Source of the DNA: a virus
Virus record (IMG/VR): IMGVR_UViG_3300037323_000018
Coordinates: 1 to 46,298 of that record
Strand: one strand, 5' to 3'
Length of the DNA stretch: 46,298 nucleotides
How positions within the stretch are numbered: position 1 is the first letter of the stretch; the number at the start of each line of letters is the position of its first letter. The position numbers and the translations under genes are program-made. The notes beneath the pieces were generated by a model. It ran no database searches, was not told the DNA's origin, and was given only the letters and a program-made list of their open reading frames with translations. This document shows positions 1 to 46,298 of the stretch, in pieces.

Positions 1-180
1 GGAGCAACTCAGCGGGTCAAGGAAGCCAAAGCAAAGAGTGTAGATGCTTACCACGATCAACTTGCAGCCGAATACGAGTCCGGGATTCCATTGGCAAACC
101 TAGCACGCTCGCTCAGTCTAAGTTCGGCAGCACCGCTCTACTACGGTGTACAGAGGAGTATCCAGCGTAGGGTAGAATAA
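1..180 (+). CDS. C-terminal end of a small protein, possible small terminase subunit (5' partial)
   Basis: An open frame runs from the first base to a TAA at 178-180, giving about 59 residues; its start lies outside the window. The visible part is charged and helical (VKEAKAKSVDAYHDQLAAEY), followed by IPLANLARSLSLSSAAPLYY, which reads like a helix-turn-helix recognition unit, and it ends in a basic tail (QRSIQRRVE). The stop lies 4 bases before the large terminase start on the same strand, which is where a small terminase, the DNA-recognition subunit, usually sits. The small-terminase role is inferred from position and the HTH-like pattern; any other small DNA-binding protein would look the same in so short a fragment. 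Confidence 0.6.
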   Translation, partial: GATQRVKEAKAKSVDAYHDQLAAEYESGIPLANLARSLSLSSAAPLYYGVQRSIQRRVE

Positions 181-184
181 CTAT

Positions 185-1603
185 ATGGGACAGAGCATGA
201 TGGAAAAGCTTGCTCTGCTTCCCGAATCAGAACGCGCTGAAATTCTTGCTGGAATTGATATGGATGCGCTCATGTGGGATTGGTCTGCATGGGCGCGTCC
301 AGAGCAAAGACCACCAGATGGAACTGACTGGAGCGTGTGGATGTACCTCGCCGGAAGAGGAAGCGGAAAAACACGTTCGGCTGCCGAGTGGATGAGGGAA
401 AAAGCAAGAACAACCAAAGAAGGTCAATTAAGATTTCTTGCTATTGCTAGAACGGCTGCAGACATTAGAGATACCGTGGTTGAGGGAGAGTCCGGGATCT
501 TAAATATATGCCCACCAAGTGAGATGCCACATTACGAACCTTCAAAAAGAAGGCTTACTTGGCCTAATGGAAATATGGCAGTACTACTTTCTGCAGATGA
601 ACCAGACTCTGCTCGAGGCGTACAATCTCACTACACATGGGCAGACGAACTTGCAGCATGGAGACAGACACCAGACGCTGCTGGTATGACTTCATGGGAT
701 AACGTACGAGTTGCAACTCGTCTAGGACTGCACCCCCAGATTGTTGCAACCACCACCCCCAAACGAGTTCCGATCCTATACTCACTTATTGCAGAGGCCG
801 AAAAAACTGGTCGAGTTGTAATCTCCAAGGGCTCGACAATGGACAACTCCGGCAACCTTTCTGAAGCATATCTAGATGCAATTACTGGAGTCTACGCGGG
901 GACTCGTTTGGCTCAGCAGGAACTCTACGGAGAAATGCTTGATGACGTTGAAGGAGCACTCTGGACAATCGAGATGTTAGAGGAAGGCCGTCATGGGATG
1001 CTTCCTCCTTCTGCACCACTTAGATGTATCGGGGTGGACCCATCCGTTGCGGAAAATCCCCGAGATGAGTGCGGAATCATTGTCTGTGCATCAACCGCAG
1101 ACAGAGAACTATACAAGAGACATGCTTGGGTAATGGAAGATGCTTCTGTTCATGGTTCGCCTGAAGTCTGGGCTAATAAAGTGGTTGAGATGGCTCGCCG
1201 TTGGGGAGCCCCGGTAGTGGCTGAAGTAAATCAGGGTGGTGCCCTAGTTCGTAACGCTATCAATGCTATTGACCCAAATGTAAAAGTTTTAGAAGTACAT
1301 TCAAAATATGGAAAGGCTCTACGAGCAGAACCTATTGTCTTGGCGTACGAACAGAAACGCATACATCATGTTGGATACCTTACAGATCTTGAATCTCAGA
1401 TGACTTCGTGGATTCCTGGTGAAACTAAAAAATCTCCCGACCGAGTAGACGCCCTAGTTCATGCAATGACCGCGCTACTGATTAAACCTCCACAAGGATT
1501 TCATGGAGGAAAACTTACTGCTAAGTCCCCTGCGGCACGACGCATTCCTAGCGAACGTCAGGGACCCCCGTCACCTAGAGGTGGACGAGTCTTCTTCCGG
1601 TAA
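185..1603 (+). CDS. Terminase large subunit (packaging ATPase and nuclease)
   Basis: Motor of DNA packaging: it docks on the portal, hydrolyses ATP to move DNA into the prohead and cuts the concatemer. At 472 aa it has the usual size. The ATPase half carries Walker A AGRGSGKT (residues 56-63) and Walker B TWADE (151-155). The nuclease half (RNase H fold) shows the first acidic residue in CIGVDPS (D285), a second acidic region in VVAEVNQGG and the C-terminal DRVDALVHA. ATG at 185 is used, but methionines at residues 5 and 6 are possible starts and no site has a strong ribosome-binding sequence. The end overlaps the convergent gene at 1571-1810 by 33 bases. The gene is on the strand opposite to the capsid and tail operon, which is unusual. 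Family identity is secure; the cutting mode (cos or pac) cannot be judged. Confidence 0.95.
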   Translation: MGQSMMEKLALLPESERAEILAGIDMDALMWDWSAWARPEQRPPDGTDWSVWMYLAGRGSGKTRSAAEWMREKARTTKEGQLRFLAIARTAADIRDTVVEGESGILNICPPSEMPHYEPSKRRLTWPNGNMAVLLSADEPDSARGVQSHYTWADELAAWRQTPDAAGMTSWDNVRVATRLGLHPQIVATTTPKRVPILYSLIAEAEKTGRVVISKGSTMDNSGNLSEAYLDAITGVYAGTRLAQQELYGEMLDDVEGALWTIEMLEEGRHGMLPPSAPLRCIGVDPSVAENPRDECGIIVCASTADRELYKRHAWVMEDASVHGSPEVWANKVVEMARRWGAPVVAEVNQGGALVRNAINAIDPNVKVLEVHSKYGKALRAEPIVLAYEQKRIHHVGYLTDLESQMTSWIPGETKKSPDRVDALVHAMTALLIKPPQGFHGGKLTAKSPAARRIPSERQGPPSPRGGRVFFR

Positions 1604-1810
1604 ACCTTCTGTGACAATTACCGCAACAATGTGCGCTAAGGTTTCTGGGTCTCCCATAACTAACGGTTTAGATTTATTACCCGGAACTTTATAAGTAATA
1701 CCGTCGGCTGCCCACATAAGAGCTTCGTAAACTTCTCTTTGAAGTTCGGCTTTAGTGAACCTAAATTTGTAGTCTTTACGCATTTTCTTTTTCTTCACTG
1801 GCTCTGTCAT
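1571..1810 (-). CDS. Small basic protein of unknown function downstream of the primase
   Basis: A 79-residue frame with a lysine-rich start (EPVKKKKMRKDYKFRFTKAE) and a mixed helical body. ATG at 1810 is preferred; a TTG five codons upstream would overlap the primase stop. The gene begins 5 bases after the primase stop on the same strand, so it is probably translated from the same message. Its 3' end overlaps the terminase 3' end by 33 bases in convergent orientation. No family is recognised. The basic N-terminus would suit nucleic-acid binding, but that is only an impression. Confidence 0.65.
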   Translation of the reverse strand: MTEPVKKKKMRKDYKFRFTKAELQREVYEALMWAADGITYKVPGNKSKPLVMGDPETLAHIVAVIVTEGLPEEDSSTSR

Positions 1811-1814
1811 ATTT

Positions 1815-4445
1815 CTATCTGGCAAAACGTGATGCCATACCCCAATCTACTTCTCCATTAGGAACTGATCTTGGTGCAAGAGCATACCCCTTAATAACGG
1901 CTTTAGCTCCTGTACCTACAACATCTAAGTTTCTATCTGAGAGTTTACGCTGAAAAGCAATCTGTGTCATAGGCCTCTCTCCACGTTCATCACTCCACAT
2001 TCTGTACAAAGTGTATAAGGATTTAATTTGTACTTGAGCACCCCCTATTTCATTGGTTTCTTCGTCTAAGAAGATTCCAATTCTGTCTTCGTTCTTTCGA
2101 TAGATGTCTGCAGCCTCTGTGACTCTGCTACACCAACCAAGCGCGTCTCTAGATCCTGACCCCAACATTTTGATTGCTCCCTCAACCGCCCACGAAAGTA
2201 CCGCAGGTAGCGCACCTTCTGGGTCGAAGATATATTCTTTTAAGTCTGGATCAGGATTATCTGGAACTTTGTTGAAGGGAATAGGACGAATACGTCGCCA
2301 CATAGCGTCGTCAGTGATGATTGGCCTATGGTTAGTTGATATCCAAAGTTTAGCTTGCGACTCAAATGTAAACGGCTTCTCACCCGGAGAGCGAGCAGAT
2401 ATAGATGAAGAGCCCGTAAGTTTTTTAATTGAGTTTTCTTTCAGCCGCTCAGAGTCAGGAAGCTCATCTACCCACACCATGCGACGTCCACGAAGTTCTG
2501 CCCAGTGATATAGATCTGTACTGCTTGACTGACCATCATTAGCAGCAAGAATTGAGGAGTCTAAGGGCCACGCATATTGTTGAGTACCAAGGCACTTTAC
2601 AAGTGCTTCAACAAAAGTATTTTTACCAGATCCCGGGGGACCGTATACCAAAAACATAATGTCGTACTTGTTAGATCCGGTAAGAGAGTACCCTGCTGCT
2701 CGTTGCAGCCAGTCTTGATACTCTTTATCCCCACCGGTAGCAAAATCTAAGAACTGCTCCCAACGAACATTTTTAATTCCTGGATTATATGCGACTGGGG
2801 CGCGACGAGTAATGTAAAGATCTGGACGACCTTTGAGAAGCTCTCCAGTTTTTAGATCTATAACACCGTTCATAACACCAAGAAGATTTTCATCCGAGTC
2901 CCAGTTATCCACCGGAACAATAATTCGTGGGTCAGAGTTAGAGTTTTCTATTGCAGACTTTAGACGAGAGTTTGACTTTGATTGCGTAGCCCATTTAACA
3001 ACTTCTCCTTGTTTATCTGGGTCCTCGTAATTAACTACTTCTGATGCGATAATTGGAGAGATACGTTTTGCCAACTCTTGAATCTCTAGATTCTCCGCAT
3101 CCGGCTTCCAGTATCTATTAGACCAATGAAACCAACCAAGACCTGGTGTGTATCTAATTGCAGACCCAAAAGTATCTACAAGACGACGACCATTTCCTGT
3201 ATCGGACAATGTTCTCCTACCCGGCTCCCCTCCATCTTCTTCGTAGAGAGCGTCAGGATCTTTAGGAATATCGATGTTGGACGCGGCCTGATGAATTGTC
3301 ATATCGTCATCATCGTGGACGTGCTCTGAGACCCGACCACCTATAGTACCCGGCAAAGCATAAAACTCTTCCCTAGTCATATCAGCACCGGAAAGTTGTT
3401 TAACCGTCCTAGGTTTGTGGGCTAGTGCTGCTTCTGTCTCTTCTTGGGATCGTTGCGCCCAAGACTTTTGAAAGTCTGTAAGACCTGGCCACATACGTTC
3501 TGTTTTAGGGTTATCAAGCACAAAGTTAATAGCATTACGAACGTGCATGAGAAGTCCATTAGGACCCTCAAGATCCATTGGTGGCCGAATCTTTTCAGCG
3601 TTAAATCTTATCATCAAAGTTTCTACAGCAAGTCTTCCGTACTCACTACCAACTTCCATCTTATTGGCTAGGGCACAAGTTAGCTTATAAATATCAACTG
3701 CTCTGGAGCCCTCGTCAATACCTTCTTCGAGCATCTTGTTAACGTCAATTTTTTCACCAGAAAAGTCTAAATCTTCTAGTGCAGCAGACCAATCTCCAAC
3801 ACCTAGAGTTGTTGATCTCCTGCTCCGCTTACGAAGCGAGGACAAAAGTTCTTCGGGAGCCTCTGCCATTTCAATTTCCCAAGGAGCATGACCTTCAGGC
3901 CATTCGTACGACACCCCCGAAAAGTGAACAGAGGGAGCAATCAAAACATAACCGTTATGTTTGATATCTATACCTTTAAGACCGGCCCTGTTCAGGTTAC
4001 CTAGTAGCTGTTCAGAAGAATCGCACTTATAAAAAAGATGCCTACCTTTGACAGTTTTACCATTGACAACGTACTCACCGGTAGTTGCTTCTATAGTTGG
4101 AGGTAGTGCGCCATTAACTAATTCTTCAAACTTATCAAAGGAATCTTGCCCACCGCTTCGGGGGTCGATGTCAATAACAAGAAATCCACTGTCCCTACAG
4201 AGAACTCCAATATTTCCATACGGGTCTTGGGACCACCACTTTTTTATGTCTTCTGGGTTACTGCTAGCAACTTTGTTCCACTCAGCAAGTCTTGGATGTT
4301 TTCCAACATCTTTTGGTTCTTGATGGACGCTATTGCAAGTACACTTCCCATCAACAATCCCATAGCAAGGGTGAATCTTCCATTCATTGTTGGCGTACCA
4401 GAGGGCTCCACTTAAAAGCCTGTCTGCTGTATCCTTGTCGCTCAC
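1815..4445 (-). CDS. Bifunctional primase-polymerase fused to a D5/P4-type SF3 helicase
   Basis: Replication initiator of 876 aa. The N-terminal Prim-Pol domain (about 1-200) has the catalytic acidic pair in FLVIDIDPRSGG (D92, D94), a downstream KGRHLFYK segment and IDIKHNGYVLIAPS, typical of archaeo-eukaryotic-type primases; C27, C35, C37 and H41 may bind zinc. The middle (about 220-420) is a linker or PriCT-like region. The C-terminal SF3 helicase domain has Walker A YGPPGSGKNT (601-610), Walker B MVWVDE (656-661), the sensor region WISTNHRP and the arginine-rich MWRRIRPIPF. The start is GTG at 4445 with only a weak purine stretch upstream. A good leftward promoter lies just upstream at 4477-4505. 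The protein should synthesise primers and unwind DNA, while the family-A polymerase at 23579-25411 extends. The two are over 19 kb apart. Confidence 0.93.
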   Translation of the reverse strand: MSDKDTADRLLSGALWYANNEWKIHPCYGIVDGKCTCNSVHQEPKDVGKHPRLAEWNKVASSNPEDIKKWWSQDPYGNIGVLCRDSGFLVIDIDPRSGGQDSFDKFEELVNGALPPTIEATTGEYVVNGKTVKGRHLFYKCDSSEQLLGNLNRAGLKGIDIKHNGYVLIAPSVHFSGVSYEWPEGHAPWEIEMAEAPEELLSSLRKRSRRSTTLGVGDWSAALEDLDFSGEKIDVNKMLEEGIDEGSRAVDIYKLTCALANKMEVGSEYGRLAVETLMIRFNAEKIRPPMDLEGPNGLLMHVRNAINFVLDNPKTERMWPGLTDFQKSWAQRSQEETEAALAHKPRTVKQLSGADMTREEFYALPGTIGGRVSEHVHDDDDMTIHQAASNIDIPKDPDALYEEDGGEPGRRTLSDTGNGRRLVDTFGSAIRYTPGLGWFHWSNRYWKPDAENLEIQELAKRISPIIASEVVNYEDPDKQGEVVKWATQSKSNSRLKSAIENSNSDPRIIVPVDNWDSDENLLGVMNGVIDLKTGELLKGRPDLYITRRAPVAYNPGIKNVRWEQFLDFATGGDKEYQDWLQRAAGYSLTGSNKYDIMFLVYGPPGSGKNTFVEALVKCLGTQQYAWPLDSSILAANDGQSSSTDLYHWAELRGRRMVWVDELPDSERLKENSIKKLTGSSSISARSPGEKPFTFESQAKLWISTNHRPIITDDAMWRRIRPIPFNKVPDNPDPDLKEYIFDPEGALPAVLSWAVEGAIKMLGSGSRDALGWCSRVTEAADIYRKNEDRIGIFLDEETNEIGGAQVQIKSLYTLYRMWSDERGERPMTQIAFQRKLSDRNLDVVGTGAKAVIKGYALAPRSVPNGEVDWGMASRFAR

Positions 4446-4476
4446 TCAGTCGCCTATCGCTAAACCCGGAATAAAA

Positions 4477-4505
4477 AGGGTACCACTTTGAGTCATCTCT
4501 GTCAC
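4477..4505 (-). promoter_or_regulatory. Predicted sigma70-like promoter for the primase gene
   Basis: Read on the minus strand, GTGACA (4505-4500) is separated by 17 bases from TACCCT (4482-4477). The -35 matches TTGACA in five of six positions; the -10 is weaker. It ends about 32 bases before the GTG of the primase gene and lies in a 142-base divergent intergenic region where a promoter is expected. Confidence 0.45.
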
Positions 4506-4526
4506 CGTAATTCCATATTAGTTATC

Positions 4527-4554
4527 GTTGAGTACTGTAAAATTGTGTACTAAC
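4527..4554. promoter_or_regulatory. Imperfect inverted repeat in the divergent control region 4446-4587
   Basis: GTTGAGTAC at 4527-4535 faces GTACTAAC at 4547-4554 across an A/T-rich 11-base spacer. The arms match with one missing base. It lies between the leftward primase and the rightward membrane-protein gene, so a regulator binding here could control both. The rest of 4446-4587 holds the primase promoter and the GGAG ribosome-binding site of the rightward gene, and nothing else recognisable. Confidence 0.35.
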
Positions 4555-4587
4555 AGGTTCCCAGTTCGATTGGAGTATTACATATTT

Positions 4588-4929
4588 ATGAGCACTATAC
4601 TTTGGGCCGCAAGTTGGTGGGAACCGGGGCAAGCTAACTCTTTAGATGTTGGGGATGTTTCGGCTATCTTCATGTTTTTCCTTGCGGTATTAGGTTCGGT
4701 TGTTGCTCTAAGTCGTTGGTGGATAAAAACACTCAGAAAAATGATCAGGGAACAAGTTGAAGAATTTACTAAGCCAATTCAGCCTAATGCAAACGGTGGA
4801 AAAAGTCTACCTGATGTTGCTAATAGAGTAGACGCTATAGAAAAAGTGCTCAATGAACTAAAAGAAAAAAGTGATGAAAATCGTGACATCCTTTTAACAT
4901 TATCACTAAGAGAGATAAAAGACAAATAA
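4588..4929 (+). CDS. Small membrane protein with one span and a coiled-coil tail
   Basis: ATG at 4588 is chosen because GGAG (4571-4574) sits at a suitable distance; an upstream in-frame codon at 4528 lacks such a site. The 113-residue product has a short N-terminal segment, one hydrophobic helix (SAIFMFFLAVLGSVVALSRW) and a basic stop-transfer patch (KTLRKMIREQ). A polar linker and a heptad-like helix (VDAIEKVLNELKEKSDENRD) follow, likely cytoplasmic. No family is recognised. A holin or a membrane anchor for phage replication are both possible. With no endolysin next to it, the holin reading is weak. It is the first gene of the rightward unit. Confidence 0.75.
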   Translation: MSTILWAASWWEPGQANSLDVGDVSAIFMFFLAVLGSVVALSRWWIKTLRKMIREQVEEFTKPIQPNANGGKSLPDVANRVDAIEKVLNELKEKSDENRDILLTLSLREIKDK

Positions 4930-5045
4930 TACAATACAGAGCACTAATTTTGTGACACTTTGTATTTTAACAGATTAATACAAACTTATCGCTGGACTCA
5001 CGCATTTTTTCTGTTACTCTTGGTGCTTATGATGACTAGAAACTC

Positions 5046-5075
5046 TTGTCAAGAATACTGTACACTCACTACTGT
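5046..5075 (+). promoter_or_regulatory. Predicted sigma70-like promoter upstream of the HTH-like gene
   Basis: TTGTCA (5046-5051), an 18-base spacer, then TACTGT (5070-5075), followed by GAGAGG at 5095-5100 before the ATG at 5107. It lies in the 177-base gap 4930-5106, which otherwise holds A/T-rich sequence with no recognisable gene. The -35 matches in five of six positions. Confidence 0.4.
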
Positions 5076-5106
5076 CCATATTGACGAACTTATGAGAGGT
5101 ATTTAA

Positions 5107-5379
5107 ATGAGTCTTTTACAGCGACTAGATGATATGAAGCCACGAGAGTCAGGACTCCCCTGCGGAGTAACTCGAGTAATGGAAAAGATGGCGGAGGAAG
5201 ATAAAAAAGCATTGGAAGGTTATATGTTTTCGGCCCCAAGGCTTCTGTCCAACGCTCAAATACAAGAAGCTTTGATAGCCGAGAACTACGACATTACATA
5301 CTCCTCTATCTCACTTCACCGACGTAAGCAGTGCCGATGCTTTATCGGCAGGCAAACTAGGGTTGAGGGAAGTAAATAA
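5107..5379 (+). CDS. Small putative helix-turn-helix protein
   Basis: A 90-residue protein preceded by GAGAGG at a good distance. The N-terminal half is charged (EKMAEEDKKALEGYM). The second half, LLSNAQIQEALIAENYDITYSSISLHRRK, has the spacing of a DNA-binding HTH (SNAQIQEAL, turn, YSSISLHRR) with a basic end. Two cysteines (QCRCF) follow. It ends 2 bases before the metallophosphoesterase gene, so the two are very probably co-translated, and a role in bringing that enzyme to DNA, or in regulation, is possible. The HTH assignment is by pattern only. Confidence 0.7.
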   Translation: MSLLQRLDDMKPRESGLPCGVTRVMEKMAEEDKKALEGYMFSAPRLLSNAQIQEALIAENYDITYSSISLHRRKQCRCFIGRQTRVEGSK

Positions 5380-5381
5380 CT

Positions 5382-6581
5382 ATGGCATCCCTGTCAGATC
5401 GTTTAGAGACCTTAGCCAGCCCGGGAATTCGTGGATCAGACATTAAGGCAACCAATACCCCAGAATCTTGGCGTCCTCGAATGGAGATTGACTCCGAGGG
5501 TGGATATTTAGTGTCTACTCCTCGTAGTGCTGGAGAAATGCCAGATGCTGCTGGTATTCTAGAAGAGTTTGATCTCAACCCGCACTCTTGGAAAGTGACA
5601 GGGTTGCGTAGATCTAGATGGCAAAGTCACTCTGGAGAGTGGCTTGAGGCTTTTAGAGTTTCTGTACAACCGGCGCAAATGTATGTAGAAACCGATTTAG
5701 ATGTAGAGAAGCTAGTTGATGAGGTATCTAAATGGCGTCCAAGAAAGTCAGAAAAGTTTAAGTCCGGTGACCTAGCATATGTATTTGCACCTAGCGACCA
5801 GCAAATCGGTAAAAAAACCGGAAACGGTGGGACAGAGCAATCTATCCAAAGAATTCTTAACGGAACTGAGGGTGGTGTAGAACGACTCAGAGATTTGCGT
5901 AAGATCGGAAGAAGTATGGGGACAGTAGTCATTGCTCTTCCCGGAGATCATGTTGAAGGTAACGTCTCTCAAAATGGAAAACTACAGTCTCAAGCCGCGT
6001 CTGATTTAGGACTAACAGAGCAGACAAGGGTTGCACGAAGACTTCTTATGGCACAACTTAAGGCTTTTGCTCCTTTGTGCGATAGAATGATTGTCCCGGT
6101 CGTAAACGGTAATCACGATGAAGTTACTAGACAAGTAATTGCAGACCCCTCAGACGGCTGGAACGTAGAGATTGCCAGTGCATGTCAAGACGCTTGTGCG
6201 GAAAATCCGGCACTATCGCATATTGAATTCCGATATCCGGACAAAGATCATCAGACATTAACCGTAGACGTTAATGGAACAATGCTTGGTCTTTTTCACG
6301 GGCATCAAGCTGGAAGAGATGTTCTTAAATACTTGTCCGGACAAGCAGCCGGTCAGACTGCTCTAGGAATGGCAGACTTATGGATCTCAGGGCATTTCCA
6401 TAATTTCAAAACTATGGACGTAGGGCAGAGATTCTGGCTCCAGGCTCCTACTACAGACCCCGGATCAGCATGGTTTAGGGATCGTCAAGGTTTAGAGTCT
6501 TCTACAGGTATTTTGTCCCTAGTAATTGGTGCCGGACACGATCCAAGGAAAGACATTAGTATTATATCAACTAACCTATAA
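5382..6581 (+). CDS. Calcineurin-like metallophosphoesterase (Mre11/SbcD-type fold)
   Basis: A 399-residue protein with most of the two-metal phosphoesterase signature in order: SDQQIG (normally DxH, here DxQ), GDHVEGN, VNGNHDE, FHGHQ and SGHFH. The N-terminal 120 residues are a separate domain (WKVTGLRRSRWQ, EWLEAFRVSV). Such enzymes in actinophages are thought to act on DNA or nucleotides, as SbcD/Mre11 nucleases or phosphatases do, but the substrate cannot be read from sequence. No SbcC-like ATPase is found nearby. The DxQ change may alter one metal site without abolishing the other. The gene follows the HTH-like gene by 2 bases. Confidence 0.85.
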   Translation: MASLSDRLETLASPGIRGSDIKATNTPESWRPRMEIDSEGGYLVSTPRSAGEMPDAAGILEEFDLNPHSWKVTGLRRSRWQSHSGEWLEAFRVSVQPAQMYVETDLDVEKLVDEVSKWRPRKSEKFKSGDLAYVFAPSDQQIGKKTGNGGTEQSIQRILNGTEGGVERLRDLRKIGRSMGTVVIALPGDHVEGNVSQNGKLQSQAASDLGLTEQTRVARRLLMAQLKAFAPLCDRMIVPVVNGNHDEVTRQVIADPSDGWNVEIASACQDACAENPALSHIEFRYPDKDHQTLTVDVNGTMLGLFHGHQAGRDVLKYLSGQAAGQTALGMADLWISGHFHNFKTMDVGQRFWLQAPTTDPGSAWFRDRQGLESSTGILSLVIGAGHDPRKDISIISTNL

Positions 6582-6691
6582 ATGCCAGTTTTTGAAGCAC
6601 TTACAGATCTAACAACTCCAAAAAGAAAGTAGAATAGGGGTAGTCCTATTGTTGTCGGATAATATTCCTATAAATTGGAACTGGAGAGTGC

Positions 6692-10792
<4,101 letters not shown>

Positions 10793-10797
10793 AACTA

Positions 10798-11133
10798 ATG
10801 GCAGCACTTAATGTATTCAGAACCGTAACGGCCAGCATTACGACTGCCGGAGCTATTATCTATACGGCACCAGCAGAGTACTCATCGATTATTTTGACGG
10901 CTCAGCTAGCTAATGTAACAACTACATCGGGTACATTTACTTTTTCGCATATAAGTGCTGACGGACTTGTTACTACAGAGCTTGCAAAAGATTTCTTAGT
11001 TGCTGGCAATGACTCATCCACAGCCACCACAGGTAAGCTAGTGCTGGAAACAGGACAAAAGATTAGAGTGTCTGCAAATGCCGACAATAAATTTAAGCTA
11101 GTGTTAAGCATTCTAGAGAGTTCAAATGCCTAA
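10798..11133 (+). CDS. Small beta-rich putative virion protein
   Basis: A 111-residue protein rich in Thr, Ser, Ala and Val with alternating hydrophobic residues ([20 protein letters not shown]), expected to form a beta-sandwich. No catalytic motif, signal peptide or membrane span is seen. It starts 6 bases after the long fibre gene and overlaps the next fibre gene by 8 bases, so the three are translationally linked. Position suggests a fibre-associated or decoration protein; that is inference. Confidence 0.75.
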
Positions 11134-11929
11134 TAATCTTTCTGGAAAAGTAAAAAAGGTCTCACCTCTAGAGGTAAGCCCGGATCGTTATGAACTACTC
11201 GAGCTAGCAGAAGCCGAGCCAGACCTTGGCGCACCAACTGGACCAGAAGACGGTATCCTGGCTTCTACTGCACTTGGCGTTCGCTTCTGGGCAACTACAG
11301 AAGACTTTACCGGAGAGACGGGACCTACGGGTCCTATAGGTGTTACTGGTCCAATTGGACCCGACGGTGGACCTACGGGGCCTACTGGTCCTACTGGTCC
11401 TACTGGACCAGATGGAAAATTTTCTACAGAAGATACAGTCCCTCCTGTAGGAACGAACGAGGGAGAGGCCTGGTTCGATTCAGAAACTGGAAGAATTTAC
11501 GTTTACTACGATGGATACTGGGTTGAGTCTGCAAGTTCTATTGCAGGAGCAACAGGACCAACCGGACCTCAAGGTATTCAAGGACCAACAGGGCCTACCG
11601 GACCGGGGTTCTACAATCTAACCAACAATTCATATACAAGCTCCCCTGTACTGCTGTCTTCCGTGGACTCAGGGAAAGTTATACAAATTAACTTTGCTTC
11701 TGCAGGGACTTTAATTATCCCAGCAGATGCTACATTTAACTTCCCTATCGGTACTCAGATGGTAATTTTCCAATTAGGACCGGGAAGAATAACTTTTGCT
11801 AGGGAGACAGCCGGGATGAATCTTTATTTTGAGGGTGGAAGAGCCGTAACTGTCGGACAGTACGCAGTAGCGTCTCTAATTAAACTTTCTGCTAATGGAT
11901 GGATTCTAAGCGGAAACCTATCGGTGTAA
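11126..11929 (+). CDS. Short collagen-like tail fibre
   Basis: 267 residues: an N-terminal domain (about 1-65); a GPTGPIG collagen block (about 66-93) whose DNA repeats the start of the long fibre's collagen block; a small domain with [19 protein letters not shown], a motif common in phage fibres; a second short collagen piece (about 142-165); and a C-terminal beta domain of about 100 residues. The N-terminus includes [20 protein letters not shown], likely the virion attachment part. The ATG overlaps the end of the preceding gene by 8 bases. The protein probably forms a second, shorter trimeric fibre or a cap for the long one. Confidence 0.8.
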
Positions 11930-11931
11930 AA

Positions 11932-12852
11932 ATGCTTATATCCCTGCACGGAGTTTTAAACTCTAAAGAGAAAAATCTTTTTCTAAAACTTTGGGGGCAG
12001 GTATTTTCACCCTTTCTATCCACACAAACTATAAGGTCCTCTACGGGTAACGGTCCAGCCAGCAGATATGTTTTTGGGGCCACTTCAGGAGCACTGGCAA
12101 CATCGCTAACCGGATTAACTTGGAACAACCAAACATCAGGATTCGGTACGGACACTATTTTCGCTGCGGCGGCTAGCCCGACGCTCTATGTTATTGGCGG
12201 GTCTGCGGGTAAGATTGCAACTTCTACTGACGGACTTTCTTGGACTCTACGAACAAGTGGTTTTGGGACCAGCCCTATTTTAGGTCTCACATATCACGCA
12301 CCGTCTGGACAATATATTGCCGTAGGTGGGGGTGGGAAACTTTCTACCTCACTAAACGGAATTACGTGGAATATAAGAACAAGCTCATTTGGCTTAACAT
12401 TTATTAATGACGTGCATAGCGACGGAGTTAGAGTAACTGCTGTTGGGGATTCTGGAAAACTTGCTACATCATCTACTGGAACAACGTGGGTTCAAGCCAC
12501 AAGTGGGTTCGGCCTAACTAGAATATCTGCAGTTGCGTCAGCCAATGGAACTCTAGTTGCTGTAGGTTCGGCTGGAAAACTTGCTACATCAACAGATGGA
12601 GTTTCTTGGACCCAGAGAAGCAGCTCTTTCGGTTCTATAGCAATTAATGACGTGTCAGGAAGATCTGGGTCTGAATTTGTTGCTGTCGGGGATAGTGGTC
12701 TTTTAGCTATATCCTCAAACGGAGTGTCTTGGTCGCAGTACCCAAGCTCTTTTCTGTCTTCGGAAAGCATACAAACTATATTTATAAATGAGAGTGTTGC
12801 CGTTGCTGGGGGATCTAATGGAAAAATTGCTCGTAGTCAAAGAGAGGTATAA
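11932..12852 (+). CDS. Beta-propeller repeat protein, candidate receptor-binding protein
   Basis: ATG at 11932, two bases after the preceding stop, is preferred to an upstream in-frame ATG at 11899 inside the previous gene; both give the same body. The 306-residue product holds about six repeats of roughly 42-45 residues with the pattern AVGxxGKLATSxDGxxWxxxxSxFG, as in BNR/Ycf48-like propellers with DGxxW loops. A six- or seven-bladed propeller is expected. Such domains at the end of fibre operons often bind glycans. The first 35 residues (ISLHGVLNSKEKNLFLKLWG) are not repeat sequence. The sialidase catalytic arginines cannot be identified, so a binding role is favoured over an enzymatic one. 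Confidence 0.8.
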   Translation: MLISLHGVLNSKEKNLFLKLWGQVFSPFLSTQTIRSSTGNGPASRYVFGATSGALATSLTGLTWNNQTSGFGTDTIFAAAASPTLYVIGGSAGKIATSTDGLSWTLRTSGFGTSPILGLTYHAPSGQYIAVGGGGKLSTSLNGITWNIRTSSFGLTFINDVHSDGVRVTAVGDSGKLATSSTGTTWVQATSGFGLTRISAVASANGTLVAVGSAGKLATSTDGVSWTQRSSSFGSIAINDVSGRSGSEFVAVGDSGLLAISSNGVSWSQYPSSFLSSESIQTIFINESVAVAGGSNGKIARSQREV

Positions 12853-12855
12853 CAT

Positions 12856-13014
12856 ATGTACACATACAGAGTAGAGGGTGCTCCTCCTATAGCCAGAGTA
12901 TTCTATAACGACCTCCTAGTTGAGGTAGTCGGTCCTTGGGATAGCGACGAATCCGCCAAAACTTGGGCAGAATCTTTTGTCAATAAGTCGAATATAGGAC
13001 TAGAAAAGATATAA
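12856..13014 (+). CDS. Small acidic protein of unknown function (52 aa)
   Basis: ATG at 12856 follows the preceding stop by 3 bases and is preceded by AGAGAGG within the end of that gene. The product is MYTYRVEGAPPIARVFYNDL, continuing with EVVGPWDSDESAKTWAESFV. The pattern of a short beta-hairpin and a helix with paired tryptophans looks like a genuine small folded protein. No function is recognised; the position suggests a fibre accessory or chaperone. Confidence 0.65.
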   Translation: MYTYRVEGAPPIARVFYNDLLVEVVGPWDSDESAKTWAESFVNKSNIGLEKI

Positions 13015-13016
13015 AA

Positions 13017-13045
13017 TTGATAAACTATAGTAAGTTATCTATATC
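13017..13045 (+). promoter_or_regulatory. Predicted promoter upstream of the third fibre gene
   Basis: TTGATA (13017-13022), a 17-base spacer, then TATATC (13040-13045), in the only A/T-rich gap of this operon, 21 bases before the GTG start and just ahead of AAGGAG (13055-13060). It could give the third fibre and the glycosyltransferase their own transcript. Confidence 0.35.
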
Positions 13046-13065
13046 TGTAACTCTTAAGGAGCGTC

Positions 13066-14034
13066 GTGGCTGCAATTGATTTTCCCGACTCACCGGTATT
13101 TGGTGACCAAGTTACGGGCGGCGACAACACATGGTTCTGGAATGGTCTTGTATGGGAGATTGTTAAGCAACCTGGCCCAACCGGTCCAACTGGATCTACG
13201 GGACCCATTGGGCCCGCTGGCGGTCCTACGGGACCAACAGGATCTACCGGACCCGTATCAACAACACTAGGACCTACTGGTCCTACAGGGCCTACAGGAA
13301 CAACTGGTTTAACGGGTGGAAAAAGTTCAGTAACCTATACGTTTTCAAATAGCACAGGTGACACTGACCCGGGGGCGGGAACCTTTAGGTTAGACAATGG
13401 AAACGTTGCCCTAGTTTCGTTTTTATATATAGACAATTTTGACTCCTCTGGGTCAAGTCAGACTGGGTGGTATGCAACTTGGGATGACGCAATAACTACC
13501 GGAGTTGTCAAAGGGTACTTAACTATTTCTGCTATAAACAGCACTAACTTCACAGTTCTTACTGTTGTGGGAAATATTGTAAATGGCAGTGGGTATTTTA
13601 AAATTCCTGTTGCGTATATTTCTGGGTCCCTACCTGTAGATCTACAATCTCACGCAATTGAATTTTCTCGATCCGGTGACCAAGGACCAACCGGACCTAC
13701 CGGCCCCATCGGGTTTACTGGACCTACTGGCCCTACCGGACCTAGAGGTCTGTCTGGCCCAACCGGATCGGCTTCTCAGGTCACAGGCCCTACAGGTTCA
13801 ACGGGTCCACAAGGTATTCCGGGAGGACCTACAGGCCCGACAGGTGGACAAGGGTTTACTGGGCCTACGGGACCAACAGGTGCAACCGGGACGGTAAAGA
13901 CCTCTTCCGGTCTAACACCCCCAACTGTCCCTACCCCAACAGCAGGAGACATCTGGTTCAATACAGGAAAGGGAACTTTCTTCTACTACTACAATGATGG
14001 TGACTCTCTGCAGTGGGTTGAAATCCGCAACTAA
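13066..14034 (+). CDS. Collagen-like tail fibre, third of the cluster
   Basis: The GTG start at 13066 is supported by AAGGAG 5 bases upstream. The 322 residues comprise an N-terminal domain ([19 protein letters not shown], about 1-35), a GPTGPTG block, a globular domain (about 85-205, [17 protein letters not shown]) closely related to the internal domain of the long fibre, another collagen block, and a C-terminal motif [20 protein letters not shown]. The WFWNGLVWE and GDIWFN motifs are common in phage fibres and may be trimerisation or attachment parts. The shared domain and collagen style suggest the fibre genes arose by duplication and shuffling. Confidence 0.85.
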
Positions 14035-14067
14035 CAAAAAGTAAAACACACGACGTTATGAGGACAT

Positions 14068-15126
14068 ATGAAGATCGCCGTATATACAATTGCAAAGAAC
14101 GAAGAGCAGTTCGTTGAGCGATGGGCAGAGTCTTGTAAGGACGCCGACTACCGAATTATTCTAGACACTGGCTCAACAGATAGAACAGTAGAGATTGCTC
14201 GCTCGCTTGGAGTAGACGTTCAAGTTAAAGTTGTTGATCCTTGGCGATTTGACAACGCTAGAAATGCCGCAATGGAGATTGTTCCAAAAGATGCGGACTA
14301 CTGTGTTGCATTAGATATGGATGAAGTATTTACAGACGGCTGGCGAGAAGAGATGGAAAAAGCCACCACAACTCGTCCAAGATACGAATACACATGGTCT
14401 TGGAATGATGACGGTTCCCCAGGACTTGTCTACGGCGGGGACAAAATACACGCCCGTAATGGGTATGTATGGCGACACCCTGTACATGAGGTACTAAGTT
14501 TTACAGAGTTAGAAACTCAAGAATGGTTAGGGCTAAAAATACATCACCACCCGGACCACACAAAATCTAGAGGGCAGTACTTCCCCCTCCTAGAACTAGC
14601 TGTTTCGGAGGACCCAGAAGATGACAGAAACGCTCACTACCTGGCCAGAGAATATTTCTTCCACGGAATGAATGAAAAGGCAGTAGCCGAATTTAAAAGA
14701 CACTTAGCTCTTCCTAGAGCATTGTGGCGTCCAGAACGATCCGCTTCGATGAGGTACTTAGCTAAATGTGACAACCCATCAGAAAAAGAATCGTGGCTGC
14801 TTCGAGCTGCTGCGGAATCTCCTGATCGAAGAGAGTCGTGGGTAGAACTTTCTCAGTTGTATTATGATAGGTCTGACTGGACTTCTTGCTATAGTGTTAG
14901 TAGTCGCGCACTTAGAATCACAGAAAAGCCGTTGGAGTATATCTGCGATGCAAATGCTTGGGGAGCCGTCCCCCACGACATGGCTGCAATCTCTTCATAT
15001 AGATTAGGCTTGTATGACGTGTCGGTGGTACATGCAACTAACGCTTTAGATATTGAACCAGACAATGCGAGATTGATCAAGAACTTAGAGTTTTGTGTAT
15101 CGGCCTCAATAAGAGATAAGGAGTAG
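14068..15126 (+). CDS. Family-2 glycosyltransferase with TPR-like C-terminus
   Basis: 352 residues. The N-terminal GT-A domain has YTIAKNEEQFVERW, the nucleotide-binding ILDTGSTDRTVEIA (residues 31-44) and the metal-binding DMD at 83-85 (ALDMDEVF), then WRHPVHEVL. The C-terminal 130 residues look like tetratricopeptide helices (AAAESPDRRESWVELSQLYY, SYRLGLYDVSVVHATNALDI), which in such enzymes hold the acceptor protein. It should transfer a sugar from a nucleotide-sugar to a protein or glycan. It directly follows three collagen-like fibre genes, so modification of the Gly-Pro-Thr threonines is an attractive inference. Alternatives are alteration of the host surface or glycosylation of other virion proteins. 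Confidence 0.88.
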   Translation: MKIAVYTIAKNEEQFVERWAESCKDADYRIILDTGSTDRTVEIARSLGVDVQVKVVDPWRFDNARNAAMEIVPKDADYCVALDMDEVFTDGWREEMEKATTTRPRYEYTWSWNDDGSPGLVYGGDKIHARNGYVWRHPVHEVLSFTELETQEWLGLKIHHHPDHTKSRGQYFPLLELAVSEDPEDDRNAHYLAREYFFHGMNEKAVAEFKRHLALPRALWRPERSASMRYLAKCDNPSEKESWLLRAAAESPDRRESWVELSQLYYDRSDWTSCYSVSSRALRITEKPLEYICDANAWGAVPHDMAAISSYRLGLYDVSVVHATNALDIEPDNARLIKNLEFCVSASIRDKE

Positions 15127-15131
15127 AAGTA

Positions 15132-15443
15132 ATGAGTTTAGATGTAACATGGAAGATTAAAAAAATGGAGTGGGACGAGGATACTGGAGGAGTGCTGTCT
15201 ATCTCCTGGGCAGTAGAAGTTTCAGATGGAGAGCAGTCAGTTGATACTCCAGGAACTTCCAGGTTCTCTCCAGAAGCTTATTCCCCTGCTTTTATCCCTC
15301 TGGACTCTCTTACAGAGCAGAAGGCCATTGAGTGGGTAAAGACTGCCGTATATATGCCGGAAAAAGTTGAAGAACGAGCCATAAAAAGATTTAACGAAAG
15401 TACTGGAATAGTTAGTGTTGTTTCCGGGATTCCTTGGTCTTAG
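15132..15443 (+). CDS. Conserved-looking small protein, DUF7936-like
   Basis: A 103-residue protein starting 5 bases after the glycosyltransferase stop, with AAGGAG at 15118-15123. The pattern TWKIKKMEWDEDTGGVLSIS, then SWAVEVSDGE, then FIPLDSLTEQKAIEWVKTAV resembles small proteins of aquatic phages that I recall as DUF7936; this is from memory and not checked. Beta strands followed by a C-terminal helix are expected. Its 3' end overlaps the convergent WhiB gene by 32 bases. Function unknown. Confidence 0.7.
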   Translation: MSLDVTWKIKKMEWDEDTGGVLSISWAVEVSDGEQSVDTPGTSRFSPEAYSPAFIPLDSLTEQKAIEWVKTAVYMPEKVEERAIKRFNESTGIVSVVSGIPWS

Positions 15444-15948
15444 CTAACTTCTCTCTTTTTTCTTTTCTTTCTTTATCTCTTTCTGATTTAACTGCTTTAT
15501 AGTTTTCTACGGCGTTTGCGCTAGTCCTACTTCTCCAAGAAAACCCGCATTCGGTACAGGTAACTACTTTAGCAGTAGTCCATCTGCCACCACCAGGAAC
15601 GTCTTCAACAGATACCTCTAGTTTTTGCGGCCAAGCCGTACAATATGGGCAGTTGGGGTATCGTCTTCTCCGTGTCTCTTCTCCGTTAAAAGACACTGAC
15701 AAGGTTCTTCTAAGCTCTACCTCATCTTTACCGCCCCATACCCCCCAAATTTGTCGGTGTTCTAAGGCCCACTGGAGGCAGTCTTTTCTTACCGGACAAG
15801 AGAAGCACATGTTTTTTGCTTCGTATTTCTCTTCAAAGACTTTAGAAAAAAAGTTGTTCATATACTTTTGATTTTCTGGTTTAGCGCACTCTGCTTTTCT
15901 TTGCCATTGTAAGCTTTTAGCAGGAGTCCACACCCCGTAATAATACAC
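15412..15948 (-). CDS. WhiB-family regulator with C-terminal zinc ribbon
   Basis: 178 residues. WhiB signature: C21, then C48-x2-C51-x5-C57 (CFSCPVRKDC), followed by the GVWGG turn at 69-73 and a basic region. These four cysteines bind a [4Fe-4S] cluster in known WhiB/Wbl proteins, which act with the principal sigma factor. C-terminally, CPYC (100-103) and CTEC (131-134) form a second metal site of zinc-ribbon type, and the tail is highly charged (SERDKERKEKREKLAKTKES). The start is GTG at 15948, needed to include the first cysteine; no good ribosome-binding site is seen. WhiB proteins are almost confined to Actinobacteria and their phages. The protein probably redirects host transcription. 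Confidence 0.85.
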   Translation of the reverse strand: MYYYGVWTPAKSLQWQRKAECAKPENQKYMNNFFSKVFEEKYEAKNMCFSCPVRKDCLQWALEHRQIWGVWGGKDEVELRRTLSVSFNGEETRRRRYPNCPYCTAWPQKLEVSVEDVPGGGRWTTAKVVTCTECGFSWRSRTSANAVENYKAVKSERDKERKEKREKLAKTKESRKQH

Positions 15949-15968
15949 TAAAAAGGAAAGAAAATTTA

Positions 15969-16304
15969 TTATAGATGAACTAGGGTTATCTTCTTAACTT
16001 CTAAAACAAAATCCCCAAACGGAGTCTCTCCATTATTGTTGCACATGACAATACTCTCTTCTCCATCAACTACTCCGCAGTATCCTGTATCAACAAAAGA
16101 TACCGAGTCGCAGGCCTTAAAGCCTTCAGAGAGAGAGTCCACTACCCCGTCTCTCTGTAGGCACGAGGCTAAAGCTCTTTTTACTACATCGTTATCCAGG
16201 TCTACCCACTCATATGTGAAATACGCCAAATCATTCTCAGAGAATAATAAAGGATCTCCGTCCCACTCCTCCCACAACCAATCTCCAGGCCTATCGTTTT
16301 TCAA
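15969..16304 (-). CDS. Acidic protein of unknown function
   Basis: 111 residues, strongly acidic, with aromatic clusters (GDWLWEEWDGDPLLF, AYFTYEWVDLDND). It uses a TTG start at 16304 that overlaps the TGA of the preceding gene, so expression by translational coupling is likely. No family, membrane span or motif is recognised. Small acidic early phage proteins often bind host proteins, but nothing specific can be said here. Confidence 0.6.
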   Translation of the reverse strand: MKNDRPGDWLWEEWDGDPLLFSENDLAYFTYEWVDLDNDVVKRALASCLQRDGVVDSLSEGFKACDSVSFVDTGYCGVVDGEESIVMCNNNGETPFGDFVLEVKKITLVHL

Positions 16305-16609
16305 TAGTCATCTCCATCTAATCCATACTCACTAATTTCAATTTCAAACCCTTGACTAATTTCTGAACTGTCAGAGAATAATACTTTACTTGGATCTTTA
16401 AATTCGTAGATACCCGATACGGTGAGACCGCCACACATACAGCACACTTCAACTTCGCCTGTATTTACTTTGTGAGGCACATCAACCCCCATAAGTTTCA
16501 TTATGACACTGCCCTCATCATTGATACTTTCAGGCTCCCACCGAGAGTGGTCATTTAACCAACAGTCTTCACACATTGGTAGTGGTTTAAGATTCTCGGT
16601 CGTATCCAT
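16301..16609 (-). CDS. Small putative zinc-binding protein
   Basis: 102 residues with two cysteine pairs: MCEDCW (C13, C16) and VCCMCGG (C56, C57, C59), plus H21 nearby, consistent with a treble-clef or zinc-ribbon site. Similar MCxDCW...CCxCG proteins occur among actinophage early genes, from memory. The C-terminus is acidic. The stop overlaps the TTG of the next gene. The 39-base gap upstream (16610-16648) separates it from the second WhiB gene and holds no clear signal. The role may be nucleic-acid or protein binding; not known. Confidence 0.7.
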   Translation of the reverse strand: MDTTENLKPLPMCEDCWLNDHSRWEPESINDEGSVIMKLMGVDVPHKVNTGEVEVCCMCGGLTVSGIYEFKDPSKVLFSDSSEISQGFEIEISEYGLDGDDY

Positions 16610-16648
16610 AAGACTAATTCTACTAGCTAAATAAAGTGAAGAGTTCCA

Positions 16649-16912
16649 TCAGACCAGTAAAGCCTTATTGCGCCGTCTACGTCTGAGAAGGGATCGTTCT
16701 CTGTTGTTGAGGCCACCCCATACCCCAAATCTTTCCTTCTCTAGACCCCACTCGAGGCAGTCTAGTTGGTGGACACACCCGCCACATATCTTTTTTATTT
16801 CCTTCTTTTGTTCTTTTGTAGTCTCTAGTCCGTCGTCTTCTGTATAGAAGCCTGTGGTGTCCTCTCCCCTGCAGTTAGGTGTCTCAAATTCCCAAGGAGG
16901 TTTTATTAACAT
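16649..16912 (-). CDS. Second WhiB-family regulator (short)
   Basis: 87 residues: C14 (NCRGED), then CGGCVHQLDC (C43, C46, C52) and GVWGG (63-67), followed by an arginine-rich tail (RERSLLRRRRRNK). This is the complete four-cysteine WhiB core plus a basic DNA-contacting end. AAGGAGG lies within the preceding coding end, and the ATG shares one base with the stop of the preceding gene. A phage with two WhiB proteins can split roles between early host takeover and late control. This one lacks the C-terminal zinc ribbon of the 15412-15948 protein. Confidence 0.88.
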   Translation of the reverse strand: MLIKPPWEFETPNCRGEDTTGFYTEDDGLETTKEQKKEIKKICGGCVHQLDCLEWGLEKERFGVWGGLNNRERSLLRRRRRNKALLV

Positions 16913-17220
16913 TATTCAGCGGCTCCGACTTCGTAGCCGCAGCCTGCGTACCCTGCGATGTCAATCCATGTGTCAGGTTGATATCCCGTTTTTGCGGCGT
17001 AGCGTGCCATTTTTAGGGCAACCATACACATTGCCACGTCTTCTTCCGTAACTTCAGTGCTTAAAACTACAGACCATATTCTAGCAATTCTTCTAAAATT
17101 TTCTGACGGTGGTCCGTATTGTACATTTCTTTCTGAGTTAATAAGTCGTGCTGCTTCTCTTAGTGCTTCTACCCTTAGAGGAGAGGATTCTTCTACTATA
17201 GGTGCTTCAGATTCGCTCAT
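16912..17220 (-). CDS. DUF6378-like phage protein
   Basis: 102 residues with the conserved pattern ALREAARLINSERNVQYGPP, NFRRIARIWSVVL, EEDVAMCMVALKMARYA and WIDIAGYAGCGYE, which matches the family I know as DUF6378: small, all-helical proteins found in many phages. The ATG overlaps the end of the upstream gene (ATGA). It is encoded between unknown small genes and a WhiB regulator. The helical DxxGY pattern recalls MazG-like nucleotide pyrophosphohydrolases, but the catalytic ExxE motif is not evident, so no enzyme activity is claimed. Confidence 0.75.
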   Translation of the reverse strand: MSESEAPIVEESSPLRVEALREAARLINSERNVQYGPPSENFRRIARIWSVVLSTEVTEEDVAMCMVALKMARYAAKTGYQPDTWIDIAGYAGCGYEVGAAE

Positions 17221-17426
17221 ATATTTTTTATCCTAACGATAACGTCGGCTTTGTAAGTGAACTCTGCTTCAAAATCTGTGTCTTCCTCTACAAAAAATTC
17301 ATACTGCGACTTTGGTTCTTCTTCTCCGTCAGAAAGATTTAAATATAATAAAACAAATTCTCTGGCCTTATCTTCTAGCTCGAGATTTGAATCTCCAGAA
17401 ACAGAAAAGTGTAGAGTTTTTGTCAC
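17217..17426 (-). CDS. Small acidic protein of unknown function
   Basis: 69 residues, GTG start at 17426 sharing a base with the stop of the preceding gene (TAGTG). Alternating strands and acidic stretches (SDGEEEPKSQYEFFVEEDTD) with a basic last strand (KADVIVRIKNI). The tight overlaps on both sides support it as a real gene. No recognised family. Confidence 0.6.
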   Translation of the reverse strand: MTKTLHFSVSGDSNLELEDKAREFVLLYLNLSDGEEEPKSQYEFFVEEDTDFEAEFTYKADVIVRIKNI

Positions 17427-17854
17427 TACTTAACAAGCTTTTCTAACATGTGGGGTGCGTAGTGAGCTCCATCAAGTTCTGGAGTCTTTCCATCAATTGT
17501 TTTAACGATAATGTCTCCGTACCTGACCCCAACAACTTTTCCTACCCGACCGTTATGAATTTTTCCTAGGTTGTCGGAAAATATGTTTGACTTAACTCTA
17601 ACAATATTTGTAACTATAATCTGCCCGGGTCGCGCATCTACCCAAGTTCCTGAAAGATTGTCTATTGTACCTTCTACTAAGGCATGGCCTAGAGCAAGTT
17701 TTGAAAAAATTTCAATAGTGTTTTTTGCCGTCTCTTCTTTGTGGTTCATTGTTTCCCAAACCTCTAGGAGTCGTAGAACAGACGTCCCAACAGTTTGAGT
17801 TACCTTGGCGTCTGTCATTTGATCTCGTACCCAATCCATATTTATTTCGGACAT
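17426..17854 (-). CDS. Unknown protein with a KOW/SH3-like C-terminal half
   Basis: 142 residues: a helical N-terminal half (MDWVRDQMTDAKVTQTVGTS, EETAKNTIEIFSKLALGHAL) and a beta-rich second half (GRVGKVVGVRYGDIIVKTID) with a glycine-valine pattern like KOW or SH3 barrels. It starts 6 bases after the stop of the GT-B-like gene, with AGTAGG upstream. A nucleic-acid or polymerase-binding role would fit the fold guess but is not shown. Confidence 0.65.
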   Translation of the reverse strand: MSEINMDWVRDQMTDAKVTQTVGTSVLRLLEVWETMNHKEETAKNTIEIFSKLALGHALVEGTIDNLSGTWVDARPGQIIVTNIVRVKSNIFSDNLGKIHNGRVGKVVGVRYGDIIVKTIDGKTPELDGAHYAPHMLEKLVK

Positions 17855-17860
17855 AAAGAC

Positions 17861-18877
17861 CTACTCTCTTTCTACAGCGTTGTTAGTTAATTCTACTGAT
17901 TTTTCCCAAGAAAGCACGTTGGATTTATAACTTTCTTTTTGTTTAAATGCTAGCTTTTGTCTATCACTAGCAGACATTTCCTCTATGTAGTGGGGTAGAT
18001 TGTTCCAACTATCACCAAGCACACCGCTAATTTTCCAATCGGGCACAACTGGAACACCATTGTTTAAGCTATACGATAGATATGGGGTCCAGGAAGTGTT
18101 TAAATCTTTTTGTATAGATATCAAGCACCCAGTGGAATTATTGATTCGTAAAACAACTTCTTCATACTTCTCCCAGTAACTTTTTCTTGCAGATATTATT
18201 TCATAGGAGATAACCTTACTTATGTCTCTAGTCCAAGACGTGTCTAAAGAATCTGCAACCCAGTAAGTGTTCTCATTTGACAAAGATTTTACGGGGTAAG
18301 GTAGATTGTCTAAAAGTATGGAGTCATAGTTAACCCCTACTGACTTATCAGAAGAGACATTGTTTATCTGATCCGACAGAGAGTTTTTGTTGCTCCAGGG
18401 AAGTTCTGGGTAAATTGTAGTGGGCCACTTTTCTGTGTATAACATGTTCAGAGACCTCATCAATCTTCTGTTTATATCTGTATCTGTAGCTTTCTTGTAG
18501 TCTTTTCTTTTTGCATAGAACGGTTTCACTAAAGTGTCTGGAGCTTTTATGATTGAGTTAATACTGCTCAAGATCATTTTAGGGTTTGGTGAGTCTACAA
18601 ATAGCGTTAGGTTGTTTAGGCTATGGGCATAATCTATAACAGACAGTGCTCCGTACGCTCTATTAGAGGAGAGACTAGTGGGGGGAGAAATGCCTACAAT
18701 AACAGAATCAAAATCTTCTAAGTATTCTTTTGTGAGAGATACTGATGAGTTGATCCATGTAACGTCATTGCCCGCAAATACCAATGCCTTGTTTAGTAGA
18801 AAGGCAAATGTGTGCCTTTCTTGGTCTTTTGTGTTAGGACTATGTGATGCCGTAGACCCTGTAAGTAGTATTTTCAT
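17861..18877 (-). CDS. GT-B-like protein, putative glycosyltransferase
   Basis: ATG at 18877 is chosen because GGAAGGACAAG lies just upstream; an in-frame start 12 codons earlier would run through the terminator. The 338 residues begin KILLTGSTASHS, a Rossmann-type strand-loop, then FAFLLNKALVFAGNDVTWIN and FDSVIVGISPPTS. The C-terminal half has STGCLISIQKD, then the YLSYSLNNGVPVVPDW segment typical of the donor-binding part of GT-B enzymes, and ends in helices. The layout is like phage-encoded DNA beta-glucosyltransferases, but similarity is only at pattern level. No enzyme making hydroxymethylated bases is seen in the window, so the acceptor (modified DNA, protein or glycan) is unknown. Confidence 0.5.
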   Translation of the reverse strand: MKILLTGSTASHSPNTKDQERHTFAFLLNKALVFAGNDVTWINSSVSLTKEYLEDFDSVIVGISPPTSLSSNRAYGALSVIDYAHSLNNLTLFVDSPNPKMILSSINSIIKAPDTLVKPFYAKRKDYKKATDTDINRRLMRSLNMLYTEKWPTTIYPELPWSNKNSLSDQINNVSSDKSVGVNYDSILLDNLPYPVKSLSNENTYWVADSLDTSWTRDISKVISYEIISARKSYWEKYEEVVLRINNSTGCLISIQKDLNTSWTPYLSYSLNNGVPVVPDWKISGVLGDSWNNLPHYIEEMSASDRQKLAFKQKESYKSNVLSWEKSVELTNNAVERE

Positions 18878-18888
18878 CTTGTCCTTCC

Positions 18889-18927
18889 AAAAATGCAGAC
18901 TGCCACCCAACAAAGGTTGAGTGGCAG
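18889..18927 (-). terminator. Rho-independent terminator after the SSB-like gene
   Basis: On the minus strand CTGCCACTCAAC (18927-18916) pairs with GTTGGGTGGCAG (18911-18900) across a 4-base loop. This is a 12-bp stem with one G-T pair, followed by a run of five T (18893-18889). It lies between the SSB-like gene and the GT-B-like gene and ends only 11 bases before the ATG of the latter. Confidence 0.85.
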
Positions 18928-18941
18928 CCTGAACATAATGA

Positions 18942-19469
18942 TTAAAACGGGGCTGACGGTGCAGTCTCGCTTAGGGTTGGTGCCGGTGCAGGGGCTGGAG
19001 CCGGTGCAGGGGCAGGGGCAGGGGCTGGTGCTGGTGCAGCAGCAGCAGCGGTAGTTGCCTGTTGTTGCGCTGGTAGGTACTTCTTGACCTCGTTACGACG
19101 GTCACCGTTCCAAGTCCGTGTGGCTACTACCCCACGGTACTTACGGTTTAGAAGAACCTGCTCAATCTGAGCGTTTGTTGGGTTTTGCTTAAAGTACTCT
19201 TGGTTTAGACCAAGGGCCGACATCTTCGAAAAGAAAATCCCTAGTGCCGTTGGGTTTCCAGTAGTAATAACAAGGTTGTCCCAAATAAGACGCTTGTTGT
19301 GCGGGCCTCCATCAACCTGAGACTTCAGACTGAACATGGTCTTGCCAGACTGCGACTGTTTTGCAACTGCCTCCAGGACCATAAGATCATAGTCACCGTC
19401 GGGTAGCGGTTCAAAGGAAACGCTGTCGCCTGCTTCTTTGAGGAGATCTCCCCAGTTAGTTGTACTCAT
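18942..19469 (-). CDS. Single-stranded DNA-binding protein, DUF669-like
   Basis: 175 residues. The N-terminal ~130 residues (WGDLLKEAGDSVSFEPLPDG, YDLMVLEAVAKQSQSGK, FSLKSQVDGGPHNKRLIWDN) match the OB-like phage proteins of DUF669 type found beside Sak4-like ATPases. An alanine-proline linker (about 142-164) follows and a short tail ending SETAPSAPF, whose final Pro-Phe resembles the tip bacterial SSBs use to recruit partners, though the usual acidic residues are few. It is the last gene of the recombination block, 17 bases after the Sak4-like gene, and is followed by a strong terminator. It probably coats single strands for polymerase and recombinase. Confidence 0.8.
   Translation of the reverse strand: MSTTNWGDLLKEAGDSVSFEPLPDGDYDLMVLEAVAKQSQSGKTMFSLKSQVDGGPHNKRLIWDNLVITTGNPTALGIFFSKMSALGLNQEYFKQNPTNAQIEQVLLNRKYRGVVATRTWNGDRRNEVKKYLPAQQQATTAAAAAPAPAPAPAPAPAPAPAPAPTLSETAPSAPF
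18979..19050. repeat. GC-rich hexamer-like repeat encoding an Ala-Pro linker
   Basis: A run of GGGGCT/GGTGCA/GGGGCA-type units (plus strand) encodes alternating alanine and proline in the SSB-like protein, then an alanine stretch. It is far more G+C-rich than its surroundings and prone to slippage in multiples of two codons. Confidence 0.85.
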
Positions 19470-19486
19470 CTTTGAGTCCTCTTTCT

Positions 19487-20287
19487 CTATTTGTCGTAGG
19501 GCGCGGTTTGCGCCTTCTTTGTTGCTTCTTCGGCTGCCTTAGCTGCCTCTTGCTTTTGTCCAAAAACGATATCTAACATTCGTTCTATAGACAAGTTTTC
19601 TTGCTCAACAATTGCGCCGAGCCTTCCCTGAACGCGCTCACCTGCTTCGTACTGGTTTGTGCGTTCTACATACATACGGCGTGTTTTAAAAGCCGACTGC
19701 ATGGGATCAGGGTTTTGTACGTCCTCAACAACTAGTGCTCCAAGGATGTCGTAGAAATACGGGGCTTGGATAGCAAGTTGACCTTGCAGGTAAGGACGAG
19801 CCCTACCATCTTGCCCTGTACGAGCCATTGCAGTCAGTACAACCGCTTCGAGCGGATTTACCGGGTGCATAGTTAAATCTCTCAGGTCGCGGAGGAGACC
19901 GCCCATGTGACGAAGTAGTTCGCCCCACTGCTGCATCTTCATCTGCTCATTACCTGCAATGCTGTCAACACACTTAACTTGCAGTTCTGAGATTGAGTCA
20001 ATAATTAGACTCTTAAATTGGTGTTTACCAGACTGCAACCACTGATACACCTTAATCACGGTGTCGTAGGTGTGAACTACAACCACGCATGTATCCCATG
20101 TTCCATCTGCTACTGGCGGTTCTTCTCTTAACGGGTCCCAGTACTTAATGATGATGGGAAGAAAGCGGTGACCGCCCTCAACATCAAGCATTAATCGTGG
20201 GTATGGAGCCGTGACAGCAAAGCTAGATTTACCTACCTTTGACTCTCCGTACACCATTGCCGTAAGAGAACGTTGGACATCTACCAT
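19487..20287 (-). CDS. Sak4-like RecA-fold ATPase (single-strand annealing/recombination)
   Basis: 266 residues with Walker A YGESKVGKSS (13-22), a hydrophobic Walker B strand FKSLIIDSISEL (about 91-102) and MTAMARTG-type sensor residues, giving a RecA-like core without the full RecA C-domain. Phage proteins of this kind (Sak4, AAA_24) anneal or pair single strands with help from the neighbouring SSB, which fits the gene order here. The C-terminal tail is alanine and charge-rich (QEAAKAAEEATKKAQ). It starts 3 bases after the Cas4-like gene, with AGGAAG upstream. Confidence 0.85.
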   Translation of the reverse strand: MVDVQRSLTAMVYGESKVGKSSFAVTAPYPRLMLDVEGGHRFLPIIIKYWDPLREEPPVADGTWDTCVVVVHTYDTVIKVYQWLQSGKHQFKSLIIDSISELQVKCVDSIAGNEQMKMQQWGELLRHMGGLLRDLRDLTMHPVNPLEAVVLTAMARTGQDGRARPYLQGQLAIQAPYFYDILGALVVEDVQNPDPMQSAFKTRRMYVERTNQYEAGERVQGRLGAIVEQENLSIERMLDIVFGQKQEAAKAAEEATKKAQTAPYDK

Positions 20288-20290
20288 ACG

Positions 20291-21211
20291 TCACTCACTT
20301 CCTTTTTTGTCTGACTCGTAGTATGCGTACGGGTCTTTTTCTTCAAACATCTCAGTAAGCGCCTGTTCCGCTGAACTTCCGTCATCGAACATGGTACATA
20401 TTGAGAAGAATTGACATTTCCATTTGCAATCTCTTGTCGGAGTTGGGTAGGCCACAAGTGCATGGCTTTCACCGTCGTCAAGAGCCTTACGAACTCTCAT
20501 AAGGTCGGTAATCACTCCGTGAATACGATCCCAAAATGAACGTAACGTAAAGATATTGTGTCGCACTTCTATTTGATCGTAGAAAGGTGGCGTAGCGCGT
20601 GCGGTTCGCTTTACCTTTTTTAGCATAGTAAATATGCCACCCTCTGATCTGGTATCTTCTCCCTCTTTCATTTGCTCAAGGAGCATGTAAGTAAGGACTT
20701 GCTCATTCATTGGAGCAAGATTTGCAAAGTCTGAGAGTGAACCCCCAACGGTTTTAAAATCGCGGAACATCCGGACTCCGTCAATCTTTCGACGGACGCG
20801 CATATCAAGTTTTCCTTGGAGTTCGACTTCTCCATTGAAAAGCGGTATAGAGATTTTTTCTTCTGTTGAGATAATATCTAACTCAGCGTCAATGCCGTTC
20901 TCTTCTACCCACTCTAGGTAGCCTTCGAGCATGATTCGACCTAACTCTGCTTCTGAGTCAAGTGCGGTTGTGTCACGCAATTCCGTCTCTAGCGTTAGAC
21001 GATCTTTTTTAACCAATTCTTCGTGGGCATCTAGCAGGTAGACACCCTGAGCGTAGTAGTCATCTAACGCAGCGTGGATACGAGTCCCCATAGCCAGAGG
21101 GCCTGTATGGCTTTTTTGTTTTGGCTGCATGGCTCTGTAATACGATAAGAACCATTTTCTTCGACATTCTTTGAATGTCTGGATTTCAGAGTTTGAAAGT
21201 CTTACGGTCAT
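20291..21211 (-). CDS. Cas4-like RecB-family exonuclease with Fe-S cysteines
   Basis: 306 residues of the PD-(D/E)XK superfamily: H46 in MGTRIHAALDDY, D136 in LQGKLDMRV, D151-x-K153 in FRDFKTVG, and Q171-x3-Y175 in QVLTYML. The four cysteines expected for a [4Fe-4S] cluster are present: C16 near the N-terminus and DCKWKCQFFSIC (C262, C266, C272). In Cas4 and AddB the cluster staples the two ends of the domain. The enzyme should resect DNA ends to give single strands for the Sak4-like protein. Its ATG overlaps the stop of the SNF2 gene (ATGA). No CRISPR array or other cas gene is present, so it is a recombination nuclease here. Confidence 0.88.
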   Translation of the reverse strand: MTVRLSNSEIQTFKECRRKWFLSYYRAMQPKQKSHTGPLAMGTRIHAALDDYYAQGVYLLDAHEELVKKDRLTLETELRDTTALDSEAELGRIMLEGYLEWVEENGIDAELDIISTEEKISIPLFNGEVELQGKLDMRVRRKIDGVRMFRDFKTVGGSLSDFANLAPMNEQVLTYMLLEQMKEGEDTRSEGGIFTMLKKVKRTARATPPFYDQIEVRHNIFTLRSFWDRIHGVITDLMRVRKALDDGESHALVAYPTPTRDCKWKCQFFSICTMFDDGSSAEQALTEMFEEKDPYAYYESDKKGSE

Positions 21212-23037
21212 AGTTTCCCTGCCTTATCGTCTTTAAGAAGTTGAATAAGTTTATCTTTGTCACGAACAATCTGTTCGAAATTATCCGCTTTTGTGTCTAG
21301 CACTTGAATTACACGTTCTTCTATAGACCCTTCAGTAACATAGTCTGTGATAACAATAGAGTCATGGATTTCTGAACCAATCCTGTGTACTCGGTCTAGG
21401 GCTTGTTTGTAGTCAACCAATGACCAAGGTCTCTGTAGCATAATAAGTCTACGGGCTGCTGTCAAGGTAATACCAACTCCACCCGCTTGAGCAGTAAACA
21501 AAATCCACTTTATTTTTCCGGACTGAAAATCTTCAACGGCCTTTTGACGTTCGTCTTCGTCTTGAGCACCAGTAATCAATCCGTGATCAATTTTAGCTTT
21601 TGTCATAGCAGTGCTAAGGAGCTCAATTAGTTGGCGAGACACAGCGCACACCGCAACGGAGTCTTCGCCAAAGTCTCCACTTTTAATGTCGTCCATAAGT
21701 TGATCTACTTTGCATGATGGCTCCGTGAGGACTGCCTTAGATTCTCCTGAAGATTCGTCCACCACAATTTCCGCGAATGAAGAAGCAAATTGACTTAAGC
21801 GAAGAGTCTGTGTAAGAACGCTAGGAGCCGTTAAGATCTCTCCATCCTGTAACTCTGCAATCATATGGTCTCGCATCTGATTATATGCTTTCTTTTGCTT
21901 AGTAGACATCTCAACATCTCGTCGCTCATTGACAACTTCTGGGAGCCAAGGAAGTACTGTTTTTTTAAGCATTCTCCTCATACGAGGGTTTACAGCCTTA
22001 TAAAAGTCTTCCTGCATATGTGGCTTGACGCCAAGAACCATCAGACCGCCAAAAGCGTTCATCATTGTGTCAATGTACATGTCAATCCACTTTGTTTTGC
22101 TTGGCCAGTCTTCTGGCGAGAGCCAATGGAGTATGGACCACATGTCCACAACATTGTTTGCTATGGGAGTTCCGGTAAGAGCAAATCTAATCTTTGCATC
22201 TCCCGTAGCAGACCACAGAGCGCGAGTTTGTTTACTCTTAGGTTCTTTAGATCTATGGATTTCGTCTGCCACAACAGACCCAAAGTTAATTTTATTTAGT
22301 TCTTTAATATGGACTTCGCATCGATTAGCAGAAACTTTTTCGTCAAGGCCACCGCAAGCAACACATCTTGTTAGGGCAATAGAGCCAAACCCAGCCAAGC
22401 GAGAGTGCATACGAAGAGACTCCCAGTTAATGATGACTGCCGTTTTTTGATTGGGGTCAGCATCTTCGTCTAAAATCTCATCAAAAAGTTTCTTACGCTT
22501 AGCCGAAGTCCCTTTTACTACTACTGGCTCAACTTCAGGCCACCACATAGCAAACTCTCGTTCCCAGTTTTTCTTAAGAGTGTTGGGACAAACAATTAGT
22601 GCAGGGAATACAGTCTCCCCGTCCTCATGCAACCCCTTTAGCGCACGAATTGCTGTGGCGGTTTTACCAAGCCCTGGTTCGTCGGCAAGAAGGGCCTTTT
22701 TTGCCGTCTTAAGGAAGGACACTCCTGCTCGTTGGTGTGGGAACAGGTCTTCGTCCCCCTCTCCCTCAACAAGCTCTCTTAGTGCCATGCTTGGGTTAAT
22801 CTGATTGGTTACAAGATCTGTAGCCCACTGGGCCAATCCGTCTTCAATAACGAGATGCTCTCTGAACGTAGACCTAAGCGCTAGGCAACTTGCCCAACTT
22901 AGGGGGACACGCCACACCTTTTCTGCTGTGTTCCAAGAAGACCCCGGAATACTCTTACAAAGCTCCTTATACCGCCATTCAGCATCAATTCTGATGTGCT
23001 TTCCGGTAATTAGATCTAAATCTACAGAAACTGTCAT
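21208..23037 (-). CDS. SNF2-family DNA helicase/translocase
   Basis: 609 residues from ATG 23037, which has AAGGGACAAAA upstream; an earlier in-frame codon at 23073 lies within the promoter region and is rejected. Motifs in order: Q-like LFPHQRAGVSFL, motif I ADEPGLGKTATA, motif II VVADEIHRSK (DEIH), motif III ALTGTPIAN, motif V TAQAGGVGITLTAA and motif VI DRVHRIGS. A cysteine cluster, CVACGGLDEKVSANRCEVH, between motifs Ia and II may bind zinc. The N-terminal 85 residues look like the HARP-like substrate domain of annealing helicases. It likely remodels forks or recombination intermediates with the neighbouring nuclease and annealing ATPase. Confidence 0.9.
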   Translation of the reverse strand: MTVSVDLDLITGKHIRIDAEWRYKELCKSIPGSSWNTAEKVWRVPLSWASCLALRSTFREHLVIEDGLAQWATDLVTNQINPSMALRELVEGEGDEDLFPHQRAGVSFLKTAKKALLADEPGLGKTATAIRALKGLHEDGETVFPALIVCPNTLKKNWEREFAMWWPEVEPVVVKGTSAKRKKLFDEILDEDADPNQKTAVIINWESLRMHSRLAGFGSIALTRCVACGGLDEKVSANRCEVHIKELNKINFGSVVADEIHRSKEPKSKQTRALWSATGDAKIRFALTGTPIANNVVDMWSILHWLSPEDWPSKTKWIDMYIDTMMNAFGGLMVLGVKPHMQEDFYKAVNPRMRRMLKKTVLPWLPEVVNERRDVEMSTKQKKAYNQMRDHMIAELQDGEILTAPSVLTQTLRLSQFASSFAEIVVDESSGESKAVLTEPSCKVDQLMDDIKSGDFGEDSVAVCAVSRQLIELLSTAMTKAKIDHGLITGAQDEDERQKAVEDFQSGKIKWILFTAQAGGVGITLTAARRLIMLQRPWSLVDYKQALDRVHRIGSEIHDSIVITDYVTEGSIEERVIQVLDTKADNFEQIVRDKDKLIQLLKDDKAGKL

Positions 23038-23063
23038 TTTTGTCCCTTCATGTATATACGGAG

Positions 23064-23092
23064 ATACTAGCACAGAAAAGTTTTTAGTTCAA
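23064..23092 (-). promoter_or_regulatory. Predicted extended -10 promoter for the SNF2-nuclease-Sak4-SSB operon
   Basis: On the minus strand TTGAAC (23092-23087), a 17-base spacer ending in TGC, and TAGTAT (23069-23064) form a -35, an extended -10 TGN and a -10. It is 27 bases upstream of the chosen SNF2 ATG, in a 72-base gap between the resolvase and the helicase. Confidence 0.55.
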
Positions 23093-23109
23093 TTATTCGC
23101 TAGTGCTTT

Positions 23110-23586
23110 TTAATCTAGTAGGGCTGTTGGCTTCCATCCCAGTTTAACTAGGGCCAGAAGACCATGCCGTATTGCGTCATTAGCGTGCCCCTCACCGCCC
23201 TTGTGCCACAATTCGAGCGTTTTCAGCGCAGGGTTAGGGAACATATTTTTGGCGTTCACAGGGGCTTGAAATGCGATATTTAGGGGGTCGTAGCCTGATC
23301 GACGGCAGATGTGTTTTAACACGCCAATATTCTCTAAACTCCAAGGAGCCTGAGAGTTTCGTACCGTCTGGGCGTTTATAACAAAAGATTCACATGCCAC
23401 AACGTACTCCCCCAATTCGGAGCAAATTTTAAACCCTTCTTCGACACTGTCCGCAAATATGTCCGGTTGAACCTCGGTGGACCAAACTAAGTCTGGAGTA
23501 GGATTCCCACTTTCTGTACCCCATTTAAGTACAGCAATCCCGCTTGCTTTTCCCGGGTCTACTGATAGAACTAAAAGATTACTCAT
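23110..23586 (-). CDS. RuvC-like Holliday junction resolvase
   Basis: 158 residues from ATG 23586, preceded by GGGGGCAG. The RNase H-type acidic residues are at expected places: D10 in VLSVDPGKASGIAV, the glutamate in VVACESFV, and the C-terminal HANDAIRHGLLAL with the last aspartate. Such phage RuvC proteins cut branched DNA before packaging. The start overlaps the polymerase stop by 8 bases, indicating coupled translation. Confidence 0.85.
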   Translation of the reverse strand: MSNLLVLSVDPGKASGIAVLKWGTESGNPTPDLVWSTEVQPDIFADSVEEGFKICSELGEYVVACESFVINAQTVRNSQAPWSLENIGVLKHICRRSGYDPLNIAFQAPVNAKNMFPNPALKTLELWHKGGEGHANDAIRHGLLALVKLGWKPTALLD

Positions 23587-25411
23587 ATTTCTGCCCCCAG
23601 TTTTCAAAAGGACCGTCAACTCCGGCAGTAAGAGGAACTGCCCAACCCTCGTTTGTGGTCATACATTCCTGAACAGTTCTCATAATTTCTTGTACGTCCT
23701 TCCTAGGAGCCTGCAAAACAATTTCATCATGTACGGGAACAATCATTAGTTCTGTCAAGTCTGCCATGTCCATCTTTACTAAGTTCATTTTAAAAACTTC
23801 AGCTGCACTTGCTTGAACAAGATAATTAGTTAGCGAGTACACTCGATCATCGTCGCAAGGGAGTCTTCTACCGGTAACAGTTCTAACATATCCTTGACCC
23901 TCTGCATTGAGTCGTTTAGTTCCTATGTCTTCAATTTGTTTTTGTAACTGCTTTACACCCGGATATGCACGATCAAATGCGTCTACCACGGACTTCATTT
24001 GCTCCTCAGGTACTCCTGCTGTGACTGCCATTTTTGCTACACCTGCTCCGTAGAGCTTGCCGTAAATTACACCTTTGACTAACTGTCTACGAGGGTCACT
24101 TTTTTGCGCCGTTGGGTCTTGATAGATGTCTCGCAAAATCTCTGTAAACGCATCTCCGCCAGTTTCGTCCGCTTGCTTGAACAACCCAATTAGCTGTGGG
24201 TCGTGGCTCATTGCTGCGGTAAGACGAAACTCAACTTGGTCTAGGTCAGAAGAAATAATTACATGGTCTTCGTCCTTGGGAATAAAAGCCCTACGAACGG
24301 TAGCGTCTCCGGTAGGTAGAGTTTGTAGGGCCGGATCGGTTATAGACATCCTTCCGGTCCTCGCGCCAAGAGTCCGTACAGAAGGGTGCAACACACCGTC
24401 CACATGCTTGTCCATAAAGTTGGAGAAGTAGGTAGATGCCAGTTTTGCCGCTTTTCTTTGTTGCAGTACCGCAGTTGCTAATTCTTTTACCTCGCTATTA
24501 CCCGTAATTATCAACTTTTCCATCTGCTCTTTAGATGCAGACTTTTGTCCAGATGGAGTTACCTCGGTAATTACTCCACCTAATCTATCTACTAAGCGAA
24601 CTAACTGAGGATTACTAGTTATGCTTGCACCTTCATATTTTTTTGATGCCCACTCTTTAACTTTCTCTGTGTAGTCAATAAGTTCGTCATACTTTTTCTT
24701 TGAGTAGTCAAGGTCTACACGCGCACCATTAATTTCCATACGAGTGGTTATTTTTCGTGTAGCCATTTCAAGTTCGTAGGCTTTTTCGTACTGACTTCCT
24801 GGGCCACACTCCTTATAGAATTTTTCCCAAAGACGCATAGTAATGACAGGATCAAGAGCACCGTATTGCCAGTACGGACCAAAATTTACTGGCGTAGTTC
24901 CCCAAGTCCAGCCATTCTCTGCCAGTTGAGTACTAAGTGTGGCCTGCAAGCTTGCGGATCTGGGGTCTACATGTAGTGAGGCTAATCTTTTTAGAGCAAC
25001 AGACCCTATCGGATCTATTAGGTGCGCCATGATCATTGTGTCATGCGCGTTATGCCAAGGAATTTCCCATTTAGATTTTACAGCAAACCATCTAGCTTCA
25101 AAGGCAATGTTGTGGCACACAACTGGTCCGCTAAAATTTTTAGTGAATTCGTAGAATACCCCAGACCATTCATCCCAAGGGATGGCCCAGCCTTGCATAC
25201 CGTCACCTATCTGAACTAGACGGATGTTTCCATGCCAAGGAGATAAGGCATCGTCCTTATGATTACCGGGGATTTCTCCGGTCTCGATATCAACACCTAC
25301 TGCATCATAAGGTCGGCGTTCTGAGGCCCATGCAAGAAATTTTGACGCCATTTCTACACTATCTACCAAGTGTAGTTTTACATCTGAGAGGCCGTTCGTA
25401 GCTTCAGTCAC
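23579..25411 (-). CDS. Family-A DNA polymerase with 3'-5' exonuclease domain
   Basis: 610 residues, GTG start at 25411 with CAGGAG upstream. Exonuclease motif I is AVGVDIETGEI (D41, E43), motif II VCHNIAFEARW (Glu in place of the common Asp), motif III YGALDPVITM. Polymerase motif A is ISSDLDQVEFRL, motif B RRQLVKGVIYGKLYGAG and motif C VPVHDEIVL. There is no 5' nuclease domain, as is usual for phage PolA enzymes. In motif A the usual YSQIE is LDQVE. It replicates the phage genome using primers from the Prim-Pol. It is the first gene of the polymerase-resolvase unit. Confidence 0.95.
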   Translation of the reverse strand: MTEATNGLSDVKLHLVDSVEMASKFLAWASERRPYDAVGVDIETGEIPGNHKDDALSPWHGNIRLVQIGDGMQGWAIPWDEWSGVFYEFTKNFSGPVVCHNIAFEARWFAVKSKWEIPWHNAHDTMIMAHLIDPIGSVALKRLASLHVDPRSASLQATLSTQLAENGWTWGTTPVNFGPYWQYGALDPVITMRLWEKFYKECGPGSQYEKAYELEMATRKITTRMEINGARVDLDYSKKKYDELIDYTEKVKEWASKKYEGASITSNPQLVRLVDRLGGVITEVTPSGQKSASKEQMEKLIITGNSEVKELATAVLQQRKAAKLASTYFSNFMDKHVDGVLHPSVRTLGARTGRMSITDPALQTLPTGDATVRRAFIPKDEDHVIISSDLDQVEFRLTAAMSHDPQLIGLFKQADETGGDAFTEILRDIYQDPTAQKSDPRRQLVKGVIYGKLYGAGVAKMAVTAGVPEEQMKSVVDAFDRAYPGVKQLQKQIEDIGTKRLNAEGQGYVRTVTGRRLPCDDDRVYSLTNYLVQASAAEVFKMNLVKMDMADLTELMIVPVHDEIVLQAPRKDVQEIMRTVQECMTTNEGWAVPLTAGVDGPFENWGQKYE

Positions 25412-25459
25412 TTTTTCTCCTGCTTATTGTCATTTGTCTTTGTACCTACTGTAGTTCTT

Positions 25460-25930
25460 TTACGGAATCATTTCAACCCTATAGACTCCGTCAATACCTG
25501 TATCTTTATCTGAAGCATTCTCTAAAAGCCTCTGGGCTACATTAGTTAAATATCTAGCGCCACCAGTATCATACTTGTACAGGGCTTCCAGTACGGCTCC
25601 TGGGTCTTCCGATACTTGAGCCCAATTACGAAACTTCTCGGGAAAAACTACAGGTAAGTTAAAGTCTGGGTAGCACTCTTCGCAAGGAAGTGCATCATCG
25701 AGCAAAGCCTCAGTTGAAGACTCGATTAGTCCGTATCGTTTTACCAACGAACATGCCGCACCATGAAACACTAGCGAGGCACCAACTCTTGAGAGAATGT
25801 ATGATCCGCTTTCTGTTCTATACAGTTTGAATTCTATCCACCGAGTCGATCCGGTTCTCCACGAACTAGACTCCCCGAGTAGTCGTCCCTCAAATTGTAA
25901 GATCCGAGAACCGTCTTTTACTTCATACAT
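25460..25930 (-). CDS. Conserved-looking protein of unknown function upstream of the polymerase
   Basis: 156 residues, ATG at 25930 with AGGAGACAATAA upstream. The pattern FEGRLLGESSSWRTGSTRWI, then EFKLYRTESGSYILSRVGAS, suggests an N-terminal beta sheet; CEECYPDF may bind metal; the C-terminal half is helical (GAVLEALYKYDTGGARYLTN). Similar proteins sit next to polymerase genes in actinophages, from memory. It is a separate unit between the virion and replication genes. The 52-base gap upstream (25931-25982) shows no clear terminator or promoter. Confidence 0.7.
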   Translation of the reverse strand: MYEVKDGSRILQFEGRLLGESSSWRTGSTRWIEFKLYRTESGSYILSRVGASLVFHGAACSLVKRYGLIESSTEALLDDALPCEECYPDFNLPVVFPEKFRNWAQVSEDPGAVLEALYKYDTGGARYLTNVAQRLLENASDKDTGIDGVYRVEMIP

Positions 25931-25982
25931 TTATTGTCTCCTAAGTCGCTGTATGACATAAGTCTATCGCAGGTTTTCATTG

Positions 25983-26786
25983 TTAGTGGCTGTGTCCGGA
26001 GCTGGCTTTGCCATCCACTTCAGCAGCTAAATCGGCTACTGTATCTGCTAAATCGTTAACGTCAGCTAGTAATGCAAGGTATTGAGCTCTTGTGGTCAGT
26101 GGAAGATTGTTAACTGTAAAACTTGTAAAGGCCCCAACAGACATATTAATCGTTCCGCCTGCAGCAGTTATACCAGACCCCCCTGCATCAACACCAAATG
26201 CACCATTTGCAACGGTCATTGTTGTCCCACCTGTAACCGCAAACCCGCCATTTACCGCCACAGGAGATCCAACTAGGGATAAGCCACTACCAGTAGCAGT
26301 GATAGTGTCTGCAAAAACATCCTCTAAAGTCACGCCACTTAACACTACGTCAACACCTTCAAGCAGAGAATCATCGGTAATTGTTACCTGTTTAAGTTCT
26401 CCATTAGTCATATCAAAAGCATCTGTAACTATAAAATTTGCACCTTCTATAGTGTCAAAAGTAGAGTTAGTTATTTCACAGCTATCTATTGTAGAATTAC
26501 TTATGTTGGAGTCACTGATGTTACACGATGTAATGTTTTTTCCGTTCATTGCATCAACCTGAATCTGATCTTCTGTAACAGCGTCGTCCGCAATTTGTTC
26601 TTCTGTAACTGCGTCTGTAGCAATAAGGGGGGTTACAATTGCAGACCTTCTGATGTTGTTAGTAAATATAAAGTTGTCTGCCAGTTTCCTAGGTGTCGGA
26701 CGTCTTGTAAGAAAAGACAATCTAGACTCTGCACTTACAAGTCTGTTAGATACGTTTCTCGTAGATCTGAACCTATTACTAGCCAT
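25983..26786 (-). CDS. Minor tail or fibre-tip protein with repeat region
   Basis: 267 residues: a basic N-terminus (RFRSTRNVSNRLVSAESRLS); paired DAVTEEQIADDAVTEDQI units typical of trimeric phage fibres; a pentapeptide-like stretch with I at regular spacing (CNISDSNISNSTIDSCEITN) that should form a narrow beta-helix; a glycine-rich region; and a C-terminal helix ending KASSGHSH. Histidine-rich ends of this kind can bind metal ions in fibre trimers. It follows the Tal-like gene by 1 base and closes the tail operon, so it probably sits at the tail tip. Confidence 0.75.
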   Translation of the reverse strand: MASNRFRSTRNVSNRLVSAESRLSFLTRRPTPRKLADNFIFTNNIRRSAIVTPLIATDAVTEEQIADDAVTEDQIQVDAMNGKNITSCNISDSNISNSTIDSCEITNSTFDTIEGANFIVTDAFDMTNGELKQVTITDDSLLEGVDVVLSGVTLEDVFADTITATGSGLSLVGSPVAVNGGFAVTGGTTMTVANGAFGVDAGGSGITAAGGTINMSVGAFTSFTVNNLPLTTRAQYLALLADVNDLADTVADLAAEVDGKASSGHSH

Positions 26787-26787
26787 C

Positions 26788-28881
26788 TTATGCCTTCTTT
26801 CCTGTATCTACTTCCCATTCTGGGATTAGGTCTAGTGAAACTTTTTCAGGGAACGTTGGCATGTTTGGGACAGAAACTTTTACAGAATTAATTTTTCGTA
26901 GCAAAACATCATCTCTAGGTTCTAAAGGACTGGCAAGTCTCTCTTTAAAGAACTGATCGTTTATGAAAAGACTGCACCATAGCCCGGGTTTTAGTGAATC
27001 TACTTGCGGGAACATTGATCCGTTAACAGATACCGTCATTCTAGTTACAGGAGGCTGAAACTCTAGTAAATATCTCTTCGCGTGAGAGTACAGTTCTTCT
27101 TCGTTGGAAACGTCTTTTTTATCCTCTACTTCATCCAGTAGGGGCCACCCAACAGACAACAAGTCTTGATTAGTAGCGGCAGCGTATGGTTGACTTATGT
27201 CTCTACCTAAATCCGGGATATTTCCCCTAACAAAAAACCTTGTGGCAGAGTTTTCTGCAGATTCTTCCATATTAAACTGGTCTATATTACCCGGATACTC
27301 AAAGACTAGGTTATTAGCTCCTGGGAATCTAGATATAGGAGATACAGAACCATCTGCTGGGGCACCCGGGAGTTGTATTGGCATAAGAACAAAAGTTCTC
27401 TTAAACTCTGCTTGTTCAAAGTCGTAATCACAATCTATTCTGTACTCAAAGCCGTTTAACAAGTCAGAGTAGTTTTCTAATTCTTCTCCCACTGATTTTA
27501 GTTCAAACCCTCTAATAGAAGTGTTTTCTGCATCACTTTCCGAAAAACTTCCAGAATACGACAAACCAAACTCTGAATTATATGGAAAAGACCCGTAAGT
27601 TCCGGAAGTAAGTGTTGGTGTCACAACAGCGGTGCCACCGCTTGCTTGGAATGCCTGATTATAGATTCCTCCAGAAAAGTACGAAAACCTTGTGGGGCTA
27701 TTTATCTCTGCAATAAAGTGTGTTCCGTTAAATATGGCAATAGTTTCTGTTCCGTTGTCCACTCCATCTATCACTACGCTATCAAACTCCTCAAACCCAT
27801 GAGGAGCATTTGTAGTAAGTGTTATTTTATAGTTTTCTAGTTCTTTATGTGTAACGGATAATGACTTAACTGCTGGAAACTGCTCTGGGGTGTTTGGAGA
27901 TCCAGTAGCTACATAAGTAAAAGTAAAGTCATTTGGTACATCTATAATTAAAGCATTCCCATTATAGGTTGAGTTTACATTAGAAATATATACAACCTGA
28001 TTCTCTATAGCATTGTGTGGTAGCTGTGTATTAATTGTCCCCACACCATCAACAATTTGTGTCCTAGTTACCCGGACATCTGTCCCTAGAGCGGGCTCAA
28101 TATCATCGTTGGGAAATGATTTGTCGATGAAGTCTACAAATGTGCTGTCTAATAGTTGACGAACGTAGTCAAACGTATCCGACCTTATAAAAACGCGAGA
28201 CATATTATACGTTCCAGAAGGTAGGTTGGTGATAGTAACAGAAAAAATGCTACTTTCTGTGTTAAGCACTGTTTGTACTCTATAGAACCCATCATAGATA
28301 AAATTATCAACCTCTAAAAATTCTATTTTTACACTGGCTCCAGGCTTAATCGTACCAAACTCTGCATAGTTTTCTAGGAGTACCTGACAGGCTCCATTAT
28401 TTGATATTACTTGTGCCGTATACTCATTGTTTATAGTTTTCCATGCAACTCTATGATATAAGTAGCTAGTAAATTCTGAAGCACTTACTGATAATTTTCT
28501 ACTGATAATGTCGTAGGTTCTTGTCCAAATAATTCCCCCCCAAACGCAGACGCCGTTTCTAACAACATACAAACACGTTTTTCCCGGTTGCGTGCTGTTG
28601 TATAGATCTAGATGAGATGTACCAGAATCTACGCTTCCCGGTTCAGTAGATCCAACCACTCTCTGAGTTTCGGGAATAACTTCTATACTCCCAGAAAATT
28701 GTCCGGCTGATTTGACCGATCTTTCCCAGCTAACATCCTTAAACGGTATTTCAGAAAGAATAGTGTTGGTAAGAAAGTCCGTAGTAAAAAACTTATAGTC
28801 AGCGTAGTATCCAGCAATATCTGGGTTGTCTAGGCTGTAACTGTCAAATACACCTAAACCCGCTAGCGGATTAACTGGCAT
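26788..28881 (-). CDS. Tal-like minor tail (baseplate hub) protein
   Basis: 697 residues. The position directly after the Dit-like gene and the N-terminal fold pattern (DVSWERSVKSAGQFSGSIEV, then CLYVVRNGVCVWGGIIWTRT, as in siphovirus hub proteins) identify the tail-tip hub. In the middle are two copies of a roughly 60-residue module (about 28075-27900 and 27840-27680) with the pattern PHxxxxxxxVxIxxVxxxxNG. The C-terminal third resumes the hub fold (RYLLEFQPPVTRMTVSVNGS, LKPGLWCSLFIND). No peptidase or muralytic motif is evident. A good AGGAGATATTAA site precedes the ATG. Confidence 0.8.
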   Translation of the reverse strand: MPVNPLAGLGVFDSYSLDNPDIAGYYADYKFFTTDFLTNTILSEIPFKDVSWERSVKSAGQFSGSIEVIPETQRVVGSTEPGSVDSGTSHLDLYNSTQPGKTCLYVVRNGVCVWGGIIWTRTYDIISRKLSVSASEFTSYLYHRVAWKTINNEYTAQVISNNGACQVLLENYAEFGTIKPGASVKIEFLEVDNFIYDGFYRVQTVLNTESSIFSVTITNLPSGTYNMSRVFIRSDTFDYVRQLLDSTFVDFIDKSFPNDDIEPALGTDVRVTRTQIVDGVGTINTQLPHNAIENQVVYISNVNSTYNGNALIIDVPNDFTFTYVATGSPNTPEQFPAVKSLSVTHKELENYKITLTTNAPHGFEEFDSVVIDGVDNGTETIAIFNGTHFIAEINSPTRFSYFSGGIYNQAFQASGGTAVVTPTLTSGTYGSFPYNSEFGLSYSGSFSESDAENTSIRGFELKSVGEELENYSDLLNGFEYRIDCDYDFEQAEFKRTFVLMPIQLPGAPADGSVSPISRFPGANNLVFEYPGNIDQFNMEESAENSATRFFVRGNIPDLGRDISQPYAAATNQDLLSVGWPLLDEVEDKKDVSNEEELYSHAKRYLLEFQPPVTRMTVSVNGSMFPQVDSLKPGLWCSLFINDQFFKERLASPLEPRDDVLLRKINSVKVSVPNMPTFPEKVSLDLIPEWEVDTGKKA

Positions 28882-28918
28882 TTAATATCTCCTATGTCTA
28901 ACGTCTTTGTAGTTGAAA

Positions 28919-29839
28919 CTACCCGATCCAACCAGATCTATAGTATATCTGAGCCGTTGCAGTGCTCCCTACTAGATTGTTTGGGTCATAATACTGAACA
29001 AGGTTCAATCCAGGATTCAGTTTTATCCAATCTGCTAGAGGATCAATAAGGGATCTGGCACCAGAAACTTCGCCATCCAACGATACAGAGTTGTCGTACG
29101 TGTCGATATCTAAAACGCTTTCGGAAGGAATATCTTCTCTCAGAATTATTAACTCAAGTCTGGTGGCATTTTGAATAACAGTACCGGCACTTACCGGACC
29201 AAATATTCTTATATTGCATGGGGTGGGAGTGTTACCTACATTCTCAACAACGGCTTGTCCGGGAGCACCTTCTAGGTCAAGGATAGGAAGATTTGCAATA
29301 TCGAAGCCGTCAGGATCATCATAGTTCCACGAATACTTAATCGGGTCAGGGGCTCTTAGACCGATAGAAAAATTTGTTCTTCCTCTAGCATTTACTGTCT
29401 GAATCATCGGCCTACCACTAAGACGTACCCAAGCTACCTTGTTGTAGTTACTCTCGTTTACTCGCAACCAAGTCCCTCTATAAACAAGATTTGCCGCATC
29501 AATAAGTCTTTGTCTGGCCAAAGGAACGTAGCTGCTGTCCGGGACAATGAAAGACCCCGAAAGAGTTAACTGTCTAAATCCCCACCTGCCACGAACATCG
29601 TATGAACCGTCTGCATTACCTCGGGGGTAGTCTGGAACCTCTGGATCAGGGACATTCCACCAACCCTCAATATCACTTACAACCCAAACAATCCCGTCAG
29701 AGTCTATTGTATTAAAAATAAACTCACCAAGAATAATGTCGGACTGTAGTTTAAGACCAGTTATGTGCGGATATGGCTCAGGAGTCAATCCACGGTTTAC
29801 CTGTGTGTTTTCGTAACTCTGTAGTGCTGGGTTTACCAT
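28919..29839 (-). CDS. Distal tail (Dit-like) protein
   Basis: 306 residues, overlapping the tape-measure stop by one base. The N-terminal half has the siphovirus distal-tail pattern: a beta barrel (GLKLQSDIILGEFIFNTIDS), WGFRQLTLSGSFIVPD and the RQRLIDAANLVYRGTWLRV segment, then VRLSGRPMIQTVNARGRTNF. The C-terminal half is beta-rich with a galectin-like look (TPCNIRIFGPVSAGTVIQNA, DSVLDIDTYDNSVSL pattern). In known siphophages Dit forms a hexamer at the tube end linking tape measure, tube and hub. Assignment rests on gene order and fold pattern. Confidence 0.8.
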   Translation of the reverse strand: MVNPALQSYENTQVNRGLTPEPYPHITGLKLQSDIILGEFIFNTIDSDGIVWVVSDIEGWWNVPDPEVPDYPRGNADGSYDVRGRWGFRQLTLSGSFIVPDSSYVPLARQRLIDAANLVYRGTWLRVNESNYNKVAWVRLSGRPMIQTVNARGRTNFSIGLRAPDPIKYSWNYDDPDGFDIANLPILDLEGAPGQAVVENVGNTPTPCNIRIFGPVSAGTVIQNATRLELIILREDIPSESVLDIDTYDNSVSLDGEVSGARSLIDPLADWIKLNPGLNLVQYYDPNNLVGSTATAQIYYRSGWIG

Positions 29840-32800
29840 TATATTGATCCCTTACGCATCATAAATGAAATTTCTCTGGATACAAGAGATGCCAATTCTA
29901 CCTCGTCCATTCCCGGGCTCGGGTAGACATTAATTGTTGTGGTCCCCCCACCTATACCCCCAATATTATTAGGTAGGGAACTACTACCCGGAGTCTTATT
30001 AAGAGGGATAACTGCTTCAGGTCCGGCCTCACCAATAAGTGCAAATGTAGGTCTAGTTACAATTCCACCTGTAGCACCCGCTACCAGTTTTCTTGGGACT
30101 GTAACCCTTCTTGAGGGCGTTGAGACGGTTGTTTTAGGAGAAGTTATTTCAGTAATTCTTCTTGTTACATCAATTATCACATCGAACTGGCTTCTGTTGA
30201 GAGTTAAATTAATTTTAACATCTCTTCCAAGCTTTTTTGCCAGTTTACTCATTGTCTTCATTAGCGGGCTCTTTGGAAGAGTTTGCTCGTTCATAAGTTT
30301 TTTGATCCCGTCTACTTGCGATTGAGCAGTGTCCTCTCCCGCTTTAAAGTAGGTTGGGTAGGCAAGTTTGGCAAGTTCTTCCCCAATAGCAATCATTTCT
30401 GCATTGATACTGTTATCCGCTGCGACTGCTTCTGCCCCTCCAGCGAGCAAAGATTTTCCTATTTCTGTACCTGCTTCTGCGCCCGCAGTAACAACTGACT
30501 GTATAGACGTAAGAGAAAATCCTTCCCCTATAAGTCTCTTAACTACTGCACCAAATTCTCTCGCCTTAGCCGCTTGACTATTTAGTGCATCGGTTACACT
30601 ACCACCACCCTCTTTAGCAGTAGCAACGGCAGCGCTCAGGTCAATACTTCCAGTAAGGGCGGATACCACACTAGATTTAAAATCAGTGAATCTTAGTTTA
30701 ATAGCGTCGTACTCAGCCTGGGCTTCTTGTAAAGCAGCGACAAGATTTTCTTTGATTCCAGCCGCAATAGCCATAAACCCAGCATTAAGACTTTCTTTGT
30801 CTTTAAGTACCCCGTCTTTACCAAGTTTTTTCTGAAGTTTACCTAGCTCTGTATTTGCAGATGCAGCGGCTTCCTCAGCTCTCTTAAGAGGAGTTGATAA
30901 AGTAAAATCTTTTGGAGGTGTCATTGCCTCCTCAAAAGCTAAACGCATGTCGTTGACGGCGCCCCCAACCATCTTTACATCATCAACAAACTCTTGGAAT
31001 CTGTTTTTTGATTGTTCTCCCCATTCTTTAAGTTTGTCGCTGCCCCCCTTTGTCATCTTATTTATAATGTCAGTAAATTTTTTGACGGCTTTTTCTGCAT
31101 TTTTATCAATGCCCTGAGAAAGACCGTCAACTAAATATCCTCCCATAACAGCCATAGCCTTAGAGGGGGACTCTATTTCTCCTGCTCGTTTAAATCCTGA
31201 CTCAAACGAGTCATAAGCCGCCACACCAGCGGCATCAAGTTCTCTAGTTTTTGACTTAATTCCTAGAATAATCCCTTCCGCAGCAGCTTCCCCAGTAGGC
31301 TTCATATCGTCAATTGCTTTTTGTTTCCCTGCGTCGGAGGCGTCTTTTATTGTTGTAGATATCTTAGATGGGATAAGGCCTAACTCGTCGGTAAAGTCCT
31401 TAATAGCCGCCTTTGCTGCTGCCTTGTCTGGAGCCTCTTTGACAAAGGCCGTCTTAACTTTTTTCATTCCGGCAGTGATGTTTTTTTCAATTTCTATAGG
31501 CGTACCACCAATGGCAAGAGCGTCCGAAATAACCTGATCGCTAGCAGTTCTAAATTCGTCTCTAAAATTTTGCATTCCTTTAGAGGTATTTAAATCCATG
31601 TTTATATTTTTTATATTTTTTCTGATACTTTTTGTAGCATTCGCAAGGTCATCTTTGGCCTGACTTATATTTAGCACGCTTTTAAACTCGTTCATAGCGT
31701 CTTTTACTGATTTTGTCTGTTCTTCAAGAACTTTTTGTGCGGTTGATGACTCTTTCAGGTGCCTTACCTGCCGTTCTATGGCATCAGAATATTGAACAGT
31801 GGCATCTTTAGCAGCTCTATTTACTTCATTCTGTCTTTTGGTGTTGATTGTGAGTATTTCTTGTTGTTCGTTCATAGAAACAACTAGCTCTGTTTGATTG
31901 CCAATAGAAGATGACAATCCGGAAAGGGCAGCTACTGCAGCAGAGTATTCGTTAGCTGTTATTAATCTTTCGTCCCTATCTCTCTGTAGTTCCTCTCGTC
32001 CCGCAGCAACTTTTGCGTTTAATTCATCTTGCGCGTCAGCACCGGAAAGAATAGCCTTTGCCATATCCTCTCGACTCATCTGAACATATTTGTCGATTGC
32101 AAGCCACTCTTCCATAGCAGTGACATCTTCTAAAAGAGCATCAGTAACAAGTTTTATGGTTTCATCAGTAAACGCACCGGTCTGCTTGTCTAGACTGTCC
32201 GATAGTGCGTCAGAAGCTGCTTTAGCGTTCATTTGGGCTATGGCAAATCCCATTATAAGTGTAGTTAGTCCGATAATAATAGCGCCTATGCCCGTGGAAA
32301 TAATTGCCATTTTTAACGCAATCATTGCCCGAGAACCAAAGACACCCGCCAATTTAGCTTTTGCACCTACCGCCGTAAACTGGAAGGCAAGAACTTTAAG
32401 ACGGGTACCCAGCCCTGTGTATTGCAGAACCATCTTAGGGATTAGAATTAAATTACCGAGAACAGCCTTTGAAAAAAATAGAAGGGCTGTAGAAGCAATT
32501 CGCATCGCAACTGCTATTGCCATAAATGTCGCAATTATCGGCAGTATTTTTTGTACAAAAGGTATATTTATTATTGCTAGCAACACATCTGCAATTTTAT
32601 TTAGTATATAGAAAAACGTTTCTAAAGCCCCGGACTCAGAAAACGATTCCAGAATTTCTGAGATTTTTACTGCTAGGGTTCCTAGAAGTGGCAGGGAAGA
32701 TGTGAAGTTTTTTCCAATAATCTCCCAAATACCGACAACTTCGGTAAGTAGGGATGCAAACTGACCAATCTCTGGAGCCGATGCGGTACTCATAATTGCC

Positions 32801-34776
32801 TTGAATATTTTATTTAAAAAGGTTAGTACAAGAGAAGCATTAACAGAAGAATCAAGAAAGTATTGCTTTAAACTTCCACTTTGATTTCCTATAGCATTAA
32901 AAGATTTAAATTTGGCTGTTGCCTGCTCAAAAAAATCAAGTAAGAACTGTCCGCCACTTCCAGGTCCAACAGACGCCTTAAACATTGCACTAAGCCCACC
33001 AAACACGTTACTAAAAATTCTCCCCAGCTGAGCAGCCACATTCCCGGCTCTATTAAACATTCCTGTTAATGACCCCGTCTGTTCCCCAAGGATTGCGGAC
33101 GCTTTCCAAGCAGCCGTAACCGAGTAGGCCCAGTCCGCAAATCTTCTGATAAGAGGATCAGCGGCCTGAAGTAGTATTAAAAAGCTTGTGTACAAATTGG
33201 ATACACTTTCACCAAAAAGCCTGATTAAATAGTCCCCTGTCTGCCACACACTTTTTAGTCTGTCAAGATTTGCTGCTTCAGTTACAGTTTGTGATAGACG
33301 TATTGCAACATCCCCTAAAGCAGATCCTGTCCCGGAAAGTAGGGGGATAAGAACTGGAAATAGATTTTGTACGAGATTTTCCATAGCAACTGTAAGTTTT
33401 GGGAATAGTTCTTCCCCTGCAGCCGCTTTAAGTTTTTTAAACTCGTCCTGAATGCTTATCATGTAGTAGACAAATTGACGTGCCTCTTTTGATAGTTTAG
33501 CCATAGCATCGGCAAAAGGATCAGCACCACCTCCTCCACCAGCTGTAGGAGCAAAAGCTTTTTTTCTAGCCTCTGTTACATCTTTTAGAGCGTCTCTTAA
33601 GTTATCTACGGCATCCTTCTGCCTTTGAGCGGCTTCTTGCTCAATAAGTCCGACTTCTCTGGCGGCTCTAGCGGCATCGATTCTAGCTCTTACAACATCT
33701 TTTTGAGCAGATATAATATCTCTAAGGGCACTCTCCTCAGAGTATTTTGAGTCTGTAACACTCTTTTGGGCTGCTACAACTTTTTCAGATCCCTCTACAC
33801 CTGCTTTAGATACTTCTTTTTCTTTTGCTTGCAGGTCCCCGTTTTTATCAATTGCTTTTCTTAGATTCAGATCGGCTTCGGCAAAAGCAACTTCAGCTTC
33901 TCTTCTTGCCCTGCTATTTACGGGCATGTCTTGAACTCTTCTAAGAGCATCACGAGATTTTTCAAGCTCAATTCTAGCTTTTTTCTCGGATATAGCTCCG
34001 CCTTCTACTTCAAAGCGTAGCTGCTGAAGATCTTCTATTGCTTCTTTTCTTGCACTGCTTAATTTATCTTGGGCATCCTTTGTAGCAAGTACTGCTTTTT
34101 GATAAGTTCTTTCAGCTCCGGAAGCGGCGAACACGGCATCGGCAACACGTTCTTGAGCGTCCCTAGCGGATTCCATAGCTTCTACACGTCTTACAGCGTT
34201 ACTTCTTATTACTTCGGTAAGTCTTCTTCTTGCTTCAGCTACACCATTTAAGGCATTTTTTATCTGATCTAAATCTCTTTTAGCTTTTTTAGCACCTCCT
34301 CCACCGCCACTAGAGAGTCCAGCAGATATTGCTGCACCTACACCAGAAAATGCAAGTTTCAAGGTAATTGCCGCCTGAGCCGCAGCAGTAAACATTGCAG
34401 GCAAAACAATAAGAGCCGGTCCGGCTTGACCGGCAGCCGCTCCTAGGGCAAATAATCCAGACCCCAACGAAGCCACAGCCCCTACAGCACCAAATAAAGC
34501 GGGACCTAGAAAATTTGTAATAGCGATCATATTTGAAAGTTTTAATCGTACTCTATCTAGCTCTCCCTCAAACTTACGAGAGAATATTTGACCTCCGCCC
34601 CCTCCACCGCCTCCGCCCCCACGGGCCTTAGAGAATCCTTTATTGAAGCTGTCTCCGGCACCCTTCCCAGCATCTTCAAAATCTTTATTAACTTTCGAAA
34701 GAGAATCTCGTATTTGATCACGAACTCGGGAGGTGTCAGCATGGATATTTACATAGGCATCACCAACAATTGCCAC
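29839..34776 (-). CDS. Tape measure protein
   Basis: 1645 residues, the longest gene. GTG start at 34776 with AGGAGG 9 bases upstream. The N-terminus is VNIHADTSRVRDQIRDSLSK, a common tape-measure start. Long coiled-coil stretches (about 170-400 and 1000-1300), hydrophobic segments in the middle (ILPIIATFMAIAVAMRIAST, MAIISTGIGAIIIGLTTLIM) that may enter the host membrane, and a GESGFEKAGEIESPSKAM-like segment are visible. The end has FALIGEAGPEAVIPL, a conserved C-terminal tape-measure motif. Glycine runs lie at residues 53-62, 157-161 and near 412. By the usual 0.15 nm per residue, a tail of about 245 nm is expected. No peptidase domain is seen. Confidence 0.95.
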   Translation of the reverse strand: MAIVGDAYVNIHADTSRVRDQIRDSLSKVNKDFEDAGKGAGDSFNKGFSKARGGGGGGGGGGQIFSRKFEGELDRVRLKLSNMIAITNFLGPALFGAVGAVASLGSGLFALGAAAGQAGPALIVLPAMFTAAAQAAITLKLAFSGVGAAISAGLSSGGGGGAKKAKRDLDQIKNALNGVAEARRRLTEVIRSNAVRRVEAMESARDAQERVADAVFAASGAERTYQKAVLATKDAQDKLSSARKEAIEDLQQLRFEVEGGAISEKKARIELEKSRDALRRVQDMPVNSRARREAEVAFAEADLNLRKAIDKNGDLQAKEKEVSKAGVEGSEKVVAAQKSVTDSKYSEESALRDIISAQKDVVRARIDAARAAREVGLIEQEAAQRQKDAVDNLRDALKDVTEARKKAFAPTAGGGGGADPFADAMAKLSKEARQFVYYMISIQDEFKKLKAAAGEELFPKLTVAMENLVQNLFPVLIPLLSGTGSALGDVAIRLSQTVTEAANLDRLKSVWQTGDYLIRLFGESVSNLYTSFLILLQAADPLIRRFADWAYSVTAAWKASAILGEQTGSLTGMFNRAGNVAAQLGRIFSNVFGGLSAMFKASVGPGSGGQFLLDFFEQATAKFKSFNAIGNQSGSLKQYFLDSSVNASLVLTFLNKIFKAIMSTASAPEIGQFASLLTEVVGIWEIIGKNFTSSLPLLGTLAVKISEILESFSESGALETFFYILNKIADVLLAIINIPFVQKILPIIATFMAIAVAMRIASTALLFFSKAVLGNLILIPKMVLQYTGLGTRLKVLAFQFTAVGAKAKLAGVFGSRAMIALKMAIISTGIGAIIIGLTTLIMGFAIAQMNAKAASDALSDSLDKQTGAFTDETIKLVTDALLEDVTAMEEWLAIDKYVQMSREDMAKAILSGADAQDELNAKVAAGREELQRDRDERLITANEYSAAVAALSGLSSSIGNQTELVVSMNEQQEILTINTKRQNEVNRAAKDATVQYSDAIERQVRHLKESSTAQKVLEEQTKSVKDAMNEFKSVLNISQAKDDLANATKSIRKNIKNINMDLNTSKGMQNFRDEFRTASDQVISDALAIGGTPIEIEKNITAGMKKVKTAFVKEAPDKAAAKAAIKDFTDELGLIPSKISTTIKDASDAGKQKAIDDMKPTGEAAAEGIILGIKSKTRELDAAGVAAYDSFESGFKRAGEIESPSKAMAVMGGYLVDGLSQGIDKNAEKAVKKFTDIINKMTKGGSDKLKEWGEQSKNRFQEFVDDVKMVGGAVNDMRLAFEEAMTPPKDFTLSTPLKRAEEAAASANTELGKLQKKLGKDGVLKDKESLNAGFMAIAAGIKENLVAALQEAQAEYDAIKLRFTDFKSSVVSALTGSIDLSAAVATAKEGGGSVTDALNSQAAKAREFGAVVKRLIGEGFSLTSIQSVVTAGAEAGTEIGKSLLAGGAEAVAADNSINAEMIAIGEELAKLAYPTYFKAGEDTAQSQVDGIKKLMNEQTLPKSPLMKTMSKLAKKLGRDVKINLTLNRSQFDVIIDVTRRITEITSPKTTVSTPSRRVTVPRKLVAGATGGIVTRPTFALIGEAGPEAVIPLNKTPGSSSLPNNIGGIGGGTTTINVYPSPGMDEVELASLVSREISFMMRKGSI

Positions 34777-34816
34777 AGTCTGACACCTCCTCTTAAGTAG
34801 TTCGTTTAGTTAATAG

Positions 34817-35308
34817 TTATTTGAGCGGTTCGTCTACATCCACACCAAACGGCTGAGACAAATCTTCTCTTACGTTAGTGGCCGGTATGAATTTTTTAGT
34901 GACTGACCCTACAGGTTTATTCGGATCAAAAGGAATTATTGAAGTATTTCCTTGTGCATCTTCTTCAGGATAAAACTCCCCACCAGACGCACTCATCATC
35001 CCATCAAAGTTATCAGAGGGTGCAGAACTATCGACAGTTATTGAATACTTGTATTCCCTGTTGTATAGGTCCTTATAAATAATTTCTCTGGCCTTTGATA
35101 TAGATTGAACTTCTTCTAGAGTTGAGACGTGCATGTCTTCTTCAAACATATAGTGGAGAACGTCTAGCATGTCGTCAGACTCCATAGTTGCTAGCTGTAT
35201 CCCACTCATAAGTGCTTTTCCGTTGACATACGGCCAGAGTTCTACTGCCCACTCGCAGATGACTCTGGCTGCTGTGTAGGGCGGTCGGAGTATTCTCCCA
35301 CCAACCAA
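34817..35308 (-). CDS. Tail assembly chaperone, second frame (expressed by -1 frameshift)
   Basis: 163 codons open in the -1 frame relative to the upstream chaperone, with no convincing start of its own (only TTG at 35308). The sequence PPYTAARVICEWAVELWPYV, LHYMFEEDMHVSTLEEVQSI and the acidic C-terminus have the look of the T part of a G/GT chaperone pair. The frame opens after a TGA at 35320-35318 and the upstream frame ends at 35242, so ribosomes must shift between these points. The fused product is expected to recruit the tape measure and tube protein during tail assembly. The gene lies just before the tape measure, the classical location. Confidence 0.85.
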   Translation of the reverse strand: MVGGRILRPPYTAARVICEWAVELWPYVNGKALMSGIQLATMESDDMLDVLHYMFEEDMHVSTLEEVQSISKAREIIYKDLYNREYKYSITVDSSAPSDNFDGMMSASGGEFYPEEDAQGNTSIIPFDPNKPVGSVTKKFIPATNVREDLSQPFGVDVDEPLK

Positions 35309-35592
35309 GCGGTGAGCTCACCAAGAGTTTCGATAGACACTACCCGATCAGGGTCTTCTACAAGCAACATAAATTTCTCATAGCTTTCAGGCTTTAGGGC
35401 CTTACCAAAAAAAGAGACAATAGTGTCGGCCATCTCGGCTCCGCTATCGCTTCCAGATTGGGCAATAAAGTCCAGAAGAACTTTACCCTGTATTGCTGGA
35501 TAACATTCAAAATCCTCTTCATACAACTTGAACGTAAGAGGGTCAGTGTTAAATTTAGTTCCTGTCCCAAAATCTTTAAATCGCGTCATCAC
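35242..35592 (-). CDS. Tail assembly chaperone, first frame
   Basis: 116 residues beginning MTRFKDFGTGTKFNTDPLTF, with EEDFECYPAIQGKVLLDFIA and IVSFFGKALKPESYEKFMLL, the helical pattern of phage tail chaperone G proteins. The last 20 residues (from about EYSDRPTQQPES) are in the overlap with the second frame. ATG at 35592 or the next codon. The short form should be made in excess of the frameshifted form. Confidence 0.85.
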   Translation of the reverse strand: MMTRFKDFGTGTKFNTDPLTFKLYEEDFECYPAIQGKVLLDFIAQSGSDSGAEMADTIVSFFGKALKPESYEKFMLLVEDPDRVVSIETLGELTAWLVGEYSDRPTQQPESSASGQ

Positions 35593-35662
35593 AATTCCTT
35601 AATATGTCTTTGATCTACTGGTGCAGATCTGTTTCTATTTTACTAGACTTTTTTACTATGTA

Positions 35663-36046
35663 TTACCGTATTGCTAGAGGTAAATTGTCCGATAGGTACT
35701 TATTAGGCTTTGTACCCGGGTGCATAACAGAAGGCGTTGAAATGACCATTCCTTTTTTAACAAAGACAAGTCTTCCGCCTCTTTTAGCAACAATTGCATG
35801 TGGTCTTGTGCCCTCGTGGTGGAGTAGGGCATAGGACAATTCAGACCCAATCTGCACATACTGTCCACGAAAATATCTGTTATGCCTCATGTGTATCGAA
35901 GCTCTAAGAGCCCCAGTTTTTTTTCCGGCTTGACTTTTAGCCGCCTTCATAACTACTCGACCTTTTTTTGTTAAATACTCTCCAACCTTTCCTTTTCGTT
36001 GATTTAAATACCTGTCAATTACGGGCTCCCTAAAAACCACTAACAT
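35663..36046 (-). CDS. HK97 gp10-like neck or tail-completion protein
   Basis: 127 residues: basic N-terminal helix (YLNQRKGKVGEYLTKKGRVV), KTGALRASIHMRHNRYF and YALLHHEGTRPHAIVAKRG, the recognisable gp10-family pattern in which KTGxLRxSI and HxGTxPH are conserved. The ATG shares a base with the upstream stop. Located between the tail terminator and chaperones, as in other siphophages; it joins the head and tail. The 70 bases after it (35593-35662) show no clear signal. Confidence 0.85.
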   Translation of the reverse strand: MLVVFREPVIDRYLNQRKGKVGEYLTKKGRVVMKAAKSQAGKKTGALRASIHMRHNRYFRGQYVQIGSELSYALLHHEGTRPHAIVAKRGGRLVFVKKGMVISTPSVMHPGTKPNKYLSDNLPLAIR

Positions 36047-36552
36047 TAAGGAACCGCCATAGTAATCGTCATTACTGTGGTTTGAAATCCGCCTTCTGGA
36101 GCGTCTGTCTCTACGGTAGCAATAACACCTAATCCTGGGTAAGTCTCGGTCCAGACATCAAGAGCAGATGCACCTTCCATAAGACACCATGCGTCATAGG
36201 CAACAAGCTCTGAGTAGGATTGAATATTTGCCGCCGAAGGGGCCTGACCTCCTGGGCCAACCGTAGGTACCTTACGAGAAACCCTGACATGGAGTGTCGC
36301 ACTTCTCGGGTCTTTACATCTTTGTGGCTCTGTAGCTTCGTCTCCTGGGTACCCAAGATACAGTTGGATAAAAGACACAACTAGCTGTTCACAATCTACC
36401 GCAGGCTGCCCTAGGGTCCAGTATCTACGCTCAGGGATAGGCATAGAAAAGTGTTCATAAACAGCAATAACTCTGTTTAATACTTCGGACATCATAGATG
36501 CTAAAGGTTTAGCATCTTGAGATATTGCGGATAAATCAATGTCAATTGCCAT
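36046..36552 (-). CDS. Tail terminator protein
   Basis: 168 residues. DIDLSAISQDAKPLASMMSE, RVIAVYEHFSMPIPERRYWT, then CEQLVVSFIQLYLGYPGDEA and a beta-rich core (ATLHVRVSRKVPTV, GVIATVETDAPEGGFQTTVM) fit the alpha/beta fold of tail terminators that cap the tube at its final length. The position before the gp10-like gene agrees. Assignment is from order and pattern; a minor head-tail protein is the alternative. Confidence 0.7.
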   Translation of the reverse strand: MAIDIDLSAISQDAKPLASMMSEVLNRVIAVYEHFSMPIPERRYWTLGQPAVDCEQLVVSFIQLYLGYPGDEATEPQRCKDPRSATLHVRVSRKVPTVGPGGQAPSAANIQSYSELVAYDAWCLMEGASALDVWTETYPGLGVIATVETDAPEGGFQTTVMTITMAVP

Positions 36553-36575
36553 AAATCATCATTCCTTAAGTGTCT

Positions 36576-37724
36576 CTAGATTGTTACGATGGGACTAATT
36601 CTATCACCAAGTTGAAGCACAACATTGCTTGTCATAAGGTTTACAACCTCGTCCACGCTAGAACCACTGAGACTTGGGCGGGTAGCGTAAATGTCTAATA
36701 CGCCTGGGTCTCTAGGGCCAATAATTCCGAGAGTGTCCCTATACTCCGCACCAATGGTAATTGTTCCGGACGTATCATCGTAGTTAACAAGATTAGAATC
36801 TAGTGTTACTTGCTTTTCATTGTAGTAATCTGTTACCACCGCTGATACCACCCAGTTCGGATCTTCTTGGAGAAACTCTGAGTTAATTTCAGAAAGAAAC
36901 ACACGGAGAGATCCACCATCAGGAGTGACAAACAGGTCAAAAGAACTTACAGGAACGAAGGGTGGTTTTGGTGTAATTCTTCTGGCCCTAGGAGTGTCAG
37001 GAGTAAATACTCTTGCTCTTGCTCTAGCATTGTCTGGGTTAGCGGCCTTGAGGAACAGGTCAATTGTGTAGATACCGGTTCTACCAGACTCAATAAAATC
37101 TTGCTGATCTAGAACAGTATAAGAAACTCCCTGACGGTTCACGCTGGTTACACGCTGCGGAAGGGCACAGGTATCGTCACCTTCATAATACTTAATAAGC
37201 TCTAGAGCAAATAAACGGGCAGCTGCCCGTCCTGCAGAGGGGGGAGGGGTTCCATATGTATATGTTATCTCAACATTCGATGAATTCCAACTAGTGGATG
37301 GAGAGCCGTACATAGTAGAGTGTTCAGCTAGAAAGTAATTTTTAGGGTCAATAATGTTTCCGTACATGTCACGAACTACATGTATCTTTAACACTTTTCT
37401 TCCTCTAAGTCGGACTCTTGTCAGAGAAGAAGTTCCATCACCCAAGAAGTCGTTACCAACCATACGGTTGTTGTGACCGACAGGAACGTTTGTAACAGAA
37501 CCAGAGACAAGAATAGGACGGTATGAGGATGCAGAACCGATTGTCCTTAGGTACGAATCAAACTGAGACACATATCGCTCTGTTACGGTAGTTATTCCAG
37601 TAAATTTTCTTCCGGAAAGCGCCCACAATATGTATGATGCCGTCTTACAGGCATCGTAAGCGTACGTAGAGTCCTGAAAAACACCAAGCTCTTCTACGTT
37701 CACCCAAAGTTTGTCCGTTACCAT
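36576..37724 (-). CDS. Head-tail connector with C-terminal extension
   Basis: 382 residues. The first ~200 residues resemble head-tail adaptors of the gp6 type: helical start (DACKTASYILWALSGRKFTG), VTERYVSQFD, a tight beta region, and EITYTYGTPPPSAGRAAARLFALELI with a final helix segment. The C-terminal ~170 residues (SSFDLFVTPDGGSLRVFLSE to the end) form an extra beta domain not usual in gp6. It starts 8 bases after the heme oxygenase stop. The extension may decorate the neck. Confidence 0.75.
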   Translation of the reverse strand: MVTDKLWVNVEELGVFQDSTYAYDACKTASYILWALSGRKFTGITTVTERYVSQFDSYLRTIGSASSYRPILVSGSVTNVPVGHNNRMVGNDFLGDGTSSLTRVRLRGRKVLKIHVVRDMYGNIIDPKNYFLAEHSTMYGSPSTSWNSSNVEITYTYGTPPPSAGRAAARLFALELIKYYEGDDTCALPQRVTSVNRQGVSYTVLDQQDFIESGRTGIYTIDLFLKAANPDNARARARVFTPDTPRARRITPKPPFVPVSSFDLFVTPDGGSLRVFLSEINSEFLQEDPNWVVSAVVTDYYNEKQVTLDSNLVNYDDTSGTITIGAEYRDTLGIIGPRDPGVLDIYATRPSLSGSSVDEVVNLMTSNVVLQLGDRISPIVTI

Positions 37725-37732
37725 TTAAGTGT

Positions 37733-38386
37733 CTACCTATCTTCTTTGTGCATTTCGGAAAGGAGAACGTACAATTCTTCAAAAAGATTAGCATTTACAG
37801 TGTATGCTACTTTAACTTCTTCTATAAATGCTCTACGCTCATATTCTGTCCAAGACACATTGTTTAGCAAATTTTTATATGTTTTCCTGTAGTGAAAAAT
37901 ATCTCCGATAGTGCTGAAGTCGTAGCAAGTCAAGGATTCAGGGCTCATATCGTACTTTTCAGATAGACACCTAGAAATTACCTGTCCTCCTATCATGTCC
38001 CCCATGTAGCGGGTGTAATGGTAGGCCATAACTCTTTGAGGACTAGACCCTGCTTGGTATACCGCCTCAATATATGCGGTTACTGCGGGAAGTCTGCTCG
38101 GGTCCGCTACAGGATCTACACCATAAAAGGCTAGATCACTGAATATTTTGTCTCTTCTGTCTAATTTTCTATGGTCAAACATGTTGAGTACAGGATCTTT
38201 ACGATTCTTCATTAAAATGTCCTCGAGCATTACATACACCGGATACAACGCTCTTTGCCACTCAACGAAGGCAACAGGACTCCACAGACCTCCCATAATA
38301 TTCTGGGCAAATCCACTGTCCTTAGACAGTTCGTGTGCATCAAATGTTTCGTGTTTCATTTGATCCACAAACTTTAAGTCAGACAT
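37733..38386 (-). CDS. Heme oxygenase (biliverdin-producing, HO-1 type)
   Basis: 217 residues, the usual core length. The N-terminus KHETFDAHELSKDSGF aligns without gaps with the HO-1 proximal region TKEVHTQAENAEF, placing the heme ligand at H18. HYTRYMGDMIGGQVIS (123-138) matches the distal helix YTRYLGDLSGGQV, with the catalytic-pocket G129, D130 and G133 kept; IGG replaces SGG. Further matches are LYPVYVMLEDILMKNRKDPV and SDLAFYGVD. The enzyme opens heme to biliverdin, CO and Fe2+. AAGGACC precedes the ATG. It sits between the major tail protein and head-tail connector genes, after a hairpin. No bilin reductase or other heme gene is nearby. An auxiliary metabolic gene is the likely status. 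Confidence 0.88.
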   Translation of the reverse strand: MSDLKFVDQMKHETFDAHELSKDSGFAQNIMGGLWSPVAFVEWQRALYPVYVMLEDILMKNRKDPVLNMFDHRKLDRRDKIFSDLAFYGVDPVADPSRLPAVTAYIEAVYQAGSSPQRVMAYHYTRYMGDMIGGQVISRCLSEKYDMSPESLTCYDFSTIGDIFHYRKTYKNLLNNVSWTEYERRAFIEEVKVAYTVNANLFEELYVLLSEMHKEDR

Positions 38387-38410
38387 ATTTGGTCCTTACA
38401 GAATTAGTTA

Positions 38411-38462
38411 AAGGGCGGGTAACTACCCAAGTGTTAAACACTTTTGGAAGTCACCCGCCCTT
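38411..38462. terminator. Strong hairpin between major tail protein and heme oxygenase
   Basis: AAGGGCGGGT (38411-38420) pairs perfectly with ACCCGCCCTT (38453-38462); the stem can extend inwards imperfectly through ACT/AGT and CCAA/TTGG-like pairs. No clear T run follows on the minus strand, so it may be a partial terminator or an mRNA-stabilising structure limiting expression of downstream genes. It lies 9 bases after the major tail protein stop. Confidence 0.7.
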
Positions 38463-38471
38463 CGGAAAAAC

Positions 38472-39515
38472 TTATGCTACTGGGTCCTCATCAGACGGGA
38501 CAATAAAGTCAACACTCTGATCTGGGTTGTACTCTTCACTGCCCGGTACGTTGAATGAGTCGTTTTCAGACCCAAAGATATCAGTAACTGCGTTGTAGCC
38601 TGCTTGACGAACTGAAGTACCTACCGGACTGACTGGTGCAGTTGGTACGTCTGCGTTGGTCTTTGCAAACCGAAATTGGCTTGTCGTAGGTACTGCAGTA
38701 ATGATTTGAGTGCCATCAAATGGGCTCCCTACATCAGCTACTACCACTGTCTGTCCAACCGAATACTGATGTGGGGCGTCGGTAGTGAGTGTGGCAATAT
38801 TAGATGTTAGTGACTTAGTAGTTACGCTAGCAGCAAGGTTTTTGTGCCAAGTGTAGAAGCCTCTAAGACCTACAGGTGCATATGTTGTACGAGCATACGA
38901 GTAGGAACGCTCTGTAGATACTGGGAACTCCCAGCGGCCATCAAGACCGTCTGCAAACAGATCGTTACCTAGGCCATAGCCCTCAAACGTAGTTGCAAGC
39001 ATTCCGTTTTCAATCACACGGTCACCGGACTGGCGAAGGCGAGCATATGGGAATACCCAGTGGAAGTATGGAAGTGAAGCAGAGCGACGACCATCTTTAA
39101 CAGCAAATGACCAGCACTCAAGAGCAACACCACGGCCCGTGGGGTCGTCCCCAACAGAGGGGGCAGCCCAACCAATACTCTTATTGTCGGGGGCACCAAA
39201 TGTTCCGAAGTTTTTACGAAGCAATAGACCGCCTGAGATCAATGCAGTTAATTCTGAGTCGGGCTCACAGATGGCAAGTTCCATCGTGATCCGCTTCATG
39301 GTGTCAGGAGCCTTGTAAGAGACGCATACTGTTCCGTCCGCAGACTTCTCAACAACTTCGTCACCTTCTTCGTACTCTGGGGTGAAAGATACGCGCATAA
39401 ACGCCGAGGTGGTGTACGAGTCGCCTGCTCCGTTGAGTAGACTGCCAGCGGAGTCTAGGCGGGTAACTCGAATCGACACACCTTGTACGCTTGCCGCAAA
39501 GTCTTGTGTGGCCAT
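38472..39515 (-). CDS. Major tail protein
   Basis: 347 residues, ATG at 39515 with AAGGAG upstream. The N-terminal ~225 residues are tube-like: VSIRVTRLDSAGSLLNG, YEEGDEVVEKSADGTVCVSY, RITMELAICEPDSELTALIS, YFHWVFPYARLRQSGD and TTFEGYGLGNDLFADG, patterns typical of actinophage tail tube proteins. Residues about 232-290 hold an added module (IATLTTDAPHQYSVGQTVVV, PFDGTQIITAVPTTSQFRFA) likely exposed on the tube. It is abundantly expressed in such phages; the hairpin just after the gene fits that. Confidence 0.85.
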   Translation of the reverse strand: MATQDFAASVQGVSIRVTRLDSAGSLLNGAGDSYTTSAFMRVSFTPEYEEGDEVVEKSADGTVCVSYKAPDTMKRITMELAICEPDSELTALISGGLLLRKNFGTFGAPDNKSIGWAAPSVGDDPTGRGVALECWSFAVKDGRRSASLPYFHWVFPYARLRQSGDRVIENGMLATTFEGYGLGNDLFADGLDGRWEFPVSTERSYSYARTTYAPVGLRGFYTWHKNLAASVTTKSLTSNIATLTTDAPHQYSVGQTVVVADVGSPFDGTQIITAVPTTSQFRFAKTNADVPTAPVSPVGTSVRQAGYNAVTDIFGSENDSFNVPGSEEYNPDQSVDFIVPSDEDPVA

Positions 39516-39544
39516 TCTTTATTTCTCCTTAATAAGGGTGGTAC

Positions 39545-40420
39545 TTAGGGTGTCGGAAGCGTTACGCGAACCGTGTAGTGAATACTTGGGTCAAAATAGG
39601 CTCCAGCCGGACGAGTGGCTTTTAGCCTCATATCATTAATAGTAGCATCTATTCCTTGGCCCAAGTTTTCGTTTACAACCTCTATTTTGCCTAGATGCAC
39701 GTCTACTGGGCCAGTTGCGTACATCCATTTATTTGTAGCGCTTGCTGCTGCTCCGGAAGAACCTACAGGGCCATTACCCGAATAGCCAGAGCCAACAACA
39801 ACAGGTGTTCCTAGACGAGTTTGAATGTAGTTTTTCTTATCAACATCGCCACCAAAACTAAGTTTGGACCCTAGGGCAGAAGCTACGTCCCTAGTCATAT
39901 GTATAATTCCCTGCTCACCTAGAGGCGATTCAGCAATAGACTGTTCTAAATAGTACAGCCCTTCATTGACATCAAAAGCTCCTATGGCGGAAACAGTGGA
40001 GGATGATGCTTTAGATAAGAAAGTGTTAGAATTCGTGGCAGCTGTTGCAGAAACGCCGTCCCAAAGCTCCTTTTCAACTGCTTTCTGAGTCCCTACAGCA
40101 AGTTGTTTTTTAATTTTAGCAATTCTATCTACGCCTAGCAAACCAAAAGTTGAAGAAAAATCCTCTACCTCGATAAAGAAGGGCTCACAATCTTTGTATC
40201 GTGGTAAGTCGTCGCTATTAAACAGTTCCCCGTCGGATACCGCTTCGTCGTTAGTCGTTAAAATTCTAAGCGTACCCTGTGTGTCGAAGACATACGAGAA
40301 TCCTCTAATCCATCGCTCGTCGTAATCTGCAGACGAGTGAGTCATCACACGGGCAACGCTCAGAAGTCCGCAAGAAGTAGGCTTGATCTCAGGAGCGTCA
40401 TAAACTCCACGAAATGCCAT
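39545..40420 (-). CDS. Second capsid-like protein, candidate pentamer or minor capsid protein
   Basis: 291 residues directly after the major capsid gene. KIKKQLAVGTQKAVEKELWD, GLYYLEQSIAESPLGEQGII, HMTRDVASALGSK, YIQTRLGTPVVVGSGYSGNG and WMYATGPVDVHLGKIEVVNE resemble HK97-fold capsid proteins of actinophages, some of which use separate hexamer and pentamer subunits. This makes a pentamer or second capsid protein the best guess; a decoration protein is the alternative. GAGGAG precedes the ATG. Confidence 0.6.
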   Translation of the reverse strand: MAFRGVYDAPEIKPTSCGLLSVARVMTHSSADYDERWIRGFSYVFDTQGTLRILTTNDEAVSDGELFNSDDLPRYKDCEPFFIEVEDFSSTFGLLGVDRIAKIKKQLAVGTQKAVEKELWDGVSATAATNSNTFLSKASSSTVSAIGAFDVNEGLYYLEQSIAESPLGEQGIIHMTRDVASALGSKLSFGGDVDKKNYIQTRLGTPVVVGSGYSGNGPVGSSGAAASATNKWMYATGPVDVHLGKIEVVNENLGQGIDATINDMRLKATRPAGAYFDPSIHYTVRVTLPTP

Positions 40421-40487
40421 ATTTTCTCCTCTTAGACTTCTGAGCGTTACCGCGTTGTAATGGTTATTGGGTTATTGCTGGGGTAGC

Positions 40488-42551
40488 TTAGTACTCAATT
40501 GCTGCAGCAGTAGCGTTACCAGTCGTATCGCGGAGGGCAGCAGCCACACCGTTCACACTAATAGTGCTAGTGATTGCAAGCGATTCAATACCGACCTTGG
40601 CAACACCTTCGAAGGTTTCAACGAACATCTTGTAATCGTTGGTTCCGACGAGGGTTGAATCCCGGATAATTCCGAGGTCAAGAGTGCCACCATCAAGGAA
40701 CACGAAGGTTCCTTCAGCAAACATGTACCAAGTGAATGTGTCTGAGAACTCTAGGAGTGCTCCTGTACCTTGAGTGCCATAAACGTCCTGATCAAGCGAG
40801 TAGCTAGCAACAACACCGCGAGCGGCCATGTAGCCGTCAATCTCACTGTAGGCATTGAGAGTGCTGTCTCCTGGCATTGACAGGGCTAGATCTGCAGCCA
40901 TTGCATCTTTAACCCATGAAGGGAGAATCATGCGAATAGATGCGTCTGCTTCCAGACGGTGACGCGAACGGTACGCTGTTGCAGCGCGACCAACCTGAAC
41001 GAGCATGTCACGGCCAACGCCAATTAGGCTGTTGGTAGTAACCGCTGTTGAACCGGCTGCAATCTTGCTGAGCAGGTACTGCTCTCCTTCGCGTGCGTGC
41101 TGAATCAGACCGAGCTCGTTGTGACGAGTAATCAGTTCTGGGTACGCACGGGTTGCGAGGTTACCGAACTGCATTTGAAGAGTCACGGCGTCAGTAGCGA
41201 CGGTGATCTCAGAAGCAGCAGTGACGGTCAAGCTTCCCTTTGCTGCTGGGTCTGGACTTCCTGCAGCATCGTTCGCTGCGGTCCAAACACCTACGGCGTC
41301 GCCGTAAGCACTAAGAACTGGAGGAAGAATAAATCGAATACCTCCACGGTCGGCTTGGAACTTAGGAAGAGCATCTCGCACTGGACGACTCGTGGTTCCG
41401 AATCCGAAGATGTCGTAACGAACCTCGAATGGTGCTTGATGTCCACCAGCGGCGACGAGGGCTTCTGGGCCAACGACGTTCTGGATCTTGTTCCAGTTTT
41501 CTTCAGGATCAGTACCTAGGGTACGATCAGAGGGGAATGAGGTGCTAACGGAGGCAACAATATGCTGCTCACCATCTCCACCATTTACCCGTCGCAGAGC
41601 ATGGAGACGTTTCTCCATTGCAATTGCAACTTCTTTCATATCATTGAGCGAACTGCCAGCCGTGTAGCCAGGAATATCAGCGCCCGCCGTGATCGCCACG
41701 GGAGCAAATGAAGCCTGTGCAACAGGGCGACGATCCGCTGGAACCTCGATGTTGAGGTTATCTGCATTCTCTGCAGAAGCGGTCACGGGTGCCTCCAGGG
41801 GTAGTGTTTCGGTTGATTCTTCTTTTACTGCATTTTCTGAGCCTTCAACAACTTCTGCGACTGCTGTTTCAGTTACTTCCTCGGAAGCGGCAAGTTCTTT
41901 CTCTGCCTCTTTTTCTTTTTCTTCTTCTTCCTTGGCAGTATCTTCTTCAGCATTCTTATTCATTGCAAATTCGGCTGGGGTCTCTTCGGCTTGTGCCTCC
42001 GAGGCTGCTTCATCGGTTGAGAGTTCTACGGTCTCTTCCACAGCGGTTGACGCTTCGGACATGGTAGACATTTCCATTTCTTCTTCATCCTTATCGGACT
42101 TAGATTTCATTTTGGGCATTTCTTCCTCTTCAGCCTCAACTTCAACTTCGACAACCTCTTCTACAGGGGCGTCTTCCACTGGGGCTTCATCGGATGGCAT
42201 GGCTTCGGGGACTTCCTCTTTCATTGGCATTGCTGCTTCTGTCACTGACTTGTCCTCCTCTTCCACTTCTTCTTCCATGTCTTCGTTAGAACCGCCGTCT
42301 TGACCGTGAACACGAGAGGCTGCTTCAGAGGCTTTTTGAGCCAATTCAACAACCTGAGCCTCGCGGCGCTTGACTTCACCGCGAACGGTGTCAAGCATGT
42401 CGGCAAGCGACGTCATAGCGTCAACTGTCTGTGGAGTGGGATCTTCATTCTCAGCCGTTTCAAATTCGCTGATAATCGAACTCTGTAACTCCGACACCTG
42501 AGTATCGTCAAGTTCGCTGAGCTGATCCAGCATTTCCTTGATTCGGTCCAC
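40488..42551 (-). CDS. Major capsid protein with long acidic N-terminal scaffold region
   Basis: 687 residues, GTG start at 42551 with GGAGG 7 bases upstream. Residues 1-95 are helical (IKEMLDQLSELDDTQVSELQ); about 95-280 is a low-complexity Glu/Ala/Met region; from about 285 the HK97-type body starts (ITAGADIPGYTAGSSLNDMK), with GTTSRPVRDALPKFQADRGG, ELITRHNELGLIQHAREGEQ and YMFAEGTFVFLDGGTLDLGI. The N-terminal part probably acts as a fused scaffold (delta domain) removed by the upstream protease. It is unusually long and acidic. The gene follows the protease gene after a 155-base leader. Confidence 0.88.
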   Translation of the reverse strand: MDRIKEMLDQLSELDDTQVSELQSSIISEFETAENEDPTPQTVDAMTSLADMLDTVRGEVKRREAQVVELAQKASEAASRVHGQDGGSNEDMEEEVEEEDKSVTEAAMPMKEEVPEAMPSDEAPVEDAPVEEVVEVEVEAEEEEMPKMKSKSDKDEEEMEMSTMSEASTAVEETVELSTDEAASEAQAEETPAEFAMNKNAEEDTAKEEEEKEKEAEKELAASEEVTETAVAEVVEGSENAVKEESTETLPLEAPVTASAENADNLNIEVPADRRPVAQASFAPVAITAGADIPGYTAGSSLNDMKEVAIAMEKRLHALRRVNGGDGEQHIVASVSTSFPSDRTLGTDPEENWNKIQNVVGPEALVAAGGHQAPFEVRYDIFGFGTTSRPVRDALPKFQADRGGIRFILPPVLSAYGDAVGVWTAANDAAGSPDPAAKGSLTVTAASEITVATDAVTLQMQFGNLATRAYPELITRHNELGLIQHAREGEQYLLSKIAAGSTAVTTNSLIGVGRDMLVQVGRAATAYRSRHRLEADASIRMILPSWVKDAMAADLALSMPGDSTLNAYSEIDGYMAARGVVASYSLDQDVYGTQGTGALLEFSDTFTWYMFAEGTFVFLDGGTLDLGIIRDSTLVGTNDYKMFVETFEGVAKVGIESLAITSTISVNGVAAALRDTTGNATAAAIEY

Positions 42552-42706
42552 TGTCCATCCTCCAGGCCAGTTGTGGGAATTGGCTGTTCCAATTTCCCTG
42601 CTGATCGGTCGGGCCGAGGGACTCCGAGACGCACGAGGCGTGGAGGCACTCCACCTAGTTACTTATTGTACCTTGATTTATAGAGTCTTACTTCGATTAA
42701 CGATGT
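42552..42706 (-). promoter_or_regulatory. Structured 155-base leader of the major capsid gene
   Basis: Read on the minus strand it begins A/T-rich with TACAAT (42670-42665), a possible -10 without a convincing -35. Two hairpins follow: GTGGAG/CTCCAC (42654-42640, 3-base loop) and GGGAAATTGG/CCAATTCCC (42598-42575, 5-base loop, one bulge). The ribosome-binding GGAGG comes next. No gene is seen. The hairpins lack T runs, so they may stabilise the capsid mRNA or mediate feedback rather than terminate. Confidence 0.45.
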
Positions 42707-45700
42707 TTAAGTTAATAATCTTAAAAGTTTTGCCATTTGACCAGATATCTCTGATTGATTGAATACATCATTACCGGAAAGGAATGATTTCAATTTTTTA
42801 GTAGCAATGTCTGCGTCTTCTTGGCCAATCTTCTCTTCTACGCGAGATATCATATCTTTCATTAGACTTTTTAGTGCCGGTGGCAGGTCTGAAAACCTAA
42901 TTTTTTCGGCATCTACTCCAAAGGCAAACGGGAGATTGGCAATGACCTTCCCAAGCTCCCTGCTACTGTTTCTCACATTTTCTAAGGCGTCTGGGTTTAG
43001 GGCCTTAGTATCCAGACGATCAATGATGTCAATCAGGTCTCCGGAAGCCTTTGCAGCATTGGAGTAGTCTCCAGAAAAGTCAAGATTTTCGATCTCTTCC
43101 ACCTGTTTAAGGGCTTTGTCGAGCCCAGCAACGCCAAGGTCTAGTTTTAGACGTGCAAGAACTGTCCTAAACTTTCCGCCAGAATCTCTAGGTTGTGTTT
43201 TGGCGGTGTATTTGCCTTCTCTTTCAGTTTTAGGTCCGTTATCCCTAGAAGTTTTTTCCTCCTTTAGGGCTCTAATCTCTTCCGGAGTCAGATTTTCTAT
43301 AATATCGTCTTCAACAGCAAATTCAGTAGACACGTCCTCAGAATCAAACTCTTCGACATTTCTGCACAGAATTATTACTTCTCTTTCTGGCTCCCAATCA
43401 CTGTCATAGTTCATATCTTCTTCCATATCCAGCCACTCAATAGGGGTGGACATGTCTTCATCGGAAATTTCGGTAGGAGTGATGTCATATCCCAAGTAAA
43501 GTGCTTCTGAATTATCCAGTGCGGTGTCGTTGACAGCACTATTGTTACCGGGATTGAGTTTGCTCCCTGTATATACGCCAGTAGCGTCCTTGTGGCGTAG
43601 TTGGCAGTAGCCCTTAGAACGAACCCCCATATACTTAGAGAGGTATCTAACACAACGCTTCCAGTCTCCGGGAGTTCCCCAACGAATTTTTGCAGCGCCT
43701 TCACCCTTAGTCCAGTAAAGCCGTAGTTTTTCTGCATTTCCACGGTTACGATCTAAACCACCGGCAGAGACCATAGCCTCAACAATTGCTAGTCTTTTAC
43801 GAACGCTAGCAACAACGGAATCTTCTTCATCGTCAGAGGACGCATCTTTAGGCACGCAATTAGGGACTTCTTTACCGTTTTTTGTTTTAGTACCTATCAT
43901 CTCGTAGCCATCCCAGCAGGGATTCTCCATCTCAAGTTCTGAAGTATTATCAGAGAGCACGGACTTTGCTTTATCTATTCGCTCTCTAATGTTAAAAAAT
44001 AATCCATCCTCATCATCTTCATCCGAAAAGCTTGATGTGTCGGTCTTCCAGCTGTCTGGAAGCATGTCCTCTTTACCTAATGCTTCTGCACGATCAGTAA
44101 TGTGCGATTTTACCTCGGGACGCTTGTCTTTAGACAATCTTTCATAAGCCAAAATAGCATTCTTTAAGTCACGAGAATTTTCAATAGGGAACGAACCGTC
44201 TGGAAGGGACTCACCCTTTTTTGCCAGACGGTCACGTTCTTTTGGGTCAAAGTTTTCCATATTCTTTTGACCATATGACATATCTTTTTTAGCCTTTTTT
44301 ATTCTATTGCTGAGTTCTTCGGCTTTAATGGTAAGTACACGACTCCGTGCAGTATTAGCAGCCTTATCAAGTGGCTCGCGCTCTAAACGGTCCATACGAG
44401 CGTTTAACTCTGCTACAGGGTCAGTCTTCATATGGGCTAACATACTTGCACCGGCTGCTACAAGAGCCATAATTTGACCAGAGGCAACACGAGAACGGGC
44501 GATAGGAAATCCTGGGACATTTACTTGACACACGGCAACAAGTTCAAGGTGTCCCTTAATAGGACGCCAGTCACCTGAAGGAGCAGAGGCACGAAGAGCT
44601 CGGATCTGCTCAGGGGTAGTTCCTGGTCGTAGTGCGCCAGAAACCCAAATTCCAAAGGCATCTTCTCCTGCATGAACATCTGCAATTGCAGAGGCAGTGT
44701 CATCGTAGTGACGAACTGCCTGACTTGCACTCATCTCTAGGGACGCATGTCCACCAGCCAGTGTAAGTTGCCCGACAGGGATGTCAGAACCTTCTTCGGT
44801 GCGAACTACTCCAGTGTGGAAGTAGGAGTACTTACTTCGGCTACGAGGAGGTCTAGTCCCAAAAGACATTCCAATATGGTCAACATGCCATGCAGCAATG
44901 TGACCGTACACACGGCCCTCATCATCCACTGTTAGAGGAGTTGCCTGCTTAAGACCGGGTCTATCAAACCACGATTGAGGGGGAGTTGTTGGAATAACTC
45001 CTGCTGTAATACCGCAGGCCACAAGAGCAGATGCCTCACTGGGATCTACATCTTCGACATACACGCCATCTGGGATCATTTCATCCTCCTGCTTATCCTC
45101 TTCAATTTCTATTGTGCATTCTTGAAATGCAGGTTTTGGGACAATAGTTACAGCCATAACTCTTGCCTTGCTAATCTTCATTCTACCGGTAGAAATTTCT
45201 CCGTCTTCTGAGTTTTCGGACTTTTCGGTCTCTTCTAGGGCCTCAAACTTGTCTAAATCAGCGGAAACTCCACGGATAAATTTTCTACGGACTAGTCTTT
45301 CGGCTTCTTTACCATAATTTCCAGTGTCAAAGTATCCATAAGCGTTACCAATACCTAAATCAGTCTTTTCCATAAAGTCAATACGGCCCACAACTACAGA
45401 TCCATTGTGTCCTTCGCCAGTCTTGATCTGCCAGAGAAGCGGGAGGGGTAAGTCTCTAATGTCGATGGCCTCCTTATCAAAGATTCTGCCATCTCCTGAC
45501 TCGATTCCCTCAGGAATAACTAACTTGATCTTAAATCTTGCTCCATCGATTGTCGCAGATCCTCCGGCAGTAACCACTCTATCCCGAGCATCAGACATTC
45601 TTGCTCTAGCAATAGCATTAGCTATAATTTTGTCCTCCGAAAGAACCTCATAGCCACTAAAGTCTTTTCCAGTTCTAGAAGGAAGTTCAAACTTACTGTT

Positions 45701-46298
45701 GGTGTTTTTCCAATCTCCGGAAACTTCCTTCTGAATTAGGGCGCAGTAAGATTTAGCCATAGGACCCATAAACTTTGCCATGCTATTGACACAACGTTCC
45801 CACGAACCGTCTTTACTCCACATAATCTTTTCGGCACCCTTGCCGCTAGACCAGTAGTTACGAAGTCGATCAGCATTACCGTGATTAAGGGCTCTAACTT
45901 GATGCGAACCTGCTGAAGCCGTTACAGAAGAGTCAACCTGAGTTAAGACTTCCTCTAACACGCCTAAATCAAGTTGAACGATAGGCGGGGGTGTAGCACT
46001 ATTAATGTCAGCAAGCACAGAGTCATCTCGCTCCCACTTGCCGGGAGATCTTTTAAATGTCATAGGAGCGCCACTTTCCGGGCCTTCCGGAACTAAAGCG
46101 ACAACGTCCATAACCGCTTGAGGGTCGTCGTCAGCAACAATAGCAAAATAGAGAGGATCTACGTCAGATTCTTCAGGCTCTTTATAGTCATTTTTACCGG
46201 GCTTTTCAGCAGAAGAAGTTAAAGCATCTATTTTTGCTGTGTCTCTTTTTTTCTGGACCCTTTCAGGAAACTCACTTATAAGTTTTTGTATTTCTTCC
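42707..46298 (-). CDS. Capsid maturation protease, multi-domain (5' partial)
   Basis: The frame stays open to the right edge, adding about 62 codons upstream of the ATG at 46111, including DVDPLYFAIVADDDPQAV, which looks like true protein; the start is outside. In order (counted from 46111): copy 1 of an NHGNADRLRNYW...YCAL domain (about 73-131); the protease region (FKIKLVIPEGIESGDGRIFD, LLWQIKTGEGHNGSVVVGRI, VRRKFIRGVSADLD, KARVMAVTIVPKPAF); a second beta domain (RVYGHIAAWHVDHIGMSFGT); a DUF6582-like helical stretch (GESLPDGSFPIENSRDLKNA); copy 2 of the YW...YC domain (about 783-850); and a helical C-terminus. It should cleave the capsid protein's N-terminal region. The size, over 1190 residues, is large for the family. 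Confidence 0.85.
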   Translation of the reverse strand, partial: EEIQKLISEFPERVQKKRDTAKIDALTSSAEKPGKNDYKEPEESDVDPLYFAIVADDDPQAVMDVVALVPEGPESGAPMTFKRSPGKWERDDSVLADINSATPPPIVQLDLGVLEEVLTQVDSSVTASAGSHQVRALNHGNADRLRNYWSSGKGAEKIMWSKDGSWERCVNSMAKFMGPMAKSYCALIQKEVSGDWKNTNSKFELPSRTGKDFSGYEVLSEDKIIANAIARARMSDARDRVVTAGGSATIDGARFKIKLVIPEGIESGDGRIFDKEAIDIRDLPLPLLWQIKTGEGHNGSVVVGRIDFMEKTDLGIGNAYGYFDTGNYGKEAERLVRRKFIRGVSADLDKFEALEETEKSENSEDGEISTGRMKISKARVMAVTIVPKPAFQECTIEIEEDKQEDEMIPDGVYVEDVDPSEASALVACGITAGVIPTTPPQSWFDRPGLKQATPLTVDDEGRVYGHIAAWHVDHIGMSFGTRPPRSRSKYSYFHTGVVRTEEGSDIPVGQLTLAGGHASLEMSASQAVRHYDDTASAIADVHAGEDAFGIWVSGALRPGTTPEQIRALRASAPSGDWRPIKGHLELVAVCQVNVPGFPIARSRVASGQIMALVAAGASMLAHMKTDPVAELNARMDRLEREPLDKAANTARSRVLTIKAEELSNRIKKAKKDMSYGQKNMENFDPKERDRLAKKGESLPDGSFPIENSRDLKNAILAYERLSKDKRPEVKSHITDRAEALGKEDMLPDSWKTDTSSFSDEDDEDGLFFNIRERIDKAKSVLSDNTSELEMENPCWDGYEMIGTKTKNGKEVPNCVPKDASSDDEEDSVVASVRKRLAIVEAMVSAGGLDRNRGNAEKLRLYWTKGEGAAKIRWGTPGDWKRCVRYLSKYMGVRSKGYCQLRHKDATGVYTGSKLNPGNNSAVNDTALDNSEALYLGYDITPTEISDEDMSTPIEWLDMEEDMNYDSDWEPEREVIILCRNVEEFDSEDVSTEFAVEDDIIENLTPEEIRALKEEKTSRDNGPKTEREGKYTAKTQPRDSGGKFRTVLARLKLDLGVAGLDKALKQVEEIENLDFSGDYSNAAKASGDLIDIIDRLDTKALNPDALENVRNSSRELGKVIANLPFAFGVDAEKIRFSDLPPALKSLMKDMISRVEEKIGQEDADIATKKLKSFLSGNDVFNQSEISGQMAKLLRLLT

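What the first reader, a model, noticed from the sequence alone, without database searches (positions are those of the whole stretch)
17861..18877. GT-B-like protein with the layout of phage DNA glucosyltransferases
The N-terminal strand KILLTGSTA, the VIVGISPPTS strand and the C-terminal NNGVPVVPDW donor-like segment follow the order seen in T4-type beta-glucosyltransferase. If its acceptor is DNA, the genome would carry glucosylated bases, with the base-modifying enzymes outside the window or supplied otherwise.
Basis: inference. Interest (0 to 1): 0.5.

Follow-up and report, generated by a model that had tools for sequence, protein, structure and literature searches.

The report
Phage sugar-transferase beside DNA replication genes
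A gene of unknown function in an actinobacterial virus appears to make a sugar-attaching enzyme shaped like the one phage T4 uses to coat its DNA with glucose; many relatives carry it beside T4-like genes for making a modified cytosine, but this virus and its closest kin show no such genes, so what the enzyme decorates here is an open, testable question.

Summary
Window 17861-18877 (-) is an intact 338-aa gene without Pfam or PHROG match. Its AlphaFold2 model (42 sequences, pLDDT 93.1, pTM 0.91) is a GT-B glycosyltransferase; T4 beta-glucosyltransferase is Foldseek's best PDB match (E 7.3e-6). VIA-align ties T4 BGT with SenB and GlgM, so the fold alone does not show a DNA acceptor.

The gene ("A") lies in the replication operon of large actinophages. 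Upstream of it many relatives have a paralogue ("B"). Of 80 B-loci kept (of 231 found), 77 have A after B; 3 are cut off. Where contigs of the 78 scored are long enough, B-loci carry a gp56-type dUTPase/dCTPase (53 of 53), a dCMP-hydroxymethylase-like enzyme plus deaminase (17 of 17) and a C5-methyltransferase (27 of 27): a T4-like hydroxymethylcytosine pathway.

The window and 15 other records have A without B or the dUTPase; none has the hydroxymethylase either (0 of 16; four span 92-138 kb). A remains under purifying selection in such lineages. 14 of the 16 avoid C-containing palindromes; the window and its sister G014 do not.

So: GT-B supported; a DNA acceptor is plausible for the family, unproven and in doubt for this phage.

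The parts
17861..18877 (-). GT-B-fold glycosyltransferase gene ('family A'), 338 aa
   Evidence: ORF; AF2 model pLDDT 93.1, pTM 0.91; Foldseek/VIA matches to T4 BGT and other GT-B enzymes
18882..18888 (-). Shine-Dalgarno-like GGAAGGA, 4 bases before the ATG
   Evidence: seen directly in the sequence
18848..18874 (-). N-terminal strand segment KILLTGSTA (residues 2-10)
   Evidence: strand 2-7 in the model; T6 and G7 invariant in 42 of 42
18674..18703 (-). VIVGISPPTS segment (residues 59-68)
   Evidence: strand 58-63; V61 and G62 invariant in 42 of 42
18593..18595 (-). codon of Asp95, invariant, at the end of strand 90-94; candidate catalytic base
   Evidence: 42 of 42; aligned with T4 BGT D100 (weak, P 0.014), not in the low-confidence full-length path
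18035..18064 (-). C-terminal donor-site-like segment NNGVPVVPDW (residues 272-281)
   Evidence: lies in the stretch with the profile match to the BGT family (238-336); W281 invariant
17426..17854 (-). conserved 142-aa neighbour (cluster c1), unknown function
   Evidence: cluster of 70 proteins in 70 of 82 loci
18942..19469 (-). SSB-like protein (DUF669; PHROG single-strand binding)
19487..20287 (-). RecA-like AAA ATPase (AAA_24)
   Evidence: the DSL-LC01 member of the cluster is annotated RecA-like
20291..21211 (-). PD-(D/E)XK nuclease
21208..23073 (-). SNF2-type DNA helicase
23110..23619 (-). RuvC-like resolvase (by clustering with the DSL-LC01 gene so annotated)
   Evidence: PHROG 1981, unknown function
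23579..25411 (-). family A DNA polymerase
16912..17220 (-). DUF6378 protein (PHROG name 'phosphofructokinase')

Best explanation
The protein is a sugar-nucleotide-dependent glycosyltransferase of the GT-B fold, from a phage family (A) that lives in the replication operon of large actinobacterial phages. Shown by computation: fold, conservation, operon context, purifying selection. Inferred: it binds a UDP-type sugar in the C-terminal domain and uses an N-terminal carboxylate, probably Asp95, as the base. In many relatives A is the constant partner of a paralogue B inside a T4-like pathway (dCMP hydroxymethylase, dCMP deaminase, gp56-type dUTPase/dCTPase, C5-methyltransferase), where the two most likely glycosylate hydroxymethylcytosine in DNA. 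In the window's lineage that pathway and the second transferase are not found while A stays intact. There A most likely acts on an acceptor not made by that pathway: another modified base, or a non-DNA target.
For: Model pLDDT 93.1, pTM 0.91; PDB best match T4 BGT, T4 AGT third; Z 16.7 over 298 residues. B (403 aa) independently matches SenB and T4 BGT, and A and B profiles are homologous (E 8e-40). Profile score of A vs the BGT family 38.0; combined A+B profile 33.8 vs a maximum of 21.4 in 60 column-shuffled controls. A follows B in 77 of 80 B-loci, 3 cut off. B-loci with room: dUTPase_2 53 of 53, TS-like plus deaminase 17 of 17, C5-MTase 27 of 27. 12 of 12 TS homologues (two of them identical) carry T4 gp42 Y96, R123, D145, C148, D179, Y218, D145 and D179 being hydroxymethylase/dCMP determinants (PMC6400193, passages read). 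The 16 records with A but neither B nor dUTPase_2 beside it: TS-like 0 of 16, C5-MTase 0 of 16, TET/JBP over cut-off 0 of the 11 searched. dN/dS 0.05-0.20 in 11 pairs of such A genes.
Against: GT-B proteins use many acceptors; SenB, GlgM and other GT4-like enzymes score as high as BGT, and the BGT homologues score 43.6 against an unrelated phage GT4-like family. Most records are fragments, so a missing pathway is firm only for four A-only records of 92-138 kb. The loci were found through A or B, so 'A is always there' is partly by construction. Asp95 as base rests on one weak alignment. In the TS homologues S94 is Gly (12 of 12), R124 is Gln in 9 of 12 and the E60 position does not match in the alignment used. 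The window itself shows no strong palindrome avoidance, and T4, a C-modified control, avoids GATC and not AT-only sites.
Confidence: 0.55

Rival explanations
1. It is a DNA glycosyltransferase in this phage too (T4-like): hydroxymethylated or otherwise activated bases come from an enzyme outside the window or from an unrecognised one, and A glycosylates them, fully or at some sites.
For: Fold and layout close to T4 BGT; position beside replication genes; B-bearing relatives have the hmC pathway; the window and its sister G014 show no strongly avoided palindrome although A-only fragments of similar size (G010, G018, G022, G023) do.
Against: The 16 A-only records lack TS-like and C5-MTase families, and TET/JBP over cut-off in the 11 of them searched (G015 has a weak sub-threshold hit); 14 of 16 avoid a C-containing palindrome; a Pfam scan of 36 of 97 ORFs of the 111-kb A-only record G002 (25 of 35 families shown) named no base hydroxylase.
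Confidence: 0.25
2. A never was the hmC glycosyltransferase. B, or its stand-ins (a GT25-like or another GT4-like gene), decorates hmC; A has always used a different acceptor that all these phages share.
For: Among loci found through A, a second transferase stands near A in all 23 with dUTPase_2 (18 with B; L028, L029, L034, L049 GT25-like; L075 GT38-cluster), and none of these three kinds was seen in the other loci, whereas A is present in both (other parts of those genomes were not searched for GT25/GT38, and many A-only loci have a GT2 gene further off).
Against: B was not seen without A where the contig allows a test (77 of 77 of the best 80 of 231 loci), which suggests that the two work together; T4 itself uses two paralogous DNA transferases (PMC13216743, passages read).
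Confidence: 0.3
3. A-only copies are binding proteins or inactive transferases kept for another role.
For: The window has Tyr269 where 38 of 41 others have Gln, within the donor-side stretch.
Against: The window keeps 48 of 52 strongly conserved columns, Asp95, Lys118, Asp185 and Trp263 among them; dN/dS is low.
Confidence: 0.1

Closest known systems
T4 beta-glucosyltransferase (BGT, GT63)
   Same: GT-B fold, similar length (351 vs 338 aa), best PDB match by Foldseek, gene beside replication genes; in B-bearing relatives a dCMP hydroxymethylase-like gene lies in the same operon
   Different: No significant sequence relation (profile probability 42%, C-terminal third only); the hmC supply is not found in the window's lineage
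T4 alpha-glucosyltransferase (AGT, GT72)
   Same: GT-B fold, Z 14.6; T4 has two DNA transferases, as B and A here
   Different: No profile similarity (score 16.5 against the single AGT sequence)
SenB Se-glycosyltransferase and GT4-type enzymes (GlgM, MshA, PimA)
   Same: Fold match as good as BGT (Z 15.5-16.9)
   Different: Cellular enzymes with other acceptors (from the entry titles); no operon resemblance looked for
T4 hmC pathway (gp42, gp56, deaminase, kinase, two transferases)
   Same: B-bearing relatives have gp42-like (12 of 12 TS homologues with D145, C148, D179), gp56-family (T4 gene 56 itself found with the same model), a deaminase and a kinase-like gene
   Different: Family A DNA polymerase, C5-methyltransferase in the same operon, transferases not related by significant sequence similarity; not found in A-only phages
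MetaGPA modified-cytosine environmental phages (PMC8670742; passages read)
   Same: TS-family and dCMP deaminase domains associated with modified cytosine
   Different: There a carbamoyltransferase caps hmC; here GT-B transferases

Membership tests
GT-B glycosyltransferase superfamily | two-domain GT-B fold, full-length structural match | tested here: met
   (top rows align 265-298 residues, model range 1-338)
GT63 (T4 BGT) | sequence-profile relation to BGT | tested here: inconclusive
   HHalign probability 41.8%, residues 238-336 only; above shuffled controls but not significant
GT63 (T4 BGT) | catalytic Asp100 | tested here: inconclusive
   invariant Asp95 aligned with D100, not in the path; role of D100 recalled
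GT63 (T4 BGT) | Arg191/Arg195, invariant in 7 BGT homologues | tested here: inconclusive
   invariant in A4; no Arg among the invariant columns of A3, but no residue-level overlay was available
GT63 (T4 BGT) | transfer of glucose to hmC in DNA | not testable with these tools
   needs enzyme assay
T4-like hmC-glycosylation system | dCMP hydroxymethylase in the genome | tested here: not met
   0 of 16 A-only records, window included; present in 9 of 9 records with B and in 2 without B (G003, G011) of the 27-record panel. The window is a 46-kb record and may be a fragment
T4-like hmC-glycosylation system | dCTPase/dUTPase of the gp56 family (PF08761) | tested here: not met
   not in the window; in 10 of 27 records, all among the 11 with the TS homologue; T4 control found
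TET/JBP plus glycosyltransferase hypermodification (recalled) | TET/JBP dioxygenase | tested here: not met
   0 of 24 records over the PF12851 cut-off, window included (five of the 16 A-only records were not in that call); weak hits in G012 and G015 lie in frames that look, by eye, like prolyl-hydroxylase-type oxygenases

The most novel reading that the evidence does not exclude
Large actinobacterial phages evolved their own hydroxymethylcytosine-glycosylation system: a T4-like nucleotide pathway joined to a new pair of GT-B transferases (B then A) and a C5-methyltransferase. DSL-LC01 carries a UDP-galactopyranose mutase between the two, which suggests a furanose sugar on DNA. Lineages such as the window's then lost the pathway but kept one transferase, redirected to a new acceptor or a new base.
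Probability: 0.4. Interest if true: 0.75.

Novelty: new variant of a known kind. Interest (0 to 1): 0.52.

Why it matters
It gives a name and a testable role to a conserved gene annotated 'hypothetical protein' in isolated Gordonia phages (Forza, GMA2, GodonK, Sixama). It predicts glycosylated hydroxymethylcytosine in their DNA, while the window's lineage offers a natural loss of the pathway that separates the role of the transferase from cytosine protection. It might also supply new enzymes for labelling hydroxymethylcytosine.

Tried and rejected
Sequence searches for a named family: Pfam and PHROGs gave none for the window protein (over the 11 members of A2, phrog_14998 of unknown function matches 7; Pfam only four unrelated single-member hits); PDB sequence profiles gave hits without any glycosyltransferase. 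The TET route was tested and not supported. ThyX as another source of a hydroxymethyl base: in 4 of 27 records, not in G005/G006. MazG (PF03819) as the name of the neighbouring pyrophosphohydrolase was dropped: 0 of 27 records, while PF08761 fits. UGM as a general partner was dropped: 1 of 27 records. Tad3 (anti-Thoeris) for the 142-aa neighbour: E 0.0034, below cut-off, for the window copy; the G002 member of the cluster does not match it, so I dropped the label. Genes shared by A-only genomes that could replace the hydroxymethylase: among 5 A-only and 5 pathway-bearing records only one small ORF (69-83 aa) was in at least 3 A-only and at most 1 other record (the window, G014 and G015 are short), and its cluster does occur in DSL-LC01 at another threshold. 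A-family relatives in bacterial genomes: none confirmed, with one search pattern. Specificity-determining columns between B-linked and A-only copies: one conservative column. Absence of a family from the VIA list was not used as evidence.

Full report
Observation. The window is a 46,298-base virus record. The minus-strand ORF 17861-18877 codes for 338 aa, with GGAAGGA four bases before the ATG. The nearest named relative is in Actinomycetia phage DSL-LC01 (31% identity); Gordonia phages GMA2, Forza and GodonK match at 25-27%, and Sixama has the same gene as gp125 (its best tblastn hit is the paralogue gp127). In all five the gene is annotated 'hypothetical protein'. DNA-level matches of the surrounding region are to DSL-LC01 and seven Microbacterium phage records, and two WhiB genes lie nearby, so the host is most likely an actinobacterium (inference).

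Fold. 76 IMG/VR loci encode relatives. A 42-sequence alignment has 12 invariant columns, among them T6, G7, Y75, D95, K118, D185, W206, W263 and W281. AlphaFold2 on it gave pLDDT 93.1 and pTM 0.91. Foldseek against the PDB ranks T4 BGT first (1j39, E 7.3e-6, TM 0.53), a chromone glycosyltransferase (UGT) second and T4 AGT third (E 1.3e-3). The VIA-align second look gives SenB 16.9 (265 residues, 3.8 A), T4 BGT 1qkj 16.7 (298, 4.0 A), GlgM 16.0 (284, 4.2 A) and AGT 14.6 (283, 4.0 A); rows within one Z unit are ties. So the GT-B fold is well supported and BGT is among the closest solved structures, but the fold does not single out DNA as acceptor.

Sequence relation to BGT. HHalign of the family against seven BGT sequences gives probability 41.8%, residues 238-336 only, score 38.0; B against BGT gives 12%. 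The combined A+B profile scores 33.8; 60 column-shuffled BGT profiles reach at most 21.4 and the reversed one 16.0. Other targets for the A profile score lower: phage GT4-like 27.8, the single T4 AGT sequence 16.5, GT2 14.9. But the BGT sequences themselves score 43.6 against that GT4-like family, so the signal is a GT-B signal rather than proof of a BGT subfamily. A single-sequence comparison puts invariant Asp95 opposite BGT Asp100 (P 0.014); the low-confidence full-length path does not. That D100 is the catalytic base of BGT is recalled; a D100A mutant structure (1nzd) is.

Operon. Gene calling in 82 loci (window, 76 IMG/VR, 5 named phages; GodonK is in twice) shows, where the contig reaches, the order PolA, RuvC-like, SNF2 helicase, PD-(D/E)XK nuclease, RecA-like, SSB-like, [B], A, [dUTPase_2], a ~140-aa protein, small genes, [C5-methyltransferase], WhiB. 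RecA-like is in 69 of 82 loci, SSB-like in 68, the ~140-aa protein in 70; the rest are short or diverged, and the five Gordonia loci are rearranged. B is a paralogue of A (profile E 8e-40; BLAST matches) whose own model (pLDDT 81, pTM 0.80) also matches SenB and T4 BGT. The neighbour annotated MazG-like or dUTPase is PF08761, and the same model finds gene 56 of T4.

The pathway. Twelve of 48 records have a thymidylate-synthase homologue; two of the twelve are identical. All 12 carry Y96, R123, D145, C148, D179 and Y218 of T4 dCMP hydroxymethylase; S94 is Gly in all 12, R124 is Gln in 9, and the E60 position does not match in this alignment, which is poor in that part. In PMC6400193 (passages read) Asp179 is the determinant for dCMP over dUMP, and Asp145, three residues before the catalytic Cys, is given as a mark of hydroxymethylases within the TS family. 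In five records with the TS homologue compared gene by gene, 5 of 5 also carry a dCMP deaminase and a kinase-like gene; in five A-only records (three of them under 60 kb) 0 of 5 do. In the MetaGPA study (PMC8670742, passages read) TS-family and dCMP-deaminase domains were associated with modified cytosine in environmental DNA.

Linkage. A scan for B found 231 relatives, of which the best 80 loci were kept; at least three of these contigs (L064, L066, and L245 = L036) had already been found through A. Among recognised genes A comes directly after B in 77 of 80; in the other 3 the contig ends within 174 bases of the B frame. For the 78 loci numbered in that scan, where the contig is long enough: dUTPase_2 53 of 53, TS-like plus deaminase 17 of 17, C5-MTase 27 of 27. 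Among the 82 loci found through A or by annotation: with B 18 (dUTPase_2 18 of 18), without B 55 (dUTPase_2 in 4 of the 45 with room), undecided 9 (dUTPase_2 in 1). The five dUTPase_2 cases without a seen B are L028, L029, L049 and L034, with a GT25-like gene, and L075, with a GT38-cluster gene plus genes resembling a kinase, a HAD phosphatase and a sugar nucleotidyltransferase. L069, whose contig is cut, has a deaminase but no B. Thus a second transferase goes with the pathway in the 23 loci, and A goes with or without it. In 27 records searched whole: TS-like 11, dUTPase_2 10, C5-MTase 9, B 9, all within the same 11; Fisher p for dUTPase_2 is 1.3e-6, not corrected for relatedness.

The window's lineage. 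'A-only' means neither B nor dUTPase_2 beside A; the 16 such records of the 27 are also the 16 without the TS homologue. In a maximum-likelihood tree the window falls in a 14-row clade (100/100) with no pathway gene seen in any row; a second A-only set of 21 rows (96/88; L069 with its deaminase is in it) lies elsewhere among pathway-bearing rows, so loss at least twice is the simple reading, though the root is only a midpoint. Four A-only records of 92.7, 110.9, 135.1 and 137.5 kb lack TS-like, dUTPase_2, C5-MTase and TET/JBP families. A is not decaying: the window keeps 48 of 52 strongly conserved columns, differing at 14, 44, 269 (Tyr for Gln) and 331. Eleven A-only pairs have dN/dS 0.05-0.20, two pathway-bearing pairs 0.09-0.11; pairs share sequences, synonymous sites are near saturation in most, two further A-only pairs could not be scored, and none of the pairs includes the window.

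Palindromes as a proxy for protection. With a maximum-order Markov expectation, 14 of 16 A-only records have at least one C-containing 4-base palindrome other than GATC at under 0.6 of expectation (AGCT 0 seen, 299 expected in G015; CCGG 15 seen, 101 expected in G002); the window and its sister G014 have none. Among the 11 records with the TS homologue only G013 does (CTAG 33 of 59); G003 avoids GATC (10 of 363), and DSL-LC01 and G003 avoid AT-only sites (ATAT 0 of 126 and TTAA 0 of 121 in DSL-LC01). Two A-only records, G015 and G020, avoid TTAA as well. Fisher p is 7.7e-5, or 0.005 after collapsing near relatives by hand; the threshold, and setting GATC aside, were my choices after a first look; with GATC counted the TS side is 2 of 11. 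Against: G+C content and hosts differ between the groups, and T4, whose cytosines are known to be modified, avoids GATC (143 of 412, in 120 kb) and does not avoid AT-only sites. The pattern suggests protected cytosines in the pathway-bearing phages and unprotected ones in most A-only phages; it is not a measurement.

Literature. The DSL-LC01 paper (PMC10611076, passages read) reads the UDP-galactopyranose mutase as a cell-wall gene; 'hydroxymethyl' does not occur in its main text. PMC13216743 (passages read) states that the two T4 transferases are GT-B paralogues in families found only in phages. Searches of the open PMC library for glucosyltransferase + hydroxymethylcytosine + actinobacteriophage (no paper), actinophage/hydroxymethylcytosine/DNA modification/Gordonia (five) and GodonK/GMA2/hydroxymethylase/glycosylated DNA/actinobacteriophages (three) listed no paper whose title or shown abstract describes such a system in actinobacterial phages; most of those papers I saw only as listings, and subscription papers are mostly not held.

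Conclusion. For this phage the acceptor is open: the hydroxymethylcytosine supply is not found in its relatives, yet the transferase is kept. I put 0.25 on DNA glycosylation in this phage, 0.3 on A having always had a non-hmC acceptor, and 0.55 on the general statement that it is a GT-B transferase of this DNA-modification family now working without the hmC pathway; these overlap and do not sum to one. The mended counts did not change these odds.

Noticed in passing
L002 (DSL-LC01) 10902-11999: UDP-galactopyranose mutase gene between B and A; suggests a UDP-Galf donor. The family is in 1 of 27 records.
   Followed up: partly
L075 4747-7995: In place of B: a GT38-cluster transferase, a kinase-like (APH, below cut-off), a HAD-like (below cut-off) and a nucleotidyltransferase gene, as if the phage makes its own sugar nucleotide.
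   Followed up: partly
L028, L029, L034, L049: A GT25-like gene (cluster 44; Pfam match 0.035, below cut-off) stands near A where dUTPase_2 is present and B is not seen.
   Followed up: partly
window 13066-15126: Collagen-like (GPT-repeat) gene followed by a GT2-TPR transferase (PHROG 13126); relatives add a tryptophan halogenase and, by eye, prolyl-hydroxylase-like frames, perhaps a virion fibre decorated by hydroxylation and glycosylation.
   Followed up: no
window 17426-17854: Conserved 142-aa protein next to the transferase, its cluster in 70 of 82 loci; unknown function, sub-threshold Tad3 match in the window copy.
   Followed up: partly
window 15412-15948 and 16649-16912: Two WhiB-like regulator genes.
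   Followed up: no
G015, G010, G020, G018, G022 (whole records): AGCT is absent in G015, G010 and G020 (299, 170 and 195 expected), GATC in G010, G018, G020 and G022 (98, 117, 116 and 75 expected): very strong site avoidance.
   Followed up: partly
G012 around 7187-8683: Several frames that look, by eye, like 2OG-Fe(II) prolyl-hydroxylase-type oxygenases, side by side.
   Followed up: no
window 18942-19469: SSB-like protein with an Ala-Pro repeat near its C-terminus.
   Followed up: no
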